Below are positions 1 through 64,000 of a DNA stretch of 64,000 nucleotides, piece after piece (position 1 is the first letter of the stretch; every line of letters begins with the position of its first letter). The notes under the pieces were generated by a model. That model did not search any database. It was not told the DNA's origin and saw only the letters and a list, made by a program, of their open reading frames with translations. The translations under genes and the position numbers were made by a program. The DNA is from Halobacterium sp. DL1 (lineage in GTDB: Archaea; Halobacteriota; Halobacteria; Halobacteriales; Halobacteriaceae). The stretch covers positions 806,001 through 870,000 of the forward strand of contig CP007060.1 in NCBI GenBank assembly GCA_000230955.3, read 5' to 3'.

Positions 1-1
1 C

Positions 2-1495
2 TCCATCCCGATATCGGACGACGAGGCGGGGCTGCTGGGCGAGCACGGCTTCCGCTTCTTCCCCGCCTACTACCGCAACGTCGTGGACACGATGGAGCGC
101 ATCCCGGACGGTGACGGGACCGTCGCGGACCACCTTGTCGCGACCAGCGAGACGCTCGTCGCGGGGACCGGTGACCTCGCGGTCCGCGCGTCCACGGAGC
201 GCCCGTCGACGCCCCGCGAGTGGTTGGACGCCTTCCGGCCCCAGATCGCGGGCGGCTCCGTGCCGCGCCACGAGATAGCCCACTTCCTCTCGCGGCTCGC
301 CGTGTTGCTGACGAGCTGCCGGGAGCGCCGCGAGGACGAGTTCGAGCGCACGTCGTGGTGGGAGTTCATCGACGCCGCGGAGATGTCCCCCGCGTACCAG
401 AAACACCTCGCGGCGTCCACGCAGGCGCTGGTCGCGCTCCGGCCGGAGGTGGGGAGCGCGCGCACCGTCGGCACCATCTACCTCCAGTTGCTGTTCGGCC
501 AGTTCGACCCCGACAGGCCCGCCGAGCGCGTGCTCGACGGCCCGACGAGCGAGGTGTGGTTCGACCCGTGGGTCGCGTACCTCCGCGACCTGGGCGTCTC
601 CATCGAACTCGAGGCCCCCGTCACGGCCATCGAGAGCGACGGCGAGCGGGTGACCGGCGCCGTGGTGGACGGCGAGCGCGTCACCGCGGACTACTACGTC
701 GCCGCGCTCCCCGTGGAGGTGATGCGGCGCCTCGTCACGCCCGACCTGCGCCGCGCCGCGCCCTCCCTGGCGGGCGTCGACCACGTCGAGACCGCGTGGA
801 TGAACGGCGTCCAGTTCTACCTCGACCGCGACGTCCCCATCGTGGGCGGACACGCCGTCTACGTCGACTCGCCGTGGGCGCTCACGTCCATCAGCCAGCG
901 CCAGTTCTGGGTCGACCACGACCCCGTCGCGCGCTCCGGCGGCGAGGTCGAGGGCGTGCTCTCCGTCATCGCCTCCGACTGGGACACCCCCGGCGTGCTG
1001 TACGGCAAGCCCGCCAGGGAGTGCACGCGCGAGGAGGTCGTCGAGGAGATCTGGGCGCAGGTGCAGTCCCACCTCGGCCCCGAGGAACTTCCCGACGAGG
1101 CCCGCGTCTCGCACTTCCTCGACCCGGCGCTCGGGCAGGGAGAGGGCGGACTGACGAACGACGCGCCGCTGGTCATCAACACGGTGGGGAGCCTCCGCCA
1201 CCGGCCCGAGGCCGGGACGGAGGCCGAGAACTTCGTGCTCGCGGCCGACTACGTGCGCGTCGAGACGGACCTGGCGACGATGGAGGCCGCCAACGAGGCC
1301 GGCCGCCGAGCCGCCAACGCGGTCCTCTCCCGGTCCCGCGTGCACGCCCGCCCCTGTGAGGTGTGGGGGCTGGACGAACCCGCCGTCTTCGACCCGCTGA
1401 AGCGCCAGGACAGGCTCCGCTACGAACTCGGCCTCCCCCATCCCGGCGAGGTGGGCCACGACGCCTGGGCGGTTCTCAACTCGCTGCGGCCGTAA
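2..1495 (+). CDS. FAD-dependent amine-oxidase/phytoene-desaturase-type oxidoreductase (5' partial)
   Basis: The frame is already open at base 2, so the start codon and the N-terminal FAD-binding Rossmann motif lie outside the window; a GTG at 83 is internal. The first visible residues include GEHGFRFFPAYYRNV, a conserved block of flavin amine oxidase-like enzymes (hydroxysqualene dehydroxylase and carotene desaturase relatives). The mid-region VTGAVVDGERVTADYYVAALP matches the segment of this fold that closes onto FAD. About 498 residues are visible, consistent with a full length of 550-600. Family members oxidise or isomerise isoprenoid chains; the actual substrate here is unknown. It ends in TAA and is followed by about 120 non-coding bases. 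Confidence 0.8.
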   Translation, partial: SIPISDDEAGLLGEHGFRFFPAYYRNVVDTMERIPDGDGTVADHLVATSETLVAGTGDLAVRASTERPSTPREWLDAFRPQIAGGSVPRHEIAHFLSRLAVLLTSCRERREDEFERTSWWEFIDAAEMSPAYQKHLAASTQALVALRPEVGSARTVGTIYLQLLFGQFDPDRPAERVLDGPTSEVWFDPWVAYLRDLGVSIELEAPVTAIESDGERVTGAVVDGERVTADYYVAALPVEVMRRLVTPDLRRAAPSLAGVDHVETAWMNGVQFYLDRDVPIVGGHAVYVDSPWALTSISQRQFWVDHDPVARSGGEVEGVLSVIASDWDTPGVLYGKPARECTREEVVEEIWAQVQSHLGPEELPDEARVSHFLDPALGQGEGGLTNDAPLVINTVGSLRHRPEAGTEAENFVLAADYVRVETDLATMEAANEAGRRAANAVLSRSRVHARPCEVWGLDEPAVFDPLKRQDRLRYELGLPHPGEVGHDAWAVLNSLRP

Positions 1496-1619
1496 TTCGC
1501 GATGGCGACAGCCTTTTGCCGGTCTGTCCGGTAGCCGGGGTATGGTCGCAGAGACGATGGATCGAGTTCCGCTACTGTACTGAGAGTCAACTGCGTCTCG
1601 CGGCCCGGGGTGAACTGTC

Positions 1620-2411
1620 GTGTTGAGAAGCGACAGCCACGCCGCGGTCGCGGGCGTCGACGCCGTCGCGCTGAAACCCGCCGAGACTGACTACCGACGC
1701 ATCCCGGAGCTCCACGAGGCGCTCGACACGGTTGTCATCGACTACGAGGGCCACGAGCACCTCCCGGAGTTCGACGCCGTCGCGGACCTCGCGAACGGCG
1801 ACCGCGAGGTTCGGCTCACGACGCCCGTCCGCGCGGACGGCTTCGACCCTCTCGGAGACGACTCGCTGGCCACCGAACTCCCCGAGCACGTCGGTCGCGT
1901 GGTCGTCGCCGGCCACGGCGCCTACCTCTCCGAGGCCGAGGCCGAGCGCGCGGTCGCTCCCCGGTTCGGCGCCGCCGTGACGGCCGACGCGGACGCCTGG
2001 GTCGGGACGGAGGGCGTCGAGCGCGCCGCGCTCGCGACGGGCGCGACCCAGTTCGAGTTGCTCGCCCGGCAGACCGAACGGGCCGTCCGCTCGCTGCGAG
2101 CGGCGGGGTACGACGGCGAGATAGCGGTCTACGCGCCCACCGTGCTGAGCGACGACGAGAACGAGATACTGGACGCAGTCGGCGCGTATACGGCGCGACG
2201 GAAACCAGTGGCGCGCGCGTTGCCCGATGGCGCAGCCGCGGACGGGACCGCCGACGGCCGCGCCCGCGAGGTGCTGTCGAAGGCCGTGCGGGACTACGCC
2301 CTGGTGGGCGACGAGGAAACCGTCCGCGAACGCGTCGAAGCGCTCCGCGAGGCGGGCGTCGACACCGTTGTCGCCTATCCCGCGGCCGGCATCGACGCCT
2401 TCCTGGCCTGA
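1620..2411 (+). CDS. Haloarchaeal hypothetical protein, luciferase/F420-enzyme-like
   Basis: A 263-residue acidic protein starting at GTG 1620. The C-terminal stretch DYALVGDEETVRERVEALRE, followed by AGVDTVVAYPA, resembles the end of F420-dependent luciferase-like monooxygenases and Mer reductases (G-x-x-E-x-V-x-x-R-V-x-x-L-x-x-A-G-V-D). The region AGYDGEIAVYAPTVLSDDE would be the preceding barrel strand. The N-terminal half is not recognisable and the protein is shorter than a typical luciferase fold (about 330), so flavin or F420 binding is only an inference. It ends at the stop of a small gene on the opposite strand. Confidence 0.65.
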   Translation: MLRSDSHAAVAGVDAVALKPAETDYRRIPELHEALDTVVIDYEGHEHLPEFDAVADLANGDREVRLTTPVRADGFDPLGDDSLATELPEHVGRVVVAGHGAYLSEAEAERAVAPRFGAAVTADADAWVGTEGVERAALATGATQFELLARQTERAVRSLRAAGYDGEIAVYAPTVLSDDENEILDAVGAYTARRKPVARALPDGAAADGTADGRAREVLSKAVRDYALVGDEETVRERVEALREAGVDTVVAYPAAGIDAFLA

Positions 2412-2585
2412 TTACTCGACGGTGACGAGGAACGTCTTCCCGCCGCGGCGCTCGAGGAACGCGTCGTCGGCGTGGCTGTCGGCGTAGGCGGCGACCCCCG
2501 CGGCGGTCATCTCCGACACCTCGATGCGCCGTTCCGAACTGTCGGCCCTGCGCGGCGAGCGTCGGCGTCTTCCTTGGAGTGACAT
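2412..2585 (-). CDS. Small conserved-looking haloarchaeal protein (57 aa)
   Basis: Short reading frame from ATG (bases 2583-2585) to TAA (2412-2414), 57 residues. It has a basic N-terminus (MSLQGRRRRSPRRA) followed by RRIEVSEMTAAGVAAYADSH and ends GGKTFLVTVE. The sharp change from an Arg-rich lead to a regular helix plus strand pattern with strong third-position GC supports real coding. It is convergent with the luciferase-like gene and divergent from the DAO oxidoreductase. No known domain is recognised; function unknown. Confidence 0.55.
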   Translation of the reverse strand: MSLQGRRRRSPRRADSSERRIEVSEMTAAGVAAYADSHADDAFLERRGGKTFLVTVE

Positions 2586-2705
2586 ATCTGGAAATCAGAC
2601 GGTATCCGCTTTAACCTCACCCGTGCGGGGTGAAAGTGAAACTAACTGCAGGCGTCCGGGCGCCGCGTCCGCGGCAGTTATGCGGGTGCCACCGTACGAA
2701 CTGGT

Positions 2706-3824
2706 ATGGACGACTCACGCAGCGACCCGGAGAGGCGGGTCGCGGTGGTCGGTGGCGGCGCGGTGGGTCTCACCGCAGCCCACGACCTCGCGACGCGGGA
2801 CGCCGCCGTGACGCTGTACGAGGCCAGAAAGGTCGGCGGTGAGAGCACCGGACGGGCCGCTGGCATTCTCTACGACGCGTTCGCCGAGGACGTCGACGCC
2901 CGCATCGGTGCGCGCGCCATCGAGCGGTTTCGTGAGCTCTCGGGCGACGGCGACTTTGCGCTCCGCGAGACGCCGTACCTCTGGTTCGTCACCGAACCTG
3001 GCGCGAAGGCTGCGGCCATCCGCGACCAGGTCGCGGGGATGCAGCGCCACGGCCGTCGCGTCGAGCGAATCGACGCCGGAACGATCTCCGAGCGCTTCCC
3101 TGCGCTCCGGACCGACGACGTGGTCGAAGCTGCCATCGCTCGGGACGCTGGCGTGGCGGACACGAGCGCGTACGCCGACCTGCTCGCGTCGAAGGCAGCG
3201 GACGCGGGCGTCGAGGTGCTGGAGCAGACGCGGGCGGCGGTCCGGACCGACCCACCCCGCGTGAACGGCGAGCGCTACGACGCCGTGCTGGTCGCGGCGG
3301 GTGCGCACACGAAGCGCCTGCTCGCCGACGCCGGCCTCTCGGTTCCGCTGAAGCCGTACCGCGTGCAGGCGCTCACCGCCGGTGGCCCCGGCGAGATGCC
3401 GACGTTCTACGACGCGACCGGGGGCTACTACGCCAGACCGCACCCGACGGGGGTGCTCGCGGGCGACGGCACCGAACCCGTCGAGGCGGACCCGGAGTCC
3501 TACGACCGGGCGGGCGACGACTGGTTCGTGGACGCGATGCGCGACCGTCTCACCGACCGGCTCCCGGGCTACGACCCCGACGTGGAGCGGGCGTGGGCGG
3601 GCCTCTGCACCGCCACGCCGGACCGCGACCCCCTGCTCGGCGAACTCACGGACGGGCTCTTCGTCGCCGCTGGCTGGCAGGGCCACGGCTTCATGCGCGC
3701 GCCGGCCACGGGCGAAGCAATCGCAGAACAGATGCTCGGTGGTGACGGCATCCCCGCGTTCGACCCGGCGCGGTTCACCGGCGACGAGTCCTTCGATATC
3801 GTCGAGGGGATGACCGTCGAGTAG
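2706..3824 (+). CDS. DAO-family FAD-dependent oxidoreductase
   Basis: 372 residues, ATG start. The N-terminus VAVVGGGAVGLTAAHDLATR is a textbook GxGxxG dinucleotide-binding motif (about residues 12-30), followed by E39 for the FAD ribose and the STGRAAGIL segment typical of the DadA/glycine oxidase (DAO) family. Near the C-terminus, GLFVAAGWQGHGFMRAPATG is the second FAD-contacting block. Such enzymes oxidise amino or N-methyl groups, producing an imine and usually hydrogen peroxide; substrate cannot be told from sequence. Its TAG stop directly abuts the TAG of the convergent Hsp20 gene (shared TAGCTA). Confidence 0.88.
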   Translation: MDDSRSDPERRVAVVGGGAVGLTAAHDLATRDAAVTLYEARKVGGESTGRAAGILYDAFAEDVDARIGARAIERFRELSGDGDFALRETPYLWFVTEPGAKAAAIRDQVAGMQRHGRRVERIDAGTISERFPALRTDDVVEAAIARDAGVADTSAYADLLASKAADAGVEVLEQTRAAVRTDPPRVNGERYDAVLVAAGAHTKRLLADAGLSVPLKPYRVQALTAGGPGEMPTFYDATGGYYARPHPTGVLAGDGTEPVEADPESYDRAGDDWFVDAMRDRLTDRLPGYDPDVERAWAGLCTATPDRDPLLGELTDGLFVAAGWQGHGFMRAPATGEAIAEQMLGGDGIPAFDPARFTGDESFDIVEGMTVE

Positions 3825-4337
3825 CTACTCGAGCGGGACGTCGTCGTGGTCCGACTCGTCCTCCGGTTCGCTGGCGTGTGCGCCACTCTCGGCGGTCGGT
3901 TCACCCGCCTCGACGTCCTCGTCCTGAGTTCCCTCGGTGACGTCGATGCGGGTGCTGTCGCCCTCGCCCTTCGGCAGGAAGACGTACAGCGTGCCGTCGT
4001 CGTTCAGTTCGGCGTGCGCGCTGTCGGCCTCTACGACGGCGTCGCCGGGCAGACGCGTTTCGCCATCCAGGGCCAGGCCGCGGCCGGGAAACAGCATGTC
4101 GAACCCCTCGCGGTACTCCCGGAAGCGGTCGACGCGTACCGACACCGTGTTGTCCGCGTAGTTCACCTGGACGTCGCTGGTCAGCGCGCCCGGGACGTCG
4201 AAGACGACGAGGTACTCGTCGTCGCTCTCCAGGACGTCGACCGGGAGCGGCGACTCCTCCTGGAACTGTGAGGCAGCCTGCCCCATCCGGCGCAGCACCG
4301 CGCCGCCGACCGCTTCGGCGAGCCTGCGTCCCCTCAT
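3825..4337 (-). CDS. Hsp20/alpha-crystallin family small heat shock protein
   Basis: 170 residues from ATG at 4337. The central domain (about residues 30-125) has the alpha-crystallin pattern: PVDVLESDDEYLVVFDVPG at the start and the conserved A-x-L-n-x-D-G-x-L-x-V-x-L-P-K block (AELNDDGTLYVFLPKGE). The tail (about 40 residues) is a highly acidic Glu/Asp/Ser extension rather than a short tail with an IxI motif. Members prevent protein aggregation; haloarchaeal relatives include GvpH of the gas vesicle locus, but no gvp genes are near. Its ATG overlaps the TGA of the upstream zinc-ribbon gene (ATGA), so both are probably co-translated. Confidence 0.85.
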   Translation of the reverse strand: MRGRRLAEAVGGAVLRRMGQAASQFQEESPLPVDVLESDDEYLVVFDVPGALTSDVQVNYADNTVSVRVDRFREYREGFDMLFPGRGLALDGETRLPGDAVVEADSAHAELNDDGTLYVFLPKGEGDSTRIDVTEGTQDEDVEAGEPTAESGAHASEPEDESDHDDVPLE

Positions 4338-4492
4338 AGCTCGATCTCCTCCAGCGGCTCGGTCTCCCGGCAGTACGGGCACGCGAAGTCCGACAGCCCG
4401 ACGCTGTCGGGCATGTCGTACGTGTAGTGCATCTCGAACATGTCCATCTCGCAGTCGTCGTTCGTACAGCGGACCTCGAGCGTGGCGGGCAT
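4334..4492 (-). CDS. Small zinc-ribbon protein (52 aa)
   Basis: ATG at 4490-4492 gives MPATLEVRCTNDDCEMDMFE, then a second Cys pair in ACPYCRET: two CxxC/CxxxxC knuckles that should bind one zinc. A longer open frame exists upstream but its composition (Arg/Pro/Gly) is unlike a haloarchaeal protein, so the internal ATG is preferred. The gene overlaps the Hsp20 gene by 4 bases (ATGA) and is its operon leader. Proteins of this shape are widespread haloarchaeal microproteins of unknown role; nucleic-acid or protein binding is an inference. Confidence 0.75.
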   Translation of the reverse strand: MPATLEVRCTNDDCEMDMFEMHYTYDMPDSVGLSDFACPYCRETEPLEEIEL

Positions 4493-4566
4493 ACCTCGAC
4501 GTTGGGACGCCGTGGGCATAAAGCGGCCGGCCGCGGTGGGACGACCCCTGCCACCGGAACACGAAA

Positions 4567-5859
4567 GTGGCCCCAGTGGCACGTTCTCCCGTGCCACCGA
4601 CCCCCGGATTCCGGTCGCTCCCCGAGCGCGCCAGGTGGTTCGCCTCGACGGTCGCGTCGACGCACGCCACCCGATTCGTCCTCGCGGCGGCCGTCGTCTC
4701 GGGACTGCTCACCGCCCTCGTCTTCCCCGCCAGGAACCCCGGGCAGGTCGCGCTCGCTAGCGACGTCTACTACGCCGCCGGCCGCGCCCTCCTCGACGGC
4801 CAGCCGCTGTACGACACCGGCTTCCTCTACCCGCCTCCGGTTGCCGTCGCCTTCGTCCCGAACGCCCTCCTCGGCAGCGCCACTCTCGCCTTCTCCGTCC
4901 AGATACTGGTCGGTGTGGTCGCACTCGGCGCCGTCGCCGTGGTCTGCGTCCGTCTCACCGAGCGGGCGGGCGCCACCCTCGACCCTACCGACCGCTGGCT
5001 CGTCGGCGCTGCCGTCCTCGTCAGTTCGCCGTCGGTCGTGAACCTCGTCAACGGCCAGGTCAACCCCGTGCTCGCGGCCGCCGTCGCAGCGGGATTGCTG
5101 GCGTTCGAGTCGGACCGCGAGTGCGCGAGCGGCGCGGCGTTCGCGCTCCCAGCGCTCGTCAAACTGTTCCCCGCGTTCGTCGGCGTGTGGCTCCTCAGGC
5201 AGCGCGCCTGGAGGGCCGTCGCCGCCGCCACCGCCATCGGTCTGGGCGTCCTGCTCGCCGGCCTCGCCGCCTTCGGCCCCGGGTCGTACGAGACGTTCGC
5301 CACCACCGTGCTCGGCGGCGAGGCGAACGTCGCCACCTTCCCCGACGGCCCAGACCCAACGGCGCCCTACGCCACCCTCAGACGCCAGCTGGTCGCCGTC
5401 GCACCGGGGCTCTCCGGGGGAGCGCTGCTGGCGACCAGCCTCGCCATCCTCGCGCCCGTCGTCGCCGCAGCCAACCGGGTCACCGCCACGCTCACCGACC
5501 GACTCGTCGGCCTCCACGCCGTCCTCACGGCAATCCTCGTCGCGTTCCCGCTGGAGCCGTTCTACGCAGTGCTCGCGTTCCCCACGCTCGTACCTTTGCT
5601 GTACGCCCTCGACGGCACCCCTCGGAAACTGTTCCTCGTCGGGTCGCTGCTCACACTCGTTCCGATCGCGCTCGGCGACGTCGCAATCGTCGCCGCACTG
5701 CCCGTGGTCCCGTCGGCCGTCGGAAACGCCGTTTCGGGTGGTGCCGAGACTGCATTCACGTACGTCCTGCCGCCCACCGTCGGCGCCGCGCTCACCCTCG
5801 TCGCCTGCGTCCTCCAGCAGCACCGCCGTGCCCCCGAGGCTGCTCCGAGAGCCGGGTAG
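4567..5859 (+). CDS. DUF2029 / GT87-type membrane glycosyltransferase
   Basis: 430 residues with about 10-11 hydrophobic segments spread across the whole protein. Motifs of the polyprenol-phosphate-mannose dependent GT87 (DUF2029) group are visible: the first extracytoplasmic loop ending in GFLYPPPVAVAFVPNALL, the NGQVNPVL segment and PALVKLFPAFVG. Enzymes of this group transfer sugars from lipid carriers on the outer face of the membrane. GTG 4567 is taken as start; a later start near residue 15 is also possible. It is divergent from the zinc-ribbon/Hsp20 pair with only 74 bases between. Confidence 0.8.
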   Translation: MAPVARSPVPPTPGFRSLPERARWFASTVASTHATRFVLAAAVVSGLLTALVFPARNPGQVALASDVYYAAGRALLDGQPLYDTGFLYPPPVAVAFVPNALLGSATLAFSVQILVGVVALGAVAVVCVRLTERAGATLDPTDRWLVGAAVLVSSPSVVNLVNGQVNPVLAAAVAAGLLAFESDRECASGAAFALPALVKLFPAFVGVWLLRQRAWRAVAAATAIGLGVLLAGLAAFGPGSYETFATTVLGGEANVATFPDGPDPTAPYATLRRQLVAVAPGLSGGALLATSLAILAPVVAAANRVTATLTDRLVGLHAVLTAILVAFPLEPFYAVLAFPTLVPLLYALDGTPRKLFLVGSLLTLVPIALGDVAIVAALPVVPSAVGNAVSGGAETAFTYVLPPTVGAALTLVACVLQQHRRAPEAAPRAG

Positions 5860-5920
5860 TGGGGCCGGCAGTCGCCCCGTGTAGTCACGTTCTTACGCGT
5901 CGACCCCCAATCCCCCGCCA

Positions 5921-7615
5921 ATGAACGACCCCGCGGAGCTGGACGTGACGCTCGTGGACGGCTACGTCGACGAGCCGGCGCACTTCGGCGTGCCGCCGTA
6001 CATCTCCACGTACCCGCGGTACGCCGCCGGCGCGATGGTGGACGCCGGCGTCGACCCCGAGAACGTCACCTACCACACCATCGACGAACTGCGCGACGAC
6101 CGCTCGAAGTGGGCCGACGTGGCGGACGCGGACCTCTTCGTCTACGTCGGCGGCATGACCGTCCCCGGGAAGTACGTCGGCGGGACGCCCGCCGAACCAG
6201 ACGAGGTGCGGGAGCTGGCGTGGGTCGCCGAGGGGACGAGCGTGATGGGCGGTCCCGTCCGCTTCGGCGTCGGCGAGGAGAACGCGGGCGCCCAGGAGAT
6301 GGAGCGCTCGGACCTCGACTTCGACTTCCTCGCGATGGCGGACGTCGAGGCCGCGGCCTACGACCTCGTGAACAACGGTCTAGATGGGTTCGAGGACCGC
6401 TACCGCGACAACGACGAGATCGACCGCTGGGGCGCGAAGGGCGCGTTCGTCGTCGAGCAGCACCCCAACTTCCCGGAGTACCTCATCTGCGAGATGGAGA
6501 CCTCCCGTGGCTGCGCCTACCGCTGCTCGTTCTGCACGGAACCGATGTACGGCGACCCCGGCTTCCGGAGCGCCGACTCCGTCGTCCGCGAGGTCGGGAA
6601 CCTCTACGACGCCGGCGCGCGGCACTTCCGCCTCGGCCGGCAGGCCGACATCCTCGCGTTCGGCGGCGACGGCGAGGCCCCGAACCCGGGCGCCCTGCGC
6701 GACCTCTACGAGGGTATCCGCGAGGTGGCGCCCGACCTCGGGACGCTGCACCTCGACAACATGAACCCCGTGACCATCGTGGACTACCCCGAGAAGTCCC
6801 GGGAGGCCATCCGCATCATCGCCGAGCACAACACCGCGGGCGACACCGCGGCGTTCGGCCTGGAGTCCGCGGACCCAGTCGTCGCCGAGGAGAACCACCT
6901 GCTCGTCTCCGCCGACGAGTGTCTCGAGGCAGTCCGCGTCGTCAACGAGGTTGGCGGCTGGCGTCCTGGCGAATCCCCGGAAGACGCGCCGACGTTCGGC
7001 GACGAGGCCGCGAACCGGCTGCCGAAACTGCTCCCCGGCATCAACCTCGTCCACGGCCTCAAGGGCGAGAGCGCGGAGACGTTCGAGCACAACAAGCAGT
7101 TCCTCCAGCGCGTGCTCGACGAGGGGCTGATGCTCCGGCGCATCAACATCCGGCAGGTGATGACTTTCGAGGGGACGGAGATGGCAGAAACGGGCGTCGA
7201 ACTCGCCGAGAACCACAAGCAACTGTTCAAGCAGTACAAGACGGAGGTCCGCGAGGATATCGACAACCCGATGCTGAACCGCGTGGTGCCGCCCGGAACC
7301 GTCCTGGAGGACGTCCACCTCGAGTACCACCAGGACGGCAAGACGTTCGGCCGCCAGCTCGGCACCTACTCGTTGCTCGTCGGCATCCCGGGCGAGCGCG
7401 AACTCGGACGGACCATCGACGTGGCGGTCACCGACCACGGCTACCGCTCGGTGACCGGAGTGCCGTACCCCCTCGACCTCGACAGCGCGTCGATGGCCGA
7501 ACTCACCGCTATCCCCGGCATCGGCGACCGGACGGCCGGCGACATCCTCGTCGACCGCCCCCACGACACGACCCCGACCGTCGACGACGCAGACATCGCG
7601 AAGTTCGTCCGCTGA
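5921..7615 (+). CDS. Radical SAM protein with C-terminal helix-hairpin-helix (COG1031 type)
   Basis: 564 residues, ATG start. The radical-SAM cluster motif CxxxCxxC is at C198, C202 and C205 (CAYRCSFC), preceded by an N-terminal B12-binding-like or Rossmann-like segment (about residues 8-150). The last 60 residues hold a helix-hairpin-helix (AELTAIPGIGDRTAGDIL), suggesting contact with nucleic acid. This architecture matches the archaeal family described as radical SAM enzyme with C-terminal HhH, whose reaction is not established. Stands alone on its strand; the next gene is convergent. Confidence 0.9.
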   Translation: MNDPAELDVTLVDGYVDEPAHFGVPPYISTYPRYAAGAMVDAGVDPENVTYHTIDELRDDRSKWADVADADLFVYVGGMTVPGKYVGGTPAEPDEVRELAWVAEGTSVMGGPVRFGVGEENAGAQEMERSDLDFDFLAMADVEAAAYDLVNNGLDGFEDRYRDNDEIDRWGAKGAFVVEQHPNFPEYLICEMETSRGCAYRCSFCTEPMYGDPGFRSADSVVREVGNLYDAGARHFRLGRQADILAFGGDGEAPNPGALRDLYEGIREVAPDLGTLHLDNMNPVTIVDYPEKSREAIRIIAEHNTAGDTAAFGLESADPVVAEENHLLVSADECLEAVRVVNEVGGWRPGESPEDAPTFGDEAANRLPKLLPGINLVHGLKGESAETFEHNKQFLQRVLDEGLMLRRINIRQVMTFEGTEMAETGVELAENHKQLFKQYKTEVREDIDNPMLNRVVPPGTVLEDVHLEYHQDGKTFGRQLGTYSLLVGIPGERELGRTIDVAVTDHGYRSVTGVPYPLDLDSASMAELTAIPGIGDRTAGDILVDRPHDTTPTVDDADIAKFVR

Positions 7616-7694
7616 GAGCGGTGCCGTCGCTGCCAGCATCGCGGGCCGCAGAAGGGAGCCGTTCGGCGACCGCGACCGCTCGGCAGTCCGCGTC

Positions 7695-8126
7695 TCAGTA
7701 CGTCTCGTCGATGATCTCGCCGACGGCGAAGTTCGACTTCACTTCCGTCACCTCGACCTTCACGCGCTCGCCGATTTCGGCGTCCGGGACGATGATGACG
7801 TAGCCGCGCTCGACACGCGCGATGCCGTCGCCCTGCTTGCCGATGTCCTCGATCTCCACGTAGCGCACCTCTCCCTCCTCGACGGGTGGCTGTGGCTCCG
7901 TCGATGCCGTCTCCGTGCCGGACGAAGACGAAGCGGAGGAGGACGACGAAGACGAAGACGAGGTCTCCTCGCTCTCCGTCCGCGAGATGAGCGCGACGCG
8001 GTACACCTCTCCCGGGTCCACGGACCCGGCCTCGATTTCGCTGCGCGGCACCTCGACGACGTACTCGTCGTCTTTCACAGTCACTTCCGCGTTGAACAGA
8101 CAGAGTAGCTGGTCAGAGATTTCCAT
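7695..8126 (-). CDS. TRAM-domain RNA-binding protein with serine-rich linker
   Basis: 143 residues from ATG 8126. Residues 84-143 form a TRAM domain (VEIEDIGKQGDGIARVERGY then VIIVPDAEIGERVKVEVTEV), an OB-like fold that binds RNA and in archaea acts as an RNA chaperone or tRNA-modification partner. The N-terminal 48 residues are a separate conserved-looking beta-rich segment. Between them lies a low-complexity linker (about residues 51-77) with 9 consecutive serines and then 4 more. Archaeal TRAM proteins are often only 60-70 residues long, so the N-terminal part and linker are additions. Confidence 0.85.
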   Translation of the reverse strand: MEISDQLLCLFNAEVTVKDDEYVVEVPRSEIEAGSVDPGEVYRVALISRTESEETSSSSSSSSSASSSSGTETASTEPQPPVEEGEVRYVEIEDIGKQGDGIARVERGYVIIVPDAEIGERVKVEVTEVKSNFAVGEIIDETY

Positions 8127-8219
8127 GTCGAAGCCTCCACTGAAGCGTGTTGGTCCCGTGACTTAACCGTTGTCACGAGTTACCCCGCCCGGGGGCGCCT
8201 GCGACGCTCCGCTCCCTCG

Positions 8220-8888
8220 TTATCCTTCGTACTGGGTTCCGTCGGGGCGCTTGGCGCCTTCGGAGTCGTGGACCACTGCCTCGCCTGGCGCCGGGTTCGC
8301 CGGCTCGAAGTTGTCCCGGACCGAGATTGCCTCCTCCAGTTCCCGCACGGCGCGCTCCTTCAGCGCTGCGGCCAGCGACTCGGCGTCCTCGCGGGAGATG
8401 TCGCGGCCGAGTCCCTCGCACTCGTGTGCACGCACCATCCCAGCCTCGTCGACTGCCTCGCCCATCGGCTGACTGGTGCCGCCGAGCGCGACGCTGAACG
8501 GGTAGGTCTCGCAGATGAGCGGTCGGCTGTCGTGGACCGTACACTTCCCAGTCCCCTCGTCGTCCTCGTCGTAGAACGTGCAGTCCCCGCACGAATTCGT
8601 CTGGAGCGCCCACTCGAACGTCTCGCCGTCCCCGTCCTCGTCGAGGCCGTAGGGCATCGGGCGCGCGACGTCTCGCCAGTCGCGTTCGTCGCTCTCCCCC
8701 TCCACCCCCGCCTCCTGCAGTTCCCGCACCTCGTCCGGGAAGACGGTCGCCGTGTGCGGGTCCTCCTCTTCGCTCTTGCAGCAGGCACCACAGCGCGTGC
8801 ACTCGAAGCCGATGGTCTCGATGGCGTCTGCGAGGTCCGCGACCGCGAGTCCGCGGGCCCGGTCGAGTTCGGCTTCGAGGTCGTTCAC
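8220..8888 (-). CDS. YkgJ-type cysteine-cluster protein
   Basis: 222 residues, GTG start at 8888. Residues 30-37 carry CTRCGACC, and a second block reads NSCGDCTFYDEDDEGTGKC followed by DSRPLICETYPF. This is the zinc- or iron-sulfur-chelating pattern of the YkgJ (UPF0153) family, in which eight conserved cysteines surround the metal. Function in the family is not firmly known. It is followed by MBL and winged-helix genes on the same strand but spaced by 75 and 37 bases, so co-transcription is possible. Confidence 0.85.
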   Translation of the reverse strand: MNDLEAELDRARGLAVADLADAIETIGFECTRCGACCKSEEEDPHTATVFPDEVRELQEAGVEGESDERDWRDVARPMPYGLDEDGDGETFEWALQTNSCGDCTFYDEDDEGTGKCTVHDSRPLICETYPFSVALGGTSQPMGEAVDEAGMVRAHECEGLGRDISREDAESLAAALKERAVRELEEAISVRDNFEPANPAPGEAVVHDSEGAKRPDGTQYEG

Positions 8889-8963
8889 AACTCCAGTTCG
8901 GAGCGCTCGGGGAAAAGCTACGCGGGGGCGGCGTGCTCGCGGGTCGCTGCGCTCCCCGCTCGT

Positions 8964-9740
8964 TCAGAACGTGGTCTCGTTACGCTCGACTACGCGCGCC
9001 CCGTCCCACTCGACCCGGCCCTCGACGGCGAGTTTGTCGAGGTGCGCGCGGACGGTCTGGCCCGCGAGGTCCCGCACCCCCGCGAGGTCCTTGTCGTAGG
9101 CGGCGTCGAGGACCTCCTCCACCGTCTCGGCGCCAGATTCGACGGCCGCGAGCACGCGCCGTTCGCGGTCGCGGCGGTGTTCGTAGAGGGCGGCGAGGCG
9201 CTCACTCGGGGATTCGATGGCCGGCCCGTGGCCGGGGTGGAGGCGGTCGAAGTTCCGGGCGCGCACACTGCGCAGCGAGGCGAAGTAGGCGCGCATGTCT
9301 CCGTCGACCGCGCCGACGAACACGCTCCCGTCGGCGAACACGAGGTCGCCCGTGACGGCCTCGTTCTCTTCGACGAACGCCACGTGGTCGGGCGCGTGGC
9401 CGGGTGTATCGAGGACGGTGACGCCGGTGTCGCCGAGTTCGTCTCCCGGACGGAACAGGCGGTCTGCGGGAACGCCGGTCGCGCGTTCGAAGCGGTCGGC
9501 GAACGCCGCGTGGGCCCACACCGTCGCGTCAGCTTCGGTCGCGTACTCGGCGACGGCGCCGACGTGGTCCGGGTGGGCGTGGGTGACCGCGACGTGGTCG
9601 ACGTCCGTCGCGGCGGCGTCGAGGGCTGGCGTGCGACCCGCCGGGTCGACGAGAAGTCCTTCGGGAGTCCCCAGGCGGTACGCGTTCGTCTCACCCTGTG
9701 GGGCACGCGTCTCGACGCGGACCGGGTACTGCTCGGGCAC
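8964..9740 (-). CDS. MBL-fold metallo-hydrolase
   Basis: 258 residues, GTG start at 9740. The dinuclear metal motif HxHxDH is present as THAHPDHVGAV, followed by a later metal His in DTPGHAPDHV and LHPGHGP. The C-terminal 60 residues (RDRERRVLAAVESGAETVEE onward) form the helical, winged-helix-like tail found in beta-lactamase-like LACTB2/SdsA-type hydrolases. These cut thioesters, phosphodiesters or RNA; the substrate is not predictable. Upstream is the small winged-helix regulator on the same strand. Confidence 0.88.
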   Translation of the reverse strand: MPEQYPVRVETRAPQGETNAYRLGTPEGLLVDPAGRTPALDAAATDVDHVAVTHAHPDHVGAVAEYATEADATVWAHAAFADRFERATGVPADRLFRPGDELGDTGVTVLDTPGHAPDHVAFVEENEAVTGDLVFADGSVFVGAVDGDMRAYFASLRSVRARNFDRLHPGHGPAIESPSERLAALYEHRRDRERRVLAAVESGAETVEEVLDAAYDKDLAGVRDLAGQTVRAHLDKLAVEGRVEWDGARVVERNETTF

Positions 9741-9777
9741 GGACGTGCAGAGGGACGGCGGCGGGAAAAGTGTCGCG

Positions 9778-10044
9778 TCAGTCGGCCAGCGAGTACACCT
9801 GCTTGCGGGCGTCCTGGAAGCTGTAGCGGGAGTCGACCAGGTCCTCGTCGTCGAGGCGGTTGAGGGCGTAGCGTACGGTGCGGTCCGGGAGCAGCGACTC
9901 GTCGGCGAGTTGCCCCTGGGAGAGGGGCGCGTCGATCTCGAGGACCTTGGCGACGAGCTTGGCGCTCGGGGGCAGTTCGCGGAGGCGCTCGCGGAACTCG
10001 TCGTCGTCTTCTGGTGGCTGGCTGTTCTTGGTGGACGTGCTCAT
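9778..10044 (-). CDS. Small MarR-like winged-helix DNA-binding protein (88 aa)
   Basis: 88 residues from ATG 10044. After a short acidic N-terminus, SAKLVAKVLEIDAPLSQGQL and ADESLLPDRTVRYALNRLDD form helix-turn-helix and recognition helix, and LVDSRYSFQDARKQVYSL is the wing. The size is typical for compact haloarchaeal regulators. It is divergent from the PPOX flavoprotein gene with a palindrome between (10099-10117). A TATA-like ATTTCC-free stretch AACCTTTACC on this strand, centred near 10073, lies about 29 bases before the ATG, so the mRNA is probably leaderless. Confidence 0.82.
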   Translation of the reverse strand: MSTSTKNSQPPEDDDEFRERLRELPPSAKLVAKVLEIDAPLSQGQLADESLLPDRTVRYALNRLDDEDLVDSRYSFQDARKQVYSLAD

Positions 10045-10098
10045 GGAACTCCATCACATACTGGTGTAGGTAAAGGTTGTCTACCCCTGCGACTAAAT

Positions 10099-10117
10099 AC
10101 CTAATATCGTATAAGGT
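10099..10117. promoter_or_regulatory. 19-base imperfect palindrome between divergent HTH and PPOX genes
   Basis: ACCTAATATCGTATAAGGT reads ACCTxATAxxxTATxAGGT, symmetrical about base 10108. It sits 55 bases before the winged-helix gene and 70 before the PPOX gene, upstream of both predicted TATA regions. The placement suits an operator or activator site for the adjacent regulator; binding is inferred. Confidence 0.45.
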
Positions 10118-10186
10118 CGCAGGTGGCGTGTAGCGGCGGTCTGCGGCGACCACACGTTTTTGCCGGATTCGGTCGAACGTCCAGGC

Positions 10187-10579
10187 ATGGCGACCATCCC
10201 GGAGGAGTACCACGACCTCTTCGAGAAGCGCTCGTTCCTCAGTTTTGGCACGCTCTCCCCGGACGGCAAACCCCACGTCACGCCCGTCTGGGTGGACTAC
10301 GACGGCGAACACGTCCTCGTGAACACCGCCAGGGGCCGCCGGAAGGAGCAGAACCTCCAGCAGGACGAGCGAGTGGGGGGTTGCATCCTCGACCCGGACG
10401 ACCCCTACCGGTACGTCGGCTTCCAGGGGACAGTTGCGGAGATAACGACCGACGGCGCCGTCGACCACATCGACGAACTCGCCGCCCGCTACTTCGACGT
10501 CGACGAGTACCCTCACCACGGCGAGGAGCAGGGAGAGCGCGTGCTCGTGCGCATCGAACCGACGCGCGTGTTCGACTGA
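10187..10579 (+). CDS. PPOX-class F420/flavin-dependent oxidoreductase
   Basis: 130 residues from ATG 10187, preceded by a T-rich box about 29 bases upstream that would give a leaderless mRNA. The sequence RSFLSFGTLSPDGKPHVTPV, WVDYDGEHVLVNTARGRRKE and NLQQDERVGGCILDPDDPYR follows the split-barrel fold of the pyridoxamine-phosphate-oxidase-like F420 family (TIGR03618 type), with the A-x-G-R-R-K-x-x-N segment that binds cofactor phosphate. Likely a small F420H2-dependent reductase; substrate unknown. A longer in-frame start at 10160 adds nine poor residues and was not chosen. Confidence 0.85.
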   Translation: MATIPEEYHDLFEKRSFLSFGTLSPDGKPHVTPVWVDYDGEHVLVNTARGRRKEQNLQQDERVGGCILDPDDPYRYVGFQGTVAEITTDGAVDHIDELAARYFDVDEYPHHGEEQGERVLVRIEPTRVFD

Positions 10580-10606
10580 CGAGGGGATTCGCCAACGGCG
10601 CGCAGG

Positions 10607-10741
10607 TCAGTGCGTGTGGTCGTTGTAGGTCCCGAAGTGGTGGCCGCAGTCCGGACAGTGCACGCGGTGAATGCCCTCGTGGTCGTGGTGGGTCAGCTCC
10701 TCGAGGTCGAACTCCCCGTCGCAGTCGGGGCACGTTCTCAT
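10607..10741 (-). CDS. Zinc-ribbon microprotein (44 aa)
   Basis: ATG at 10739-10741, TGA at 10607-10609. The protein MRTCPDCDGEFDLEELTHHD ends RVHCPDCGHHFGTYNDHTH, giving two CPxC knuckles 26 residues apart plus a His-rich loop and tail. It is a complete rubredoxin-like zinc ribbon. It is convergent with the PPOX gene and divergent from the methyltransferase. No function is known. Confidence 0.72.
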   Translation of the reverse strand: MRTCPDCDGEFDLEELTHHDHEGIHRVHCPDCGHHFGTYNDHTH

Positions 10742-10820
10742 ACCTCACGGTACGCGCCGAGCGGGCAAAGTCGTTCCGCGGTTTCCAGTACGGTTTTAAC
10801 CGCCCCCCTACGATGTTGGC

Positions 10821-11534
10821 GTGAGAAGCGTGAAGGGACAGGAGTGGTACCAGGCCACCGAGGTCGCGGAGGAGTACGACGAGAAACGGTTCTCTCGCGG
10901 TGGCCGGCTCATCGACCGCCGGGAGAAGCAAGCAGTGCTCGACGCGCTCGGGCCCGTCGAGGACAAACGTGTCCTCGAGATAGCCTGCGGTACCGGCCGG
11001 TTCACGGTGATGCTCGCCGAGCGCGGCGCGGACATCACGGGCCTCGACATCTCGGGGCCGATGCTCCAGGAGGGCCGCCAGAAGGCCAGCCAGTCCGGCG
11101 TCACGGACAACCTGGAGTTCATGCGGGGGGACGCCGCCCGCCTGCCGTTCCCGGACGACCACTTCGACGCCGTTTTCGCGATGCGATTCTTCCACCTCGC
11201 GGACACGCCCGCGAAGTTCCTCACGGAGATGGCGCGGGTCGCCGAGGAGCAGGTGTTCTTCGACACGTTCAACCGCTTCAGCACGCGCTCGCTGTACAAC
11301 TGGCTGCTCCCGATGGGGTCGCGGCTGTACGGCGCCAGCGAGGTCGAGGGACTCGTCGAGGGCGCGGGGCTCCACCTCGAGGACGCCGAGCACGACTTCG
11401 TCGTGCCGTACGGCTTCTACCGCGCGGTCCCCGACTGGGTCGCTGGCCCGGTCCGGACGGGCGACACGGCCATTGGCCGGACGCCGCTGGGCCGACCGCT
11501 CTCCTCGGTCTCCTACTGGGACGCCCGAGTGTAG
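10821..11534 (+). CDS. Class I SAM-dependent methyltransferase
   Basis: 237 residues. Motif I is RVLEIACGTGRFTVMLAERG, motif II GADITGLDISGPMLQEGRQK, and LPFPDDHFDAVFAMRFFH gives motif IV of a Methyltransf_11-type enzyme. The start is GTG 10821 or, nine bases later, GTG 10830, which gives MKGQEWYQ, the more usual family N-terminus. A TTTTAA box lies 25-35 bases upstream. Relatives methylate quinones, sterols or small metabolites; substrate is unknown. A glycosyltransferase gene follows on the same strand after 73 bases. Confidence 0.88.
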   Translation: MRSVKGQEWYQATEVAEEYDEKRFSRGGRLIDRREKQAVLDALGPVEDKRVLEIACGTGRFTVMLAERGADITGLDISGPMLQEGRQKASQSGVTDNLEFMRGDAARLPFPDDHFDAVFAMRFFHLADTPAKFLTEMARVAEEQVFFDTFNRFSTRSLYNWLLPMGSRLYGASEVEGLVEGAGLHLEDAEHDFVVPYGFYRAVPDWVAGPVRTGDTAIGRTPLGRPLSSVSYWDARV

Positions 11535-11607
11535 CCCGAGCGCGGCCGCGGATTCCGGTCTATCGGAACCCGAGACGTTTTTACCGGCGCCGAGAGTGAA
11601 CGGAACT

Positions 11608-12528
11608 ATGGATATCTCGGTAGTGGTGCCAACCCTCAACGGGCGCGAGGCGCTCGCCGCGTCTCTCGACGCGCTCGCGACCCACGCACCCGACGCCGAG
11701 GTCGTCGTCGCCAACGGGCCGTCCGCGGACGGCACCTCCGGGATGGCCCGCGACCACGACGCGGTCGACGTGCTCCTGGAACTCGCAGAGCGGAACCTCA
11801 ACGCCTCCCGGAACGCGGGCATCGCGGCCGTGACCGGGGACGTGGTCGCGTTCGTCGGCCAGGACACCCGAATCCGGGAGGGGTGGGTGCCGGCCATTCT
11901 GGACGCGCTCGCGGACGGCGCGGACGCGGTCACCGGCCCCGTCCACCGCAACGTCGAGGGCGGCGTCACCACCGAGTCCGTCGAGCGGCGGACCGTCTGT
12001 GGCCGCGAAGTGACGTACTTCGACGGCGGCAACGTCGCGTTCACGCGCGCCGCCATCGAGGCCCTCGACGGCTTCGACGAGTACCTCCAGACAGGCGCCG
12101 CGCGGGACGCCGCCCACCGCCTCGCGGGGATGGGCCACGACGTGGTCTGGGGGCGAGACGCCGTGGTGCTCCGCGAGGAGAAAGACGACATCGTCCACCG
12201 ACTCCCGGAAGACCCCGAGGAGTCCGCGTGGGGGCTGAAGTACCGTTCGCTCGCCTACCGCCTCGTGAAGAACTACGGGATGGGTGTGCGAATCGGGGCG
12301 CGAGTCGTCCGCCACGCAGTCGGCGACGCGCTCTCCGTCGGCGGCGACGTGGCCCGCGGGAACGCCAAACTGACGGAGTGGTCCGCCGCGGGCGCCGCCG
12401 TCGTCCCGAACATCTGGCGCGGCAGCCAGGACGGCCTCTCCGCGCGGATGGGCGACCGGAGTCCGCGGCGCAACCCGAACGGCGTCTCCGCGCGGATGGA
12501 CCGCGCGGTTGCGCGCTACGACAGGTAG
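11608..12528 (+). CDS. Family 2 glycosyltransferase
   Basis: 306 residues from ATG 11608; an open frame extends upstream but the GT-A fold begins exactly at MDISVVVPTLNGREAL. It has the nucleotide-sugar binding region EVVVANGPSADGTS, N-rich AERNLNASRNAGIAA, and VAFVGQDTRIREGW where QDT stands in for the usual DxD. YFDGGNVAFTRAAIEALDGF is the acceptor-side block. The C-terminal 90 residues include an amphipathic stretch (VKNYGMGVRIGARVVRHAVG), possibly membrane-associated. Likely transfers a sugar onto a lipid or surface polymer. TATA-like GTTTTTACC lies about 30 bases upstream. Confidence 0.87.
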   Translation: MDISVVVPTLNGREALAASLDALATHAPDAEVVVANGPSADGTSGMARDHDAVDVLLELAERNLNASRNAGIAAVTGDVVAFVGQDTRIREGWVPAILDALADGADAVTGPVHRNVEGGVTTESVERRTVCGREVTYFDGGNVAFTRAAIEALDGFDEYLQTGAARDAAHRLAGMGHDVVWGRDAVVLREEKDDIVHRLPEDPEESAWGLKYRSLAYRLVKNYGMGVRIGARVVRHAVGDALSVGGDVARGNAKLTEWSAAGAAVVPNIWRGSQDGLSARMGDRSPRRNPNGVSARMDRAVARYDR

Positions 12529-12559
12529 GCAGCCAGCGACCACCGACTGTCGGCGCGAC

Positions 12560-13378
12560 TCACTCCCGGTCGAGGCCGGGAATGACCCGCACCGGATTCT
12601 TCCCGAACACCTTCCGCATCGCGTCCTCTGTCACGTCGAGCGTCAGAATCTCCATCACCGCGACGTTCGGGTGGACGGCGGGCGCGCCGCTCCCGAACAG
12701 CACGCGGTCGGGGTGTTCGACGATGGCTCGTTCGAGCAGCTCCCGGTACCTGACGGCGGCCGTGTCGAGGTAGAGCTCCTCGTGGGTCTCCAGCATCGCG
12801 ACCGCCTCGTGCATCAGCGAGCGGTCGAGCGGGTGGCCGCCGAAGTGCGCGAGGACGACGGGGAACTCCCGGCCGAGCAGCGTCTCCTCGAGCGCGCTCG
12901 GCGAGAAGCCGCGGCCGCCGTGGACGAGCACCGGGAGGCCGACGTCGTCCATGACGTCGAGCACGTCGGCGTCCGGGAGGCCGTCCCGCGTCGGGTCGAG
13001 TTTGAAGCCGTGGAAGCGGTCGTCGTATGCGTACTGCTCGATGTCCTCGGGGGAGGTCTGCCACTCGCGGCGCGACGACCGCAGGTTCCGCAGCTTCGAC
13101 GTCGCGCCGTCGCCGGGGTCGCGGGGGCCGTCGATGCGCGCGAACGCGATGAACGGGCGCTGGGCGGCCTGCCGCGCGACGGCGTTGTTCGCGCGGAGGT
13201 AGCCCTGTTCGCCCTTCTGCGGGCCGGGGAACACGACGGAGCGGACGATGCCGGACTGGTGCATCTCGCGTTCCAGGTCCTCCGCGTCGATGGTGTTGCC
13301 GCGCACGGGCCGCCCCGGTCCGGCGTGGAGACGCACGTGGGCGTCCACGACGCGGAACCCGTGCTCCAGTTCGAGCAT
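12560..13378 (-). CDS. Amidohydrolase-2-fold protein with altered metal site
   Basis: 272 residues from ATG 13378. The order of elements follows the amidohydrolase-2 TIM barrel: VVDAHVRLH near the N-terminus, GFKL with K126, LVHGGRG with H153, VVLAHFGGHPLD with H178, and a final barrel strand DRVLFGSGAP. Two metal-site elements are non-canonical: the HxH pair is H14-VRL-H18, and the catalytic Asp of FGSD is Gly (G231). A hydrolase of small carboxylates is the family role, but activity is doubtful. Convergent with the GT2 gene. Confidence 0.8.
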   Translation of the reverse strand: MLELEHGFRVVDAHVRLHAGPGRPVRGNTIDAEDLEREMHQSGIVRSVVFPGPQKGEQGYLRANNAVARQAAQRPFIAFARIDGPRDPGDGATSKLRNLRSSRREWQTSPEDIEQYAYDDRFHGFKLDPTRDGLPDADVLDVMDDVGLPVLVHGGRGFSPSALEETLLGREFPVVLAHFGGHPLDRSLMHEAVAMLETHEELYLDTAAVRYRELLERAIVEHPDRVLFGSGAPAVHPNVAVMEILTLDVTEDAMRKVFGKNPVRVIPGLDRE

Positions 13379-13502
13379 GGGCCAACGTATCCGGCCGACT
13401 ATTTTGGTGTGACGGTGTGTGTAGTCCCATTTTGAGGGTCGACTGAGAACCCGATCACCCGGCCACAACGTGTAACCGGATCACTGCCCTCACGGCGACA
13501 CG

Positions 13503-13820
13503 ATGGCCGAGCAGCTCGGGCTAACCGAGTGCGTGTCCATCGCCCTCGGTGGCATGATCGGCGGCGGCATCTACGCCGTTCTCGGGGTCGTCGCGAAACT
13601 CACGATGGCGGCAACGTGGTTCGCGTCGCTGTCGTTCATCGTCGTCTTCGGCGTGGTCAGTCTACTGGCGTTCCACGAGCGTGACGCCGACGACGTCCAC
13701 CCGGTTCCGCCCGCGCTCGGTGCCGTCGGCACCGTCGCGGTCGAACTCCTCTACTTCGAGCGGGAGCTCCTCGAGCAGGAACTCGCGTCCACCGAGGACA
13801 GCGTCGGGTCGCTGCGGTGA
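13503..13820 (+). pseudogene. Internally deleted APC-family amino acid permease remnant
   Basis: A 105-codon frame. The first 30 residues, AEQLGLTECVSIALGGMIGG then GIYAVLGVVA, are the first membrane helix of APC permeases (GGMIGxGI motif). The sequence then jumps to what looks like a late helix (ATWFASLSFIVVFGVVSLLA) and then to the end of the protein (VAVELLYFERELLEQELA). Functional permeases have about 12 helices and 450 or more residues. All joins are in frame and start and stop are intact, so the remnant could still be translated. Classified as a decayed gene; a small two-helix protein is the alternative. Confidence 0.6.
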
Positions 13821-13857
13821 GCGTCGGTGTACTGGGTGAGCCGGGTGCCGGCTCCCC

Positions 13858-14613
13858 TCACCATGCCAGTTCCACCGGACTCTCGGGTTCGACGCCGAAC
13901 GCCTCGTCGCCGCGCCCACGGTTCACCGCCAGCTCGACGTTCCCGTGGCTCCCGACTGTGACGAGTCGCTCGCCGCTCCCGACCGCCGCGTACGTCCGCT
14001 CGACGGAGACGCGTTCGCCGTTCACTGTGACGACCTCCCCGAACCTGTCCGCCAGGACGCGACCCGGGACGTTCGTGATGGCGTTCCCGAAGCCGTCTAC
14101 GACGAGCACCTCGCCGCGGAGCGCGTCGCCCGCGAGGTCCGGGTCCGGGAACGCGAGCGTCTCGTAATCGTCCGTGCGCTCGTAGTCGCTGTACTCGTGG
14201 AACGTCTCGACGCCGCGCGCGTGGACGTCGGCCGCCGCGGGTGCGAACACGTCCCGGCCGTGGAACGTCGAACTCGCGGGGTCCTCGACGGCTATCTCGA
14301 ACACCTCCACGTCCTCGGCTATCTGCCGCGCCGCGGGTATCGCCACCCCGTTGTCAGGCGCGACGAGCGCGTGACGACCCGCTCGCACCACGACGGCCGC
14401 GCGGTCGGTGCCGACGCCCGGGTCGACGACTACGAGGTGGACCGCCGGCGGGAAGTACGGCAGCACCTCGCGGAGCCAGAACGCTGCCGCGCGCACGTCC
14501 TGCCGCGGGAAGTCGTGGGTCACGTCGACGAGACGCGCGTCCGTGGACTGCAGGACGACGCCCTTCATCGCCGCCGGGTAGGGCGACCCGAAGTCGGTAC
14601 TCAGCGTTATCAT
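13858..14613 (-). CDS. SAM hydroxide adenosyltransferase (DUF62, SAM hydrolase)
   Basis: 251 residues from ATG 14613 (MITLSTDFGSPYPAAMKGVV). The N-terminal domain has the DFG and DxTHDF motifs (LVDVTHDFPRQDVRAAAFWL) and HLVVVDPGVG of the fluorinase/chlorinase-like superfamily; SSTFHGRDVFAPAAA holds the water-activating Arg-Asp-His region. The C-terminal domain (VLVVDGFGNAITN) is typical. The archaeal branch splits S-adenosylmethionine into adenosine and methionine using water. NadM lies just upstream on the same strand (128 bases away). Confidence 0.9.
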   Translation of the reverse strand: MITLSTDFGSPYPAAMKGVVLQSTDARLVDVTHDFPRQDVRAAAFWLREVLPYFPPAVHLVVVDPGVGTDRAAVVVRAGRHALVAPDNGVAIPAARQIAEDVEVFEIAVEDPASSTFHGRDVFAPAAADVHARGVETFHEYSDYERTDDYETLAFPDPDLAGDALRGEVLVVDGFGNAITNVPGRVLADRFGEVVTVNGERVSVERTYAAVGSGERLVTVGSHGNVELAVNRGRGDEAFGVEPESPVELAW

Positions 14614-14741
14614 ACCCGGTAGTAGTCGCGTCCTCGTTGAAAACTGCTCGTTCTGGGCTAGTCGAAGTCGGCGAACGGGGGCTTTCGAGGTCGTAGCCAC
14701 CACTCCGTCAGTCTCAGAAGCAACCGCGAAAATCGACAGTA

Positions 14742-15272
14742 CTAGGCCGGATTCGGGTCGCCGTTCGAGTCCGTGTCGCTGATCTTCTGGATGCGGTCGA
14801 TGCCCTCGATCTCCTCGATGACGTCCGCGACGGTTCCCGGGACCAGGCTCTCCCAGTCGCCGTCCTCGGCCATCCGTCGGCGGATCTCGGTGCCCTCCAG
14901 AACCTCTCGGTCGAACATCGGCGACTGCCGGACCTCGATGCCGGCCTCGTTGAACAGGCGGATGACCAGCGGGTTGTTCGAGTACGCCACGTCGAAGTTC
15001 GGGCTCATCGACTGGACGTGGCTCACCCAGACGGCGTTCCGGTCCAGGTCCTCGATGGGGACGGCGTACGTCACCAGGTCGAACTCCACGAGCGACTTCG
15101 TGATCATCATGATCCGCTCGCCCGCCGTGAACGGGTTCCGGGCGCTGTGTGAGTCGCCCGCGCTCCCGATGCCGACGACGAGTTCGTCGACCTCCGTCGC
15201 TATCTGCTCGACGACGCGCTGGTGGCCGTTGTGGTACGGCTGGAAGCGTCCGATGTAGAACCCGCGAGTCAT
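14742..15272 (-). CDS. nadM: Nicotinamide-nucleotide adenylyltransferase (archaeal NadM)
   Basis: 176 residues from ATG 15270-15272; a further in-frame ATG at 15287 would add five residues. The nucleotidyltransferase signature G-R-F-Q-P-Y-H-N-G-H is at residues 8-17, and the second ATP site is EGTEIRRRMAED. It makes NAD from NMN and ATP. The length matches archaeal NadM plus a short polar tail. It precedes the SAM hydrolase gene on the minus strand and is divergent from lonB, with about 200 bases between. Confidence 0.93.
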   Translation of the reverse strand: MTRGFYIGRFQPYHNGHQRVVEQIATEVDELVVGIGSAGDSHSARNPFTAGERIMMITKSLVEFDLVTYAVPIEDLDRNAVWVSHVQSMSPNFDVAYSNNPLVIRLFNEAGIEVRQSPMFDREVLEGTEIRRRMAEDGDWESLVPGTVADVIEEIEGIDRIQKISDTDSNGDPNPA

Positions 15273-15424
15273 TCCTCTGGTGGACAAACCACTGCAGCGA
15301 CCATAAGAATGGCGAGTCCGGCAGGTCCGAGTCCGTTACCCTCCGTTTCGAGTCGAACTACGGAATCGCTGTATAGGGCCTGAAAGCGGAGAATACGGCC
15401 GACTCGCGGTTTCGCCGAGGGAGA

Positions 15425-15433
15425 AAGTATATC
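15425..15433 (+). promoter_or_regulatory. Probable TATA box of lonB
   Basis: AAGTATATC, an AT-rich island in GC-rich DNA, lies 40-48 bases before the lonB ATG. With transcription starting about 25 bases downstream, the mRNA would have a leader of roughly 20 bases. Confidence 0.5.
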
Positions 15434-15472
15434 AGTCGCCCTCCCCTGTTTTCGACTGTCGAAATCACTTCA

Positions 15473-17527
15473 ATGAGTAACGAATCGAACAAGGACAGAC
15501 CCCTCCACGACGACGACAACTCCGAGGAGGCTCCGGCCCCCGGGCCCGACGAGACCACGGGCGACCTCGAGGACCTCGGGAGCGACGTCGGCGTCGAGGG
15601 AGACCTGTCCATCAACGAGGATATCGCCGAGGACGACCTGCTCGGCGGCCTCGAAATCGACGACACGTCGAACATCGAGGTTCCCGACCGACTGGTCGAC
15701 CAGGTCATCGGCCAGGAGGAGGCACGCGACATCATCCTGCGCGCCGCCAAGCAGCACCGGCACGTGATGATGATCGGCTCCCCCGGGACCGGCAAGTCGC
15801 TGCTTGCGAAGGCGATGAGCCACCTCCTCCCGAAGGAGAGCCTGCAGGACGTTCTCGTCTACCACAACCCGGACGACTCCAACGAACCGAAGGTCCGGAC
15901 GGTTCCCGCCGGGAAAGGCGACCAGATTGTCGACGCGCACAAGGAGGAAGCCCGCAAGCGCAACCAGATGCGGTCGTTCCTGATGTGGATCATCATCCTC
16001 ATCGTCGTGGGCTACGCGCTGCTGATGGTCAACCAGCCGCTGCTGGGCATCCTCGCGGCCGGCGTCATCTATCTCGTCTTCCGGTACTCCAACCGCGGCA
16101 GCGACGCCATGGTGCCGAAGCTCCTCATCAACAACGCCGACCGCAAGATCGCGCCGTTCGAGGACGCCACCGGCGCCCACGCCGGCGCGCTGCTCGGCGA
16201 CGTCCGCCACGACCCGTTCCAGTCCGGCGGCATGGAGACGCCGAGCCACGACCGCGTCGAGGCCGGCGCCATCCAGAAGGCGCACAAGGGCGTGCTGTTC
16301 ATCGACGAGATCAACACGCTCGACGTCCGCAGCCAGCAGAAGCTGATGACGGCCATCCAGGAGGGCGAGTTCTCCATCACCGGCCAGTCCGAGCGCTCCT
16401 CGGGCGCGATGGTGCAGACCGAACCCGTCCCGTGTGACTTCATCATGGTCGCGTCCGGCAACATGGACGCGATGGAGAACATGCACCCCGCGCTGCGCTC
16501 CCGAATTCGGGGGTACGGCTACGAGGTGTACATGGAGGACACTATCGAGGACACCCCGGGGATGCGCCGGAAGTACGCGCGCTTCGTCGCCCAGGAGGTC
16601 GAGAAGGACGGCCAGCTCCCGGCCTTCTCCCCCGAGGCGGTCCGCGAGGTCATCCTCGAGGCGAAGCGCCGCTCCGGCCGGAAGGACCACCTCACGCTGA
16701 AGCTGCGTGACCTCGGTGGTCTCGTCCGGGTCGCCGGCGACATCGCCCGTTCGCGGGACCACGAACTCACCACGCGGGACGACGTCCTGCAGGCGAAGAA
16801 GCGCTCGCGGTCCATCGAACAGCAGGTCGCCGACGACTACATCGAGCGCCGCAAGGAGTACGAGCTGAAAGTCTCCGGCGGCGAGGCGGTCGGCCGCGTC
16901 AACGGCCTCGCCGTGATGGGCGGGGACTCCGGCATCATGCTCCCCGTCATGGCCGAGATCACGCCCAAGCAGGGCGAGGGTGGCGAGGTCATCGCCACCG
17001 GCCAGCTGAAGGAGATGGCCGAGGAGGCAGTCGACAACGTCTCCGCCATCATCAAGAAGTACAGCGACCAGGACATCTCCCAGAAGGACATCCACATCCA
17101 GTTCGTCCAGACGGGCCAGGGCGGCGTCGACGGCGACTCCGCGTCCATCACGGTCGCGACCGCCGTCATCAGCGCCCTGGAGGACATCCCGGTCGCCCAG
17201 GACCTCGCGATGACGGGCAGCCTCTCTGTCCGGGGCGACGTGCTCCCGGTCGGTGGCGTCACGCACAAGATCGAGGCCGCCGCGAAGTCCGGCTGCAAGC
17301 GGGTCATCATCCCGAAGGCCAACGAGCAGGACGTGATGATCGAGGACGAGTACGAGGAGATGATCGAGGTCATCCCCGTCTCGCACATCAGTGAGGTCCT
17401 CGACGTCGCGCTCGTCGGCGAACCCGAGAAGGACTCGCTGGTCGACCGCCTCAAGTCCATCACCGGCAAAGCCCTCGAGGGCGGGGTGGACTCCGGCACG
17501 ACCGGCGGCAGCCCCAGCCCGCAATAG
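15473..17527 (+). CDS. lonB: Membrane-bound ATP-dependent protease LonB
   Basis: 684 residues, ATG start. An acidic 60-residue lead precedes the AAA+ domain with Walker A GSPGTGKS (102-109). Two transmembrane helices (about 169-204, MWIIILIVVGYALLMV and LLGILAAGVIYLVF) are inserted between Walker A and Walker B (VLFIDEI, 274-280), the arrangement specific to archaeal LonB. The C-terminal S16 protease domain has the catalytic dyad S556 (GDSAS) and K599 (GGVTHKI). It degrades proteins at the inner face of the membrane and is known in haloarchaea to control carotenoid and membrane homeostasis. A T-tract and hairpin follow the stop. Confidence 0.97.
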   Translation: MSNESNKDRPLHDDDNSEEAPAPGPDETTGDLEDLGSDVGVEGDLSINEDIAEDDLLGGLEIDDTSNIEVPDRLVDQVIGQEEARDIILRAAKQHRHVMMIGSPGTGKSLLAKAMSHLLPKESLQDVLVYHNPDDSNEPKVRTVPAGKGDQIVDAHKEEARKRNQMRSFLMWIIILIVVGYALLMVNQPLLGILAAGVIYLVFRYSNRGSDAMVPKLLINNADRKIAPFEDATGAHAGALLGDVRHDPFQSGGMETPSHDRVEAGAIQKAHKGVLFIDEINTLDVRSQQKLMTAIQEGEFSITGQSERSSGAMVQTEPVPCDFIMVASGNMDAMENMHPALRSRIRGYGYEVYMEDTIEDTPGMRRKYARFVAQEVEKDGQLPAFSPEAVREVILEAKRRSGRKDHLTLKLRDLGGLVRVAGDIARSRDHELTTRDDVLQAKKRSRSIEQQVADDYIERRKEYELKVSGGEAVGRVNGLAVMGGDSGIMLPVMAEITPKQGEGGEVIATGQLKEMAEEAVDNVSAIIKKYSDQDISQKDIHIQFVQTGQGGVDGDSASITVATAVISALEDIPVAQDLAMTGSLSVRGDVLPVGGVTHKIEAAAKSGCKRVIIPKANEQDVMIEDEYEEMIEVIPVSHISEVLDVALVGEPEKDSLVDRLKSITGKALEGGVDSGTTGGSPSPQ

Positions 17528-17531
17528 GACC

Positions 17532-17562
17532 TTTTTCCTGCGTTCGGCGCGCTTCACGCGCC
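17532..17562 (+). terminator. Likely lonB terminator: T5 tract followed by hairpin
   Basis: Five T bases (17532-17536) begin four bases after the TAG of lonB. They are followed by GGCGCG-CTTCA-CGCGCC (17546-17562), a perfect 6-bp stem. Archaeal termination relies mainly on the T-tract; the hairpin may protect the 3' end. Confidence 0.45.
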
Positions 17563-17776
17563 TCTCTTGCAAAAAGCTACGCTAAAAAGCCGTCACGGCC
17601 CCCCTCGCGCCCTCTGGGCGCGGTGGTCGCCGCTTGGCCCGCTCGCGCACTTCGTTCGCTCGTGGTGAGTGTGCTCGTATCGGGTGTTCCGTCGTCGCAC
17701 CTCTCAAAATGACAGTTCATCTACTAAAATTGAGTCTCGGGAACGGCTTTTGTCGAGGCGTTCGTAGCCCACTTCG
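17563..17776. other. Non-coding stretch between lonB and the MFS gene
   Basis: No credible gene. It holds a GCGCCC-TCT-GGGCGC stem-loop near 17607 and several CGC-rich short repeats, then AT-richer DNA (AAAATGACAGTTCATCTAC around 17706) and a CTTTTG box about 30 bases before the MFS start, likely its promoter. Confidence 0.4.
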
Positions 17777-18997
17777 ATGCAGAGCAGTCGGCGCACCGTC
17801 TGGCGCTACTACGCCTACCTCGCGACGACGGCGTACGGGTTCTACCTCCCGGTCGGCCTGCTCTACCTCCAGTCGGAGTTCGGGTGGGCCGTCGTCGGCC
17901 TCACGCAGGGCGTCTTCGCGTTCGCGCTGCTGCTCGCCGAGATTCCGACCGGCTACCTCGGGGACCGCATCGGTCGGCGCGCCAGCCTCGCCGTGGGGAA
18001 CGCGCTGTCGGCGGGGGCGCTCGGCATCTTCGTCTTCCTCGACTCCCCGCTGGAGTACGTGTTACTGTACGCCGTCTGGGCGGTGGGATGGGCGTTCCGC
18101 TCGGGCACCGAGCAGGCGTGGCTGTACGAACTGCTCCAGTCCCGCGGGGACGACGACGAGTACGCGCGAGTCAGCGGCCGCGGAAGCACTGTAGTTCTGC
18201 TCGTGTCGGCCGTGACAGCCGCCGCGGCAGGCCTGCTCGTGACCTACGGCTGGGAGGTGCCGCTGCTCGCGAACGCCGCGCTCTCCGCGCTGGGCATTCC
18301 GGTCGTGCTGTCGCTGCCCGCCGTCTCCCCCGACGGCGACGCCCCCGCCGACGCGGACGTGTTCCGGGTCCGGGACGCGCTCCACACCCTCCGCCTGCAG
18401 GTCGGACGGCCGGAGGTTCGCTGGGTGGTCGCGTACGTCGCGCTGTTCCACGTGCTGTTCGCCGTGACACGACCCTACGAGTCACCAATCGCCGAGCAAG
18501 TCGGCGTCCCGGTGGCCGCCCTCGGTCTCCTGTTCGCCGGGTTCAAACTCGTCTCCGCTGGCGCGGCCTCGACCGCGGGCTGGTTCCGGGAGCACCTCGG
18601 TACCCGCCGCGTCTTCGTCCTGCTGATTCCCGTGTACGGGCTCGCCTACGCCAGCGTCGCGCTCCTGCCGGTGCTCGTTCTGCCGGTGTTCTTCCTCAAC
18701 CGGAGCGTCCAGAAGGTCGTGCGACCGCTCCGCGACCAGTACCTCAACGACCGACTGACCGACGTCGGCCGTGCGACGGTGCTGTCGGGCGCGTCGATGG
18801 TGCTCTCGCTGGCGTCGGGGACGGCGAACCTGGTTAGCGGCTCGCTGGTCGAACTGCTCGGCCCGTTCCGGTTCCTCGCGGCCGCGGGCGTGCTGCTCGC
18901 TGGACTCGGTGGACTGCTGTGGCTCGCCGTCTCGCCGGTCCGGACGAGCGAGGGGACGAGCGCGACTCCCACGGCCACCACGGCTGACGCGGACTGA
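17777..18997 (+). CDS. MFS transporter
   Basis: 406 residues, ATG start, about 12 hydrophobic segments. The MFS motif A is seen between the second and third helices (GYLGDRIGRRASLAVG). The N-terminal half includes AEIPTGYLGD, also typical of 12-helix drug or metabolite exporters; a shorter cytoplasmic loop (VSPDGDAPADADVFRVRDAL) separates the two six-helix halves. Substrate unknown. The closest downstream gene, a CPBP protease, is on the same strand after 39 bases. Confidence 0.88.
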   Translation: MQSSRRTVWRYYAYLATTAYGFYLPVGLLYLQSEFGWAVVGLTQGVFAFALLLAEIPTGYLGDRIGRRASLAVGNALSAGALGIFVFLDSPLEYVLLYAVWAVGWAFRSGTEQAWLYELLQSRGDDDEYARVSGRGSTVVLLVSAVTAAAAGLLVTYGWEVPLLANAALSALGIPVVLSLPAVSPDGDAPADADVFRVRDALHTLRLQVGRPEVRWVVAYVALFHVLFAVTRPYESPIAEQVGVPVAALGLLFAGFKLVSAGAASTAGWFREHLGTRRVFVLLIPVYGLAYASVALLPVLVLPVFFLNRSVQKVVRPLRDQYLNDRLTDVGRATVLSGASMVLSLASGTANLVSGSLVELLGPFRFLAAAGVLLAGLGGLLWLAVSPVRTSEGTSATPTATTADAD

Positions 18998-19036
18998 CCG
19001 CCAGTTTTCTGTCGGCGTCCCGCGTGGGTCGTCCCG

Positions 19037-19705
19037 ATGGAGACGTACTGGGTCTCGTTCGCGGTGGTCGCTCTCGCGCTGACCGCGGTCATCGTGGTGC
19101 TCACGAGACTGTCGGCGTCGCTGTTCGACGAGGACGCGACTGACCTCACGTCGACGGAACTGCTGGTGAACACGACCGCCTCCCAGGTCACGCTGGCGGC
19201 CATGCTGCTCGTCGCGGGGTGGCTGGCGGGGATTCCGACAGCGTCGCTCGGAATCGAATGGTCGCCGGAACTGCTGGCCGTCGGCGTCGCAGCGGGCCTC
19301 GCGTTCGCCGCCGGAAACGAGGCGCTGATGCGGGCGTTCGACGCCGTCGGACTGGGCTACGACGACTCGCTGCGGGACGCGCTCACGCCGACGACGCTCC
19401 CGGGCTGGCTGCTGTTGCTGTTCGTCGCGCTCCCCGTCGTCGCGGGCTTCGAGGAACTGCTGTTCCGCGGCGTGCTCGTTGGGGCGTTCTCCGCGGGATT
19501 CGGCCTCTCACCGTGGATTCTCGCGGTCGCCTCAAGCGTCGTATTCGGCGCGGCCCACACCGCACAGGGCTGGGTAGGCGTCTTCGTCACGACCCTCCTG
19601 GGGCTGGTGCTCGCCGCCGTCTACGTGAGCACGGGGAGCCTGCTCGTCGTGTTCGTCGCCCACTACGTCGTCAACGCCGTGGAGTTCACGGTCCACGCGC
19701 GCTGA
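19037..19705 (+). CDS. CPBP-family intramembrane glutamic endopeptidase
   Basis: 222 residues, ATG start, 6-7 transmembrane helices. All three family motifs are visible in order: EELLFRGVLVG (EExxxR), VVFGAAHTAQG (FxxxH) and FVAHYVVNAV (HxxxN). The family includes Rce1-like CAAX proteases and bacteriocin-immunity proteins; the Glu and His activate water inside the membrane. The substrate in haloarchaea is unknown; exosortase-like or prenylated targets are only suggestions. It ends one base from the stop of the convergent MGMT-like gene. Confidence 0.9.
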   Translation: METYWVSFAVVALALTAVIVVLTRLSASLFDEDATDLTSTELLVNTTASQVTLAAMLLVAGWLAGIPTASLGIEWSPELLAVGVAAGLAFAAGNEALMRAFDAVGLGYDDSLRDALTPTTLPGWLLLLFVALPVVAGFEELLFRGVLVGAFSAGFGLSPWILAVASSVVFGAAHTAQGWVGVFVTTLLGLVLAAVYVSTGSLLVVFVAHYVVNAVEFTVHAR

Positions 19706-19706
19706 C

Positions 19707-20171
19707 TCAGGATTCGAGTTCGCGCAGCCGCCGGGCGACTCGTTCGGGCGCGCCGCTGGGTGCGTTGCTGACGCGGTGGTCGGGGACGAACAGCGGAACC
19801 GGGTTCTCCGCGAGCGCTGTGCGCGCGAGTTGACGGTCAGCCTCGTCTTCCGGGTCGCGCTCGGCGACCATCGTCAGGAGCGTGTCGAGGGTGATTCGGT
19901 CGCCGTACGGGACGTTCCGCACGGCCTCGAGGACGGCGCGCTGGTCGGTCGGGACGGTGAGTCCGACCGCGACGTCGTCGAAGTCGTCCGCAGCGCCGTC
20001 GAGATAGGCGTCGACGCGGTCGAACAGCGGGTGGTCGTCGTTCGCGTCCTCGGGTGCGTCCTCCGGGAAGGAGACGCTGACGACGCGGTCGCCCGCGACG
20101 CCGAGCTGGAGGAAGCAGTCGAGGAGCGGCGATTCGTGCGCGTAGATGCCAGCCGCGGTCATGGTGGACAT
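19707..20171 (-). CDS. MGMT/Ogt-fold protein lacking the catalytic cysteine
   Basis: 154 residues from ATG 20171 (ATG 20162 is an alternative). [20 protein letters not shown] and [20 protein letters not shown] follow the O6-alkylguanine-DNA alkyltransferase C-terminal domain, with the Arg-finger helix and Asn hinge. The active site PCHRV, however, reads PDHRV: D131 occupies the methyl-accepting Cys position. It therefore cannot repair by self-alkylation and is best seen as an alkyltransferase-like DNA-binding protein, which in other organisms flags damage for excision repair. It is transcribed away from the trp operon. Confidence 0.82.
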
Positions 20172-20210
20172 CTCGCCCCTCGCGTCCTTGTACGTTCGCC
20201 ACGCGACACA

Positions 20211-20227
20211 AGTCTTATGTACAGACT
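20211..20227 (+). promoter_or_regulatory. TATA region of trpCBA inside an inverted repeat
   Basis: AGTCT-TATGTAC-AGACT: perfect 5-base arms flank a TATA-like TTATGTA. The TATA centre is about 29 bases before the trpC ATG, so the transcript is probably leaderless. The overlap of arms and TATA is what a repressor operator would look like. Confidence 0.5.
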
Positions 20228-20246
20228 AGGCCATCAATGAACAACA

Positions 20247-21014
20247 ATGAACGAGACAGCGGAGTTGGCGCCCGCGGTGCGCTCCATCCTCGACGCCGCC
20301 CGGGAGCGCGACGCGCCCGACGGCCGTGTGTCCGTCGAGCCACGGTCGCTGCCGGACGCGTTCGCCGCCGCCGAGGCCGACGGCCGGGTCCCCACGATAG
20401 CCGAGGTGAAACCGACCAGTCCGACGACCGATGGCGAGCGGAACGGCGACCCGGCCGAACTGGCCAGCGAGATGGTCGACGGCGGTGCGGCCGCCATCTC
20501 CGTCCTCACCGAGCCGGAGCACTTCGGCGGGACGACCGAGGACCTGGTGGCCGTCCGCGAGGCCGTCGACGTGCCCGTCCTCCGGAAGGACTTCCTCCTC
20601 CACGAATCCCAACTCGACGCCGTCGAGGCGGACGTCGTCCTGCTCATCGCGCGGTTCCTCGGCGACGACCTGTCCGTGATGCTCGATGCGGCTCGCGAGC
20701 GCGGCTTCCAGGTGCTCGTGGAGGTACACGACCGGGCGGAGCTCGAACACGCAGTCGACGCGGGCGCGACGCTCGTCGGCGTCAACAACCGCGACCTCGC
20801 GGAACTCACCGTCGACCTCGGGACGTTCGAGCGGGTCGCACCGCACGCGCCCGACGACGTCACGGTAATCGCGGAGAGCGGTGTCGGCTCGCCCGCGGAC
20901 GTCCGCCGGATGCGCGAGGCGGGCGCCGACGGCCTGCTCGTCGGAAGCGCCATCATGGACGGGGCCGAAGCGGGGACCGTGACCGAGCAGACGCGACGCA
21001 TCGTGAACGCATGA
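20247..21014 (+). CDS. trpC: Indole-3-glycerol phosphate synthase
   Basis: 255 residues, ATG start. A TIM-barrel enzyme closing the indole ring from CdRP in tryptophan synthesis. Hallmarks: AEVKPTSPT (catalytic Lys; family consensus IAEhKxxSPS), [13 protein letters not shown] (second catalytic Lys), [18 protein letters not shown] and [10 protein letters not shown] followed by GLLVGSAIM, the phosphate-binding site. It begins the trpCBA operon; its TGA overlaps the trpB ATG (ATGA). An out-of-frame ATG at 20237 is not a gene start. Confidence 0.96.
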
Positions 21015-22303
21015 GCCGAGAACAACCACCGGAGGACGGACCCAGCGGGAAGTTCGGCGACTACGGCGGCCAGTACGTCCCCGAGGTGCTGATGCCCGCA
21101 GTCGAGGAACTCACGGACGCCTACGAGCGCTACGTGCTCGAAAACGAGGACGGCTTCGTCGACGACTTCCGGAGCCGAATCCACGAGTTCGGCGGCCGAC
21201 CGACGCCGCTGTCGTACGCGGAGAACCTCACGGAGCGCTACGGGTTCGACGTCTACCTCAAGCGCGAGGACCTCCTCCACGGCGGCGCGCACAAGCTGAA
21301 CAACGCGCTCGGACAGGTGCTGCTCGCGAAGTACATGGGCAAGGAGCGCATCGTCGCGGAGACGGGCGCCGGCCAGCACGGCACCGCGACCGCGATGGCC
21401 TGCGCGTACCTCGACATGCCCTGCGAGATATACATGGGCCGAACCGACGTGAACCGCCAGCGCCCGAACGTCTTCCGGATGCGCATCCACGACGCCGAGG
21501 TCAACCCCGTGGACGTCGGGTCGGGCACACTGAAGGAAGCCATCAACGAGACGATGCGGGACTGGGCGACGAACGCCGAGGACACCCACTACGTCATCGG
21601 GAGCGTCGTCGGCCCGCACCCGTTCCCCGCGATGGTGCGGGACTTCCAGTCGGTCGTCGGCGAGGAACTGCGCGTCCAGAGCCGCGACCAGCTCGGCGAA
21701 CTCCCAGAGGCCGTCATCGCGTGCGCGGGCGGCGGGTCGAACACGATGGGCGCGTTCGCGTCGTTCGTCGGGAGCGCCGAACTGGCGGGGGCACCGGAGG
21801 GAACCCAGGACCCTGCATCGGAAGTCGACCTGCTCGCCGTTGAAGCAGGCGGCTCCAGCCTCGCCGTGGACGCCGAAGCGGGCTACGCGCCGAACTCCGC
21901 GAGCCTCTCGACGGGCACGGAGGGCGTGCTTCACGGCGCGCGCACCAAACTCCTCCAGACCGACGAGGGACAGATCGTCGACTCGCACTCCGTCTCGGCG
22001 GGCCTGGACTACGCGGGCGTCGGCCCGGAACTCGCCCACCTCGTGGATACTGGCCGCGTGACGCCGGTCAACGTCGACGACGACGCGGCGCTCGCGGCGT
22101 TCCACCGCCTCTCCCGCGAGGAGGGCATCATCCCCGCGCTCGAGTCCAGCCACGCGGTCGCGTACCTCGAGGAGTACGAAGGCGACGGCCCGGTCGTCGT
22201 CAACGTCTCCGGGCGCGGCGACAAGGACCTCGACACGGTCATCGAGGAGTCGACGGCCCGCGACCTGGACGCCGCGCCGACCATGGAGGTGTTCGAGGAG
22301 TGA
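21011..22303 (+). CDS. trpB: Tryptophan synthase beta subunit
   Basis: 430 residues from ATG 21011, overlapping trpC by 4 bases. PLP-binding Lys is K95 in [26 protein letters not shown] holds the catalytic Glu region; AGGGSNTMG is the PLP phosphate loop; [14 protein letters not shown] is the C-terminal consensus. It condenses indole with serine. Length and motifs match the major TrpB1 type that partners with TrpA, encoded next with another 4-base overlap. A long open frame that runs from trpC into this gene is an artefact. Confidence 0.97.
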
Positions 22304-23130
22304 CCCGCAGCGACCTCCAGGCGGCCTTCGACGACGGCCCCGCGTTGATCTCCTACATCGCCGCGGGCGACCCGAGTGCGGCGGCCAGCAAGGCGTACGT
22401 CGAGGCGCTCGTCGAGGGCGGCAGCGACGTCATCGAGCTCGGCCTCCCGTTCTCCGAACCGGTCGCGGAGGGCCAGACCATCCAGCAGGCCATCAAGCGC
22501 GCGCTCGACGCGGGAATGACCCCTCAGTCCTACCTCGACCTCGTGGCCGACCTGGACGTCGACGTGCCGGTCGTCTGCATGACGTACTACAACCTCATCT
22601 ACCAGTACGGCGACGAGCCCGGCCCCGAGGAGTTCGTCGCGGCCGCGGCCGAGGCGGGCATCTCGGGGTTCGTGGTGCCGGACCTCCCGGTCGACGAGTC
22701 CGGCCCGCTGTACGATGCCTGCCGCGAGCACGGGCTGGACCTGGTGTTCATCGTCGCGCCGACGACGACGCCCGAGCGACTCGACCGACTGCTCGACCGC
22801 ACGACAGGATTCGTCTACGTACAGGGGCGCCTCGGCACGACGGGCGCCCGCGACGAGATGAGCGACGACACACCTGCCTCCCTCGAACGCCTGCGCGACG
22901 CGGCCCTCCCGAAGGCCGTCGGGTTCGGCATCTCCTCGGGCGAGCAGGCCCGCGAGATCGTCGCCAGCGGGGCCGACGGCGTCATCGTCGGGAGCGCGTA
23001 CGTGGACATCGTAGCGGAGGGCGTAGAGAGCGACCGACCGACGGCCGAGGTGGCCGACCGCATCGCTGCGCTGGCCCGCGAACTGAAGGCGGGCGCCGTC
23101 GAAGCGGTGCCGGAACCGGAACGCAAATAG
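22300..23130 (+). CDS. trpA: Tryptophan synthase alpha subunit
   Basis: 276 residues from GTG 22300 (GTGA overlap with trpB). Catalytic Glu is in [20 protein letters not shown], the second acid in [14 protein letters not shown], and the active-site loop reads [27 protein letters not shown] and [11 protein letters not shown] bind the indole-glycerol phosphate. It splits indole-3-glycerol phosphate into indole and glyceraldehyde-3-phosphate and channels indole to TrpB. It is the last gene of the overlapping trp unit; ADH synthase follows after 24 bases on the same strand. Confidence 0.97.
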
Positions 23131-23154
23131 CGGACCGTTTGCTACTCACTACCA

Positions 23155-23952
23155 ATGACAGCAGCAGGGAACACAGCGAGGCTAAATCGAATCGGTCGTG
23201 ACGGGCGTTTCGTCACGATTCCGATGGACCACGGGCTCACACTCGGCGCGGTAGACGGGCTCGTCGACATCGAATCGACCATCGACGCAGTGACGGAGGG
23301 CGGCGCGGACGCCGTCCTCACGCAGAAGGGCATCGCGCCGCGCGTCCACCCCAACAAGAACGACGCGGGCTACATCGTCCACCTCAACGGGTCGACGACC
23401 ATCGGCCCGGACGCCAACGACAAGCGCCTCACGGGCACCGTCGAGGAAGCCGTGCGCGCGGGCGCCGACGCTGTCTCTTTCCACATCAACGTCGGCAGCG
23501 AACACGAACCCGACCAGATCACGCAGCTCGCGGAGGTCTGCGACGACGCCGAACGACTCGGGATGCCCGTCCTCGCGATGGCGTACGCCCGCGGCCCGGG
23601 CGTCGACGAACACGACGCCGAGAACCTCGGCCACGCCGTCCGCCTCGCCGAGGAAGTGGGCGCGGACGTCGTGAAGACCGCCTACTCCGGCGACAGCGAG
23701 AGCTTCGAGCGCGTCGTCGAGTCGACCAGCAAACCCGTCATCATCGCGGGCGGCAGTCCGCAGGGCGACCGCGCGACGCTCCGCAACATCCGCGGTGCGA
23801 TGGACGCGGGCGGCGCGGGCGTCTCGATGGGTCGCACCGTCTTCCAGCACGAGGACCCCGGCGCGATGGCATGCGCCGTCGCCGCCGTCGTCCACGACGA
23901 CGCCACCCCCGAGGAGGCGCTCCGCGTCGCCGGCCTCCCGGTCGAAGCCTGA
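23155..23952 (+). CDS. aroA': 2-amino-3,7-dideoxy-D-threo-hept-6-ulosonate synthase (ADH synthase)
   Basis: 265 residues, ATG start. A class I aldolase-like TIM barrel with TIPMDHGLTLGA (D25) and the Schiff-base Lys K174 in ADVVKTAYSGD; FHINVGSEHE and AYARGPGVDE are characteristic. It is the first enzyme of the archaeal shikimate route, which makes 3-dehydroquinate from aspartate semialdehyde and a keto-sugar instead of DAHP. The partner enzyme, DHQ synthase II, is encoded 273 bases downstream. It lies 24 bases after trpA and may be co-transcribed. Confidence 0.93.
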   Translation: MTAAGNTARLNRIGRDGRFVTIPMDHGLTLGAVDGLVDIESTIDAVTEGGADAVLTQKGIAPRVHPNKNDAGYIVHLNGSTTIGPDANDKRLTGTVEEAVRAGADAVSFHINVGSEHEPDQITQLAEVCDDAERLGMPVLAMAYARGPGVDEHDAENLGHAVRLAEEVGADVVKTAYSGDSESFERVVESTSKPVIIAGGSPQGDRATLRNIRGAMDAGGAGVSMGRTVFQHEDPGAMACAVAAVVHDDATPEEALRVAGLPVEA

Positions 23953-23969
23953 GTCTTCTCCCCGTCTTC

Positions 23970-24167
23970 TCAGAGTCGCCGGTCGAGGAAATTCGCGAGA
24001 AGCGCGAGCGGTGACTCCCCGTCGGCGTTCGCCCCGAAGTGGCCGCTCCCGGCGAGTTCGTGGTACTCGAAGTCCGCGTTCTCGCCCGCCTCGTAGCCGC
24101 AGTCCAGCAGCGCGTCACGGAAGTTGCGTGCCTGCGAGACGGGCACCCGTGGGTCGTTCTCGCCGCG
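23970..24167 (-). pseudogene. C-terminal remnant of an S9 (prolyl oligopeptidase-like) peptidase
   Basis: The last 65 codons before a TGA at 23970-23972 read GENDPRVPVSQARNFRDALL, then a Glu-rich FEYHELAGSGHFG and LALLANFLDRRL. This is the end of the alpha/beta hydrolase domain of S9 peptidases, including the acidic residue loop (DPRVP) and the catalytic His region (GH). No start codon, serine nucleophile or propeller domain is present upstream; the frame runs into the aroB' region with a different, non-protein-like composition. It is a truncated relic antisense to the ADH synthase-DHQ synthase spacer. Confidence 0.6.
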
Positions 24168-24225
24168 TCTCGCAAGACCGGTCCCCTCCGGTACGTTGAA
24201 GGCCGCGTGCCGTCTCCTTCCGCCA

Positions 24226-25392
24226 ATGACACGGTCCGTCTGGCTGAAGGCCGACGACGCGGTCGGCGACTGGGAGACCCGGAAGCGACGCATCACCGCC
24301 GGACTGGAGGCCGGCGTGGACTGGGTGCTCGTCGACGAGGAGGACGTCGAGAAGGTCCGCGAACTCGGCGCCGTGAACGTCGCGGCGTTCCGGACGGACG
24401 ACGTGGACGTCATCGACGAGGCCGACCCGGACGAGGACGCGGAACCCGACGCGTGGGTCGTCGGGAAGGGCGGCGAGGGCGACGGCACCGTCGACCTCCC
24501 CGCGGACTTCTCGGGGAGCGCGGACCTCTCGGCCCTCCGGCGCGGGAACGCCGACGCGGGCTACGTCCACATCCTCGGCGAGGAGTACGAGTCGTTCGCG
24601 GAGGCCGCCGCCGAGGACGCCGAGTTCACCATCGTCGTGGGGAAGGACTGGACCATCATCCCGCTGGAGAACCTCATCGCGCGCATCGGCGGGGAGACGA
24701 CGCTCGTCGCGGGCGTCGAGTCGGCCGAGGAGGCCGAGACGGCATTCGAGACGCTGGACATCGGCGCGGACGCCGTCCTCCTCGACAGCGACGACCCGGA
24801 CGCCATCCGGCGCACCATCGCCGCTCGCGACGCCGCAGAGCGCGAGCAACTCGATATGTCGTGGGCGACGGTCACGACCGTCGAGGAGGCGGGGAGCGCG
24901 GACCGCGTCTGCGTCGACACCGGGAACCTCATGGAGGACAACGAGGGGATGCTCGTCGGGTCGATGTCTCGGGGCCTCTTCTTCGTCCACGCCGAGACGG
25001 CGGAGTCGCCCTACGTCGCCTCGCGCCCGTTCCGCGTGAACGCGGGCGCCGTCCACGCCTACGTCCGGACGCCCGATGGCGGCACGAAGTATCTCGCGGA
25101 ACTCACCAGCGGCGACGAGGTGCAGGTCGTCGACCGTGACGGTCACACCCGGACCGCGGTCGTCGGCCGCGCGAAGATAGAGAAGCGCCCTATGTTCCGC
25201 GTGGAGGTCGAGACGGAGGCCGGCGACCGCATCGAGACGCTGCTCCAGAACGCCGAGACGATCAAGGTGTCCACGCGGGAGGGTCGGACCGCCGTCACCG
25301 ACCTCGAAACGGGCGACGAACTGCTCGTCTACCTGGAGGAGGGTGGCCGGCACTTCGGCGAGGCCATTGAGGAGCGCATCATCGAACAGTAG
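24226..25392 (+). CDS. aroB': 3-dehydroquinate synthase II (archaeal type)
   Basis: 388 residues from ATG 24226 (MTRSVWLKADDAVGDWETRK). Family signatures include GKDWTIIPLENLIARI, ADRVCVDTGNLMEDNEGMLV, GSMSRGLFFVHAETAESPYV and ASRPFRVNAGAVHAYVRTPD, followed by a C-terminal beta-rich domain with AKIEKRPMFRVEVE. It converts the ADH synthase product to 3-dehydroquinate with NAD, oxidatively deaminating and cyclising it. The next step, AroD, is encoded 0.5 kb away on the other strand. Its TAG abuts the TAG of the convergent gene (TAGCTA). Confidence 0.94.
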   Translation: MTRSVWLKADDAVGDWETRKRRITAGLEAGVDWVLVDEEDVEKVRELGAVNVAAFRTDDVDVIDEADPDEDAEPDAWVVGKGGEGDGTVDLPADFSGSADLSALRRGNADAGYVHILGEEYESFAEAAAEDAEFTIVVGKDWTIIPLENLIARIGGETTLVAGVESAEEAETAFETLDIGADAVLLDSDDPDAIRRTIAARDAAEREQLDMSWATVTTVEEAGSADRVCVDTGNLMEDNEGMLVGSMSRGLFFVHAETAESPYVASRPFRVNAGAVHAYVRTPDGGTKYLAELTSGDEVQVVDRDGHTRTAVVGRAKIEKRPMFRVEVETEAGDRIETLLQNAETIKVSTREGRTAVTDLETGDELLVYLEEGGRHFGEAIEERIIEQ

Positions 25393-25836
25393 CTACGCCG
25401 CGTTCTCCTCGCTCTCCTCGTCGGCGTCCCGCTGGAATCGCATCGTACACCACGGACAGAAGTCGAGTTCCTGGTCGAGTTCGCCGCCGCAGCTCGGACA
25501 GTTCTCCGCCGCCTCATCACCACTCATCGCGTCGGCGGCCGCCTTCGCCGCGGCGTCGCGGACGGCGACGAGGTAGGCGTCGGCGACGTTCAGCGCGCGC
25601 ACGGCGAGCAGGCTCAGCGTCACCTCGGGGCCGAAACTCTTGCTCGCTTCGACCAGTCCCTGGATGCCCTGGGTGTCGAACGCTTCGATGGCCGACGGTG
25701 GGACGACGAGCACGGCGGTCGCGAGGGCGAGCGCGAACCAGGCGAGGGCACGCAGCCACCGCCGGAGGTAGACGTGTCCTAACCCGGGATAGACGAGGCC
25801 GAGCACGGCAGCGAGAACGCCACGTCGGTTGACCAC
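25393..25836 (-). CDS. Membrane protein with C-terminal zinc ribbon
   Basis: 147 residues from a GTG at 25836. Two hydrophobic helices near the N-terminus (VLAAVLGLVYPGLGHVYL with the GLGHxYxxR pattern, and ALAWFALALATAVLVVP), a helical middle, and a C-terminal zinc ribbon NCPSCGGELDQELDFCPWC. The PGLGHVYLRRW stretch is typical of small TM2-like or zinc-ribbon membrane proteins in haloarchaea. No function is established. Convergent with aroB' and downstream of aroD on the same strand. Confidence 0.8.
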   Translation of the reverse strand: MVNRRGVLAAVLGLVYPGLGHVYLRRWLRALAWFALALATAVLVVPPSAIEAFDTQGIQGLVEASKSFGPEVTLSLLAVRALNVADAYLVAVRDAAAKAAADAMSGDEAAENCPSCGGELDQELDFCPWCTMRFQRDADEESEENAA

Positions 25837-25878
25837 AGTTACCTCACCTCGGCACCCCGTACTCCTAAACCCACCGAA

Positions 25879-26544
25879 CTATCGGAGGTCCGCGACGAGT
25901 TCCCGGAGCGTCGCCGCGTCGTACTGCCCGGGCGCCGTCGCGTCCTCGGCATCGACGGGCGCGTAGCCGATGCTGGAGCCGTACAGTGGGGCGACTGCGC
26001 GGGTGTGGCGGCCCGCCTCGCCCATCGCCATCGTCGCGACGGTCATCCCCGCTGCGCTGTACTCGTGGGTCACGCGCAGCAGGTCGAGGGCGTCGCCGCG
26101 CTCCTCGGCGGTGACCGCGAGTTTCCCGACGTCGCCGAGCGAGCACGCCTCTCCGAGCGTCTCCGCGAGGTCCGAGAGGTCCGGCGTCCCCTCGAAGTCG
26201 TGGGCTGAGACGATGGTCGTCGTCTCCGTCGAGCGCGCCGCCGCGAGCGCCTCCGCGCCGTCGTCGGTGAGCGCGGCGAGCTCGATGTCGACTGCGTCAA
26301 CGCAGTCCATCCGCGAGGCCTCCGAGAGCGCGTCGATGCGCCCCGAATCCTCGGCCTCGCCGCCCTCCCACTCGGGGCGGTTGGTCGCGATGAGCGGGAG
26401 GTCGCCGTCGTAGTCGTCGAGCGCCTCGAGCGGGTCGCTCGCGAGGTCCATGCGGAACTCGACGGCGTCCGCGTGCTCGCGGGCCGCCGCCTCGTCTGCG
26501 AGGTCGGAGACGCTCGCCGCGAGCACGAAGTCACTGAAGTCCAT
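25879..26544 (-). CDS. aroD: 3-dehydroquinate dehydratase, type I
   Basis: 221 residues from ATG 26544. The type I TIM barrel is identified by [12 protein letters not shown] (first strand Glu/Arg), H115 in [11 protein letters not shown], the Schiff-base K141 in [11 protein letters not shown], and the C-terminal [12 protein letters not shown]. It dehydrates 3-dehydroquinate to 3-dehydroshikimate, the step after the adjacent aroB' product. So three shikimate steps plus three tryptophan steps lie in about 6 kb. Located just downstream of tfb on the same strand with a 34-base gap. Confidence 0.94.
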
Positions 26545-26578
26545 ACCGGAAAACTCGCGGCCAGCGGGAAAAACCTCT

Positions 26579-27532
26579 CTAGACCGGAATCGTCTCCTCG
26601 GCCTCGAGGAGTTCGTGGTAGCGGTTGCGGATGGTGACCTCGGAGATGTCAGCGACCTCCGAGACCTTCGCCTGCGTCGTCTTCTCGTTGGTGAGCAGCG
26701 CGGCGGCGTAGACGGCGGCCGCGGCGAGGCCGACCGGTGACTTCCCGGAGTGGACGCCCTTGTCCTTGGCCGTCTTCAGCAGTTCGCGGGCGCGGTGGGA
26801 GGCCTCGTCGGAGAGTTCCAGCGAGGAGGCGAACCGCGGCACGTAGCTCTCGGGGTCCGCGGGCGCGACCTCGAGGCCGAGTTCGCGGATGACGTAGCGG
26901 TAGGTGCGGGCAATCTCGGCCTTCTCGACGCGGCTCACGTCGGCGATCTCGTCGAGGCTGCGCGGAACGCCGGCCTGGCGCGCGGCGGCGTAGACGCAGG
27001 AGGTGGCGACGCCCTCGATGGAGCGCCCCGGCAGCAGGTCCTCCTCGAGCGCGCGGCGGTAGATGACCGACGCCGTCTCGCGAACGCTGTCCGGCAGGCC
27101 CTGTGCGGACGCCATGCGGTCTATCTCGCCGAGGGCCTGCTTGAGGTTGCGCTCCTTGGCGTCGCGGGTGCGGAAGCGCTCGTTCCACTTGCGGAGGCGC
27201 TGCATCTTCTGGCGCTGATTGGAGGACAGCGAGTTGCCGTAGGCGTCCTTGTCCCGCCAGTCGATGTTCGTCGAGAGTCCCTTGTCGTGCATCGTGTTCG
27301 TCGTCGGGGCGCCGACGCGGGACTTCTGGTCTTTCTCCTTGGAGTCGAACGCGCGCCACTCCGGTCCGCGGTCGATGCCGTCCTCCTCGACCACGAGGCC
27401 GCAGTCTGCGCATACCGACTCGCCGTGCTCCTCGTCCTGGACGACCAGCCCGTCGCACTCTGGGCAGCCGTCCGTCGTCTCCGTCTCGTCTGTGCGCTCC
27501 CGCTCTCTGGAACGCATGCGTGTGTCTGTCAT
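26579..27532 (-). CDS. tfb: Transcription initiation factor IIB (TFB)
   Basis: 317 residues from ATG 27532. Zinc ribbon C23, C26, C41, C44 (CPECD and CADCG), B-reader/linker with [11 protein letters not shown], then two cyclin repeats (about 125-215 and 220-310) ending [12 protein letters not shown]. It recruits RNA polymerase to TBP-DNA. Haloarchaea usually encode several TFBs used for different gene sets, so this is one paralogue. A longer upstream frame is not preferred because the promoter (TATA CCCTTAAGTG near 27596 and a palindrome at 27568-27583) lies in it. Confidence 0.95.
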
Positions 27533-27567
27533 GTGGCGTACATCCCCCGGAAAACCGGATGAGTCGT

Positions 27568-27583
27568 GGACAACTCGTTGTCC
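27568..27583. promoter_or_regulatory. Perfect 16-base palindrome at the tfb transcription start
   Basis: GGACAAC-TC-GTTGTCC, 7-base arms with a 2-base centre. On the tfb strand the TATA-like CCCTTAAG (27593-27600) lies just upstream, so the start site should fall within the palindrome. This is a standard position for archaeal repressor operators. Confidence 0.5.
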
Positions 27584-27669
27584 CAAATCACACTTAAGGG
27601 TTCCGGAGCTACGACGACCGAAATCGCCAGAACACGTCAACTTTTACCACGCAACTCCAACGGTCGTTC

Positions 27670-28380
27670 ATGCACGTCGTCTCGCTCGCGCCGAGCGCTA
27701 CCGCTACCGTCGCCGCCCTCGGCGGTGCCGGCCGACTCGTCGGCGTCACGACACATTGTGACGTCGACGCACCGGTTGTCGGCGGCTGGCTCAACCCCGA
27801 CTACGACCGCGTCGCCGACTGCGACCCCGACGTCGTCCTGACGAGCGACGACCTCCAGCGCGACATCCACGACGAACTCGAAGACCGCGGCTTCGACGTG
27901 GCACACGTCGAACCGTCGACGCTCGACGACGTCCTCGCCTCGTTCGGCGACATCGGCGACGCCGTCGGACTGCCCGAGGCCGGCGAGGAACTGGAGGCCG
28001 AGAGCCGCGAGCGAGTCCAGAGCGTCCGCGAGCGAGCGCCCGATGACGGCCCCGTGGTCTACTGCGAGGAGTGGTCGGACCCGCCGATGGCCGCGGGCAA
28101 CTGGGTGCCCGACGTGGTCGAGGCCGCTGGCGGCCACTACCCGTTCGTGGACGCCGGCGAGCGCTCCCGTGAAATCGCCGGGAGCGCCGTCGAACGCGCC
28201 GACCCGGACCACGCCGTCGTCCACGTCTGCGGGAAGGGCGAGCGCGTGAACAGCGACCCGGCCGCCCGCTGGGGACTCGACGCCGACGTCCACGTCGTCG
28301 ACGACAGCCTGCTGAACCAGCCGAGTCCCCGACTCCTCGACGGTCTCGAGACGCTCGCGGCGACGCTCCGGGACGACTAA
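27670..28380 (+). CDS. BtuF-like cobalamin/metal-chelate-binding protein without signal peptide
   Basis: 236 residues, ATG start. It shows the helical-backbone receptor pattern: VVSLAPSATATVAALGGAGR, VGVTTHCD, then DPDVVLTSDDLQ, and a second lobe starting VVYCEEWSDPPMAAGNWVPD with GGHYPF. BtuF homologues bind vitamin B12 for ABC uptake, but this one begins directly with the mature fold: no lipobox, Tat signal or membrane anchor, so it is presumably cytoplasmic. No transporter genes are adjacent. TATA-like CTTTTACC about 30 bases upstream. The ITPase gene follows after 25 bases. Confidence 0.8.
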   Translation: MHVVSLAPSATATVAALGGAGRLVGVTTHCDVDAPVVGGWLNPDYDRVADCDPDVVLTSDDLQRDIHDELEDRGFDVAHVEPSTLDDVLASFGDIGDAVGLPEAGEELEAESRERVQSVRERAPDDGPVVYCEEWSDPPMAAGNWVPDVVEAAGGHYPFVDAGERSREIAGSAVERADPDHAVVHVCGKGERVNSDPAARWGLDADVHVVDDSLLNQPSPRLLDGLETLAATLRDD

Positions 28381-28405
28381 GGTCGAGGCGCCCCCTCCCC
28401 TCTCC

Positions 28406-28903
28406 ATGCGAGTCGCAGTCGGTTCGGGGAACCCGGTGAAACGCGCGGCCGTCGCTGCGGCACTGCCTGACGCGACGGTCGAGGCCGTCACGGTGGAGAG
28501 CGGCGTCGCCGAGCAGCCGTGGGGCGACGACGAGACGGTCGAGGGAGCACGCAATCGCGCCCAGCGGGCGCTGGGCGAGGGATACGACCTGGGGGTCGGA
28601 CTGGAGGGCGGCGTGCATCAGCGAGGCGGTCAGTTGTTCCTCGTCATGTGGGCGGCGGCGACAGACGGCGAGCGCGTCGAACTCGGTGGCGGCCCCCGCA
28701 TCCGACTCCCGAACGACGTGGCCGCCCGACTCCGCGACGGCGAGGAGCTCGGCCCGGTGATGGACGACCTGCTGGACACGTCGGGGGTCGCGGAGAACCA
28801 GGGTGCAGCGGGCGTGCTCACGGACGGAATTACGGACAGAACAGAAGCGCTCCGGGCGGCCGTTGCGGGCGCGCTCGGACCGTTCCGAACCGACTACTAC
28901 TAG
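28406..28903 (+). CDS. Inosine/xanthosine triphosphatase (DUF84, YjjX type)
   Basis: 165 residues, ATG start. The N-terminal MRVAVGSGNPVKRAAVAAAL is the substrate-binding signature of DUF84; EGARNRAQRAL, GLEGGV and a C-terminal TDGITDRTEALRAAV complete the family pattern. It hydrolyses non-canonical purine triphosphates (ITP, XTP), keeping deaminated bases out of nucleic acids. Follows the BtuF-like gene closely, likely one transcript. Its TAG overlaps the TAG of the convergent aglD gene through CTAG. Confidence 0.88.
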   Translation: MRVAVGSGNPVKRAAVAAALPDATVEAVTVESGVAEQPWGDDETVEGARNRAQRALGEGYDLGVGLEGGVHQRGGQLFLVMWAAATDGERVELGGGPRIRLPNDVAARLRDGEELGPVMDDLLDTSGVAENQGAAGVLTDGITDRTEALRAAVAGALGPFRTDYY

Positions 28904-30735
28904 TCCTCGGCCGACGGCGCTTCGGCCTCGAGGTCCCGTTCCGTGCCGTCGACGGCCTCGGTCAGCGAGACGTTCAGTGACAGCATCGACACCGCGCCGC
29001 CGGCGACTGTGACGAGGTTCTTCACGATGTGGTCGACGATGGCGACGCCCACTGCCGTGCCGAACGTGACCGGCAGTAGCGTCGAAACGATGGCCGCGAA
29101 CGCCGCCTCGTAGATGCCGATGCCGCCCGGCGGCCCCGGAATCACCTTCGCGAGGTTGCCGACGCTCACCGCGAAGAAGCCCACCGCGAGCAGACTCACC
29201 AGCGAGAGGTCGAGGCCGAACGCGAGGAACACGAGCAGCGCCGTCGCCACGTCGATGGTCCAGATGAGGACGCTCGACGCGCCGATGCGGCCGAACGACC
29301 GGCCGTCGCCCGCGACCCGCTGGATGTCGCCGACGAACGACTCGAAGACGCTCGCGACGAGCTCCGTGTAGGAGTCGTCGCTCGCCCAGTTGACCACCCG
29401 GCGCACGTAGTTCGAGTCCGAACGCGCCGACCAGACGATGGCGACGACCGACGAGATGGCGAGCGCGCCCACCACGGCGGCGACGACGACGGCCTGCTGG
29501 ACCGCCCGGGACTCCTGGCCACCCAGCCCCTGCCCGGACGCCGTCGCGGCGAGTTCGGCGAGCGTCGACGGCGAGAACGCGGCGAGCGCGACGAGCACGC
29601 TGCCCGCCAGCACCGTGATGGTGAGCAGGTCGAAGACGCGCTCGACGGCCAGCGACGCGAACCCGGTCGTGTACGGGACGCCCCGCCGCGCCTTCACGAC
29701 GTACGCGCGGATAGCGTCGCCCGCCCGCGCTGGGATGACCAGGTTTCCGGTCTGGCTGATGAACACCGCGCCCGTGAGGAAGCCGACGCTCTCCCGGTAC
29801 CCCAGTTCAGAGAGGATGTCGCGGTAGCGGAGGCCGCGCAGCGGCCAGGAGAGCACGTAGACGACGGCGCCCGCGGCGACGAGCGCGGGGTCGGCGTTCG
29901 AGACGGCGTCGACGAACGCGTCCACGTCGATGTAGACGAACATCAGCGCAAACGCCGCAACCGACAGCAGCGTCCCGACGAGCATCCCGGTGCGGCGGTT
30001 GGCGTACGGACTGACGGAGAACTCCCAGAAGCAGCGCAGTATCTGGCTCCCCATCCCGAAGACGTCCCGCACCAGGTCGACCTTCGAGTCGCCCTTCGGC
30101 TCCCAGTCGACGGCGAACTCCTTGACGCGGAAGCCGCGGCGCTGGGCGCGCACCAGCATCTCCGTGTCCCAGAACCAGTGTTCGTCCTCGACTTCGCCAA
30201 CGAGGTCCTCGAAGGCCGCCCGGCTGAACGCCTTGAACCCGCACTGGTGGTCGCGGAGGTCCGAGCGCAGCAGGGTTCGGACCGCGAAGTTGAACCCCTT
30301 GGACGGGACGCCGCGCTTGGCGGGCCGGTCGGCGGTGTTGTCGGGCATCCACCGCGACCCCGTCGCGACGTCGTAGGCGCCCGAGCGAACGCTCTCGACG
30401 AGTTCTTCGAGGTGGCGCATGTCCGTCGCCATGTCCGTGTCGAAGTAGACCAGCGTGTCACCACGGGCGTCAGCGAACGCCGCGTTCAGCGCGCCGCCGC
30501 GCCCCAGTCGCTCGTCGCTGTGGAAGTGCCGGACGCGGTCGTCCGCTGCCGCGAGTCGGTCCGCGATCTCTGGTGTCTCGTCCTCGCAGCCGTCCTCCGC
30601 GACGACGACCTCGTAGCTGCCGTCCGGCAGGAAGCCGCTCAGGGTCTCGAGTGTCGTCCGCACCGTCGTCTCGATCGTTCCCGCCTCGTTGTAGGCGGGG
30701 AGGACGACACTCACCTCGACGGCGGAATCGCTCAT
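28900..30735 (-). CDS. aglD: AglD-like protein: GT2 glycosyltransferase fused to flippase-like membrane domain
   Basis: 611 residues from ATG 30735. Residues 7-245 are a GT2 domain of the dolichol-phosphate glycosyltransferase type: VVLPAYNEAGTIE, AEDGCEDET, and catalytic DTD at 99-101 (VYFDTDMATD); HQCGFKAFSRAAF follows. From about 253 onward there are 8 or so transmembrane helices of the UPF0104/LPG synthase-like flippase domain (FISQTGNLVIPARAGDAIRA, VIPGPPGGIGIYEAAF). This two-part layout is that of haloarchaeal AglD, which charges dolichol phosphate with the final mannose of the S-layer N-glycan. No other agl genes are in the window. Confidence 0.85.
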   Translation of the reverse strand: MSDSAVEVSVVLPAYNEAGTIETTVRTTLETLSGFLPDGSYEVVVAEDGCEDETPEIADRLAAADDRVRHFHSDERLGRGGALNAAFADARGDTLVYFDTDMATDMRHLEELVESVRSGAYDVATGSRWMPDNTADRPAKRGVPSKGFNFAVRTLLRSDLRDHQCGFKAFSRAAFEDLVGEVEDEHWFWDTEMLVRAQRRGFRVKEFAVDWEPKGDSKVDLVRDVFGMGSQILRCFWEFSVSPYANRRTGMLVGTLLSVAAFALMFVYIDVDAFVDAVSNADPALVAAGAVVYVLSWPLRGLRYRDILSELGYRESVGFLTGAVFISQTGNLVIPARAGDAIRAYVVKARRGVPYTTGFASLAVERVFDLLTITVLAGSVLVALAAFSPSTLAELAATASGQGLGGQESRAVQQAVVVAAVVGALAISSVVAIVWSARSDSNYVRRVVNWASDDSYTELVASVFESFVGDIQRVAGDGRSFGRIGASSVLIWTIDVATALLVFLAFGLDLSLVSLLAVGFFAVSVGNLAKVIPGPPGGIGIYEAAFAAIVSTLLPVTFGTAVGVAIVDHIVKNLVTVAGGAVSMLSLNVSLTEAVDGTERDLEAEAPSAED

Positions 30736-31031
30736 TGGTCAAGGAATCGGCTCGAAGCCTGTAAGTACCTTCTGTCTCCGCCCGCCCCATCACGCCGTGT
30801 ACGGCCGGTAGCGGACTGTACGCCGGACTGAACCCTGTTGTCCGCGCGGTGGTTACCGGCTGTCGGCGAGTAGGCGTCTCGAACCGCGTAGCCCGCTGTT
30901 AACCGCACCTACCAACGGGGGTGGTCCCCAGCCCGGTAGCCCACCGCGGAACCGACCAAAACCGCAAGACGGAAGCGAGTTTTACCGGTCGTACCAAACC
31001 CCTCTTGGGGGGACAGCACAACCCTACGAAC
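30736..31031. promoter_or_regulatory. Divergent intergenic region between aglD and DUF7123-type gene
   Basis: No gene seen. On the plus strand a TATA-like GAGTTTTACCGG lies at 30977-30988 and a short CCCC-TCTT-GGGG inverted repeat at 30999-31010, 22 bases before the next ATG. On the minus strand GGTACTTACAGG about 30 bases before the aglD ATG is its likely TATA region. Confidence 0.4.
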
Positions 31032-31271
31032 ATGAGCGCGACTGCCACGGCGACCGCGTCACTCACTCCCAAACAGCACCGCATCCTCGACTACCTCCGA
31101 GAGCACGCCGACGAGCGGACCTACTTCAAGTCCCGGCTCATCGGCGACGAACTCGAACTCTCCGCGAAGGAGGTCGGTGCCAACATGCCCGCCATCGAGA
31201 GCGGCGAGTTCGACGTGGACGTCGAACGCTGGGGCTACTCCTCGAGCACCACGTGGAAGGTCGAGGCCTGA
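31032..31271 (+). CDS. Small winged-helix-like protein (DUF7123 type, 79 aa)
   Basis: 79 residues from ATG 31032. After a Thr/Ala lead, LTPKQHRILDYLREHADERT forms the first helices of a winged helix and LIGDELELSAKEVGANMPAI the recognition region, followed by SSSTTWKVEA as a terminal strand. A short DNA-binding protein common in haloarchaea; assignment to DUF7123 is from memory of the family and moderate. An initiating TATA box lies about 50 bases upstream, so the mRNA has a leader of roughly 25 bases. Confidence 0.78.
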   Translation: MSATATATASLTPKQHRILDYLREHADERTYFKSRLIGDELELSAKEVGANMPAIESGEFDVDVERWGYSSSTTWKVEA

Positions 31272-31467
31272 GTCGGCTCTCGTCCCGCCGTCCCCACCCG
31301 CGACTGTCGTCCAGGCCCGTCATCCACCCGGACGACGCCCCCATTGACGCTCGCAGCGTCACTCGCCGGCCACAGTATCTGTCACTCGCGGTCCTGGCGG
31401 ACCGCGCTCGTTCTACACTCCACAGCGCCGCCGCTGGGCAACCGAATTCCGGAGCACTGTCGACCGG

Positions 31468-32073
31468 TCAGGGGTCGTAGGAGAGCAGGTTCGCGGCCTC
31501 CCCGGCGAACTCCGCGGCGTTCGCGTCGAAGGAGTCGGCGTACCGCACGAGCAGGGTGACGAGGACTTCGGGCTCCTCTACCGCGTAGCCGTCCGCCCGG
31601 GAGAGCAGGCCGGCGTCCTCTAACTGGGCGGCGTACTTGCTGACCGTCGCCCGCGAGACGCCGAGAGCCTCGGCGATGTCGCCGCCCGTCGCGTCGGGAT
31701 TCCGGAGCAACTCGACGACCATCCCGCGCGGGGTGTCCCGGCGGAGGTAGCCCAGCGCGCGGCGCTCGAACGGCGAGAACCGGCCCGCCGGGAACAGCCG
31801 GCGGTAGTCGCCGTCGCGCTCGCTCTCGACGGCGCCGTCCTCGAGCAGGCGCTTGAGGTGGTGCTGGGTCTCGCCGGTGCCGAGTTTGAGGTCGTCCCGG
31901 AGCTTCGAGAAGTGCGCGCCCGGCGTCGTCGTGAGGTAGCCGGCGATGGCGTCACGGACGTCGCTGTCGTCGCTGGCGTCCGCGTCGTCGCCGGCGAACC
32001 GGGTCAGCGGACTCGCAGCGCCCACGGCGGCGAACCGCCGGAGTGTCGAGCGCTTGTCCTCGTCGATGCCCAT
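31468..32073 (-). CDS. Tandem winged-helix transcriptional regulator
   Basis: 201 residues from ATG 32073. Two winged-helix units: residues about 40-95 (AIAGYLTTTPGAHFSKLRDD, TQHHLKRLLEDGAVE) and 103-160 (RRDTPRGMVVELLRNPDATG, AEALGVSRATVSKYAAQLED). Both have the ArsR/MarR-like x-VSRATVSK or GETQHHLKRL recognition helices. Tandem HTH layouts of this kind occur widely in halobacterial regulators of metabolism and membrane functions; the target is unknown. It lies 98 bases downstream of the SPFH gene on the same strand. Confidence 0.84.
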   Translation of the reverse strand: MGIDEDKRSTLRRFAAVGAASPLTRFAGDDADASDDSDVRDAIAGYLTTTPGAHFSKLRDDLKLGTGETQHHLKRLLEDGAVESERDGDYRRLFPAGRFSPFERRALGYLRRDTPRGMVVELLRNPDATGGDIAEALGVSRATVSKYAAQLEDAGLLSRADGYAVEEPEVLVTLLVRYADSFDANAAEFAGEAANLLSYDP

Positions 32074-32171
32074 TCGACTCCGGGTAAGGCGTCCGGGGAG
32101 AAAAGGGTTCGGTACGCTGAGACTACCGTGTCACTACCACGCCAGTACGGCGCCGAAAAGACGGGTGGTTG

Positions 32172-33323
32172 TCAGGTGCTGGCGTTGTCGTCGTCGGTGT
32201 CGCCCGCCCCCTCCTCGCCATCGAGTTCCGCGTCCATCTCGTCGATGACGGCGTCGGCGTCCTTCAGGCCGGCGTCCTCGCCGCGCTGGACCGCCTCGGC
32301 CTTCTCCTCTAGTTTCGCGGGGTCGACGTCGGCCTCCTGGCTGATCTGGTTGAGGATCTCGTCGATGTCGTCGAGGCCGATGAGTTCGCGGGTCTCCACG
32401 TCGAAGTCGAGGCTGTCGAGTTCGGTGCCGTCGCCCGAGACGTCGCTCCCAGCGAGGTGTTTGCCGTACCGGCCGACGAGGCTGGACAGCTCCTGCGGGA
32501 TGACGAACGTGTTGGACTCGCCCTCGCCGATGCCCTCCAGGGTCTCCATGCCCTTCTCGATGATGGCGCGCTCGCCCATCGATTCGGCGGACTTCGCGCG
32601 GAGCACCGTCGAGATAGCGTCACCCTGCGCTTCGAGGATCTGGGACTGCTTCTCACCCTGCGCGCGGATGATGTTGGACTGCTTGTCACCCTGCGCGTTC
32701 TCGATGGCGGACTGCCGTTCACCCTGGGCCTCCAGGATCATGGCGCGGCGGCGGCGCTCGGCGCTGGTCTGTTGCTCCATCGCCTTCTGGACCTCCTGGG
32801 ACGGGTTGACCTCCCGGACCTCCACGCTCTCGACGCGAATCCCCCACTCGTCGGTGGGTTCGTCGAGTTCCGTACGGATGCGGGCGTTGATCTCCTGGCG
32901 CTTGTTGAGCGTGTCGTCGAGTTCCATGTCGCCGAGCACCGCGCGCAGCGTCGTCTGCGCGAGGTTCGACACGGCGGTCTTGTAGTTGTCCACCTCGAGG
33001 AACGCGCGCTTGGCGTCCCGCACGCGGATGTAGATCACGGCGTCGGCGGTGACGGGGGAGTTGTCGCGCGTGATGGCCTCCTGGCGGGGCACGTCGATGG
33101 TCTGCGTGCGCATGTCGAATCTATACGTGCGCGAGACGAACGGTGGCACGATGTTGATGCCCGGTTCGAGCAGGCCGCGGTACTCCCCGAACACCGTCAG
33201 CGCCTTCTTCTCGTAGGCGTCGACGATCCGGACCGTCTGGTAGACGACGACCGCGAGTAGTAGCAACAGCAACAGTCCGACGACGGTCACCACCGCGCCG
33301 CCGGTCTGGAGTGGTGTGAACAT
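32172..33323 (-). CDS. SPFH-domain (stomatin/prohibitin-like) membrane protein
   Basis: 383 residues from ATG 33323. An N-terminal transmembrane helix (about 9-30) is followed by the SPFH domain (AYEKKALTVFGEYRGLLEPG, FVSRTYRFDMRTQTIDVP, AVIYIRVRDAKRAFLEVDNY) and then a coiled coil with four 11-residue repeats of the form AQG(E/D)xQSxIxx. The acidic tail (about 345-383) is haloarchaeal. Such proteins oligomerise into rings that organise membrane microdomains and proteases. NfeD, the classical partner, is encoded 40 bases upstream. Confidence 0.92.
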   Translation of the reverse strand: MFTPLQTGGAVVTVVGLLLLLLLAVVVYQTVRIVDAYEKKALTVFGEYRGLLEPGINIVPPFVSRTYRFDMRTQTIDVPRQEAITRDNSPVTADAVIYIRVRDAKRAFLEVDNYKTAVSNLAQTTLRAVLGDMELDDTLNKRQEINARIRTELDEPTDEWGIRVESVEVREVNPSQEVQKAMEQQTSAERRRRAMILEAQGERQSAIENAQGDKQSNIIRAQGEKQSQILEAQGDAISTVLRAKSAESMGERAIIEKGMETLEGIGEGESNTFVIPQELSSLVGRYGKHLAGSDVSGDGTELDSLDFDVETRELIGLDDIDEILNQISQEADVDPAKLEEKAEAVQRGEDAGLKDADAVIDEMDAELDGEEGAGDTDDDNAST

Positions 33324-33363
33324 CGACTAGACTGTTCGGCGAGCGGACAATAAGGTTGCCGCC

Positions 33364-33891
33364 TCAGGCGGTGTCGCTCCCCTCGCGCTCCCGGTCGAGC
33401 TCGCGGTCGATCTTGTCGTCGCCGTCCACCACCTCGACGGTGACGATGTTGCCGCCGCCGGGGTCGACGACGACGACGTCTTTCCCCTCCGGGATGGTCC
33501 CCGAGATGGAGCGAGCGCCGTACGAGGAGTCGAAGCCGCCGGACTCGAGTTTCACGCGGCCGGACCGCGGCGTCACCTCCTCCACGACGTACCCCCGCTT
33601 CCCGCGGAGGTCACTGGAGTCCTGGGTCTGTCCGCGCCCGGTCCCCTCGTACAGTTCGTAGTAGCGGTAGACGTACAGCGCCCCCAGGCCGACACCGAGC
33701 ACGACGAACGCTAGGACGAACGGCGTCGCCACCGCCGGGACGAACAGCCCCAGCAGTCCGGCGGCCAGCACCGCCACGCCGATGACGATGAAGTGCGCGC
33801 CCGGTGCGAACGCCTCGAAGATGCAGAGCCCAACCCCGATGAGGACGAGCAGGAACGACAGCGACTGCCCGAATATCGTAACCCCGGTCAT
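33364..33891 (-). CDS. NfeD-family membrane protein (short form)
   Basis: 175 residues from ATG 33891. Three to four hydrophobic helices (LSFLLVLIGVGLCIFEAFAP, FIVIGVAVLAAGLLGLF, FVLAFVVLGVGLGALYVY) followed by a soluble OB-fold (LRGKRGYVVEEVTPRSGRVK; IPEGKDVVVVDPGGGNIVTV). It lacks the N-terminal ClpP-like serine protease of long NfeD (STOPP). NfeD and stomatin genes are partners across prokaryotes and this pair is in the same order. Likely a scaffold in the same membrane complex as the SPFH protein. Confidence 0.9.
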   Translation of the reverse strand: MTGVTIFGQSLSFLLVLIGVGLCIFEAFAPGAHFIVIGVAVLAAGLLGLFVPAVATPFVLAFVVLGVGLGALYVYRYYELYEGTGRGQTQDSSDLRGKRGYVVEEVTPRSGRVKLESGGFDSSYGARSISGTIPEGKDVVVVDPGGGNIVTVEVVDGDDKIDRELDREREGSDTA

Positions 33892-33923
33892 ACGGTGTGG
33901 TTAGGACCGGGTTGGGAAAACCG

Positions 33924-34094
33924 TTACCCGAACAGCAGGAGTCCGATGACGCCGAGCATGAACGCGACGCCGAGCAGGAAGAAGACGACGTTCTCCGCGC
34001 TCGGCGACCCCGGCTCTATGGAGTCGCCCTCTGGCTCCGCGTCCGGCCCGACGTCGTCGAGGCCGTACCGCCACGACCCGTCGTTGTCCGCCAT
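33924..34094 (-). CDS. Small single-helix membrane protein (DUF7312-like, 56 aa)
   Basis: ATG at 34092-34094, TAA at 33924-33926. MADNDGSWRYGLDDVGPDAE, an acidic linker and one C-terminal transmembrane helix (NVVFFLLGVAFMLGVIGL to LLFG). The tail-anchored shape and its place 32 bases upstream of nfeD suggest it is the first gene of the NfeD-SPFH transcript and may be a third component of that complex. The DUF7312 label is a tentative recognition. Confidence 0.72.
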   Translation of the reverse strand: MADNDGSWRYGLDDVGPDAEPEGDSIEPGSPSAENVVFFLLGVAFMLGVIGLLLFG

Positions 34095-34139
34095 ACGTGG
34101 AGTTGACCGCGGACGCGGAAAAACTCGTGGGTCGTGTGG

Positions 34140-35873
34140 TCAGGGGTCGGCGGCGTACACCACGCCGCGCTCGCCGTCCACCGTCACCAGCGTGTTCGCA
34201 GGGACGGTCGCGACGTCGACGTCGCCGACCATCGGGACGTCGAGTTCGCGCGCGACCATCGCCGGGTAGCCGGTCATCCCCGACTGGGCGCTCACGATGC
34301 CCGCCACCTTCGAGAGGTCGCCGCTGAACTCGTCGTCGAACGTCGAGTCCAACACGAGCACCGCCCCCTCAGGCACGTCCGCGAGGTCGCCGTCCTCGAC
34401 GTGCGTGGCAGTCCCGGTCGCGCGGCCGTCGACGACCGACCGCCCGGAGGCGAGCGTCTCGGCGGCGACGTGGACCTTCAGCGTGTTCGTCGTGTTCGCG
34501 CCCTCCAGTTCGGTCATCATCCCAACGAGCACGACCACGGTGTCGCCGCTCTCGACCAGGCCGGAGTCGACGGCCGCCTGCACCGCGTGCTCGACGACGG
34601 TGGCCGGGTCGCTGTCGACGACCGCCGCGTACTCCGCGTGGACGCCCCAGTTGAGGCCGAGCTGGCGGCGAACCCTGTTGGACGGGGTCGCACAGACGAC
34701 GGGGACGCGCGGCCGGAACTTCGCCGCCTTCCGCGCCGTGTACCCCGACTCGGAGGCGACAACCACCGCGCTCGCGTCGATGTCCCGGGCGAGGTAGCGC
34801 GCCGACCGCGCCAGCGCGTCGGTCTTGGCCGCACCGTCGGACTCGGGCACGCGCTGCTCCATGAGTTCCGCGTACTCGTCGCTGGCCTCCACCTGGCGCA
34901 CGATGCGGTCCATCGTCTCGACCACGCGCGTCGGGTCGTCGCCGACGGCCGTCTCCGCGGAGAGCATGACCGCGTCGGTGCCGTCGAGGACCGCGTTCGC
35001 GACGTCGGAAGCCTCTGCGCGGGTCGGCCGCCGCGCGTGCACCATCGAGTCGAGCATCTCCGTCGCCGTGATGACCGGGACGCCCGCCTCGTGGCACCGC
35101 CGGATGATGCGCTTCTGGATCATCGGCACGTCCTCCATCGGGCACTCCACGCCGAGGTCGCCGCGGGCCACCATCACGCCGCTGGCGGCCTCTACGATGC
35201 CCTCGAGGTTCTCCACCGCCCCCCGCCGCTCTATCTTCGCCACGATGGGGATGTCGGCACCGAAGGACTCGACGACGCGGCCGACCTCCAGGACGTCCTC
35301 GGCGTCCCGGACGAAACTCGCCGCGAGGTAGTCGACGTTCTGTTCTGCGGCGAACTCGATGTCGCGGCGGTCCTTCTCGGTCACCACGTCGAGGCCGAGC
35401 TCCGCGCCCGGCACGTTCACGCCCTTCTGGCTACCCAGGTCGCCGCCGGACTCGACGCGAGCGAAGACGCGCTCGCCCTCGACCCGTTCGACCACCGTCT
35501 CGATGCGCCCGTCGTCGAGCAGCACCCTGGTCCCGGGGTCGACCGCCGCGATACTCGTCGAGAGCCCCACCGTCTCGCCGGTCGTCTCACCGTCCGGGAC
35601 GAACTCGACGAGGCTGCCGGACTCGAGGTGAACTGGCGACTCGGTCGCTGCGGTCCGCACCTCCGGCCCCTGCGTGTCCAGCATCACCGCCAGCGGCTTC
35701 TCGGTCTCGTCGTCCACGCGCCGCGCGGTGTCGACGAGCGCCGCCCGGTCCTTCAGCGTCCCGTGGCTGGCGTTCACCCGGGCGACGGTCATTCCGGCGT
35801 CCGCCAGCGCCCGCACCGACGCCTCGTCGTCGGTCGCGGGCCCAAGCGTGCAGACGATCTTGGCGTTCCTCAT
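34140..35873 (-). CDS. pyk: Pyruvate kinase with extra C-terminal swivel domain
   Basis: 577 residues from ATG 35873 (MRNAKIVCTLGPATDDEASV). The barrel carries ARVNASHG, MLDTQGPEVRT, IVAKIERRGAVEN, VARGDLGVECP and ITATEMLDSM, all catalytic or metal-site blocks; residues 75-150 form the B domain. After the usual regulatory C domain (to about 470), a further 100 residues (EGAVLVLDSTFDDEFSGDLS, GIVSAQSGMTGYPAMVAREL) resemble the PEP-utilising swivel domain, but with TGYP instead of a phospho-His. It makes ATP from PEP in glycolysis. Confidence 0.95.
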   Translation of the reverse strand: MRNAKIVCTLGPATDDEASVRALADAGMTVARVNASHGTLKDRAALVDTARRVDDETEKPLAVMLDTQGPEVRTAATESPVHLESGSLVEFVPDGETTGETVGLSTSIAAVDPGTRVLLDDGRIETVVERVEGERVFARVESGGDLGSQKGVNVPGAELGLDVVTEKDRRDIEFAAEQNVDYLAASFVRDAEDVLEVGRVVESFGADIPIVAKIERRGAVENLEGIVEAASGVMVARGDLGVECPMEDVPMIQKRIIRRCHEAGVPVITATEMLDSMVHARRPTRAEASDVANAVLDGTDAVMLSAETAVGDDPTRVVETMDRIVRQVEASDEYAELMEQRVPESDGAAKTDALARSARYLARDIDASAVVVASESGYTARKAAKFRPRVPVVCATPSNRVRRQLGLNWGVHAEYAAVVDSDPATVVEHAVQAAVDSGLVESGDTVVVLVGMMTELEGANTTNTLKVHVAAETLASGRSVVDGRATGTATHVEDGDLADVPEGAVLVLDSTFDDEFSGDLSKVAGIVSAQSGMTGYPAMVARELDVPMVGDVDVATVPANTLVTVDGERGVVYAADP

Positions 35874-35971
35874 TGCCCGGCGATACGCCGCCCCCCGGGA
35901 AAAACCCACGTGGGGGACGGCTGCCACACCGGGCCACAGTCGTTTTGACCCCGGCCAGCGAACAGGAACGC

Positions 35972-36259
35972 ATGCAGACCTACGCCGCCTTCGCCAACGT
36001 CGAGACCGGGGAGTACCAGAACACGCAGGAACTCGCGTCCATCTGGGGGGACCTCCGCCAGGACCTCGAGAACCGGAACTGCGAACTCCGGGACGCCTAC
36101 ATCCTTCTGGGCGAGCGCGACGTGCTCCTCCTCCTCGACGCCGAGGACCGACAGGCCGCGCTCGAGGCCTCTATCGCGGCACAGCACTACGGCATCGGGC
36201 TGGAGACGATGGAAGCCATCCACGTCGACGACCTCGGTCAGTTCGTCGACGACGCCTAG
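35972..36259 (+). CDS. GYD-domain-like small protein (95 aa)
   Basis: 95 residues from ATG 35972. The sequence MQTYAAFANVETGEYQNTQE, LRDAYILLGERDVLLLLDAE and QHYGIGLETMEAIHVDDLGQ follows the alternating beta-alpha-beta ferredoxin-like GYD fold (small dimeric proteins of unknown activity, often near metabolic genes). It is divergent from pyruvate kinase with 98 bases between; a CGTTTTGACC box about 30 bases before the ATG suggests a leaderless transcript. Confidence 0.75.
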   Translation: MQTYAAFANVETGEYQNTQELASIWGDLRQDLENRNCELRDAYILLGERDVLLLLDAEDRQAALEASIAAQHYGIGLETMEAIHVDDLGQFVDDA

Positions 36260-36350
36260 TACGCCCCTTTTGCGCTATCCGTCGAAAGAACGCTCGCGCT
36301 ACTCGGCTGGCGAAAACTCGCCTCGACTACTGCGTAGCTTCAAGTGACAA

Positions 36351-36367
36351 GCCGGGACCAACCCGGC
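36351..36367 (-). terminator. Hairpin downstream of metG
   Basis: GCCGGG-ACCAA-CCCGGC, a perfect 6-bp stem, 82 bases after the metG stop. It could protect or end the metG transcript or that of the convergent GYD gene; no T-tract is attached. Confidence 0.3.
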
Positions 36368-36448
36368 GCGTGACCTGAGACGCCGCCCGGTGCGCCCGGA
36401 CTCGGTAGCGCGGCGCCGCGTACCGGAGCAGTCCGCCGCCTGTTCGCC

Positions 36449-38500
36449 CTACTTGACCTTCGTGCCGGGGACGCTGTCGCCGTGGGTCGTGAGGAGGTCC
36501 GCGGCCTCGCCGGCGGCGAGCACCATCCCGTTGGACTCAACGCCGAACAGCTCCGCTTTCTCGAGGTTCGCGACAACGACGACCTTCGTGCCGGGGAGGG
36601 CGTCGAGGTCGTGGAGCTGTTTGATACCGGCGACGATCTGGCGGACCTCGTGGCCGATGTCGACCTCGAGGCGCGCGAGGTCGTCCGCGCCCTCGATTCC
36701 CTCAGCGGTCTGGATTTCGCCGACGCGCAGGTCGAGGCTCTGGAACTCCTCGAAGCCGATGCGGTCGTCGGCCAGCGGTTCGAGTTCGACGTCTGATTCT
36801 TCGCCTCCCTCCGTCTCCTCGGAGTCGTCGGCGCTCGCGGCCTCGATCTTCTCCTGGAGCGTCTCGTCCAGTTCCGCGACCCGGTCGTCCTCGACCTTGG
36901 TGAACAGCTCCTCGGGCTCGCCGAACTCCGCGGGTGGCTCCTGCAGACAGTCCGCGATGGTGGCGTCCGCGACTGTGTCCGCCTCTTCGAGTTGCTGCCA
37001 GACCTCCTCGGCCTTCTCCGGCGTGAACGGCTGGAGCAGCACGGCGACGGCCTTCACCAGCTGCACGCAGTCGCGGATGACCGGCGTGGCCTCCTCGTCG
37101 TCGAGCTTCCAGGGCTCGTTGCGCTGGATGTACTCGTTGCCGAACCGCGCGAGTGCGACCGTGCGCTCGCCCGCCGTCCGCAGGTCGTAGTCGTTGAGCG
37201 CGTCCTCGTAGTCGTCCATCGCCTGCGCGATCTCGGTCTCCACCTCGTCGGAGAGGCCGGCCTCCGGCGTGCCGCCGAAGTTCCGATTCGCGAACAGCAA
37301 CGCGCGGTAGACGAAGTTGCCGACGACGTCCGCGAGTTCGCTGTTCACGCGCTCCGCGAAGCGGTCCCACGAGAAGTTCACGTCGCGCTCGAACCCGCTG
37401 GCGGTCGTCATGTAGTACCGCAGGAGGTCGGGATCGAACCCTTCGTCGAGATACTCCTCGGCCCAGATGGCGCGGTTCTTCGACGTCGAGAGCCCCTTAC
37501 CGTCGATGTTCACGAAGCCGGCCGCGCAGACCGCTCGCGGCTCGGCGTAGTCTGCGGCCTCCAGCATCGCCGGCCAGTAGACCGTGTGGTGCTGGATGAT
37601 GTCGCGGCCGATGACGTGGACGATCTCGCCGTCGCCGTCCTTCCAGACGGACTCCCAGTCGAGGTCGCCCGCGCGCTCGCTGTACTGCTTCGTCGCGGAG
37701 ACGTACTCGATGGGGGCATCCACCCAGACGTAGAGCACGAGGTCCTCGGCGCCCTCGCCCGGGTAGTCGATACCCCAGTCCATGTCCCGGGTGATGCAGA
37801 GGTCCTGCAGTTCGCCCTCGATCCACTCCCGTGGCTGGTTCTGGGCGTTGCTCGTCCCCTCGACCCGGTTGATGAATCCCTGGAGATGTTCCTGGAGGGC
37901 AGACAGCCGCAGGAACTTGTGCTCGCGGCGGCGGTACTCCGCGGGGTTGCCGGTGATGGTCGAGACGGGGTCTTCGATCTCGCCGGGTTCGAGGTGGCGC
38001 TGGCAGCCCTCGTCGCACTCATCGCCGCGGGCGTGCTCGCCGCAGTACGGGCACGTCCCCTCGACGAAGCGGTCGGGGAGCCACTGGTCGGCCTCCGGGT
38101 CGTAGGCGACGTCGATCTCCTTCTCGTGGACGTAGCCGTTGTCCTCCCAGGCGCGGACGAACTCCTTGGTCAGTTCCGTGTTCGTCTCGTCGTGGGTGTG
38201 GCCGTACTGGTCGAAGTCGACGTTGAACTTCGGGAACGTCTCCCGGTACTGCTTGTGGTGGCGGAGCGCGAACTCCTCGGGGTCGACGCCTTCCTCAGCC
38301 GCGTTCACGGCGATGGGGGTGCCATGCATGTCGCTGCCACAGACGTAGACGGCCTGCTGGCCGAGTTTCTGGAGCGCGCGGGTGAACGCGTCCGCGCTCA
38401 CGTAGCTCCGGAGGTGTCCGATGTGGAGGTCGCCGTTGGCGTACGGCAACCCCGCCGTGACCACCGCTGGGTCGTCCGTGGGGTAGTCCTCGTAGCTCAT
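36449..38500 (-). CDS. metG: Methionyl-tRNA synthetase
   Basis: 683 residues from ATG 38500. Class I motifs: HIGH at 26-29 (ANGDLHIGHLRSY) and KGLSTSKN for KMSKS. A zinc knob is visible (TCPYCGEHARGDECDEGC). The anticodon-binding helices follow, and after an acidic, disordered Glu/Ser linker the C-terminal EMAP/Trbp tRNA-binding domain starts (FQSLDLRVGEIQTAEGIEGA to the end). It charges both initiator and elongator tRNA-Met. Its promoter has a TATA-like TTTAG about 28 bases before ATG, flanked by inverted arms. Confidence 0.96.
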   Translation of the reverse strand: MSYEDYPTDDPAVVTAGLPYANGDLHIGHLRSYVSADAFTRALQKLGQQAVYVCGSDMHGTPIAVNAAEEGVDPEEFALRHHKQYRETFPKFNVDFDQYGHTHDETNTELTKEFVRAWEDNGYVHEKEIDVAYDPEADQWLPDRFVEGTCPYCGEHARGDECDEGCQRHLEPGEIEDPVSTITGNPAEYRRREHKFLRLSALQEHLQGFINRVEGTSNAQNQPREWIEGELQDLCITRDMDWGIDYPGEGAEDLVLYVWVDAPIEYVSATKQYSERAGDLDWESVWKDGDGEIVHVIGRDIIQHHTVYWPAMLEAADYAEPRAVCAAGFVNIDGKGLSTSKNRAIWAEEYLDEGFDPDLLRYYMTTASGFERDVNFSWDRFAERVNSELADVVGNFVYRALLFANRNFGGTPEAGLSDEVETEIAQAMDDYEDALNDYDLRTAGERTVALARFGNEYIQRNEPWKLDDEEATPVIRDCVQLVKAVAVLLQPFTPEKAEEVWQQLEEADTVADATIADCLQEPPAEFGEPEELFTKVEDDRVAELDETLQEKIEAASADDSEETEGGEESDVELEPLADDRIGFEEFQSLDLRVGEIQTAEGIEGADDLARLEVDIGHEVRQIVAGIKQLHDLDALPGTKVVVVANLEKAELFGVESNGMVLAAGEAADLLTTHGDSVPGTKVK

Positions 38501-38519
38501 ACTCCCTCGTTCTGCTGGC

Positions 38520-38536
38520 GCGGGCCTAAAGCCCGC
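38520..38536 (-). promoter_or_regulatory. metG TATA element within a perfect inverted repeat
   Basis: On the metG strand GCGGGC-TTTAG-GCCCGC: 6-base arms around a TATA-like centre, about 28 bases before the ATG. The mRNA would be leaderless. Confidence 0.4.
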
Positions 38537-38675
38537 TGGTTGTGTCGTGACATTCCGGTTCCCTGTGGCGTGGCTGCTCGGCGATTCCTGCGGGGAGAAC
38601 GGTGTTCGCGCCCGCCAGGCGATCGCATGAGGGCCCGAGGGCAGGCGGTTCGCACCACCGCCAGAAATTCGTTCC

Positions 38676-38915
38676 TCAGCGCTCGACGGTGACCCCGCCG
38701 AACAGCGCCAGTCCGGTCAACACGAGGTCGACGCCCTCACCGCTGGTGGCCGGCGGCCGCGGTCCTCGCTCCCGCCGAACAGCGAGGGGAAGAAGTCCCA
38801 CAGTGAATCTGTGGGGACGAAATCGGTCGTGGTCAACAGCAAGAGGACGCCGACGAGGATGATGAGCCACCCGTGGTCGTCCGGTCGGAACGGGGACGTG
38901 ACATACCCAGGCGTG
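38676..38915 (-). pseudogene. Degraded small membrane protein, frame-shifted
   Basis: On the minus strand one frame encodes PFRPDDHGWLIILVGVLLLL then TDFVPTDSLWDFFPSLFGG and stops at 38717-38719; a second frame continues with VDLVLTGLALFGGVTVER to a TGA at 38676. Together they look like a two-helix membrane protein of the LiaF-like/cell-wall-response type interrupted by a frameshift and loss of the middle. The N-terminal part has no start. This is the only meaningful content of the 461-base space between metG and the VTT gene. Confidence 0.35.
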
Positions 38916-38961
38916 AACGCCAGCCGACATAACCGTTGTCACGATTCTCCGGGCCCGCGTC

Positions 38962-39525
38962 TCAGACCACGAACAGCGCGCCCTCGAGGACGAGGATGGT
39001 GACACCGAGGCGGCCGACGCTGCCCGCGAACGTGGCCGCGGCGAACTTCGCGTACTCCTTCTCGATGACGGAGAACGCGTAGATGGAGAGCGTGTCCGGG
39101 AAGCCGGGGACCGAGAGGCCGAGGGCCATCCCGGCGTAGCCGTACCGCCGAACGAGTTCGACCATGCGGGCCTTCGACCAGGCGACAGGGTCGAACCCCA
39201 CGCGGCGCAACGCTCGCACGACGAGGCCCGAGTGGCTGGCGCCGTAGCCGACGTACAACGCGATGACGCTGCCGAGTGCCTTCCCGGCGCTGCTGACGAG
39301 GACGACGACGGCGACGAGGATGGGGCCGGGGACGCCGAGTCCCAGCGTCGCACCCGCCGCGCAGACGTAGCCCGCGGGACAGAGCACGATCTCGCTGGGG
39401 AGCGGGAGGACGAACGCGATGAGGAACGAGTAGAGGAAGATGATCGCCAGGCCCTCCGCTCCGGACGCGGCCCGGACGCCGTTCTCGAAGGTGTGCAGGT
39501 CGATGCCGAACAGGAGGGCGGTCAC
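38962..39525 (-). CDS. VTT-domain (SNARE-associated/YqaA-like) membrane protein
   Basis: 187 residues, GTG start at 39525. Four to five membrane helices with the VTT pattern: AFVLPLPSEIVLCPAGYVC, VLVSSAGKALGSVIALYVGY (re-entrant helix with G-x-x-x-G and charged Lys), YGYAGMALGLSVPGFPDTLS, and a terminal helix. The F/x-P-x-P-S-E and x-P-G-F/x-P motifs mark the DedA/VTT superfamily of lipid scramblases and transporters. Substrate in archaea is unknown. It begins 32 bases after the mfnA stop. Confidence 0.8.
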   Translation of the reverse strand: MTALLFGIDLHTFENGVRAASGAEGLAIIFLYSFLIAFVLPLPSEIVLCPAGYVCAAGATLGLGVPGPILVAVVVLVSSAGKALGSVIALYVGYGASHSGLVVRALRRVGFDPVAWSKARMVELVRRYGYAGMALGLSVPGFPDTLSIYAFSVIEKEYAKFAAATFAGSVGRLGVTILVLEGALFVV

Positions 39526-39556
39526 TGCCGGAGAGTCACCCCCGAGTGTGAAAATG

Positions 39557-40621
39557 CTACTGGATGTTCGCTATATCTGCGAGGAACCGGTCGAGCATCC
39601 CACGAGTGACGTGGGGCATGCAGACGACGCGGAGTTCGCCGCCGGCCATGCGCGAGATACGCCAGCCCCGCTCGCGGAGCGCCGCGAACTCGTCGTCGGG
39701 GAGGTCGGCGGCGACCAGCGGGAGCACCGGGTCGACGACGTCGTAGCCGCGACCCTCGAGTTCGGCCGCGAGGAACTCCGCGTTCGCCATCGAGCGCTCG
39801 TACTGCTCGCGGTAGCCCGCGGGCCAGAGCGCCTCCAGGGCGGCGTGGGCACCCGCGACACCCGCCCCGGAGCGCGTGCCGCCGAGCGTCGGCTGGGTCT
39901 CCGATTCGAGGTACGGTGTCCGGATGGACAGCGCGTCTAGCGTCTCCGGGTCGCGTGCGAGGAACCCCCCGGAGGGGATGGGCGCCTGCCCCATCTTGTG
40001 CGGGTCGATGGTCATCGTGTCGACGGGGGCGTCCGCGAAACTCCAGTCGTGGTCCGTGAACGGGAGGACGAAGCCGCCCCAGGCCGCGTCGACGTGGAGG
40101 TTCGCGCCGACGTCCGTGGCCACCTCGCCGAGCGCGGGAATCGGGTCCACGCGCCCGAACTCCGTCGTGCCCGCGACGCCGACGACGAGCGCCGTGTCGT
40201 CGTCCGCGAGGTCGGTGACGGCGCCCACGTCCGCGCGGTGGTCGTCGTCCAGCGGCGCTAGTCTGAGTTCGACGTCGAGGACCTCTGCGGCCTTCTGGAA
40301 GCTGAAGTGCGCGCTCTCCGGCGCGACGACGTTCACGTCGCCGTCCGCGAGGTTGCGGGCGGCCCGCACCGCCTGCAGGTTCGCCTCGGTACCGCCGGAG
40401 CCGACGTAGCCGTGGGGGTCGTCGAGGCCGACCACGTCGCCGAGCATTCCGACTGCCTCCGCCTCCAGTTCGGATACGGCGGGGTAGGTCGCGGGGTCGC
40501 CGGGGTTGTCCGCGAGGAACTCGACGGCCGCCTCGCGTGCCGCCGGGTGGGGCTCGGTACACATCGAGGAGAGCACGCGGTCGAAGTTCTGTGGGGCGGG
40601 TCTGGGCTCCGCACGCGTCAT
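39557..40621 (-). CDS. mfnA: PLP-dependent L-tyrosine/L-aspartate decarboxylase
   Basis: 354 residues from ATG 40621. Group II decarboxylase features: [20 protein letters not shown], substrate and PLP contacts in [13 protein letters not shown], and the Schiff-base Lys K209 in [16 protein letters not shown]. The size and HKMGQAP motif match archaeal MfnA. In methanogens it makes tyramine for methanofuran; in halophiles, which lack methanofuran, the homologue more probably decarboxylates aspartate to beta-alanine for coenzyme A (inference from the family). Confidence 0.92.
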
Positions 40622-40666
40622 AGCTCCGAGAACTGGGAGGAGTGGTTTAGCGGTTCCGCTCTCGGT

Positions 40667-41911
40667 CTACGGCGCCTCCTCGGTCAGGTAGCGGATGCGC
40701 TCGGGAACCGGCGGGTGCTGGTAGTGAAACGTCTCGTAGAGGGGGTGCGGGAACGGGTTGCCGAGGTTCTCGCTAGTGAGGTCCGCGAGCGCGTCCGCGA
40801 GCGGAGCGCCGCTGCCCATCACGTCGACGGCGAAAGCGTCGGCCTCGCGCTCGTTGGCGAGCCAGAGCTTGTTCTGGATGGGCGAGGTCAGTTCGTCGAG
40901 GGGCTGGAGCCACAGCGCCGCGAGCAGCAGGCCGGCGGCTGGCTGCTGAGGGACGGCGAACATCTCGTAGAGCCACGCCGACTCGACGAGGAACTGCGCG
41001 ACGAACAGCAGCACGGCGACCTGCACGGCGCTCGCGGCCACGTTCTGCCAGATGTGCCCCTTCTTCCAGTGGGCGAGTTCGTGGGCGAGCACGCTCTGGA
41101 CCGCCGTCTCGTCCATCTGCTCGACGAGCGTGTCGAAGAGGACGACGCGCTTGGTGCGCCCGAACCCGGTGAAGAAGGCGTTCGAGTGGCTCGACCGGGA
41201 GCTCGCGTTCATCACGTACACCTGGTCGCAGGTGAAGCCGGCGCGCTCGAAGACGTCCTCGACGGCGTCCCGCAGGCTCCCGTCCTCGATGGGGTCGAAG
41301 TCGTAGAACAGCGGCATCACGACCCGCGGGACGAGCACCTGGCTCGCGAGCAGGAACGCCACGACGACGCCCGTCGCGGCCAGCCACCAGAACGCGGGGA
41401 ACCACTCGACGGCGAGCAGCACGCCGCCGCCCAGTATCGCGGTGAAGACGACGGCGACAGCGGTGCCGACGAGCTTGTCGCGCGCGAACAGCTGCGGCGA
41501 CTGCTCGTTGAAGCCGAACGCCTCCTCGACGCCGAAGGTGTCGGCGGCGTCGAAGGGTAGCGACAGCACCTGGAGGGCGACGACGGCACCGACGAACAGC
41601 AGGACGCCGGCGAGCAGGTCGTTCGCCACGACGTCGAACGTCCACTCGACCGCCCCGCCGAACAGGCCCGAGTAGAGCACGAGCAGGACGAACGCGAGCA
41701 CGACGACGCTCTGCAACTGGGACGCCGCGGTGCCGAGCCGGTGGTAGTCGAGCAGCCTGTCGGGGTCCTCGACGCCGCCGGTGTCCGCGAGCCACTCTGC
41801 GCGCTCCCGGACCGTCCGCTCGGCGTACCGGACGTTCAGTGCGGCGAGCACCGCGAAGAACGCCGTCGTGCCGACGACGAGCGCGAGGAAGACCGCGTGA
41901 TAGACGAGCAT
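40667..41911 (-). CDS. M48 (Ste24-like) integral membrane zinc metalloprotease
   Basis: 414 residues from ATG 41911, preferring MLVYHAVFLALVVGTTAFFA over an upstream start that adds nine residues. Zinc site HELAHWKKGH with the third ligand in NEREADAFAVDVMG, and at least six membrane helices in the N-terminal half plus one after HExxH. RSSHSNAFFTGFGRTKRVVL is the canonical stretch before it. It belongs to the CAAX-protease/HtpX superfamily that cleaves membrane proteins or prenylated peptides; archaeal substrates are not known. Confidence 0.92.
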   Translation of the reverse strand: MLVYHAVFLALVVGTTAFFAVLAALNVRYAERTVRERAEWLADTGGVEDPDRLLDYHRLGTAASQLQSVVVLAFVLLVLYSGLFGGAVEWTFDVVANDLLAGVLLFVGAVVALQVLSLPFDAADTFGVEEAFGFNEQSPQLFARDKLVGTAVAVVFTAILGGGVLLAVEWFPAFWWLAATGVVVAFLLASQVLVPRVVMPLFYDFDPIEDGSLRDAVEDVFERAGFTCDQVYVMNASSRSSHSNAFFTGFGRTKRVVLFDTLVEQMDETAVQSVLAHELAHWKKGHIWQNVAASAVQVAVLLFVAQFLVESAWLYEMFAVPQQPAAGLLLAALWLQPLDELTSPIQNKLWLANEREADAFAVDVMGSGAPLADALADLTSENLGNPFPHPLYETFHYQHPPVPERIRYLTEEAP

Positions 41912-42258
41912 ACCGCGTGGTATGGAGAGATTCGTCAAACGTCTGTCGGTGACCGGCGAGAACGAGAACCAGCATTCGCGGTGTGAGCGGTTCGAAGAAC
42001 CCGAGCACCGCGATTCACCGCGCGAATGAAGTGAGCGCGGGCCGACGACTGAGGGACGCGAGGCGCGTAGCGCCTCGGAATGCGCGAACGGCGAAGCCGT
42101 GAGCGCGGAGCGGACCGAAGGAGGAGTGCTTTTCCCAAGTTTTTGCCGAGTGGGGCGCGCTGGAGGCGCACCCCGCGTGGTCCGAGAGAGCTGCGCTCTC
42201 TCGTCATCTCGAAAGAGCGCGGCGCGCTCTTTCGGGGACAGCGCAAAAAGTGGGTTCC
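41912..42258. other. 347-base intergenic region with a ladder of hairpins
   Basis: No gene. It contains several perfect or near-perfect stem-loops: GAGGCGC-GTA-GCGCCTC (42060-42076), a GGGGCGCGC...GGCGCACCCC arm pair (about 42151-42174), CGAGAGAGC-TGC-GCTCTCTCG (42183-42203) and CGAAAGAGCGC-GGC-GCGCTCTTTCG (42210-42234). The last two lie directly after the ppsA stop on its strand. Confidence 0.7.
42245..42249 (-). terminator. T-tract terminator of ppsA
   Basis: On the ppsA strand TTTTT begins nine bases after the TAG. Poly-T is the main archaeal termination signal. Two strong hairpins follow within 65 bases. Confidence 0.5.
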
Positions 42259-44514
42259 CTAGTCCCGGACCGAGTCGAGGATGAGGCGCTGTTCCTCGCG
42301 CTTGACCTCGTGCTGGACGTCGCGGACGGCGTCGATGTTCGCGGAGATGGAGGAGATGCCGGTGTCGACGAGGAACGTCACCATGTCGGTCTTGGAGCCG
42401 GCCTGCCCGCAGATGCTGGTGTCGATGTCGTGTTCGCGGCAGGACTCGATGGTCGTCTCGATGAGCTTCAGTACCGAGGGGTGGAGTTCGTCGAAGCGGT
42501 CGGCGACGTTGCCGTTGTTTCGGTCGACGGCGAGCGTGTACTGTGTGAGGTCGTTCGTGCCGAAGGAGGCGAAGTCGATGCCCTCGGCGGCGAGTTCCTC
42601 GATGGAGAGCGCCGCGGCGGGCGTCTCAATCATCACGCCCCACGTGCGCTTGTCGACGTCGATGCCGGTGTCGACCATCAGCTCGCGGGCCTGCCGCACG
42701 TCGTCGGCGTCGTTGACGAGCGGGAACATGATTTCGACGTTGTCGTAGCCCATCTCGAACAGCTCCGCGAACGCCTCCAGTTCGTGCCGGAAGACGTCCG
42801 GGCGGTCGAGGCTGCGGCGGATGCCGCGGTAGCCGAGCATCGGGTTGTGCTCGTGGGGCTCGTCGTTGCCGCCCTCGAGCTGGCGGAACTCGTCGGTCGG
42901 TGCGTCGAGGGTGCGCACGCGGACCGGTCGCGGGTAGAACTCCTCGGCGACGCGCTGGATGCCGTCGATGAGTTCCTGGATGTACGCTTTCTCGCCGTGG
43001 TTCTCGATGTAGCGCTCCGGGGTCTGGTTCGTCGAGAGGATCATGTGCTCCATGCGGAGCAGGCCGACGCCGTCTGCACCCGTCGCGGCGGCGCGCTCGG
43101 CCGCCTCGGGGATGGAGACGTTGACCTTCACCTCGGTCGCGGTCATCGGCTTGACGGGCGTCTTCGGTCGCGCCTCCTCGATGGGGTCGCGTTCGGCGTC
43201 CTGCTCGACGCGGCCCTCGGTGACGACGCCGCGGTCGCCGTCGAGGGTGACGATCTGGTCGTCCTCCAGGACTTCGGTGGCGTCCGTTGCGCCGACGACG
43301 GCGGGACAGCCGAGTTCCCGGGAGACGATGGCGGCGTGGCTGGTCATGCCGCCCTCGTCGGTGACGATGCCGGCCGCGCGCTTCATCGCGGGCACCATGT
43401 CCGGGGTGGTCATCTCGGTGACGATGATGTCGCCCTCGCCGACCTTGTCGAGCTGGTCGAGCTTGGTGACGGTGCGGACCGCCCCCGACGCGACGCCGGG
43501 GCTGGCACCGAGGCCGTTCACGAGCGCTTCGCCGCTGTCCTCGTTGCTCTCCGTCATGTCTTCGTTGGATTCGTCGATGGTGGTGATGGGCCGGGACTGG
43601 AGCATGTAGATGTCGCCGCCGACCATCGCCCACTCCACGTCCTGGGGTTCGCCGTAGTGGTCCTCGACGCGCTCGCCGATGGTGACGAGCGCCTGGATCT
43701 CCTCGTCGGTGAGCACGCGTGCCTCGCGCTTCTCGTCGGGCACCTCGCGCTCGACGGTCTCACCCGTCTCGACGTCCTTGACGTGCATCAGCTTCTTGTC
43801 CGCGACGGTGACCTCCTCGACCTCGCCGGTATCGCGGTTCACGTGGTAGTTGTCCGGGGAGACAGAGCCGGAGACGACCGCCTCGCCGAGCCCCCACGCC
43901 GCCTCGATGATGGCCTCGTGGGCGCCCGTCGAGGGGTGGCTCGTGAACATCACGCCGGACTTCTCGGCGTCGACCATGCGCTGGACGACGACCGCGATGT
44001 CCACGATGTCGTGTTCGAAGCCCTGTTCCTCGCGGTAGTAGATGGCTCGCTGGGTGAACAGCGACGCCCAGCAGCGTTTCACGCGGTCGAGGAGGTCCTC
44101 GCGGGTGACGTTGAGAAACGTCTCCTGCTGGCCCGCGAAGCTCGCGTCCGGGAGGTCCTCGGCGGTCGCCGACGACCGGACGGCGACGAACGCCTGCCCG
44201 TCGTCGAGGTCGTCGTACGACGAGAGGATGTTCTCACGGAGCGACTCGGGGAGCTCCGTGTTCATGATGATCTCCTCAGCGGCCGCCTCCGCGTTGGCGA
44301 GCGCTTCGGAGTCGTCCGGGTCGACGTCGACTGCCTCGAACAGTTCGTCGTCGATGCCGGCTTCCTCGATGAATGTGCGGTACGTTCCGGCGGTCACGAC
44401 GAACCCCGGAGGCACGGGTAGCCCGGCGTCCGTGAGTTCGCCGAGTGACGCGCCCTTACCGCCGACACTGTCGATGTCGTCGGCCCGTATATCCTCCAGC
44501 CAGCGTACAGCCAT
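42259..44514 (-). CDS. ppsA: Phosphoenolpyruvate synthase
   Basis: 751 residues from ATG 44512-44514 (MAVRWLEDIRADDIDSVGGK). N-terminal ATP-grasp domain with GGKGASLGELTDAGLPVPPG and VRSSATAEDLPDASFAGQQE, central swivel with phospho-His H393 in EGGMTSHAAI, and C-terminal PEP/pyruvate TIM barrel with LLRMEHM, NPMLGYRGIRR, MIETPAAAL, GTNDLTQYTL and the catalytic Cys in ICGQAGS. It makes PEP from pyruvate and ATP for gluconeogenesis. An acidic linker containing NEDMTESNEDSGE marks the domain boundary before the swivel. Confidence 0.96.
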   Translation of the reverse strand: MAVRWLEDIRADDIDSVGGKGASLGELTDAGLPVPPGFVVTAGTYRTFIEEAGIDDELFEAVDVDPDDSEALANAEAAAEEIIMNTELPESLRENILSSYDDLDDGQAFVAVRSSATAEDLPDASFAGQQETFLNVTREDLLDRVKRCWASLFTQRAIYYREEQGFEHDIVDIAVVVQRMVDAEKSGVMFTSHPSTGAHEAIIEAAWGLGEAVVSGSVSPDNYHVNRDTGEVEEVTVADKKLMHVKDVETGETVEREVPDEKREARVLTDEEIQALVTIGERVEDHYGEPQDVEWAMVGGDIYMLQSRPITTIDESNEDMTESNEDSGEALVNGLGASPGVASGAVRTVTKLDQLDKVGEGDIIVTEMTTPDMVPAMKRAAGIVTDEGGMTSHAAIVSRELGCPAVVGATDATEVLEDDQIVTLDGDRGVVTEGRVEQDAERDPIEEARPKTPVKPMTATEVKVNVSIPEAAERAAATGADGVGLLRMEHMILSTNQTPERYIENHGEKAYIQELIDGIQRVAEEFYPRPVRVRTLDAPTDEFRQLEGGNDEPHEHNPMLGYRGIRRSLDRPDVFRHELEAFAELFEMGYDNVEIMFPLVNDADDVRQARELMVDTGIDVDKRTWGVMIETPAAALSIEELAAEGIDFASFGTNDLTQYTLAVDRNNGNVADRFDELHPSVLKLIETTIESCREHDIDTSICGQAGSKTDMVTFLVDTGISSISANIDAVRDVQHEVKREEQRLILDSVRD

Positions 44515-44643
44515 GTGGCACGTAATTAGACCGGAAAGACGCATAAGTAGATTGCGAACAGCGCAGTCGTGGCCGAACGTATCGACGAGTCGAACGGTTG
44601 GTGGGGCGGTGGATTTTAACCCTCGTGCTGCTTTCCCCGGCAC

Positions 44644-45054
44644 ATGGACACCAAACGGTCTGCGGTACACGCCGGGAAGTACTTCCTCCTCACGACGCTG
44701 TTCGCCGTCCTCGGACTCGCGTTCATCGCTGGCGGCGCGTTCCTGAGCCGAGGGGCAGTGGACGCCGGGACGACCAGTGAACTCGTCTCCGCGGCGGTGC
44801 CGGGAATTGCCCTCGCCGTCGTCGGCGTCCTCCTCTACCGGTTCGGAGAGGCGTGGGCGCTGTACAAGACACTCACGGCCGCCCACGAGGAGGCGCTGGC
44901 GGACACCTTCGACACCCAGCACGTCAAGAGCGATATCGTTAGCGTGCTCGACGAACGGCTCTCGGACATGCAGACGGACCTCCAGTCGGTGAACCGCGAA
45001 CTCCGGAAGCTGAAGGAGGACGACCAGTTCCAGTTCGGTCCCGAGGACGACTGA
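44644..45054 (+). CDS. Two-helix membrane protein with cytoplasmic coiled coil
   Basis: 136 residues from ATG 44644. Two hydrophobic helices (FLLTTLFAVLGLAFIAGGAF and VSAAVPGIALAVVGVLLY) are joined by a 16-residue loop. The C-terminal 65 residues are charged and coiled-coil-like (VLDERLSDMQTDLQSVNREL, RKLKEDD). No family is recognised. It is divergent from ppsA; GGATTTTAACCC, 22-33 bases upstream, looks like a TATA region. Possibly a membrane-anchored structural protein. Confidence 0.75.
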   Translation: MDTKRSAVHAGKYFLLTTLFAVLGLAFIAGGAFLSRGAVDAGTTSELVSAAVPGIALAVVGVLLYRFGEAWALYKTLTAAHEEALADTFDTQHVKSDIVSVLDERLSDMQTDLQSVNRELRKLKEDDQFQFGPEDD

Positions 45055-45303
45055 CTCGCGCCATCGCCGGCCGAACTCGCTGGCGTTCCGGATTCACCTG
45101 CGTGGCGGTGGTCGCGTTCTCGTCGTACTCAGTTCAGGACCCGCCACCACTCCCGCCGAATCCGCCTTTCGACGCTTCCTGCTCCTTCTCCCATGCACGA
45201 CCGTAGGCGCCTCTAGTGTAAAGAACCAGTGACGTGTGAGGCGAACCTTCTCGCCGGGCAACTGCGCTCGTCAGCACCCCACCAGTCGACGCGAGGGCGG
45301 CTC
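45055..45303. other. Spacer with a possible C-terminal gene remnant
   Basis: About 250 bases. On the minus strand a frame ends AYGRAWEKEQEASKGGFGGS then GGGS with TGA at 45134, resembling the Gly-rich end of a membrane protein, but no start or homologous body is visible. No other signal was seen. Confidence 0.25.
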
Positions 45304-46212
45304 TCAGGCCTCCAGAATCTCGTCGCTCTCCGCTGCCGGCACCCGCAGCGTCCCGTCGAACGTCTCGACGGCCGTACCGCCGACTTGCGGCGCGCCCCCG
45401 TCGGCCGCGCGAACTCGGACTTCGCCCGGCCGGTCGACGAAGTGGCCCTGTTCGAAGATCATCTCCTCGGCCAGGTCGCCGCCGAACGCCTCGTAGTGGT
45501 GCAGGTAGGCGCCGGTAGCGCCGCTCGCGGTTCCCGTCACGGGGTCTTCGTCCACGCCTATGCTCGGCACCCACGCTCGCCCGTGGAGCGTCGAGTCGCC
45601 GTCGAGGGCGTCGAAGGTGAACGCGTAGACGCCCGCCGCGTCCACGTCGTCCGCGAGCGCCTCGACCGCGTCGAAGTCCGGGTCGGCGCTCCCGAGGTCC
45701 GAGAGGTAGGTGATGGGGACGACGAGGTACGGGAGGCCGGTGTCCGCGACGGCGAGCGGCAGGTCGTCGCTCGCGCCGCGCAGCGCCTCCACGCCCAGGC
45801 CGGTGGCGTCCGCGACGCGCTCGTAGCCCACGTCGACTTCGCGCACCGCAGGCGGGTTCTGCGTCATCCACACCGTGCCGTCCGCGGTAACCTTGACGTC
45901 GAGCACGCCGACGTTCGTCTCCACTGTGTGCTCGCCGGCGTCGATTGCGCCGTCGGCGAACAGGTGGGCGTGGCTCGCGATGGTCGCGTGCCCGCAGAGG
46001 TCCGCCTCGGTCGTCGGCGAGAAGTAGCGGATGCGGCGGTCGGCGTCCTGGCTCGGCCGGACGAACGCCGTCTCGCTCGCGCCCAGTTCCGCCGCGATGG
46101 CCTGCATCTGGTCGTCGGTCAGCCCCCCGGCGTCCGGCACCACGCCCGCCGCGTTCCCCGCGCAGTGCTCGTCGGTGAACGCGTCCACCAGCAGCGCCCG
46201 CGTCTCTGTCAT
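45304..46212 (-). CDS. PhzF-family protein
   Basis: 302 residues from ATG 46212 (TRALLVDAFTDEHCAGNAAG). The two halves of the diaminopimelate-epimerase-like fold are visible: FTDEHCAGNAAGVV, GASETAFV with the catalytic Glu, FSPTTEADLCGHATIASHAH, and in the second half DPVTGTASGATGAYL and FEQGHFVDRPGEVRV. Family members isomerise small metabolites; only the phenazine enzyme is well studied. No phenazine genes are present, so the substrate is open. Downstream region contains structured repeats. Confidence 0.9.
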   Translation of the reverse strand: MTETRALLVDAFTDEHCAGNAAGVVPDAGGLTDDQMQAIAAELGASETAFVRPSQDADRRIRYFSPTTEADLCGHATIASHAHLFADGAIDAGEHTVETNVGVLDVKVTADGTVWMTQNPPAVREVDVGYERVADATGLGVEALRGASDDLPLAVADTGLPYLVVPITYLSDLGSADPDFDAVEALADDVDAAGVYAFTFDALDGDSTLHGRAWVPSIGVDEDPVTGTASGATGAYLHHYEAFGGDLAEEMIFEQGHFVDRPGEVRVRAADGGAPQVGGTAVETFDGTLRVPAAESDEILEA

Positions 46213-46562
46213 GGCCCGGGGTTCGCGCTCCTCCGTGTTGCGTGTTTTCCTCTGGATGATTGCTTGGTGGTTCCTGGGCTACAGACTGAGACGACGTTGG
46301 AATCACTCAGAAAGGGGCGGCTGTCTGGATTCGGGAGGCTCGCTGCGCGCTTCACTCGCTCCGCTCGTTCCAGTGCTTGTGTCGCCTGCCTTCGTCCAGA
46401 CAGCCGCCCCTTTCAGTCCCGCCCGCTACCGGCTGGCCACCTGGCCTGGGTGGACTGAAAGGGGCGCCGTGCTCGCAAGCACCCCCTGGTAAAACGCACT
46501 AACTCGCAACTACGGACACCTGTAAACGGTTAAGTGGCGACGCACGCGACTCCCTACACGCA
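46213..46562. other. 350-base intergenic region with nested inverted repeats
   Basis: No gene. Three related segments occur: A (46310-46329), B (46395-46419) and C (46452-46466). A is a perfect reverse complement of 46395-46414 (20 bases) and C of 46405-46419 (15 bases), so B can pair with either. A GTGCT-CGCA-AGCAC hairpin follows at 46469-46482. TGTAAACGGTTAAGTGG (about 46520-46536) is the TATA region of the next gene. Confidence 0.75.
46310..46466. repeat. Nested inverted-repeat element (A-B-C)
   Basis: Arm A GAAAGGGGCGGCTGTCTGGA and arm B TCCAGACAGCCGCCCCTTTC are perfect 20-base complements separated by 65 bases. B's right part CGCCCCTTTCAGTCC pairs perfectly with C GGACTGAAAGGGGCG. The A-B and B-C pairings share ten bases and exclude each other, as in a two-state RNA switch or a cruciform. 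Confidence 0.75.
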
Positions 46563-47264
46563 ATGAGCGACCTCCCGGACGACTTCAAATGCACTATCAC
46601 CAACTGGGAGTACATCTACGGACTCTGCCGGGACGTCAGCGACGAGGTCAAGCGCTCCGAGTTCGAACCGGACGTGGTCGTCGCCCTCGCCCGCGGCGGC
46701 TGGTTCGCGGGGCGCTGTCTCTGTGACTTCCTCGGGCTGAACGACCTGACGAGCCTCAAGATGGAGCACTACGTCGGGACCGCCCAGAAGTCCGGCGAAC
46801 CCGAGGTCCGCTACCCGATGCCGGAGGGGTCGGTCGCGGACAAGGACGTGCTCATCATCGACGACATCGCGGACACCGGTGGCTCAATCGAGACCGCCTA
46901 CGAGTACGTCCAGGACCGCGAGGCCAACGAGATCCGGACCGCGACCCTGCAGCTACTCCAGACCAGCGAGTTCGAACCCGACTACGTCGGCGAGCGACTC
47001 GAACAGTGGGCGTGGGTCGTCTACCCGTGGAACTTCATCGAGGACATGGTCGACATCATCTCCGGCGTGATGGAGACGGACGGCGACGGCCCCTACTCGA
47101 AGGCCGGCATCCGCCGCCTGCTCGCGGAGTACCACGACGTCGAGCGCATCGAGATGGAGATCGCCCAGCCCGACCGCCTCGACGAGGTGCTGGCGGAGAC
47201 GGTCCGCCGCGACGTACTCGTGGAGGCGGGCGACGCGGAGTGGGCGCTCGCGGACGATGCCTGA
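46563..47264 (+). CDS. Purine-type phosphoribosyltransferase
   Basis: 233 residues from ATG 46563. The type I PRTase PRPP loop is VLIIDDIADTGGSI (96-109); VVVALARGGWFAGRCLCDFL gives the pyrophosphate-binding turn. Length and sequence match archaeal purine (xanthine/hypoxanthine) phosphoribosyltransferase-like enzymes that salvage bases using PRPP; exact base specificity is not clear. The C-terminal 90 residues (FIEDMVDIISGVMETDG, RRLLAEYHDVERIEMEIAQP) form an added helical domain typical of the haloarchaeal form. It overlaps the HD gene by 8 bases. Confidence 0.88.
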   Translation: MSDLPDDFKCTITNWEYIYGLCRDVSDEVKRSEFEPDVVVALARGGWFAGRCLCDFLGLNDLTSLKMEHYVGTAQKSGEPEVRYPMPEGSVADKDVLIIDDIADTGGSIETAYEYVQDREANEIRTATLQLLQTSEFEPDYVGERLEQWAWVVYPWNFIEDMVDIISGVMETDGDGPYSKAGIRRLLAEYHDVERIEMEIAQPDRLDEVLAETVRRDVLVEAGDAEWALADDA

Positions 47265-47847
47265 GGACGTCGAGGCACTTCTCACGGCCTACCGGCTGAA
47301 GGACGAGGGCCGGACCGGCTGGCAGTTGCGGAACGTCGAGGATCCCGAGTCGGTCGCCGGGCACTCGTGGGGCGTCGCGCTGCTGACGCTGGCGTACGCC
47401 GGCGACGCGGGTGTTGATGCCGACCGGGCACTCCGCCTCGCGGTCCTCCACGACGTCGGCGAGGCAGAACTCGGGGACGTGCCGACGCGCGCCGACCCCG
47501 ACCACCAGCCCGACGTCTCGCCCGAGGAGAAGGAGCGACGGGAACGCGAGACGGTCGAGACGCTGGCGGGCGCGCTCGGCGACGACGTGCTCGCCGACTG
47601 GACGGCCTACGAGGAGCGCGAGACGCCGGAAGCGCGCTTCGTGAAGGACATGGACCTCGTCGACATGTGCGTGCAGGCGCTGTACTACGAGCGCGAGGGC
47701 CGCTACGACCCGGACGCCGACGACGCGTTCACGGAGTACGATAGGCTGGACGAGTTCTTCGCGACCGCGGAACCGCGGCTCTCGACGGCCGTCGGCCGCG
47801 ACCTCTTCGACCGACTGCGGGCGGCCTACGAGGACGCCAAGCAGTAG
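47257..47847 (+). CDS. HD-domain 5'-deoxynucleotidase-like hydrolase (YfbR type)
   Basis: 196 residues from ATG 47257, inside the end of the PRTase gene. Metal ligands are VAGHSWGVALL (His), VLHDVGEAELGD (HD) and the later Asp in DMDLVDM; the YfbR/HDDC2 family dephosphorylates deoxynucleoside monophosphates. The 8-base overlap and the downstream MTA phosphorylase suggest a nucleotide-salvage unit. An Asp/Glu-rich middle (DHQPDVSPEEKERRERETVE) matches the family's variable loop. Confidence 0.85.
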   Translation: MPEDVEALLTAYRLKDEGRTGWQLRNVEDPESVAGHSWGVALLTLAYAGDAGVDADRALRLAVLHDVGEAELGDVPTRADPDHQPDVSPEEKERRERETVETLAGALGDDVLADWTAYEERETPEARFVKDMDLVDMCVQALYYEREGRYDPDADDAFTEYDRLDEFFATAEPRLSTAVGRDLFDRLRAAYEDAKQ

Positions 47848-47912
47848 CGTCCGGGTTCACGAGCACGGGCCGTAGCGCATCGTTTAGGTGGGTCCGCCGT
47901 GACCGTCGTGGT

Positions 47913-48767
47913 ATGATTGGTTTCATCGGTGGGTCCGGCATCTACGAGGCGCTCCCACTGGAGAACGTCCGCGAAGTGGAGACGTCGACCCCGTACGGCG
48001 ACCCAAGTGCACCCGTGACCGTCGGCGAGTTCGGCGACACCGGCACCGAGGTTGCGTTCCTGCCGCGCCACGGCCCCGACCACCAGCGCGACCCGACGAA
48101 CCTCCCGTACAAGGCGAACATCTACGCGCTCAAGCAGCTCGGCGTCGAGCGCGTGCTCGCCTCGAACGCGGTCGGCAGCCTCAAGGAGGACCTGCCGCCC
48201 CAGACGCTCGTCGTCCCCGACCAGATCTTCGACCGCACGAAGAACCGCGACCTGACGTTCTTCGGCGACGGCGTCGTCGTCCACCAGCCGTTCGCGGACC
48301 CGTACTGCCCGCACATGGTCGACCACCTCCACGACGCCGCGACGGACGCCACGGACGCGAAGACCCAGGCGGGCGGGACGTACGTCTGCATCGAGGGCCC
48401 GCAGTACTCGACGCGCGCGGAGTCGGAGTTCTACAAGGCCCAGGGCTGGGACCTCGTCGGCATGACCGCCATCCCGGAGGCGAAGCTCGCCCGCGAGGCC
48501 GAGATGTGTTACGCCACCGTCGCCGGCGTCACGGACTACGACGTCTGGAAGCAGGACAGCGAGGTCACCCTGGAGGAGGTCCTTGAGAACGCCGCGGAGA
48601 ACGAGACGGCCATCAAGCAGGCCGTCGAGCGCGCCATCGAAACGATGCCCGAGGAGCGGGACTGTGACTGCGGACACAGCCTCGAGGGGACGGTGAACAC
48701 GCCGACAGAGGCCATCCCCGAGGCCACCCGCGAGCGCGTCGACGCGCTGCTCGGCGACTACCTCTGA
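47913..48767 (+). CDS. mtnP: S-methyl-5'-thioadenosine phosphorylase
   Basis: 284 residues from ATG 47913 with CGTTTAGG about 30 bases upstream (leaderless). GFIGGSGIYEALPL (phosphate site), FLPRHGPDHQRDPTNLPYKA, NAVGSLKEDLPPQTLVVPDQ, CIEGPQYSTRAESEFYKAQG and GMTAIPEAKLAREAEMCYAT mark the MTAP branch of purine nucleoside phosphorylases. It cuts methylthioadenosine to adenine and methylthioribose-1-phosphate. The adenine could feed the neighbouring PRTase. A Cys-rich turn near the C-terminus (RDCDCGH) is an addition. Confidence 0.94.
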   Translation: MIGFIGGSGIYEALPLENVREVETSTPYGDPSAPVTVGEFGDTGTEVAFLPRHGPDHQRDPTNLPYKANIYALKQLGVERVLASNAVGSLKEDLPPQTLVVPDQIFDRTKNRDLTFFGDGVVVHQPFADPYCPHMVDHLHDAATDATDAKTQAGGTYVCIEGPQYSTRAESEFYKAQGWDLVGMTAIPEAKLAREAEMCYATVAGVTDYDVWKQDSEVTLEEVLENAAENETAIKQAVERAIETMPEERDCDCGHSLEGTVNTPTEAIPEATRERVDALLGDYL

Positions 48768-48818
48768 GCCTTCTGTTCGCGGCGTTTCGCGTAAGATACG
48801 CGCCACCGTACCAAAAAT

Positions 48819-48827
48819 GTAAATACG
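48819..48827 (+). promoter_or_regulatory. Probable TATA box before 48853
   Basis: TGTAAATAC in a GC-rich context lies 26-34 bases before the next ATG, implying a leaderless transcript. Confidence 0.45.
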
Positions 48828-48852
48828 ACTCTCCCGTTGGTTACGACAAGCA

Positions 48853-49569
48853 ATGGGGGACCACGTGGACGCGGAGGCATTCTCGAACGAACTCGCGGCG
48901 CTGAAGCGAGACGGCTGCAACGTGCTGGTCGTCAGCGACGCGCCCGGTCGCGGTCCGGCCTGCGAGCGCCTGTTGGGCGCGCCGGAACTCGACCGCAGTC
49001 ACGTCTTCCTCACCACGTCTTCCGACGTGTCCACTGTCCTCGACAGACACCGCCCTCGTCGCACGGACGCCGGCTCCTTCGGCGTCGTGGACGCCACGAC
49101 GGCCGCCGGAACGCGCTCGGCCGCGGCGTCGGCGCCCACGGCAGACGGACCGACGCTCGAAATCGCGGACGTCGAGGACTGGTACGACCGCGTCGACGAC
49201 GCCACCGACCTCGAAGCGCTGTTCGCCACGACGAAGCGGGCCCTCGACCGCGTCGGCGTCGACGCCGATGGGCCCGGCGAACTCCGGTTCTGCCTCGACG
49301 GCCTCGACCCCCTGTTCGCTGCCGTCGAAGCGGGTGACGTCGACGAGGAGGCGCTGTTCCGGTTCGTCCACCTGCTGTCGAGTGCGGTCCGCCAGGTCGA
49401 CGGGATGGGGCACTTCCACGCCTCCGCGAGCGTCGCCGACGACCACCTCGCCACCGTCGAACCGCTGTTCGACGCCACGCTCTCCATCGAGACCACGGCG
49501 TCCGGCGCCGTCCGGCAGCGCTGGCGGCTCCACGAGTCCGGCCGCGTCACCGACTGGTTCGAGTTCTAG
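48853..49569 (+). CDS. Haloarchaeal RecA/KaiC-fold-like protein without Walker A (DUF7504-like)
   Basis: 238 residues from ATG 48853. The order of elements (CNVLVVSDAPGRGPACERLL; DRSHVFLTTSSDVSTVLDRH; LRFCLDGLDPLFAA; FHASASVADDHLATVEPLFD) resembles KaiC/GvpD-like RecA folds, with APGRGPACERLL where a P-loop would be but lacking the GK(S/T). Such proteins are numerous in haloarchaea and thought to be signalling or regulatory. Not linked to a known pathway; convergent with scpA. The DUF7504 name is tentative. Confidence 0.65.
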   Translation: MGDHVDAEAFSNELAALKRDGCNVLVVSDAPGRGPACERLLGAPELDRSHVFLTTSSDVSTVLDRHRPRRTDAGSFGVVDATTAAGTRSAAASAPTADGPTLEIADVEDWYDRVDDATDLEALFATTKRALDRVGVDADGPGELRFCLDGLDPLFAAVEAGDVDEEALFRFVHLLSSAVRQVDGMGHFHASASVADDHLATVEPLFDATLSIETTASGAVRQRWRLHESGRVTDWFEF

Positions 49570-49586
49570 ACGGCCGGAAAACGCGT

Positions 49587-50711
49587 TCAGTCCGCGGCGG
49601 CCGCTGTCTCCGCTCCTGCCATCGTCTCGTCGCAGACCCAGAGGTCGCCGAACAGTTCGTCCTGTTCGAGCGTGACGGCGCCGCGGTGGGCGAGAAAGAG
49701 CAACGCGAGAAACGTCTCCACGCGCGAGCCGCCGGTGTCCGCGATCTCCTCGTACAGCACCTCCGTCCGTCCGGAGCCGTACTGCTCGGTGAGCGCGGCC
49801 TCGACGTCCTCGATGGTCGTCTCGATGTCCTCCTCGTGGGCGTTGCCGAGGGCCTCCGCCTGGGTCGGCTCGTCGTCCATCCGGAGGTCGTCGCCCGAGT
49901 GGTAGTCCAGTTCCTGGACGCCGCGCCGGAACCCCTGCGGCGAGTCGCTGGTGTCGTACTCGCGGGACTCTTTCCACCAGGTCCCGCGCTCGGCCTGCCT
50001 GAGGTCCCGCACGAGTTCCTCCAGGGTCTCGGGGTTACCGCGGGCGTGCTTGCGCTCCAGGCGGCGGTCCATCTCAGTCTCGAGGGCGGTCACGGGGTCG
50101 TAGGACGGCGCCCCCTCGGCCTCCTCGGCCGGCGCCTCCCAGGGCTCTCGCTCGGGCAGGTCGTCCTCGGGCTCGTCGTCCTGGCCGATGTCGAGCATCA
50201 CGTCGCTCTTCATCCGCAGGAGGACGCTCGCGTAGAACAGCGCGCGCCCGGAGGTCCGCAGGTCCGCCTCGTCCATCGCCGCGAGGAACTTGTCCGTCAC
50301 CGCCACGATGTCGATGTCCCACGGCTCTATCTCGCCGTCCTTCGCCAGCTGGACGAGCAGTTCGACGGGTTCGACCTCGTCGTCCTCGGGGTCCGCCTCC
50401 GGACTCGCTGGCGCCTCCGCGATGAGTTCCTCGGCGCTGTCCGGCGTCTCGCTGTCAGCCATGTCGGCTTCGTCTGCTGGAGTCTCGCGCTCCGCCGAGT
50501 CGGTCGCTGCGTCCGCCTCGTCCCCACCCTCCCGCTCCCGCTTGCGTTCTTCGTGGCCGGTGATGTCCAGTGGGATGTCGCCACCGTCGGCTCGCGGCTC
50601 ACGCTGCTCACGGCTCCCACTGGTCGCCGTCCGCTGTTCTGCGCCCTCCCGGTGGTCGGGCGCGCGTTCACCGCTCGCGTTTTCGGAGTCGCCTGGCGAC
50701 TCCCTAGTCAT
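49587..50711 (-). CDS. scpA: Segregation and condensation protein A (kleisin)
   Basis: 374 residues from ATG 50711, overlapping the smc stop by 8 bases. After a highly acidic 105-residue disordered lead, residues from VEPVELLVQLAKDGEIEPWD and IDIVAVTDKFLAAMDEADLR match the N-terminal kleisin domain that binds the Smc neck; SVLLRMKSDVMLD is also conserved. The C-terminal winged helix (SRVETFLALLFLAHRGAVTL, FGDLWV) binds the Smc head. No ScpB gene is adjacent. Works with Smc to extrude or tether DNA loops. Confidence 0.9.
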   Translation of the reverse strand: MTRESPGDSENASGERAPDHREGAEQRTATSGSREQREPRADGGDIPLDITGHEERKREREGGDEADAATDSAERETPADEADMADSETPDSAEELIAEAPASPEADPEDDEVEPVELLVQLAKDGEIEPWDIDIVAVTDKFLAAMDEADLRTSGRALFYASVLLRMKSDVMLDIGQDDEPEDDLPEREPWEAPAEEAEGAPSYDPVTALETEMDRRLERKHARGNPETLEELVRDLRQAERGTWWKESREYDTSDSPQGFRRGVQELDYHSGDDLRMDDEPTQAEALGNAHEEDIETTIEDVEAALTEQYGSGRTEVLYEEIADTGGSRVETFLALLFLAHRGAVTLEQDELFGDLWVCDETMAGAETAAAAD

Positions 50712-53700
50712 TCGCTATCGCCCCCTGCGACGAGAGGTCGATGCCGGTGACCACGCTGCGGTTGTCCGACTGCATCGTCACCCCGATGGCGCGCTCCGAG
50801 CGGTCGAGCATCGCCGACCGGTGGCTCACCACGACGAACTGCGCGTCGCCCGCGAGTTCGTCGACGAGCTCGCCGACGCGGTCCGCGTTCACCGCGTCGA
50901 GGAACGCGTCCACCTCGTCGAGCGCGTAGAACGGCGCGGGGTTGTGCCGCTGGATGGCGAAGATGAACGAGAGCGCGGTCAGGGACTTCTCCCCGCCGCT
51001 CATCGCGTCGAGGCGCTGGACCGGCTTGTCCGCGGGCTGGGCCTTCATCGTCAGCCCTCCCTCGAAGGGGTCCTCGGGGTCCTCGAGTTCGAGTTCGCCG
51101 GTCCCGGCGGAGAGCCGCGAGAAGATGCGCTGGAACTGCTCGTTGATGGCGTCGAAGGACTCCATGAACGTCGACTTCTTCTGCTCGTCGAAGCGCGCGA
51201 TGCGGTCCTGGATGCCGTCCCGCTCCTCGACGAGCGTCTCCCGCTTATCCTCGAGGTCGTCGAGGTCCGCCTCGACCTCGTCGTACTCCTCGATGGCGAG
51301 CATATTGACGGGTTCGAGGGCCTCCATCCGGCGTTCGAGGCGCTGGACGTTCTCCTCGACCTCCTCGAGGTCCGGGATCTCCTCGGGGTCGTAGTCGCCG
51401 ACGGCGTCGTCGAGCTCCTCGATCTCCTCCTCGAGGCGACCCTCCGCCCGGCGCAGGCTCTCGAGTCGGTTCTGTACTTTCTCGACCTCGCTGGCCTGCT
51501 CGTCGCGGGCGGCCTTCGCCTCGCGGAGTTCGTCCTTGAGGTCCTCGCGTTCGTCCTTGAGCTCCGTCAGCTCCTCCTCGAGTTCGGCGACGGCCTCTTC
51601 CTTCTCCGCGAGCGTCTCCTCTTTGGCCTCGACCTCCTCCTCGAGTTCGCCGATGTGTTCCTGCTGTTCGGCCTTCCGGTTCTGGGCGTCCTCGATGTCG
51701 TCGTGGAGGTCCTCGACGGCGTCCTCGGCGTACTCCTTCTCCAGCTGGAGGCTGTTCAGTTCGCCGTCGAGTTCGTCGATGCGGGACTCCAGGTCGTCGA
51801 TGTCGCCCTGGATCTCTTCCTTCTGGGCCGTCAGGTCGGGGATGCGGGAGTCCGCGAGCTCCGACTCGAGCTCCTCGATGTCGGCCTCCACGTCCGCGAT
51901 GACGGCTTTCTGGTCGTCGATGTCGGCCTCGATGGCCTGCATCTTCTCGTCGACCTCCTCGCGTTCCTCGCGGAGCGCCTCGATCGTCTCCTCGAGTTCC
52001 TCGATGTCGGACTCGGCGTCCGCGCGCTCGCTCTCGGCCTGCTCGATGTCGTTCTGGATGGAGCGCACCTGGTCGGTGGCGTCCTGGCGCCGGTCGCGGG
52101 CGTCGTCGAGGCGCTGGTCGATGTCGCGGACGTCCTCCCGGACGCTCTCGCGCTCGTCCTGGAGGCGCTGGATGCGCTCGGCGACGCGCTCCAGTTGCCC
52201 CTTCCCGGACTTCGAGAAGGAGTACCGCGAGCCCGACCGGCTGCCGCCCGTCATCGCACCGGACTTCTCGACGAGGTCGCCGTCCAGCGTGACGAGCCGG
52301 TAGTCGCCCATCAGGTCCCGCGCCGTCTCCATGTCCTCGACGACGAGCGTGTCGCCCAGGACGTACGAGAAGACCGCCGCGTACTGGCTGTCGAAGTCGA
52401 CGAGGTTGTACGCGAAGTCCACGACGCCCGGCATCCCGGGCGCGCTCGGCAGCGAGCGGTTCTGCATCTTCGTGATGGGGAGGAACGTCGCGCGACCCGC
52501 GTTGCGCTGCTTGAGGTACTCGATGCAGCGCTGGCCGACGCCGTCGTCGTCGACCACGACGTTCGCCAGCCGACCGCCTGCCGCCGTCTCACACGCCGTC
52601 GCGTACTGCTCGCTGACGCCGCCGAGCTGGCCGACCGTGCCGTGGACGCCGTTCTGCTCGCTGTTCAGGATGGTCGTCACGGCCTTCCCGTAGGAGCTGT
52701 CCCCGGACTGGTCGGCCTGCGCCTCGAGGCGCGCGTACTCCTCCTGGGCGGCCGAGAGGCCGTCCTCGACGTCTGCCAGGTCGTCCTGCCGCCGGGACTT
52801 CTCCTCCTTGAGGTCCTCCACGACGTCGACAATCTGCTCGCGGTTGCGCTTGGCCTTCGCGAGCTCGTTCTCAAGGTCGTCGAGGGTCGCGTCCAGCTCC
52901 GGGAGCTTTTCGCGGGCGGCCTCGATGTCGTCCTCGGCCTCACTGACCTCGTTCGACCGGCGGCGTGCCTCGTCGAGCAGGCGGTCCTGCTCGCGCTGGA
53001 GCTCGTTGCGCTCACTCTTGGCCTCCTCGAGTTTCTCCTTGTTCTCCGCGAGGGCGGCCTTCAGCTCGTCGAACTCCGTGTCGACGGACTCGATCTCCTC
53101 CTCAACGTCCGCGAGCTCCGCCTCCTTCTCCTGGACGTCCGCCTTCAGCGACGCCTTCTCGACCTTCTTCTCGCGGATGTCGTCGTCGAGGTCGTCGATC
53201 TTCTCCTGCTTCCGGTCGATCTCCACGAACGACTGACGGCGCTCGTTCTCGGCGTCCTGGATGCGCTCCTCGCAGGTCTCGACCTTGTCCTCGAGCCGCG
53301 AGATGTCGCCCTTGATCTCCTCCATCTCGCGCTTGATCTCGAGCTGTTCGTCCTCGCCCTTCCGCTCGATCTCGGCGTTCAGGTCCTCGAGGTCCTCCTC
53401 CAGGCGAACCACCTTCCCGCGGCGCTCGTCGAGTTCCTCCTGGAGTTCGTCGAGTTCCTCCTCGCGGTCGGCGGCGTCCGCGCGCGTCGACTCGAGGTCG
53501 GCGCGCTTCTCCTCGAGCTCCGCGGCCTTCGCGTAGCTCTCGTACTCCTGTTTCTCGTCGCGCAGTCCCTTGTACTCGAGCGCCGTCTCCCGCTCGTCGG
53601 CGAGCTGGTCGAGGCGGTCGTGTTTCTCCTCGATGCGGAGGTCGGCCTCGCTGATGCGCTCCTCGACGACCTCCATCTCCTCGAAGGCGTCGGCCTTCTT

Positions 53701-54276
53701 CGCGTCGAACTCCGCGACGCCGGCTATCTCGTCGACGATCTCGCGGCGCTCGCCCGCGGTCATGTTGATGATGCCGGTGACGTCGCCCTGCATCACGACG
53801 TTGTACCCCTCCGGGGCGACCCCCGCCTGCGCGAGCAGGTCGCGGATGTCCGAGAGGTTCACCGACCGCTCGTTCAGGTAGTAGTAGGAGTAGTAGTTGT
53901 CCTCGGTGCGCTTCACGCGGCGCTTGACGGTGACCGTCTCCACGTCGCCGATGTTCTCGGAGCCGGCGGCCGTCTCCACTTGCGAGCGCGTCAGCGTGCC
54001 GTCCTTGTTGTTCAACACGACCTCGACGCTCGCCTCCTTCGGACCAGCCGTCTCGCCCTCGCCGTCGTGGGCGGGGTTGTAGATGAGGTCTGTCAGCTTC
54101 TCCGCGCGCATCCCCGACGTGCGGGCCAGACCCAGCGAGAAGAGGATGGCGTCGATGATGTTGGACTTCCCGGAGCCGTTCGGCCCGCTGATGGTGGTGA
54201 AGTCCTCGTAGAAGGGAATCCTCGTCGTGCCGCCGAAGCTCTTGAAGTTCTGGAGGACGATTTCGTCGATGTACAT
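50704..54276 (-). CDS. smc: Chromosome segregation protein Smc
   Basis: 1190 residues from ATG 54276 ([20 protein letters not shown]). ABC head: Walker A GPNGSGKS (31-38), Q-loop region and, near the end, signature [13 protein letters not shown], Walker [11 protein letters not shown]. Two long heptad-rich arms (Glu/Asp/Leu rich) flank a hinge of about 150 residues around [20 protein letters not shown] and [20 protein letters not shown]. It folds into the V-shaped dimer that organises chromosomes. A 1338-codon frame on the opposite strand is a codon-bias shadow. Sits between a coiled-coil gene (upstream) and scpA. Confidence 0.97.
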
Positions 54277-54292
54277 GGAAGCGGGGTCGGCC

Positions 54293-54574
54293 TCAGGCGA
54301 CGATGATGCCGTCGAGTTCCGACTCCTCGTTGTCCCCAGACTGACCCTGACCACTCTTAGTCGCTTCGCCTCCGTCGGCGTCCTCGGAGTCGACGATGGA
54401 CTCCTCGCGCGCCTCGCGGACCTCCTCGGTGCTCGGCGACTGGTCGAGTTCGGATTCGAGCTGACGGATGCGCTCGCTGGCGTCGACCAGCTCCTCGGTG
54501 AGCCCGCGCACTGTCGCTTCAAGTTCGTCGACCCGCTCTTCCAGTTCGTCCGCTCGGCCGCTGTCCTCAGTCAT
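54293..54574 (-). CDS. Acidic coiled-coil protein (DUF7518-like, 93 aa)
   Basis: 93 residues from ATG 54574. Residues 8-45 are a dense heptad coiled coil (ELEERVDELEATVRGLTEEL, VDASERIRQLESELDQ), then an acidic disordered tail ending SELDGIIVA. It is 16 bases upstream of smc on the same strand and surely co-transcribed. The coil could pair with Smc or form dimers. No known domain apart from tentative DUF7518 recognition. Confidence 0.8.
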   Translation of the reverse strand: MTEDSGRADELEERVDELEATVRGLTEELVDASERIRQLESELDQSPSTEEVREAREESIVDSEDADGGEATKSGQGQSGDNEESELDGIIVA

Positions 54575-54705
54575 GGACGTTCAAGCGCACTCGAGACGTA
54601 AAAGGGTAGGTCGGACGAGCGTCAGACAACCGCCCTGCGAGCCGACAGTTCGGTCGGCCGGGGGCTTCGTCAATCATAAGCGCCCGCGCCTCGAATCGGG
54701 CTGCA

Positions 54706-56184
54706 ATGAGCGCGCAGACCGCCGCACAGGACCTCACCGCCGTCATCGGCCTCGAGGTCCACGTGCAACTCGAAACGGACACCAAGATCTTCTGTGGGTG
54801 TTCGACGGACACCGCCGACGCGGAGCCGAACACGCACACGTGTCCCGTCTGTCTCGGGCTCCCGGGTGCGCTGCCCGTGCTGAACGAGGCCGCCGTCGAG
54901 GCCGCCGTGAAACTCGGGAAGGCCATCGACGCGGAGATCCCCGAGCGCACGCGGTTCCACCGGAAGAACTACTTCTACCCCGACCTCCCGAAGGGGTTCC
55001 AGATAACGCAGTACGACGCCCCCATCTGCCAGGACGGCGAACTCGCCGTGCCGGTCGCCGACGAGCGCCGTGCCATCGGCATCGAACGCGCGCACCTCGA
55101 GGAGGACCCGGGGAGCATGCAGCACGCGGGCGGCAGCATCGACACCGCGGACTACACGCTCGTGGACTACAACCGCGCGGGGACGCCACTGATGGAGATC
55201 GTCACCCGCCCCGACTTCCGGAGCGCCGAGGAGGCCCGGGCGTTCCTCGCGAAGCTCACGGAGGTCCTGGAGTATCTCGGCATCTTCGACGCCGAGCGCG
55301 ACGGCAGCCTCCGCGTCGACGCGAACATCTCGATGATAGACGCCGCCGAGGTCGACGGCGAGGAGCCAAGCGACGAGACGCTCGCCGCCGCCAACCGCAC
55401 GGAGGTGAAGAACATCTCCAGCCACAAGGGCGCCCAGAAGGCGCTGTCCTACGAGATCACGCGCCAGCGCAACCAGATCCAGCGCGGCCGCGAGGTCGAA
55501 CAGGAGACGCGCCACTGGGACGAGGCCCGCGGCATCACGGTGTCGATGCGCTCGAAGGCCGAGGAGAAGGACTACCGCTACTTCCGCGAGGCCGACATCC
55601 CGCCCCTGGAGGTCTCGGACTGGAAAGAGGAGATTCCCATCCCGGAACTCCCGGACGCGCGCCGGGAGCGCTTCCGAGAGGACTACGACCTCGGCGCGGA
55701 GGCCGCAGCCAAGCTCACCTCCCGGAAGGCCGTCGCGGACCTCTTCGAGGAGCTCGCCGAGCAGTACGAGCCCGACCTCGCGGCGACGTGGGTGGCCGAC
55801 ACCATCCTCGGCGAACTCAACTACCGCGACCTCGACGTCAACGACGTCGACGACCGCATCGACGAGTTCGAGCGCCTCGTGGAACTCGTCGCCGAGGACG
55901 AGGTCACCGCGAAGAACGCCGAGGAGGTCGTCCTCCGCGGGATGCTCGACGAGGGCGACCACCCCGACGACATCGTCGCGGACGAGGACCTGGGGAAGAC
56001 GACCGGCGGCGAGGTCGAGGCCGCCGTCGCCGACGCCATCGACGCGAACCCCGACGCCGTCGAGGACTACTACGCCGGCGAGGACGGCGCGCTGAACTTC
56101 CTCGTCGGCCAGGTGATGGCCCAGACCGGCGGCAGCGCCGACCCCGGTCAGGTGAACGAATTGCTGCGCGAGCAACTGGACTGA
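54706..56184 (+). CDS. gatB: Asp-tRNA(Asn)/Glu-tRNA(Gln) amidotransferase subunit B
   Basis: 492 residues from ATG 54706 with CAATCATAAGC about 30 bases upstream (leaderless). Conserved blocks: IGLEVHVQLETDTKIFCGCS (first Cys of zinc knot), NTHTCPVCLGLPGALPVLNE, FHRKNYFYPDLPKGFQITQY, HLEEDPGSMQH, DYNRAGTPLMEIVTRPDF and the C-terminal YqeY-like tail (EDGALNFLVGQVMAQTGG). It activates and amidates mis-charged tRNA together with GatC/GatA (or the archaeal GatE system); those partners are not in this window. Confidence 0.96.
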   Translation: MSAQTAAQDLTAVIGLEVHVQLETDTKIFCGCSTDTADAEPNTHTCPVCLGLPGALPVLNEAAVEAAVKLGKAIDAEIPERTRFHRKNYFYPDLPKGFQITQYDAPICQDGELAVPVADERRAIGIERAHLEEDPGSMQHAGGSIDTADYTLVDYNRAGTPLMEIVTRPDFRSAEEARAFLAKLTEVLEYLGIFDAERDGSLRVDANISMIDAAEVDGEEPSDETLAAANRTEVKNISSHKGAQKALSYEITRQRNQIQRGREVEQETRHWDEARGITVSMRSKAEEKDYRYFREADIPPLEVSDWKEEIPIPELPDARRERFREDYDLGAEAAAKLTSRKAVADLFEELAEQYEPDLAATWVADTILGELNYRDLDVNDVDDRIDEFERLVELVAEDEVTAKNAEEVVLRGMLDEGDHPDDIVADEDLGKTTGGEVEAAVADAIDANPDAVEDYYAGEDGALNFLVGQVMAQTGGSADPGQVNELLREQLD

Positions 56185-56242
56185 GCGTCCGCCCGTCTCC
56201 GTTTTCGACAGCGCTAACTTCGTCGTCCGTCCACCGACGCCC

Positions 56243-56647
56243 ATGAGCTACGAGGTCCGCGAGGAACTCCCCACCGTCGACCGTTTCGTGGAACTCCGGG
56301 CGGCGGCCGGCATGTCGGCGCGCTCCCGCGAGGGCGTCGAGCGCGGCCTCCCGAACTCGGTCTACGGCGTGACGGTCGTCGAGGAGGAATCGGGCGAGAC
56401 GGTCGGCATGGCGCGTATCGTCGGGGACGGCGGGTCGGTGTACCACGTCTGCGATATGGTCGTCCACCCCGACCACCAGCGGCAGGGCCTCGGCTCCCGG
56501 ATGATGGACGCTGTCGTGGCCTACCTCGAGGAGCACGCGCCGGAGAACGCGTACGTGAACCTGATGGCGGACGTCGACGGCTTCTACGAACAGTGGGGGT
56601 TCGAGGAGACCCGCCCCGTCTCCAAGGGGATGTTCTACCGCGCGTAG
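56243..56647 (+). CDS. GNAT-family N-acetyltransferase
   Basis: 134 residues from ATG 56243. The acetyl-CoA pyrophosphate motif is HPDHQRQGLGSRMMDAVVAY (R/QxxGxG/A), and the terminal strand EQWGFEETRPVSKGMFYRA matches the compact YhbS/PhnO-like type of GNAT fold. Substrate unknown. The TAG stop abuts the TAG of the convergent membrane-protein gene (TAGCTA). Confidence 0.88.
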   Translation: MSYEVREELPTVDRFVELRAAAGMSARSREGVERGLPNSVYGVTVVEEESGETVGMARIVGDGGSVYHVCDMVVHPDHQRQGLGSRMMDAVVAYLEEHAPENAYVNLMADVDGFYEQWGFEETRPVSKGMFYRA

Positions 56648-57016
56648 CTACGGGGTGTCGAAGGAGTCGTAGCCGAGCACGTACAGCACCCCGATGGCCA
56701 CGAGTGAGAGACCACCGAGCAGGACGGCCACGGTGTACACCAGTTCGCCGCCCTTCCAGTCGGCGTCGGTGACGCCGCCGACGACGAGCGACGTGCCGAG
56801 TGCGACGTCGCCGACGCCCACGAGCAGCCCCCACCGCAACCGGTCGGTGACGCCGGAGACGAAGAACAGCGCCCCGGCCAGGGCGAGCAACACCATCTGG
56901 ACGGCGAGCACTGGCTCCGGGGGGAACGTCGCGACGAGTGCGCCCAGACCGACGACGACCAGCCCGAAGCCGAGCCACTGGAACAGCGTTCGCTGGTTCA
57001 CGGGCGCAGTTCTCAC
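56648..57016 (-). CDS. Four-helix membrane protein (122 aa), unknown function
   Basis: 122 residues with a GTG start at 57016. Four hydrophobic segments (TLFQWLGFGLVVVGLGALVA; VLAVQMVLLALAGALFFVSG; WGLLVGVGDVALGTSLVVGG; LVYTVAVLLGGLSLVAIGVL) with short polar loops. The N-terminal MRTAPVNQ is hydrophilic; there is no signal-type cleavage site. No family recognised. Convergent with the GNAT gene and divergent from topA, with about 190 bases upstream to topA. Confidence 0.7.
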   Translation of the reverse strand: MRTAPVNQRTLFQWLGFGLVVVGLGALVATFPPEPVLAVQMVLLALAGALFFVSGVTDRLRWGLLVGVGDVALGTSLVVGGVTDADWKGGELVYTVAVLLGGLSLVAIGVLYVLGYDSFDTP

Positions 57017-57180
57017 GGGAAAAGGTTAGTTCACGGGGTCGTTCTCGCACGCCGCGAGTGACGAAAGCACGTGGTCCTCGCGTACACGCGCGTGGTGCGA
57101 GCGCGCCTTGGGGCGCCGCCTGCTTGCGATTATCGGCAGCGAAATCTTTACCCCGTACTGTAGCCTACCGCCACCAACGA

Positions 57181-57196
57181 CCGCCCGAACGGGCGG
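57181..57196 (+). promoter_or_regulatory. Hairpin overlapping the topA ribosome-binding region
   Basis: CCGCCC-GAAC-GGGCGG, a perfect 6-bp stem with a GNRA-like loop, directly precedes GGAGGT (57194-57199), which overlaps its last bases and lies 7 bases before the GTG start. Folding could mask the Shine-Dalgarno sequence. ATCTTTACCCC near 57144-57154 is the probable TATA region, so the hairpin would be inside the leader. Confidence 0.5.
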
Positions 57197-57205
57197 AGGT
57201 ACACC

Positions 57206-59692
57206 GTGGAACTCATCGTCACAGAGAAGAACAACGCCGCGCGACGCATCGCCGACATCCTCTCCGAGGGAGGGGCGTCGACGGACACGTACGCCGGCGT
57301 CAACGTCTACGAGTGGGGCGGCCGACGCTGCATCGGCCTCTCCGGTCACGTCGTCGGCGTGGACTTCCCGCCGGAGTACTCGGACTGGCGGGACGTCGAG
57401 CCAGCCGAACTGGTCCACGCGGACGTCGTGAAGGAACCGACACAGGAGGACATCGTCAACGCGCTCCAGCGCCTCGCCCGCGAGGCCGACAGCGTCATCA
57501 TCGCGACGGACTACGACCGCGAGGGCGAACTCATCGGCAAGGAGGCGTTCGAACTCGTCCGGGCGGTCAACGAGGAGGCGCCGGTCAAGCGGCGCTTCTC
57601 CTCCATCACGGACAACGAGGTCCGCTCGGCGTTCGCCAACCCGGACGAGATAGACTTCGACCTCGCCGCGGCCGGCGAGGCCCGCCAGACCATCGACCTG
57701 ATGTGGGGCGCCGCGCTCACGCGGTTCCTCTCGCTGTCGGCAAAACAGATGGGCAGCGACTTCATCTCCGTCGGCCGGGTGCAGACGCCGACGCTGAAGC
57801 TCATCGTCGACAAGGAGCGCGAGATAGAGGCGTTCGAACCCGACGACTACTGGGAGCTGTTCGCCGACCTCACCAAGGACGAGACGGAGTTCGAGGCGCA
57901 GTACTTCTACGAGAGCGAGGACGGCACCGAGGCCGAGCGCGTCTGGAACGAGGACGACGCCGAGGCCGCGTTCGCGACGCTTCGCGAGGCGAGCGAGGCC
58001 ATCGTGCAGTCCGTCTCTAGCCGCACCCGGACGGACGACCCGCCGGCGCCGTTCAACACCACGCAGTTCATCCGCGCGGCCGGCTCGCTGGGCTACTCCG
58101 CTGGCCGCGCGATGAGCATCGCGGAGGACCTCTACACGGCCGGCTACGTCACGTACCCCCGGACCGACAACACGGTCTACCCAGACGACCTCGACGAGCG
58201 CGAACTGCTCGCGGCGTTCGAGAACACCGTCTTCGGGGACAGCGCGACGTCGCTGCTCGAACGCGACGACCTCACGCCGACGGAGGGCGACGAGGAGACG
58301 ACCGACCACCCGCCGATTCACCCGACGTCGGACTTCCCGGACCGCAACCAGCTCTCCGAGGACGAGTGGGAGGTGTACGAACTCGTCGTGCGGCGGTTCT
58401 TCGCGACGCTCGCGCCGTCCGCAGTGTGGGAGCACCTGCGCGTCGTCGCGGACGCCGACGGCGAGCGCCTGAAGTCCAACGGGAAGCGCCTCGTCGAGGA
58501 GGGCTACCACGCGGTCTACCCGTACTTCAACACCAGCGAGAACCACGTCCCGGCCGTCGAGGAGGGCGAGGCGCTCGCGCTTGCCGACGCCCGCATCGAG
58601 GCCAAGCAGACCCAGCCGCCCCGCCGCTACGGCCAGAGCCGGCTCATCGAGACGATGGAGGACCTGGGCGTGGGCACGAAGTCCACCCGGCACAACACCA
58701 TCGAGAAGCTGTACGACCGGGGGTACATCGAGAACGACCCGCCGCGCCCGACGACGCTCGCGAAGGCCGTCGTGGAGGCCGCCGAGGAGTACGCCGACCT
58801 CGTCGTCAGCGAGGAGATGACGAGCGAACTGGAGGCCGACATGACCGCCATCGCGGACGGCGAGAAGAGCCTCGACGACGTGACGGACGAGTCCCGGGAG
58901 ATTCTCGACCGCGTGTTCGACGACCTCGCGTCGTCCCGCGAGGAGATCGGCGAACATCTCCGGACGTCGCTGAAGGCGGACAAGACCCTCGGCGAGTGTC
59001 CGGACTGCGGCGAGACGCTGCTCGTCCGTAGTTCGCGGACGGGGTCGTACTTCGTGGGCTGCGACGGCTACCCGGAATGCCGGTTCACGCTCCCGCTCCC
59101 GTCGACAGGCGAACCGCTCGTGCTGGACGAGGCATGCGAGGAACACGGGCTCCAGGAGGTGAAGATGCTCGCGGGCCGCAACACGTTCGTCCACGGCTGC
59201 CCGCTCTGCGCGGCCGAGGAGGCCAACGAGTCCGAGGACCGCGTCATCGGAGTCTGTCCGGACTGTGGCGAGGAGCACGACGGCGAACTCGCCATCAAGC
59301 AGCTACAGACCGGCAGCCGGCTGGTCGGCTGCACGCGCTACCCGGACTGCGAGTACTCGCTGCCGCTCCCGCGCCGGGGCGACATCGAGGTGACCGACAC
59401 GTACTGCGACGAGCACGACCTCCCGGAACTCGTCGTCTACGACGGCGAGGACGACGACGACCCGTGGGAGCTGGGCTGCCCCATCTGCAACTACGAGGAG
59501 TACCAGGAGCGCCAGCGCAAGAAGGGCCTGGAGGTACTCGACGGCATCGGGCCGAAGACCGCGGAGAAACTCGAGGACGCTGGCATCGATGACGTCGGCG
59601 ACCTCTCGGAGGCCGAACCCGAAACCGTCGCCGACGAGGTGGCGGGCGTGAGCGCGGACAGCGTCCGCGAGTGGCAGGCGAAGGCGGACTAG
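57206..59692 (+). CDS. topA: DNA topoisomerase I (type IA)
   Basis: 828 residues from GTG 57206 (ELIVTEKNNAARRIADILSE). The TOPRIM domain includes ATDYDREGELIGKEAF, and the catalytic Tyr is Y317 in YVTYPRTDN. Two zinc fingers follow: CPDCGETLL...CDGYPEC and CPDCGEEHDG...CTRYPDC, then CNYEEYQERQRKKG and a helix-hairpin-helix (EVLDGIGPKTAEKLEDAGID). It relaxes negative supercoils. The C-terminal HhH is a haloarchaeal addition. Its TAG overlaps the convergent zinc-ribbon gene (CTAG). Confidence 0.96.
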   Translation: MELIVTEKNNAARRIADILSEGGASTDTYAGVNVYEWGGRRCIGLSGHVVGVDFPPEYSDWRDVEPAELVHADVVKEPTQEDIVNALQRLAREADSVIIATDYDREGELIGKEAFELVRAVNEEAPVKRRFSSITDNEVRSAFANPDEIDFDLAAAGEARQTIDLMWGAALTRFLSLSAKQMGSDFISVGRVQTPTLKLIVDKEREIEAFEPDDYWELFADLTKDETEFEAQYFYESEDGTEAERVWNEDDAEAAFATLREASEAIVQSVSSRTRTDDPPAPFNTTQFIRAAGSLGYSAGRAMSIAEDLYTAGYVTYPRTDNTVYPDDLDERELLAAFENTVFGDSATSLLERDDLTPTEGDEETTDHPPIHPTSDFPDRNQLSEDEWEVYELVVRRFFATLAPSAVWEHLRVVADADGERLKSNGKRLVEEGYHAVYPYFNTSENHVPAVEEGEALALADARIEAKQTQPPRRYGQSRLIETMEDLGVGTKSTRHNTIEKLYDRGYIENDPPRPTTLAKAVVEAAEEYADLVVSEEMTSELEADMTAIADGEKSLDDVTDESREILDRVFDDLASSREEIGEHLRTSLKADKTLGECPDCGETLLVRSSRTGSYFVGCDGYPECRFTLPLPSTGEPLVLDEACEEHGLQEVKMLAGRNTFVHGCPLCAAEEANESEDRVIGVCPDCGEEHDGELAIKQLQTGSRLVGCTRYPDCEYSLPLPRRGDIEVTDTYCDEHDLPELVVYDGEDDDDPWELGCPICNYEEYQERQRKKGLEVLDGIGPKTAEKLEDAGIDDVGDLSEAEPETVADEVAGVSADSVREWQAKAD

Positions 59693-59829
59693 GTCTCTCT
59701 GATTTCTGTGCTCCCGCAGGCCGGGCAGTTCGGCGGCCGGTAGTCGAAGCTCGCGGTGCAGAGGCCGCACTCGAACTTCGCGGGGGTGCTGGCCGACAAC
59801 CGCTGGCGGAGCGAGCCGACTAGTTCCAT
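59689..59829 (-). CDS. Zinc-ribbon microprotein (46 aa)
   Basis: 46 residues from ATG 59827-59829 (MELVGSLRQRLSASTPAKFE). Two CxxC knuckles, FECGLCTASFDYRPPNCPAC, make a one-zinc ribbon. The longer frame upstream has a composition that is not protein-like. The gene overlaps topA by 4 bases at the stops (CTAG). Upstream DNA is unusually AT-rich (59830-59970), probably its promoter. Function unknown. Confidence 0.72.
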   Translation of the reverse strand: MELVGSLRQRLSASTPAKFECGLCTASFDYRPPNCPACGSTEIRET

Positions 59830-60088
59830 GCTAGCGCACACCACACGATTCACTATAGATGTTTTCAGGAAGGCACCTAATAGGGGACTAGAGAGTACAA
59901 AACGCCCTTTGACAATCCATGATTCGAATGGTTGCTCGGTAGTCCGGGAAAAAAGTGGCCGTTCGAACAATATTATTGCTAGCGGACGCCCGCGCAGATG
60001 CCGTCTGTCGTGACCTACTGGCGGTACGTCTGCTGGCCAGCGCGAGCGCGGCGAAGCGGGTAAGTGGGCGCCTGCGCAAGGGAGAGTC
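59830..60088. promoter_or_regulatory. AT-rich divergent promoter region upstream of nreA
   Basis: About 260 bases with islands such as TTCACTATAGATG, CCTAATAGGGGAC and AACAATATTATTGC, far more AT-rich than the surroundings. TATTATT near 59970 and the ACTATAG near 59852 are candidate TATA boxes for nreA and the zinc-ribbon gene. No gene or tRNA is seen. Confidence 0.4.
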
Positions 60089-61354
60089 GTGCGACTCGAC
60101 GACTACATCGAGGGACTCCAGCCGGACGAGGCGGCCGAGCGGCGGCGCCTCGCCGACAAGAAGTCCTACGAGATTCTGGACTACGTCGAGGAGGTGGCCT
60201 CCGGCGTGGAGTCCGCCGTCCAGGGGGACACGCTCTACGGCGCCACCGCGCCCTCGGTGTTCGTCGGCCGGTCCTCGTATCCGGACGTCTCCGCGGGCAT
60301 CCTTTCGCCCGTTGGTGGGGATGCCGACCCCTCGGAGTTCGCCGCCAGCGGGGAGTGGTACCAGCGCGGCCTCGGCATCGACAACGTCCTCCAGTACCGG
60401 ACCGGCCTGCTGAACTCCCGGCGCGCAGCGAACGTCAACGTCCACGACGTCTGGGACGGCTTCGTCGGCACCCAGCGCGAGGTGGCGATGGCCGACCGGC
60501 CCGTGGACGTCGAAATCGGCCTCTCGGACACCCCTGAGTTCGACCCGGATGAGTACACGAACCCGGCGGCGAACGCGCCCTCCGGCCCGAACGCGACCGC
60601 CGACTCCGCGGACCTCGCGGAGAACCCCCACGTCCCGCGATACGTCGAGAAGACACTCGAGGACGACGACTGGGCGGCCCAGGGCGCGATGACCTACCTC
60701 TACCGGCGCGGCCTGGACGTCTACGACATCAATCGCGTGCTCTCCGTGGGCGCGCTCGGGCAGGGCGAACACCGCCGCCTCGTGCCGACGCGGTGGTCAA
60801 TCACGGCCGTCGACGACACCGTCGGCCAGTACCTCCGGGGGACCATCCGTGACGCCCCGAGCGTCGACCGCGTCACTGTCCACGTCAACGAGTACATGGG
60901 AAACCGCTACTGGGTGGTGCTCGCGCCCGGGAACTGGGAGTACGAACTCGTGGAGATGAAGGCGCCAGGCAGCATCTGGAACCCCGACCCCCACGGCGAC
61001 ATCTGGATGGGGAGCGCCAGCGAGGGCTTCGAGGGGCGCTCGGGCTACGTCGACGAGACGGCGGGCGCCTACTACGCCGCCCGCCTCGGCGTCCTCGAAC
61101 ACCTCTCGAACATCGGGCGGCAGGCGAAGGCGCTCGTGCTCCGGGAGGTCAGCGACGACTACTGGGCGCCCGTCGGCGTCTGGCAGGTCCGCGAGAGCGT
61201 GCGCAACGCCTTCGACACCGAACCCGGCGAGGCCGAGACGTTCCACGGCGCCGTCGGTGATATCGCCGAACACCTGCCCGTCTCGCTGGCCGCCCTGCGA
61301 CGGAAGTCCAGCATGGTCGCGGGCGTCCAGAGTGACCTGTCGGCGTTCACGTAG
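60089..61354 (+). CDS. nreA: Nre family DNA repair protein (NreA-like)
   Basis: 421 residues from GTG 60089. The two-domain Nre protein is recognised by VFVGRSSYPDVSAGILSPVG, GWYRQGL-like GEWYQRGLGIDNVLQYRTGL, LVPTRWSITAVDDTVGQYLR and YYAARLGVLEHLSNIGRQAK. The last residues, QSDLSAFT, form a PCNA-interacting (PIP-like) motif, though the final aromatic is Thr. Known haloarchaeal NreA acts in repair of mitomycin-C type damage via PCNA. The N-terminal zinc finger of other NreA proteins is not present. T-tract after the stop. Confidence 0.88.
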   Translation: MRLDDYIEGLQPDEAAERRRLADKKSYEILDYVEEVASGVESAVQGDTLYGATAPSVFVGRSSYPDVSAGILSPVGGDADPSEFAASGEWYQRGLGIDNVLQYRTGLLNSRRAANVNVHDVWDGFVGTQREVAMADRPVDVEIGLSDTPEFDPDEYTNPAANAPSGPNATADSADLAENPHVPRYVEKTLEDDDWAAQGAMTYLYRRGLDVYDINRVLSVGALGQGEHRRLVPTRWSITAVDDTVGQYLRGTIRDAPSVDRVTVHVNEYMGNRYWVVLAPGNWEYELVEMKAPGSIWNPDPHGDIWMGSASEGFEGRSGYVDETAGAYYAARLGVLEHLSNIGRQAKALVLREVSDDYWAPVGVWQVRESVRNAFDTEPGEAETFHGAVGDIAEHLPVSLAALRRKSSMVAGVQSDLSAFT

Positions 61355-61355
61355 C

Positions 61356-61360
61356 TTTTT
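61356..61360 (+). terminator. T5 tract after nreA
   Basis: Five T bases start one base after the nreA TAG, a plausible archaeal termination signal. Confidence 0.35.
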
Positions 61361-61388
61361 GACGCTCACCAGCGAAACGCCGCGTACG

Positions 61389-61625
61389 ATGGTCCCTGCC
61401 TCCTTCGGTGGACTGCCCGGCGGCATCGAACTCGCGGTCCTCGCGATGATACTGCTCACGTTCGTCGTCGCCGCCGTCGTCCTGCTCGCGGGCGGAAAGC
61501 GCCTGTTCGGTGGTGACGGCGGCGGCGAACGACCCGACGCCGCACTCGAAACTCGCGTCGCGGACCTCGAGAGCGAGGTCACGGAACTGCGCCGAGAACT
61601 CCGCGAGCGCCGCGACGACAGCTAA
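61389..61625 (+). CDS. Small single-helix membrane protein with coiled-coil tail (78 aa)
   Basis: 78 residues from ATG 61389. The N-terminus MVPASFGGLPGGIELAVLAM runs into one long hydrophobic helix (about 12-35), a GGKRLFGGDGGG turn, and a charged coiled coil (LETRVADLESEVTELRRELR). The layout (GG-x-E-L, one helix, GGKRLFG, amphipathic charged helix) resembles TatA/TatB-like proteins, but the helix is longer and the family match is not certain. A T5 tract (61634-61638) follows. Confidence 0.6.
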   Translation: MVPASFGGLPGGIELAVLAMILLTFVVAAVVLLAGGKRLFGGDGGGERPDAALETRVADLESEVTELRRELRERRDDS

Positions 61626-61633
61626 CCCCGTCC

Positions 61634-61638
61634 TTTTT
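61634..61638 (+). terminator. T5 tract after the 78-aa membrane protein
   Basis: Five T bases nine bases after the TAA of the small membrane gene; the next gene starts 26 bases later with its own promoter in this AT-poor stretch. Confidence 0.3.
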
Positions 61639-61663
61639 CGCCGCCCGACACGAACTACGTGAC

Positions 61664-62464
61664 ATGGATTCGGCGACTACTGACTCGAATCAGGCCTCCC
61701 CCGCCGCCCCGGACGCAGGCTCGGGCTCGAAGCTGCGGGCGGTCGGCGTCGCGTTCGGCATCGCGCTCCTGGGGTTCATCCTCGCGATTCCCGCGGGTCT
61801 CGTCGTCGCGAACGCCTACGTCCTGCTGACGGGCAACGAGATCGACGCCGTGGCGGGCCTCGGAATCTCGATGGTCTCACTGCAGGGCATCGCGTTCCCC
61901 GCAACGGCGTGGCTCTACATCCGGTACAGCGACCGCTCGTGGTCGTTCATCCCCGCGTCGCTGCCCTCGCTGCGCGACCTCAAGTACGTCGTCGCGTCGT
62001 ACATCGGGGTGTTCGCCGTCATCTACGCCATCGCCATCTTGCTGACGGTCACGTCGACTGAGACGGCGTCGAACACGGCGGCCACCACCGCGCTCCAGCA
62101 CCCAGAGATCATCCCCTACCTCATCGTGCTCCAGTTGCTGCTCATCGGCCCGGGCGAGGAACTCCTCTTCCGGGGCGTCATCCAGGGGTCGCTGCGCGAG
62201 CACTTCGGCGCGGCGGCGGCCATCCTGCTCGCGTCGCTGACGTTCGCCCCGCTGCACATCACCGCGCTGGTCGGCGGCCTGCAGGCCGTCGCCGTCTCCA
62301 TTGCCATCCTCTTCGTCCCGAGCATCTTCTTCGGCTACGTCTACGAGAAGACGGAGAACATCGTCGCGCCCGCGCTGGCTCACGGCCTCTACAACGCGAC
62401 GTTGTTCGTGCTCATGTGGGCCGCCGTCCAGGCCGGCGTCGAACCGGAACTTCTCGTCCTGTAG
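61664..62464 (+). CDS. CPBP-family intramembrane protease (second copy)
   Basis: 266 residues from ATG 61664. About eight membrane helices. Family motifs: GPGEELLFRGVIQG (EExxxR), LTFAPLHITALV (FxxxH) and APALAHGLYNATLFV (HxxxN). The N-terminus has a 25-residue Ser/Ala/Asp-rich cytoplasmic lead. It is unlike the first CPBP protein at 19037 in length and flank, so not a recent duplicate. Putative intramembrane glutamic protease; substrate unknown. Confidence 0.9.
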   Translation: MDSATTDSNQASPAAPDAGSGSKLRAVGVAFGIALLGFILAIPAGLVVANAYVLLTGNEIDAVAGLGISMVSLQGIAFPATAWLYIRYSDRSWSFIPASLPSLRDLKYVVASYIGVFAVIYAIAILLTVTSTETASNTAATTALQHPEIIPYLIVLQLLLIGPGEELLFRGVIQGSLREHFGAAAAILLASLTFAPLHITALVGGLQAVAVSIAILFVPSIFFGYVYEKTENIVAPALAHGLYNATLFVLMWAAVQAGVEPELLVL

Positions 62465-62465
62465 C

Positions 62466-62594
62466 TCACGCCGCATCCAGATTCGCGAAAGCATCGTGGA
62501 CGTGCTCGACGGTCGCCTCGTGGTCCATCTCCAGGACTGCCTGCGCCTCGCCGTACTCCGCCGGGTCGACGTCGCTCGGGTCGAACGGTAGCAT
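62466..62594 (-). CDS. Small acidic protein (42 aa)
   Basis: ATG at 62592-62594, TGA at 62466-62468: MLPFDPSDVDPAEYGEAQAV, LEMDHEATVEHVHDAFANLD, AA. It is short, acidic and helix-forming (EHVHDAFANL), the right shape for a conserved haloarchaeal microprotein. Its stop is two bases from that of the convergent CPBP gene. No domain is recognisable. Confidence 0.55.
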   Translation of the reverse strand: MLPFDPSDVDPAEYGEAQAVLEMDHEATVEHVHDAFANLDAA

Positions 62595-62670
62595 ATCCGG
62601 CCCTCCGGGGAACAAGAATACACTCGGTCAGGCGGTCCACTTCGCCGGGGCAGAATGCCGCGTCGACGCG

Positions 62671-62964
62671 TTACTCCGTCTGGACCGGCCCGATGCCGAC
62701 CGCGTCCTCGAGGGCCTGCACGAACTCCCGGCGGGTCTCGAAGTACGTGATGTCGACGTCAGCGAGCACGCTCTCGATGGTCTGTGGCCCGTCGGGCGTC
62801 CTGACGACCGTGTCGCCCTCCCGCCGAACGATCTCGCTCTTCTGGAGCGCCCACGTCAGCCGGGACGCGACTCGCGCTATCGGGGCGCCCTCGACGGACT
62901 CGCCCTCTCCGAGTTCGACGGCGGGCGCGTCCTCCTCCTCCTCCTCGTCGTTCTCGTCAGCCAT
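62671..62964 (-). CDS. DUF5789-like acidic protein (97 aa)
   Basis: 97 residues from ATG 62964. Acidic lead (MADENDEEEEEDAPAVELGE), then a folded core APIARVASRLTWALQKSEIV, RREGDTVVRTPDGPQTIESV, DITYFETRREFVQALEDAVG. The pattern of a helix-turn-helix-like core with F(E)xRxEFxxAL is that of haloarchaeal DUF5789 family members (assignment tentative). Function not known; possibly DNA- or membrane-associated. Confidence 0.75.
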   Translation of the reverse strand: MADENDEEEEEDAPAVELGEGESVEGAPIARVASRLTWALQKSEIVRREGDTVVRTPDGPQTIESVLADVDITYFETRREFVQALEDAVGIGPVQTE

Positions 62965-63328
62965 GTCCGCGGCTTCGAGCGGCCGTGGATTCAACCTTTC
63001 GAAGCACTCCGCCCCGTGAACTGATGGATTGCTCCGGATGGTACCCGGTAAGCGAGTCACCGTTTCTGCTACTGACCGCTAGATGGAGACTACCCAGAAC
63101 GCCCCGGCACGCTCGCGCCCGCTCGCCGGCACATCCGCTCGCTCGGCTCGCTCACGGACAGGGGCCGCCGAGGCGACCACGCAAGCGCGGGCGTGTCGCC
63201 CCTTTCAGTCCCACCCGTGGTCGGCTGGCCAACTGCCGTCAATGGCGCCCTGTTGCTGGCCAGCTCTTGGCGTGAAACTCTCCAACGTCTGACGTAGTGT
63301 TTTTAGGGTGGCCGCACAATGACCGCCC
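62965..63328. other. 364-base intergenic region with a copy of the CCCCTTTCAGTCCC repeat
   Basis: No gene. Bases 63197-63231 (CGCCCCTTTCAGTCCCACCC to GGCTGGCCA) match 46405-46439 with a few differences. GCTGGCCAGC (63255-63264) is a palindrome. GTGTTTTTAGGG at 63298-63309 is the TATA region of the following gene, 20-31 bases before its ATG. Confidence 0.6.
63197..63231 (+). repeat. Dispersed repeat, second copy
   Basis: CGCCCCTTTCAGTCCC is identical to 46405-46420; the continuation CCCG and GGCTGGCCA is shared with small changes. The A and C arms of the first locus are missing here. Confidence 0.6.
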
Positions 63329-64000
63329 ATGACTAGCCTGGGGGAAACCTACGACCGCCGCGCGGGCGAGGCGAGCCAGCGCCACGTCTACCTGGGTACC
63401 GGCCTCTTCGCCGCAGGGGCGCTGCTCGTTGTCGGAGGGATTCTCGCGGGCGCGACCGGTCTGCTCATCGAGAACGGGTTCGGTCAGTACGAGAGCCGCG
63501 AGATAGCCGGCATTCTCGCCGGCCTCGGCGTGCCGGCTGTGTTCTTCGGTATCTTCGCCGTGCTGCCCGCGAACCGCGTCCAGCGCGCCGCCGCGGCAAT
63601 CGGCGCCGGACTGACGGTGCTCGGCGTAATGCTGTTCCGCGCGACCTACCCCTACCTCTACGTCCCCGAGTCGGGCGGCGTGCCGACGACGCAGACGCTG
63701 GCGTTCATCCTCGTGTACGCCGCCGGCATCATCACGACGTTCTGGTGTCTGTTCACCGCTGTCGCGACGTTCAAGACGCGAAACGACCCCGGCGGGACGG
63801 TCACGCTCACCGTCACGAAGGACGGCGAGACGCACACCGTCGAGGTGCCAGCGGACAACGTCGAGAGCGCACGCGAAGCGCTCTCCTCCGGGGGTTTCGG
63901 CGGCGTCGGCGTCTTCGGCGGCGTCGAGGACCCCGAGGAGCAGACGCGGGCCAACGCCTCCGAACCGGAACCTGAGACCACCACGACGACCAAGCGACCG
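63329..64000 (+). CDS. Haloarchaeal membrane protein (DUF7139-like), 3' partial
   Basis: ATG 63329 opens a frame running to the window end (224 codons). MTSLGETYDRRAGEASQRHV, then five hydrophobic segments (YLGTGLFAAGALLVVGGILA; IAGILAGLGVPAVFFGIFAV; AAIGAGLTVLGVMLFRATYP; FILVYAAGIITTFWCLFTAV), followed by a soluble beta-rich tail (GTVTLTVTKDGETHTVEVPA) and a Gly- and Thr-rich linker (ETTTTTKRP) at the cut. The upstream ATG at 63319 closes after five codons. Function unknown; DUF7139 recognition is tentative. Confidence 0.75.
   Translation, partial: MTSLGETYDRRAGEASQRHVYLGTGLFAAGALLVVGGILAGATGLLIENGFGQYESREIAGILAGLGVPAVFFGIFAVLPANRVQRAAAAIGAGLTVLGVMLFRATYPYLYVPESGGVPTTQTLAFILVYAAGIITTFWCLFTAVATFKTRNDPGGTVTLTVTKDGETHTVEVPADNVESAREALSSGGFGGVGVFGGVEDPEEQTRANASEPEPETTTTTKRP

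Follow-up and report, generated by a model that had tools for sequence, protein, structure and literature searches.

Among the features of the 64-kb stretch of DNA analysed here (hereafter, the window) are three short complementary segments, A, B and C, located in the 350 bp between two genes, the second of which is a gpt-like phosphoribosyltransferase gene. They are listed below with their surroundings and with a related copy found further along the window.

46310-46419, + strand: hairpin unit (arm 1), with its GAAAG-end, variable stem, conserved inner loop and GCCCCTTTCAGTCC end (covariance model R1, folds and alignment)
46310-46329, + strand: segment A, forming the left end and the 5' arm of the stem; its sequence is GAAAGGGGCG, the family form being GAAAGCCCCG
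46395-46419, + strand: segment B, 3' stem arm and conserved GCCCCTTTCAGTCC end (inverted-repeat search and alignment)
46452-46466, + strand: segment C, inverted partner of B and start of a lost second unit
46467-46489, + strand: probable remnant of the second arm, holding GCAAGCACC, with segment D missing (by comparison with full copies)
46519-46540, + strand: promoter-like block of gpt, CCTGTAAACGGTTAAGTGGCGA, conserved in all 13 genomes of the genus; putative promoter
46563-47264, + strand: gpt-like phosphoribosyltransferase gene, a neighbour only (ORF; function as named in the original prediction)
63097-63211, + strand: second, divergent copy of the unit (locus L029, C1:868700, i.e., window position 62700)

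Both pairings put forward in the original prediction were recovered exactly. Segment A (46310-46329) pairs with B (46395-46414) over 20 of 20 nt (100%), the two being 65 nt apart, and B (46405-46419) pairs with C (46452-46466) over 15 of 15 nt (100%), 32 nt apart. Nowhere else in the 64-kb window do perfect inverted repeats of at least 15 nt lie within 150 nt of each other; the window holds 7 perfect inverted-repeat seeds, against a mean of 0.28 and a maximum of 4 in 100 dinucleotide shuffles. Further downstream, ARAGORN called a tRNA-Ile at 47381-47462, within the ORF that follows gpt, which is probably a false positive.

The segment turned out to be repeated. A blastn search with the 350-bp intergenic stretch gave 34 matches in the genome that carries the window (hereafter, the home genome), and GGACTGAAAGGGGC, with at most one mismatch, occurs there at 33 sites, against 1 for the reversed control. 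We built a covariance model, R1, from 24 of the 32 home-genome units found by script, the other 8 being left out of the alignment (A1) for their nested inserts or deviant loops. R1 matches the home genome 41 times and scores arm 1 of the window copy at 116.3 bits (C1:852310-852419). Matches to R1 were present in 24 of the 30 genomes of the relatives search, home genome included, with 1 to 92 copies each, and a pattern scan of public genomes returned at least 120 stretches; among the matches listed (80), all titles are haloarchaeal. Four haloarchaeal plasmid records hold a match, which is intergenic in the three annotated ones examined. Carriage by viruses or phages was considered and rejected, one strict pattern having 0 exact matches in viral contigs and the repeat unit having no match in phages. 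At two other sites of the home genome, where the flanks stand about 360 nt apart, several congeners have just 30-69 nt between the same flanks, and other congeners hold longer, unrelated sequence.

The unit is a hairpin of about 110 nt with conserved ends and a conserved inner loop, whose stem is different in nearly every copy yet complementary. It runs from GAAAGCCCC through a variable, roughly 13-pair stem, inner helices with the conserved CTCGCTGCG and GTGCTTGCGTC, and the other stem arm, to GCCCCTTTCAGTCC. A full element consists of one such hairpin or, in many copies, of two opposed hairpins around a central arm; a two-unit full copy folds as a cloverleaf in which A:D forms the outer stem and B:C the central arm, the two remaining arms being variable. 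At three loci of the home genome (L011, L014 and L025), a second repeat of about 60 nt is inserted within the arms of hairpin units; it consists of a pair of small hairpins, GTTCGAAAG..CTTTC and GAGAGAGC..GCTCTCTC, with GTGATGAC between them, and its stems also vary between copies, complementarity being kept. Congeners have a second arm type on the same backbone, with CATATCTGCTCGC..GCAGATAG as inner loop (L316, L332 and L317), to which the copy at 63097-63211 of the window looks related.

Compared with such full copies, the copy next to gpt lacks segment D and most of arm 2, the sequence GCAAGCACC downstream of C being one that sits in the arm 2 loop of full copies. Full-length copies do have segment D (GGGGCTTTC), and in their predicted fold A:D and B:C therefore form together. 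The A:B and B:C pairings had been described as mutually exclusive: they do overlap, at 46405-46414, but the exclusivity does not hold for the element as a whole, where A:D and B:C pair simultaneously. We infer that A:B with C:D, on the one hand, and A:D with B:C, on the other hand, are alternative states of a single four-way junction. Perfect A:B pairing is itself private to the window copy among the 24 home-genome units aligned. At the left end, CCC follows GAAAG (once GGAAG) in 23 of these 24 units, and GGG is found in the window copy only; the usual A:B pair thus contains a CCC/CCC internal loop, and A:B is perfect in the window copy because its A end carries GGGG in place of CCCC. In the history that we propose for this copy, arm 2 would have collapsed and the left end would have been “corrected” against B, making A:B perfect.

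A purine-responsive or other gpt-specific switch (riboswitch or attenuator), operating through exclusive A:B or B:C pairing, has in its favour the location of the segment and its perfect, overlapping pairings. It meets several obstacles, however. The gpt orthologue was found in 13 of 13 genus genomes, and the repeat element is absent upstream of it in the 12 of 12 others (by eye); G008 has the same two genes side by side, with a short element-free gap between them. What all 13 genomes do keep, shortly upstream of the gpt start codon, is a TGTAAAC(C/G)GTTAAGT block (by eye). This promoter-like block lies downstream of, and separate from, the repeat element, between the latter and the gpt start, so that the element is probably outside the gpt mRNA, as judged from the order of the sequence features. 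Rfam gave no credible family at A-B-C, its best overlapping match reaching 19.7 bits for a cut-off of 98. The element also exists in dozens of copies elsewhere, and the perfect A:B pairing is confined to this one copy. We rejected a riboswitch or attenuator of gpt on the basis of the congeners, the downstream block and the Rfam result, and consider any gpt-specific switch extremely improbable. Of the options that had been offered for the segment, “some mobile-element ends” was near the mark, whereas a transcription or translation switch and a purine-linked regulatory RNA find no support in a multi-copy repeat that is absent at congeneric gpt loci. Regulation of gpt is unnecessary for explaining the A-B-C segment.

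The stems were then compared between copies. Among 109 units, we counted 104 distinct 12-nt stem starts. In the home-genome alignment, both partners vary in 20 of 31 pairs, and 95.9% of cells are paired, against 72.8% after shuffling and 36-45% with slid partners. The class-wide figures are 24 of 31 pairs and 95.0% (108 matches, with an alignment fitted to the model); 22 of these 108 matches, largely low-scoring, truncated or interrupted by inserts, were left out of the comparison of unit anatomy and of the stem and gene-context counts, and L091, which has an arm in the other orientation, was also dropped before the stem-pair counts. A covariance search had been proposed as a check of the original prediction, and strong covariation is indeed present, but it tracks the repeat and not the gpt gene. 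In the main stem of the 109 units, 1308 of 1381 positions are Watson-Crick, the others being 8 G-T, 30 A-C and 35 of other kinds. The asymmetry between G-T and A-C on the unit strand (8 vs. 30, n = 38, two-sided binomial p 0.0005, for sequences that are not independent) is an excess of A-C that becomes G-T on the opposite strand; it could reflect folding of a single strand, be it of RNA or DNA, or a mutational bias. In the stems of 29 tRNAs of the same genome, 28 of 625 pairs are wobble pairs (paired cells only).

As for the gene context, overlap with genes predicted by a simple gene caller did not exceed 30 nt in 70 of 73 elements. Their neighbours are divergent in 21 cases, tandem in 39 and convergent in 4, compared with 59, 87 and 21 for gaps of at least 100 nt (p 0.29); an apparent avoidance of convergent gene pairs disappeared against these background gaps.

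The limits of the element were not visible in the home genome, whose copies show no clear terminal repeats; they were found by comparing copies in Halonotius roseus and in a group of Halobacteriales MAGs, according to where the similarity stops. The ends are inverted repeats, GG(T/C)NGTGTTCAGATAAG, located 39-52 nt outside the unit; the IS6-type ends of hairpin elements are also written GGTNGTGTTCAGATAAG. From end to end, the element measures about 205 bp with one hairpin and about 330 bp with two. One of the 73 elements had too little flank and was omitted from end scoring. A score of 11 out of 15 or better was reached at both ends by 11 of the other 72 elements, and at one end by 2 of 400 random 90-nt stretches, the motif coming partly from the same loci; the other 61 class-wide elements are without recognisable ends on both sides by this score, although recognisable ends are found at L050 and L059 too, beyond the 11. 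Exact 8-bp flanking duplications surround 4 of the 72 elements (L125, L147, L115 and L148), as well as L059 by eye. Flanking direct repeats around single-hairpin elements, when tested with wrong ends assumed, were not found. At L125:4375-4493, there is also a 119-bp copy with IS6-type ends whose hairpin is missing, the deletion falling precisely at the base of the stem. The exact 8-bp duplication at L148:5288-5403 surrounds variant ends (GGTCGTGTTTGG / GGTGCTGTTTGG), which suggests that the same hairpin is carried by different IS6 end types.

Genome G021, which has 92 hairpins, links these ends to a transposase. There, the same ends come in about 17 pairs with a spacing of 688 bp, and the 688-bp copy examined encodes a 212-aa IS6-family transposase (NF033587, 9.5e-58; PF13610), with near-identical proteins at other G021 end pairs. 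These ends also delimit IS6 copies in other genomes, where 3 of 14 loci show exact 8-bp duplications by eye, and the G021-type transposase was matched in 11 of 16 genomes. In G021 itself, the paired exact terminal repeats are all IS-sized and none is located at its 92 hairpins. The home genome gave 0 matches to the G021 transposase and no exact TNTTCAGATAAG, and the IS6 link therefore reaches it by homology to other species only: demonstrated for a subset of elements in other species, the link is an extrapolation for the remaining copies, and a past or lost source of transposase is possible for the home genome. The hairpin element is short, non-coding, multi-copy and devoid of a transposase of its own, as is a MITE. 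Copies would spread as MITEs mobilised in trans by IS6-family transposases, and inserted copies would persist long while their ends decay.

One has to weigh this MITE reading against three others that concern the family as a whole. The strong covariation, the conserved inner loop and the asymmetric wobble-type mismatches are what a dispersed family of structured non-coding RNA genes could leave, the RNA being the complement of the unit strand. Against it, copies per genome range from 0 to 92, arms occur in both orientations and are swapped between sites, and paired units occupy opposite strands; moreover, wobble pairs amount at best to 30 of 1381 positions, which is rarer than in the tRNAs of the same genome (paired cells only), and the A-C asymmetry could equally be mutational. 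RNA genes are, in our opinion, rather unlikely. An element of the REP/REPIN kind, moved in single-stranded form by a Y1 (IS200/RAYT) transposase, would also present hairpins, inverted pairs, intergenic sites and a possible strand preference, all of which recall REP doublets. No PF01797 match was found, however, in four genomes rich in copies, namely G021 (92 copies), G007 (43), G025 (66; 81% complete) and G012 (27), whereas G006 has 2 PF01797 matches and no repeats, and the 8-bp duplications and inverted ends of the subset favour a DDE transposase. Y1/RAYT mobilisation is disfavoured by these four genomes, and we regard this origin as very unlikely. Finally, the repeat may have been domesticated as a promoter-near DNA element, such as an insulator or a binding site for a nucleoid protein or regulator, for which a cruciform would be useful. 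The near absence of overlap with predicted genes and the long persistence at orthologous sites speak for it; the gene context, however, is like that of other intergenic gaps, and presence differs among close species, so that domestication appears unlikely to us. In the reading that we prefer, A-B-C represents a truncated member of a haloarchaeal non-coding, intergenic, dispersed repeat family that spread as an IS6-moved MITE and whose arms are exchangeable, and we give this reading a probability of roughly 0.7.

Several known systems resemble the repeat in part. Parvovirus flip/flop terminal hairpins and integron attC sites combine a palindrome with two invertible inner arms, their structure being kept while the sequence varies; the likeness to our repeat would be one of shape only. 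Haloarchaeal IS6-family elements have terminal repeats of the form GG[TC][AG]GTGTTCAGATAA and 8-bp duplications, as do some copies of our repeat, but they carry a transposase gene, and the single copy examined showed no hairpin unit. The haloarchaeal MITEs described in PMC3119063 are non-coding and moved in trans by a transposon. Our repeat is like them in being short, non-coding and present in many copies, a subset of which shares terminal inverted repeats and duplication length with a full transposon; it is unlike them in its stem, which varies per copy yet stays complementary, in its one or two arms exchanged between sites, and in the fact that most copies, including the one in the window, are without recognisable ends. 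SMR-A of Haloquadratum walsbyi is similar in its size of about 110 bp, its prominent inverted repeats, its dozens of copies and its frequent location inside other elements. SMR-A is, however, reported to make no target duplication and to be directed at PATE/IS605 palindromes, and this description sets it apart from our repeat, subsets of which have 8-bp duplications and IS6 ends (PMC3119063). REP/REPIN sequences (PMC3733652) are likewise intergenic hairpins occurring as singles and inverted doublets, in families that differ by complementary stem changes, but they measure 20-40 nt instead of 110 nt for our unit and go with RAYT, while our repeat has no link to a Y1 transposase. MITEs of Halobacterium salinarum are named without sequence in PMC10264941, and our family may be identical with one of them. 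In the open-licence literature, we found no description of the hairpin repeat family; the core letters of the unit appear in 6 papers, and the title of none of these is archaeal. Relative to the MITE kind, exchangeable arms are an unusual feature.

Evidence for this exchange comes from orthologous sites. The comparison of flanks gave 17 orthologous-site groups in which the element is present in two to five species, and the arms were compared in a set of 105 units from 45 sites and 11 genomes. For 50 of the 69 arms with an orthologous-site partner, the nearest relative is at another site, and for 19, it is at the same site. The median best-arm identity is 0.68 for 42 orthologous pairs vs. 0.63 for the 2099 others; since 8 of the 42 orthologous pairs reach at least 0.85 (21 of 2099 for the others), some arms are vertically inherited. 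At site A, for instance, G012 has an arm that is 95% identical to one found in G011 at site J. Between G000 and G010, arm 1 and the centre are common at site A, with arm 2 replaced and the loop reversed, and at the L017 site, the whole element is inverted; arm 1 there shows a single compensated change of a stem pair, whereas the second arm is unrelated. We infer that ectopic conversion or hairpin-templated repair accounts for the replaced and flipped arms; through either, arms would keep being exchanged between copies, and the exchange would be anchored in the conserved GAAAGCCCC / GCCCCTTTCAGTCC blocks. Independent or repeated insertion at the same intergenic site is a less probable explanation. 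With arm exchange, the hairpin repeat is likely a MITE family with exchangeable arms. Going further, we tentatively propose, at somewhat less than even odds, a class-wide modular haloarchaeal MITE that occupies fixed intergenic sites while its arms are copied between sites and flipped, complementarity being renewed by replacement or templated correction of whole hairpins and not by stepwise compensatory mutation.

If this is true, the false lead of a switch is removed at the window locus, where none is needed for gpt, and a repeat of many haloarchaeal genomes would document in nature how hairpins are exchanged between chromosomal sites. Near-perfect covariation would then have an origin at the DNA level, able to mimic RNA structure, and strong covariation among dispersed repeats need not imply a functional RNA. 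The family would also offer a way into the processing of long palindromes by archaea and into the IS6-driven spread of non-coding DNA.
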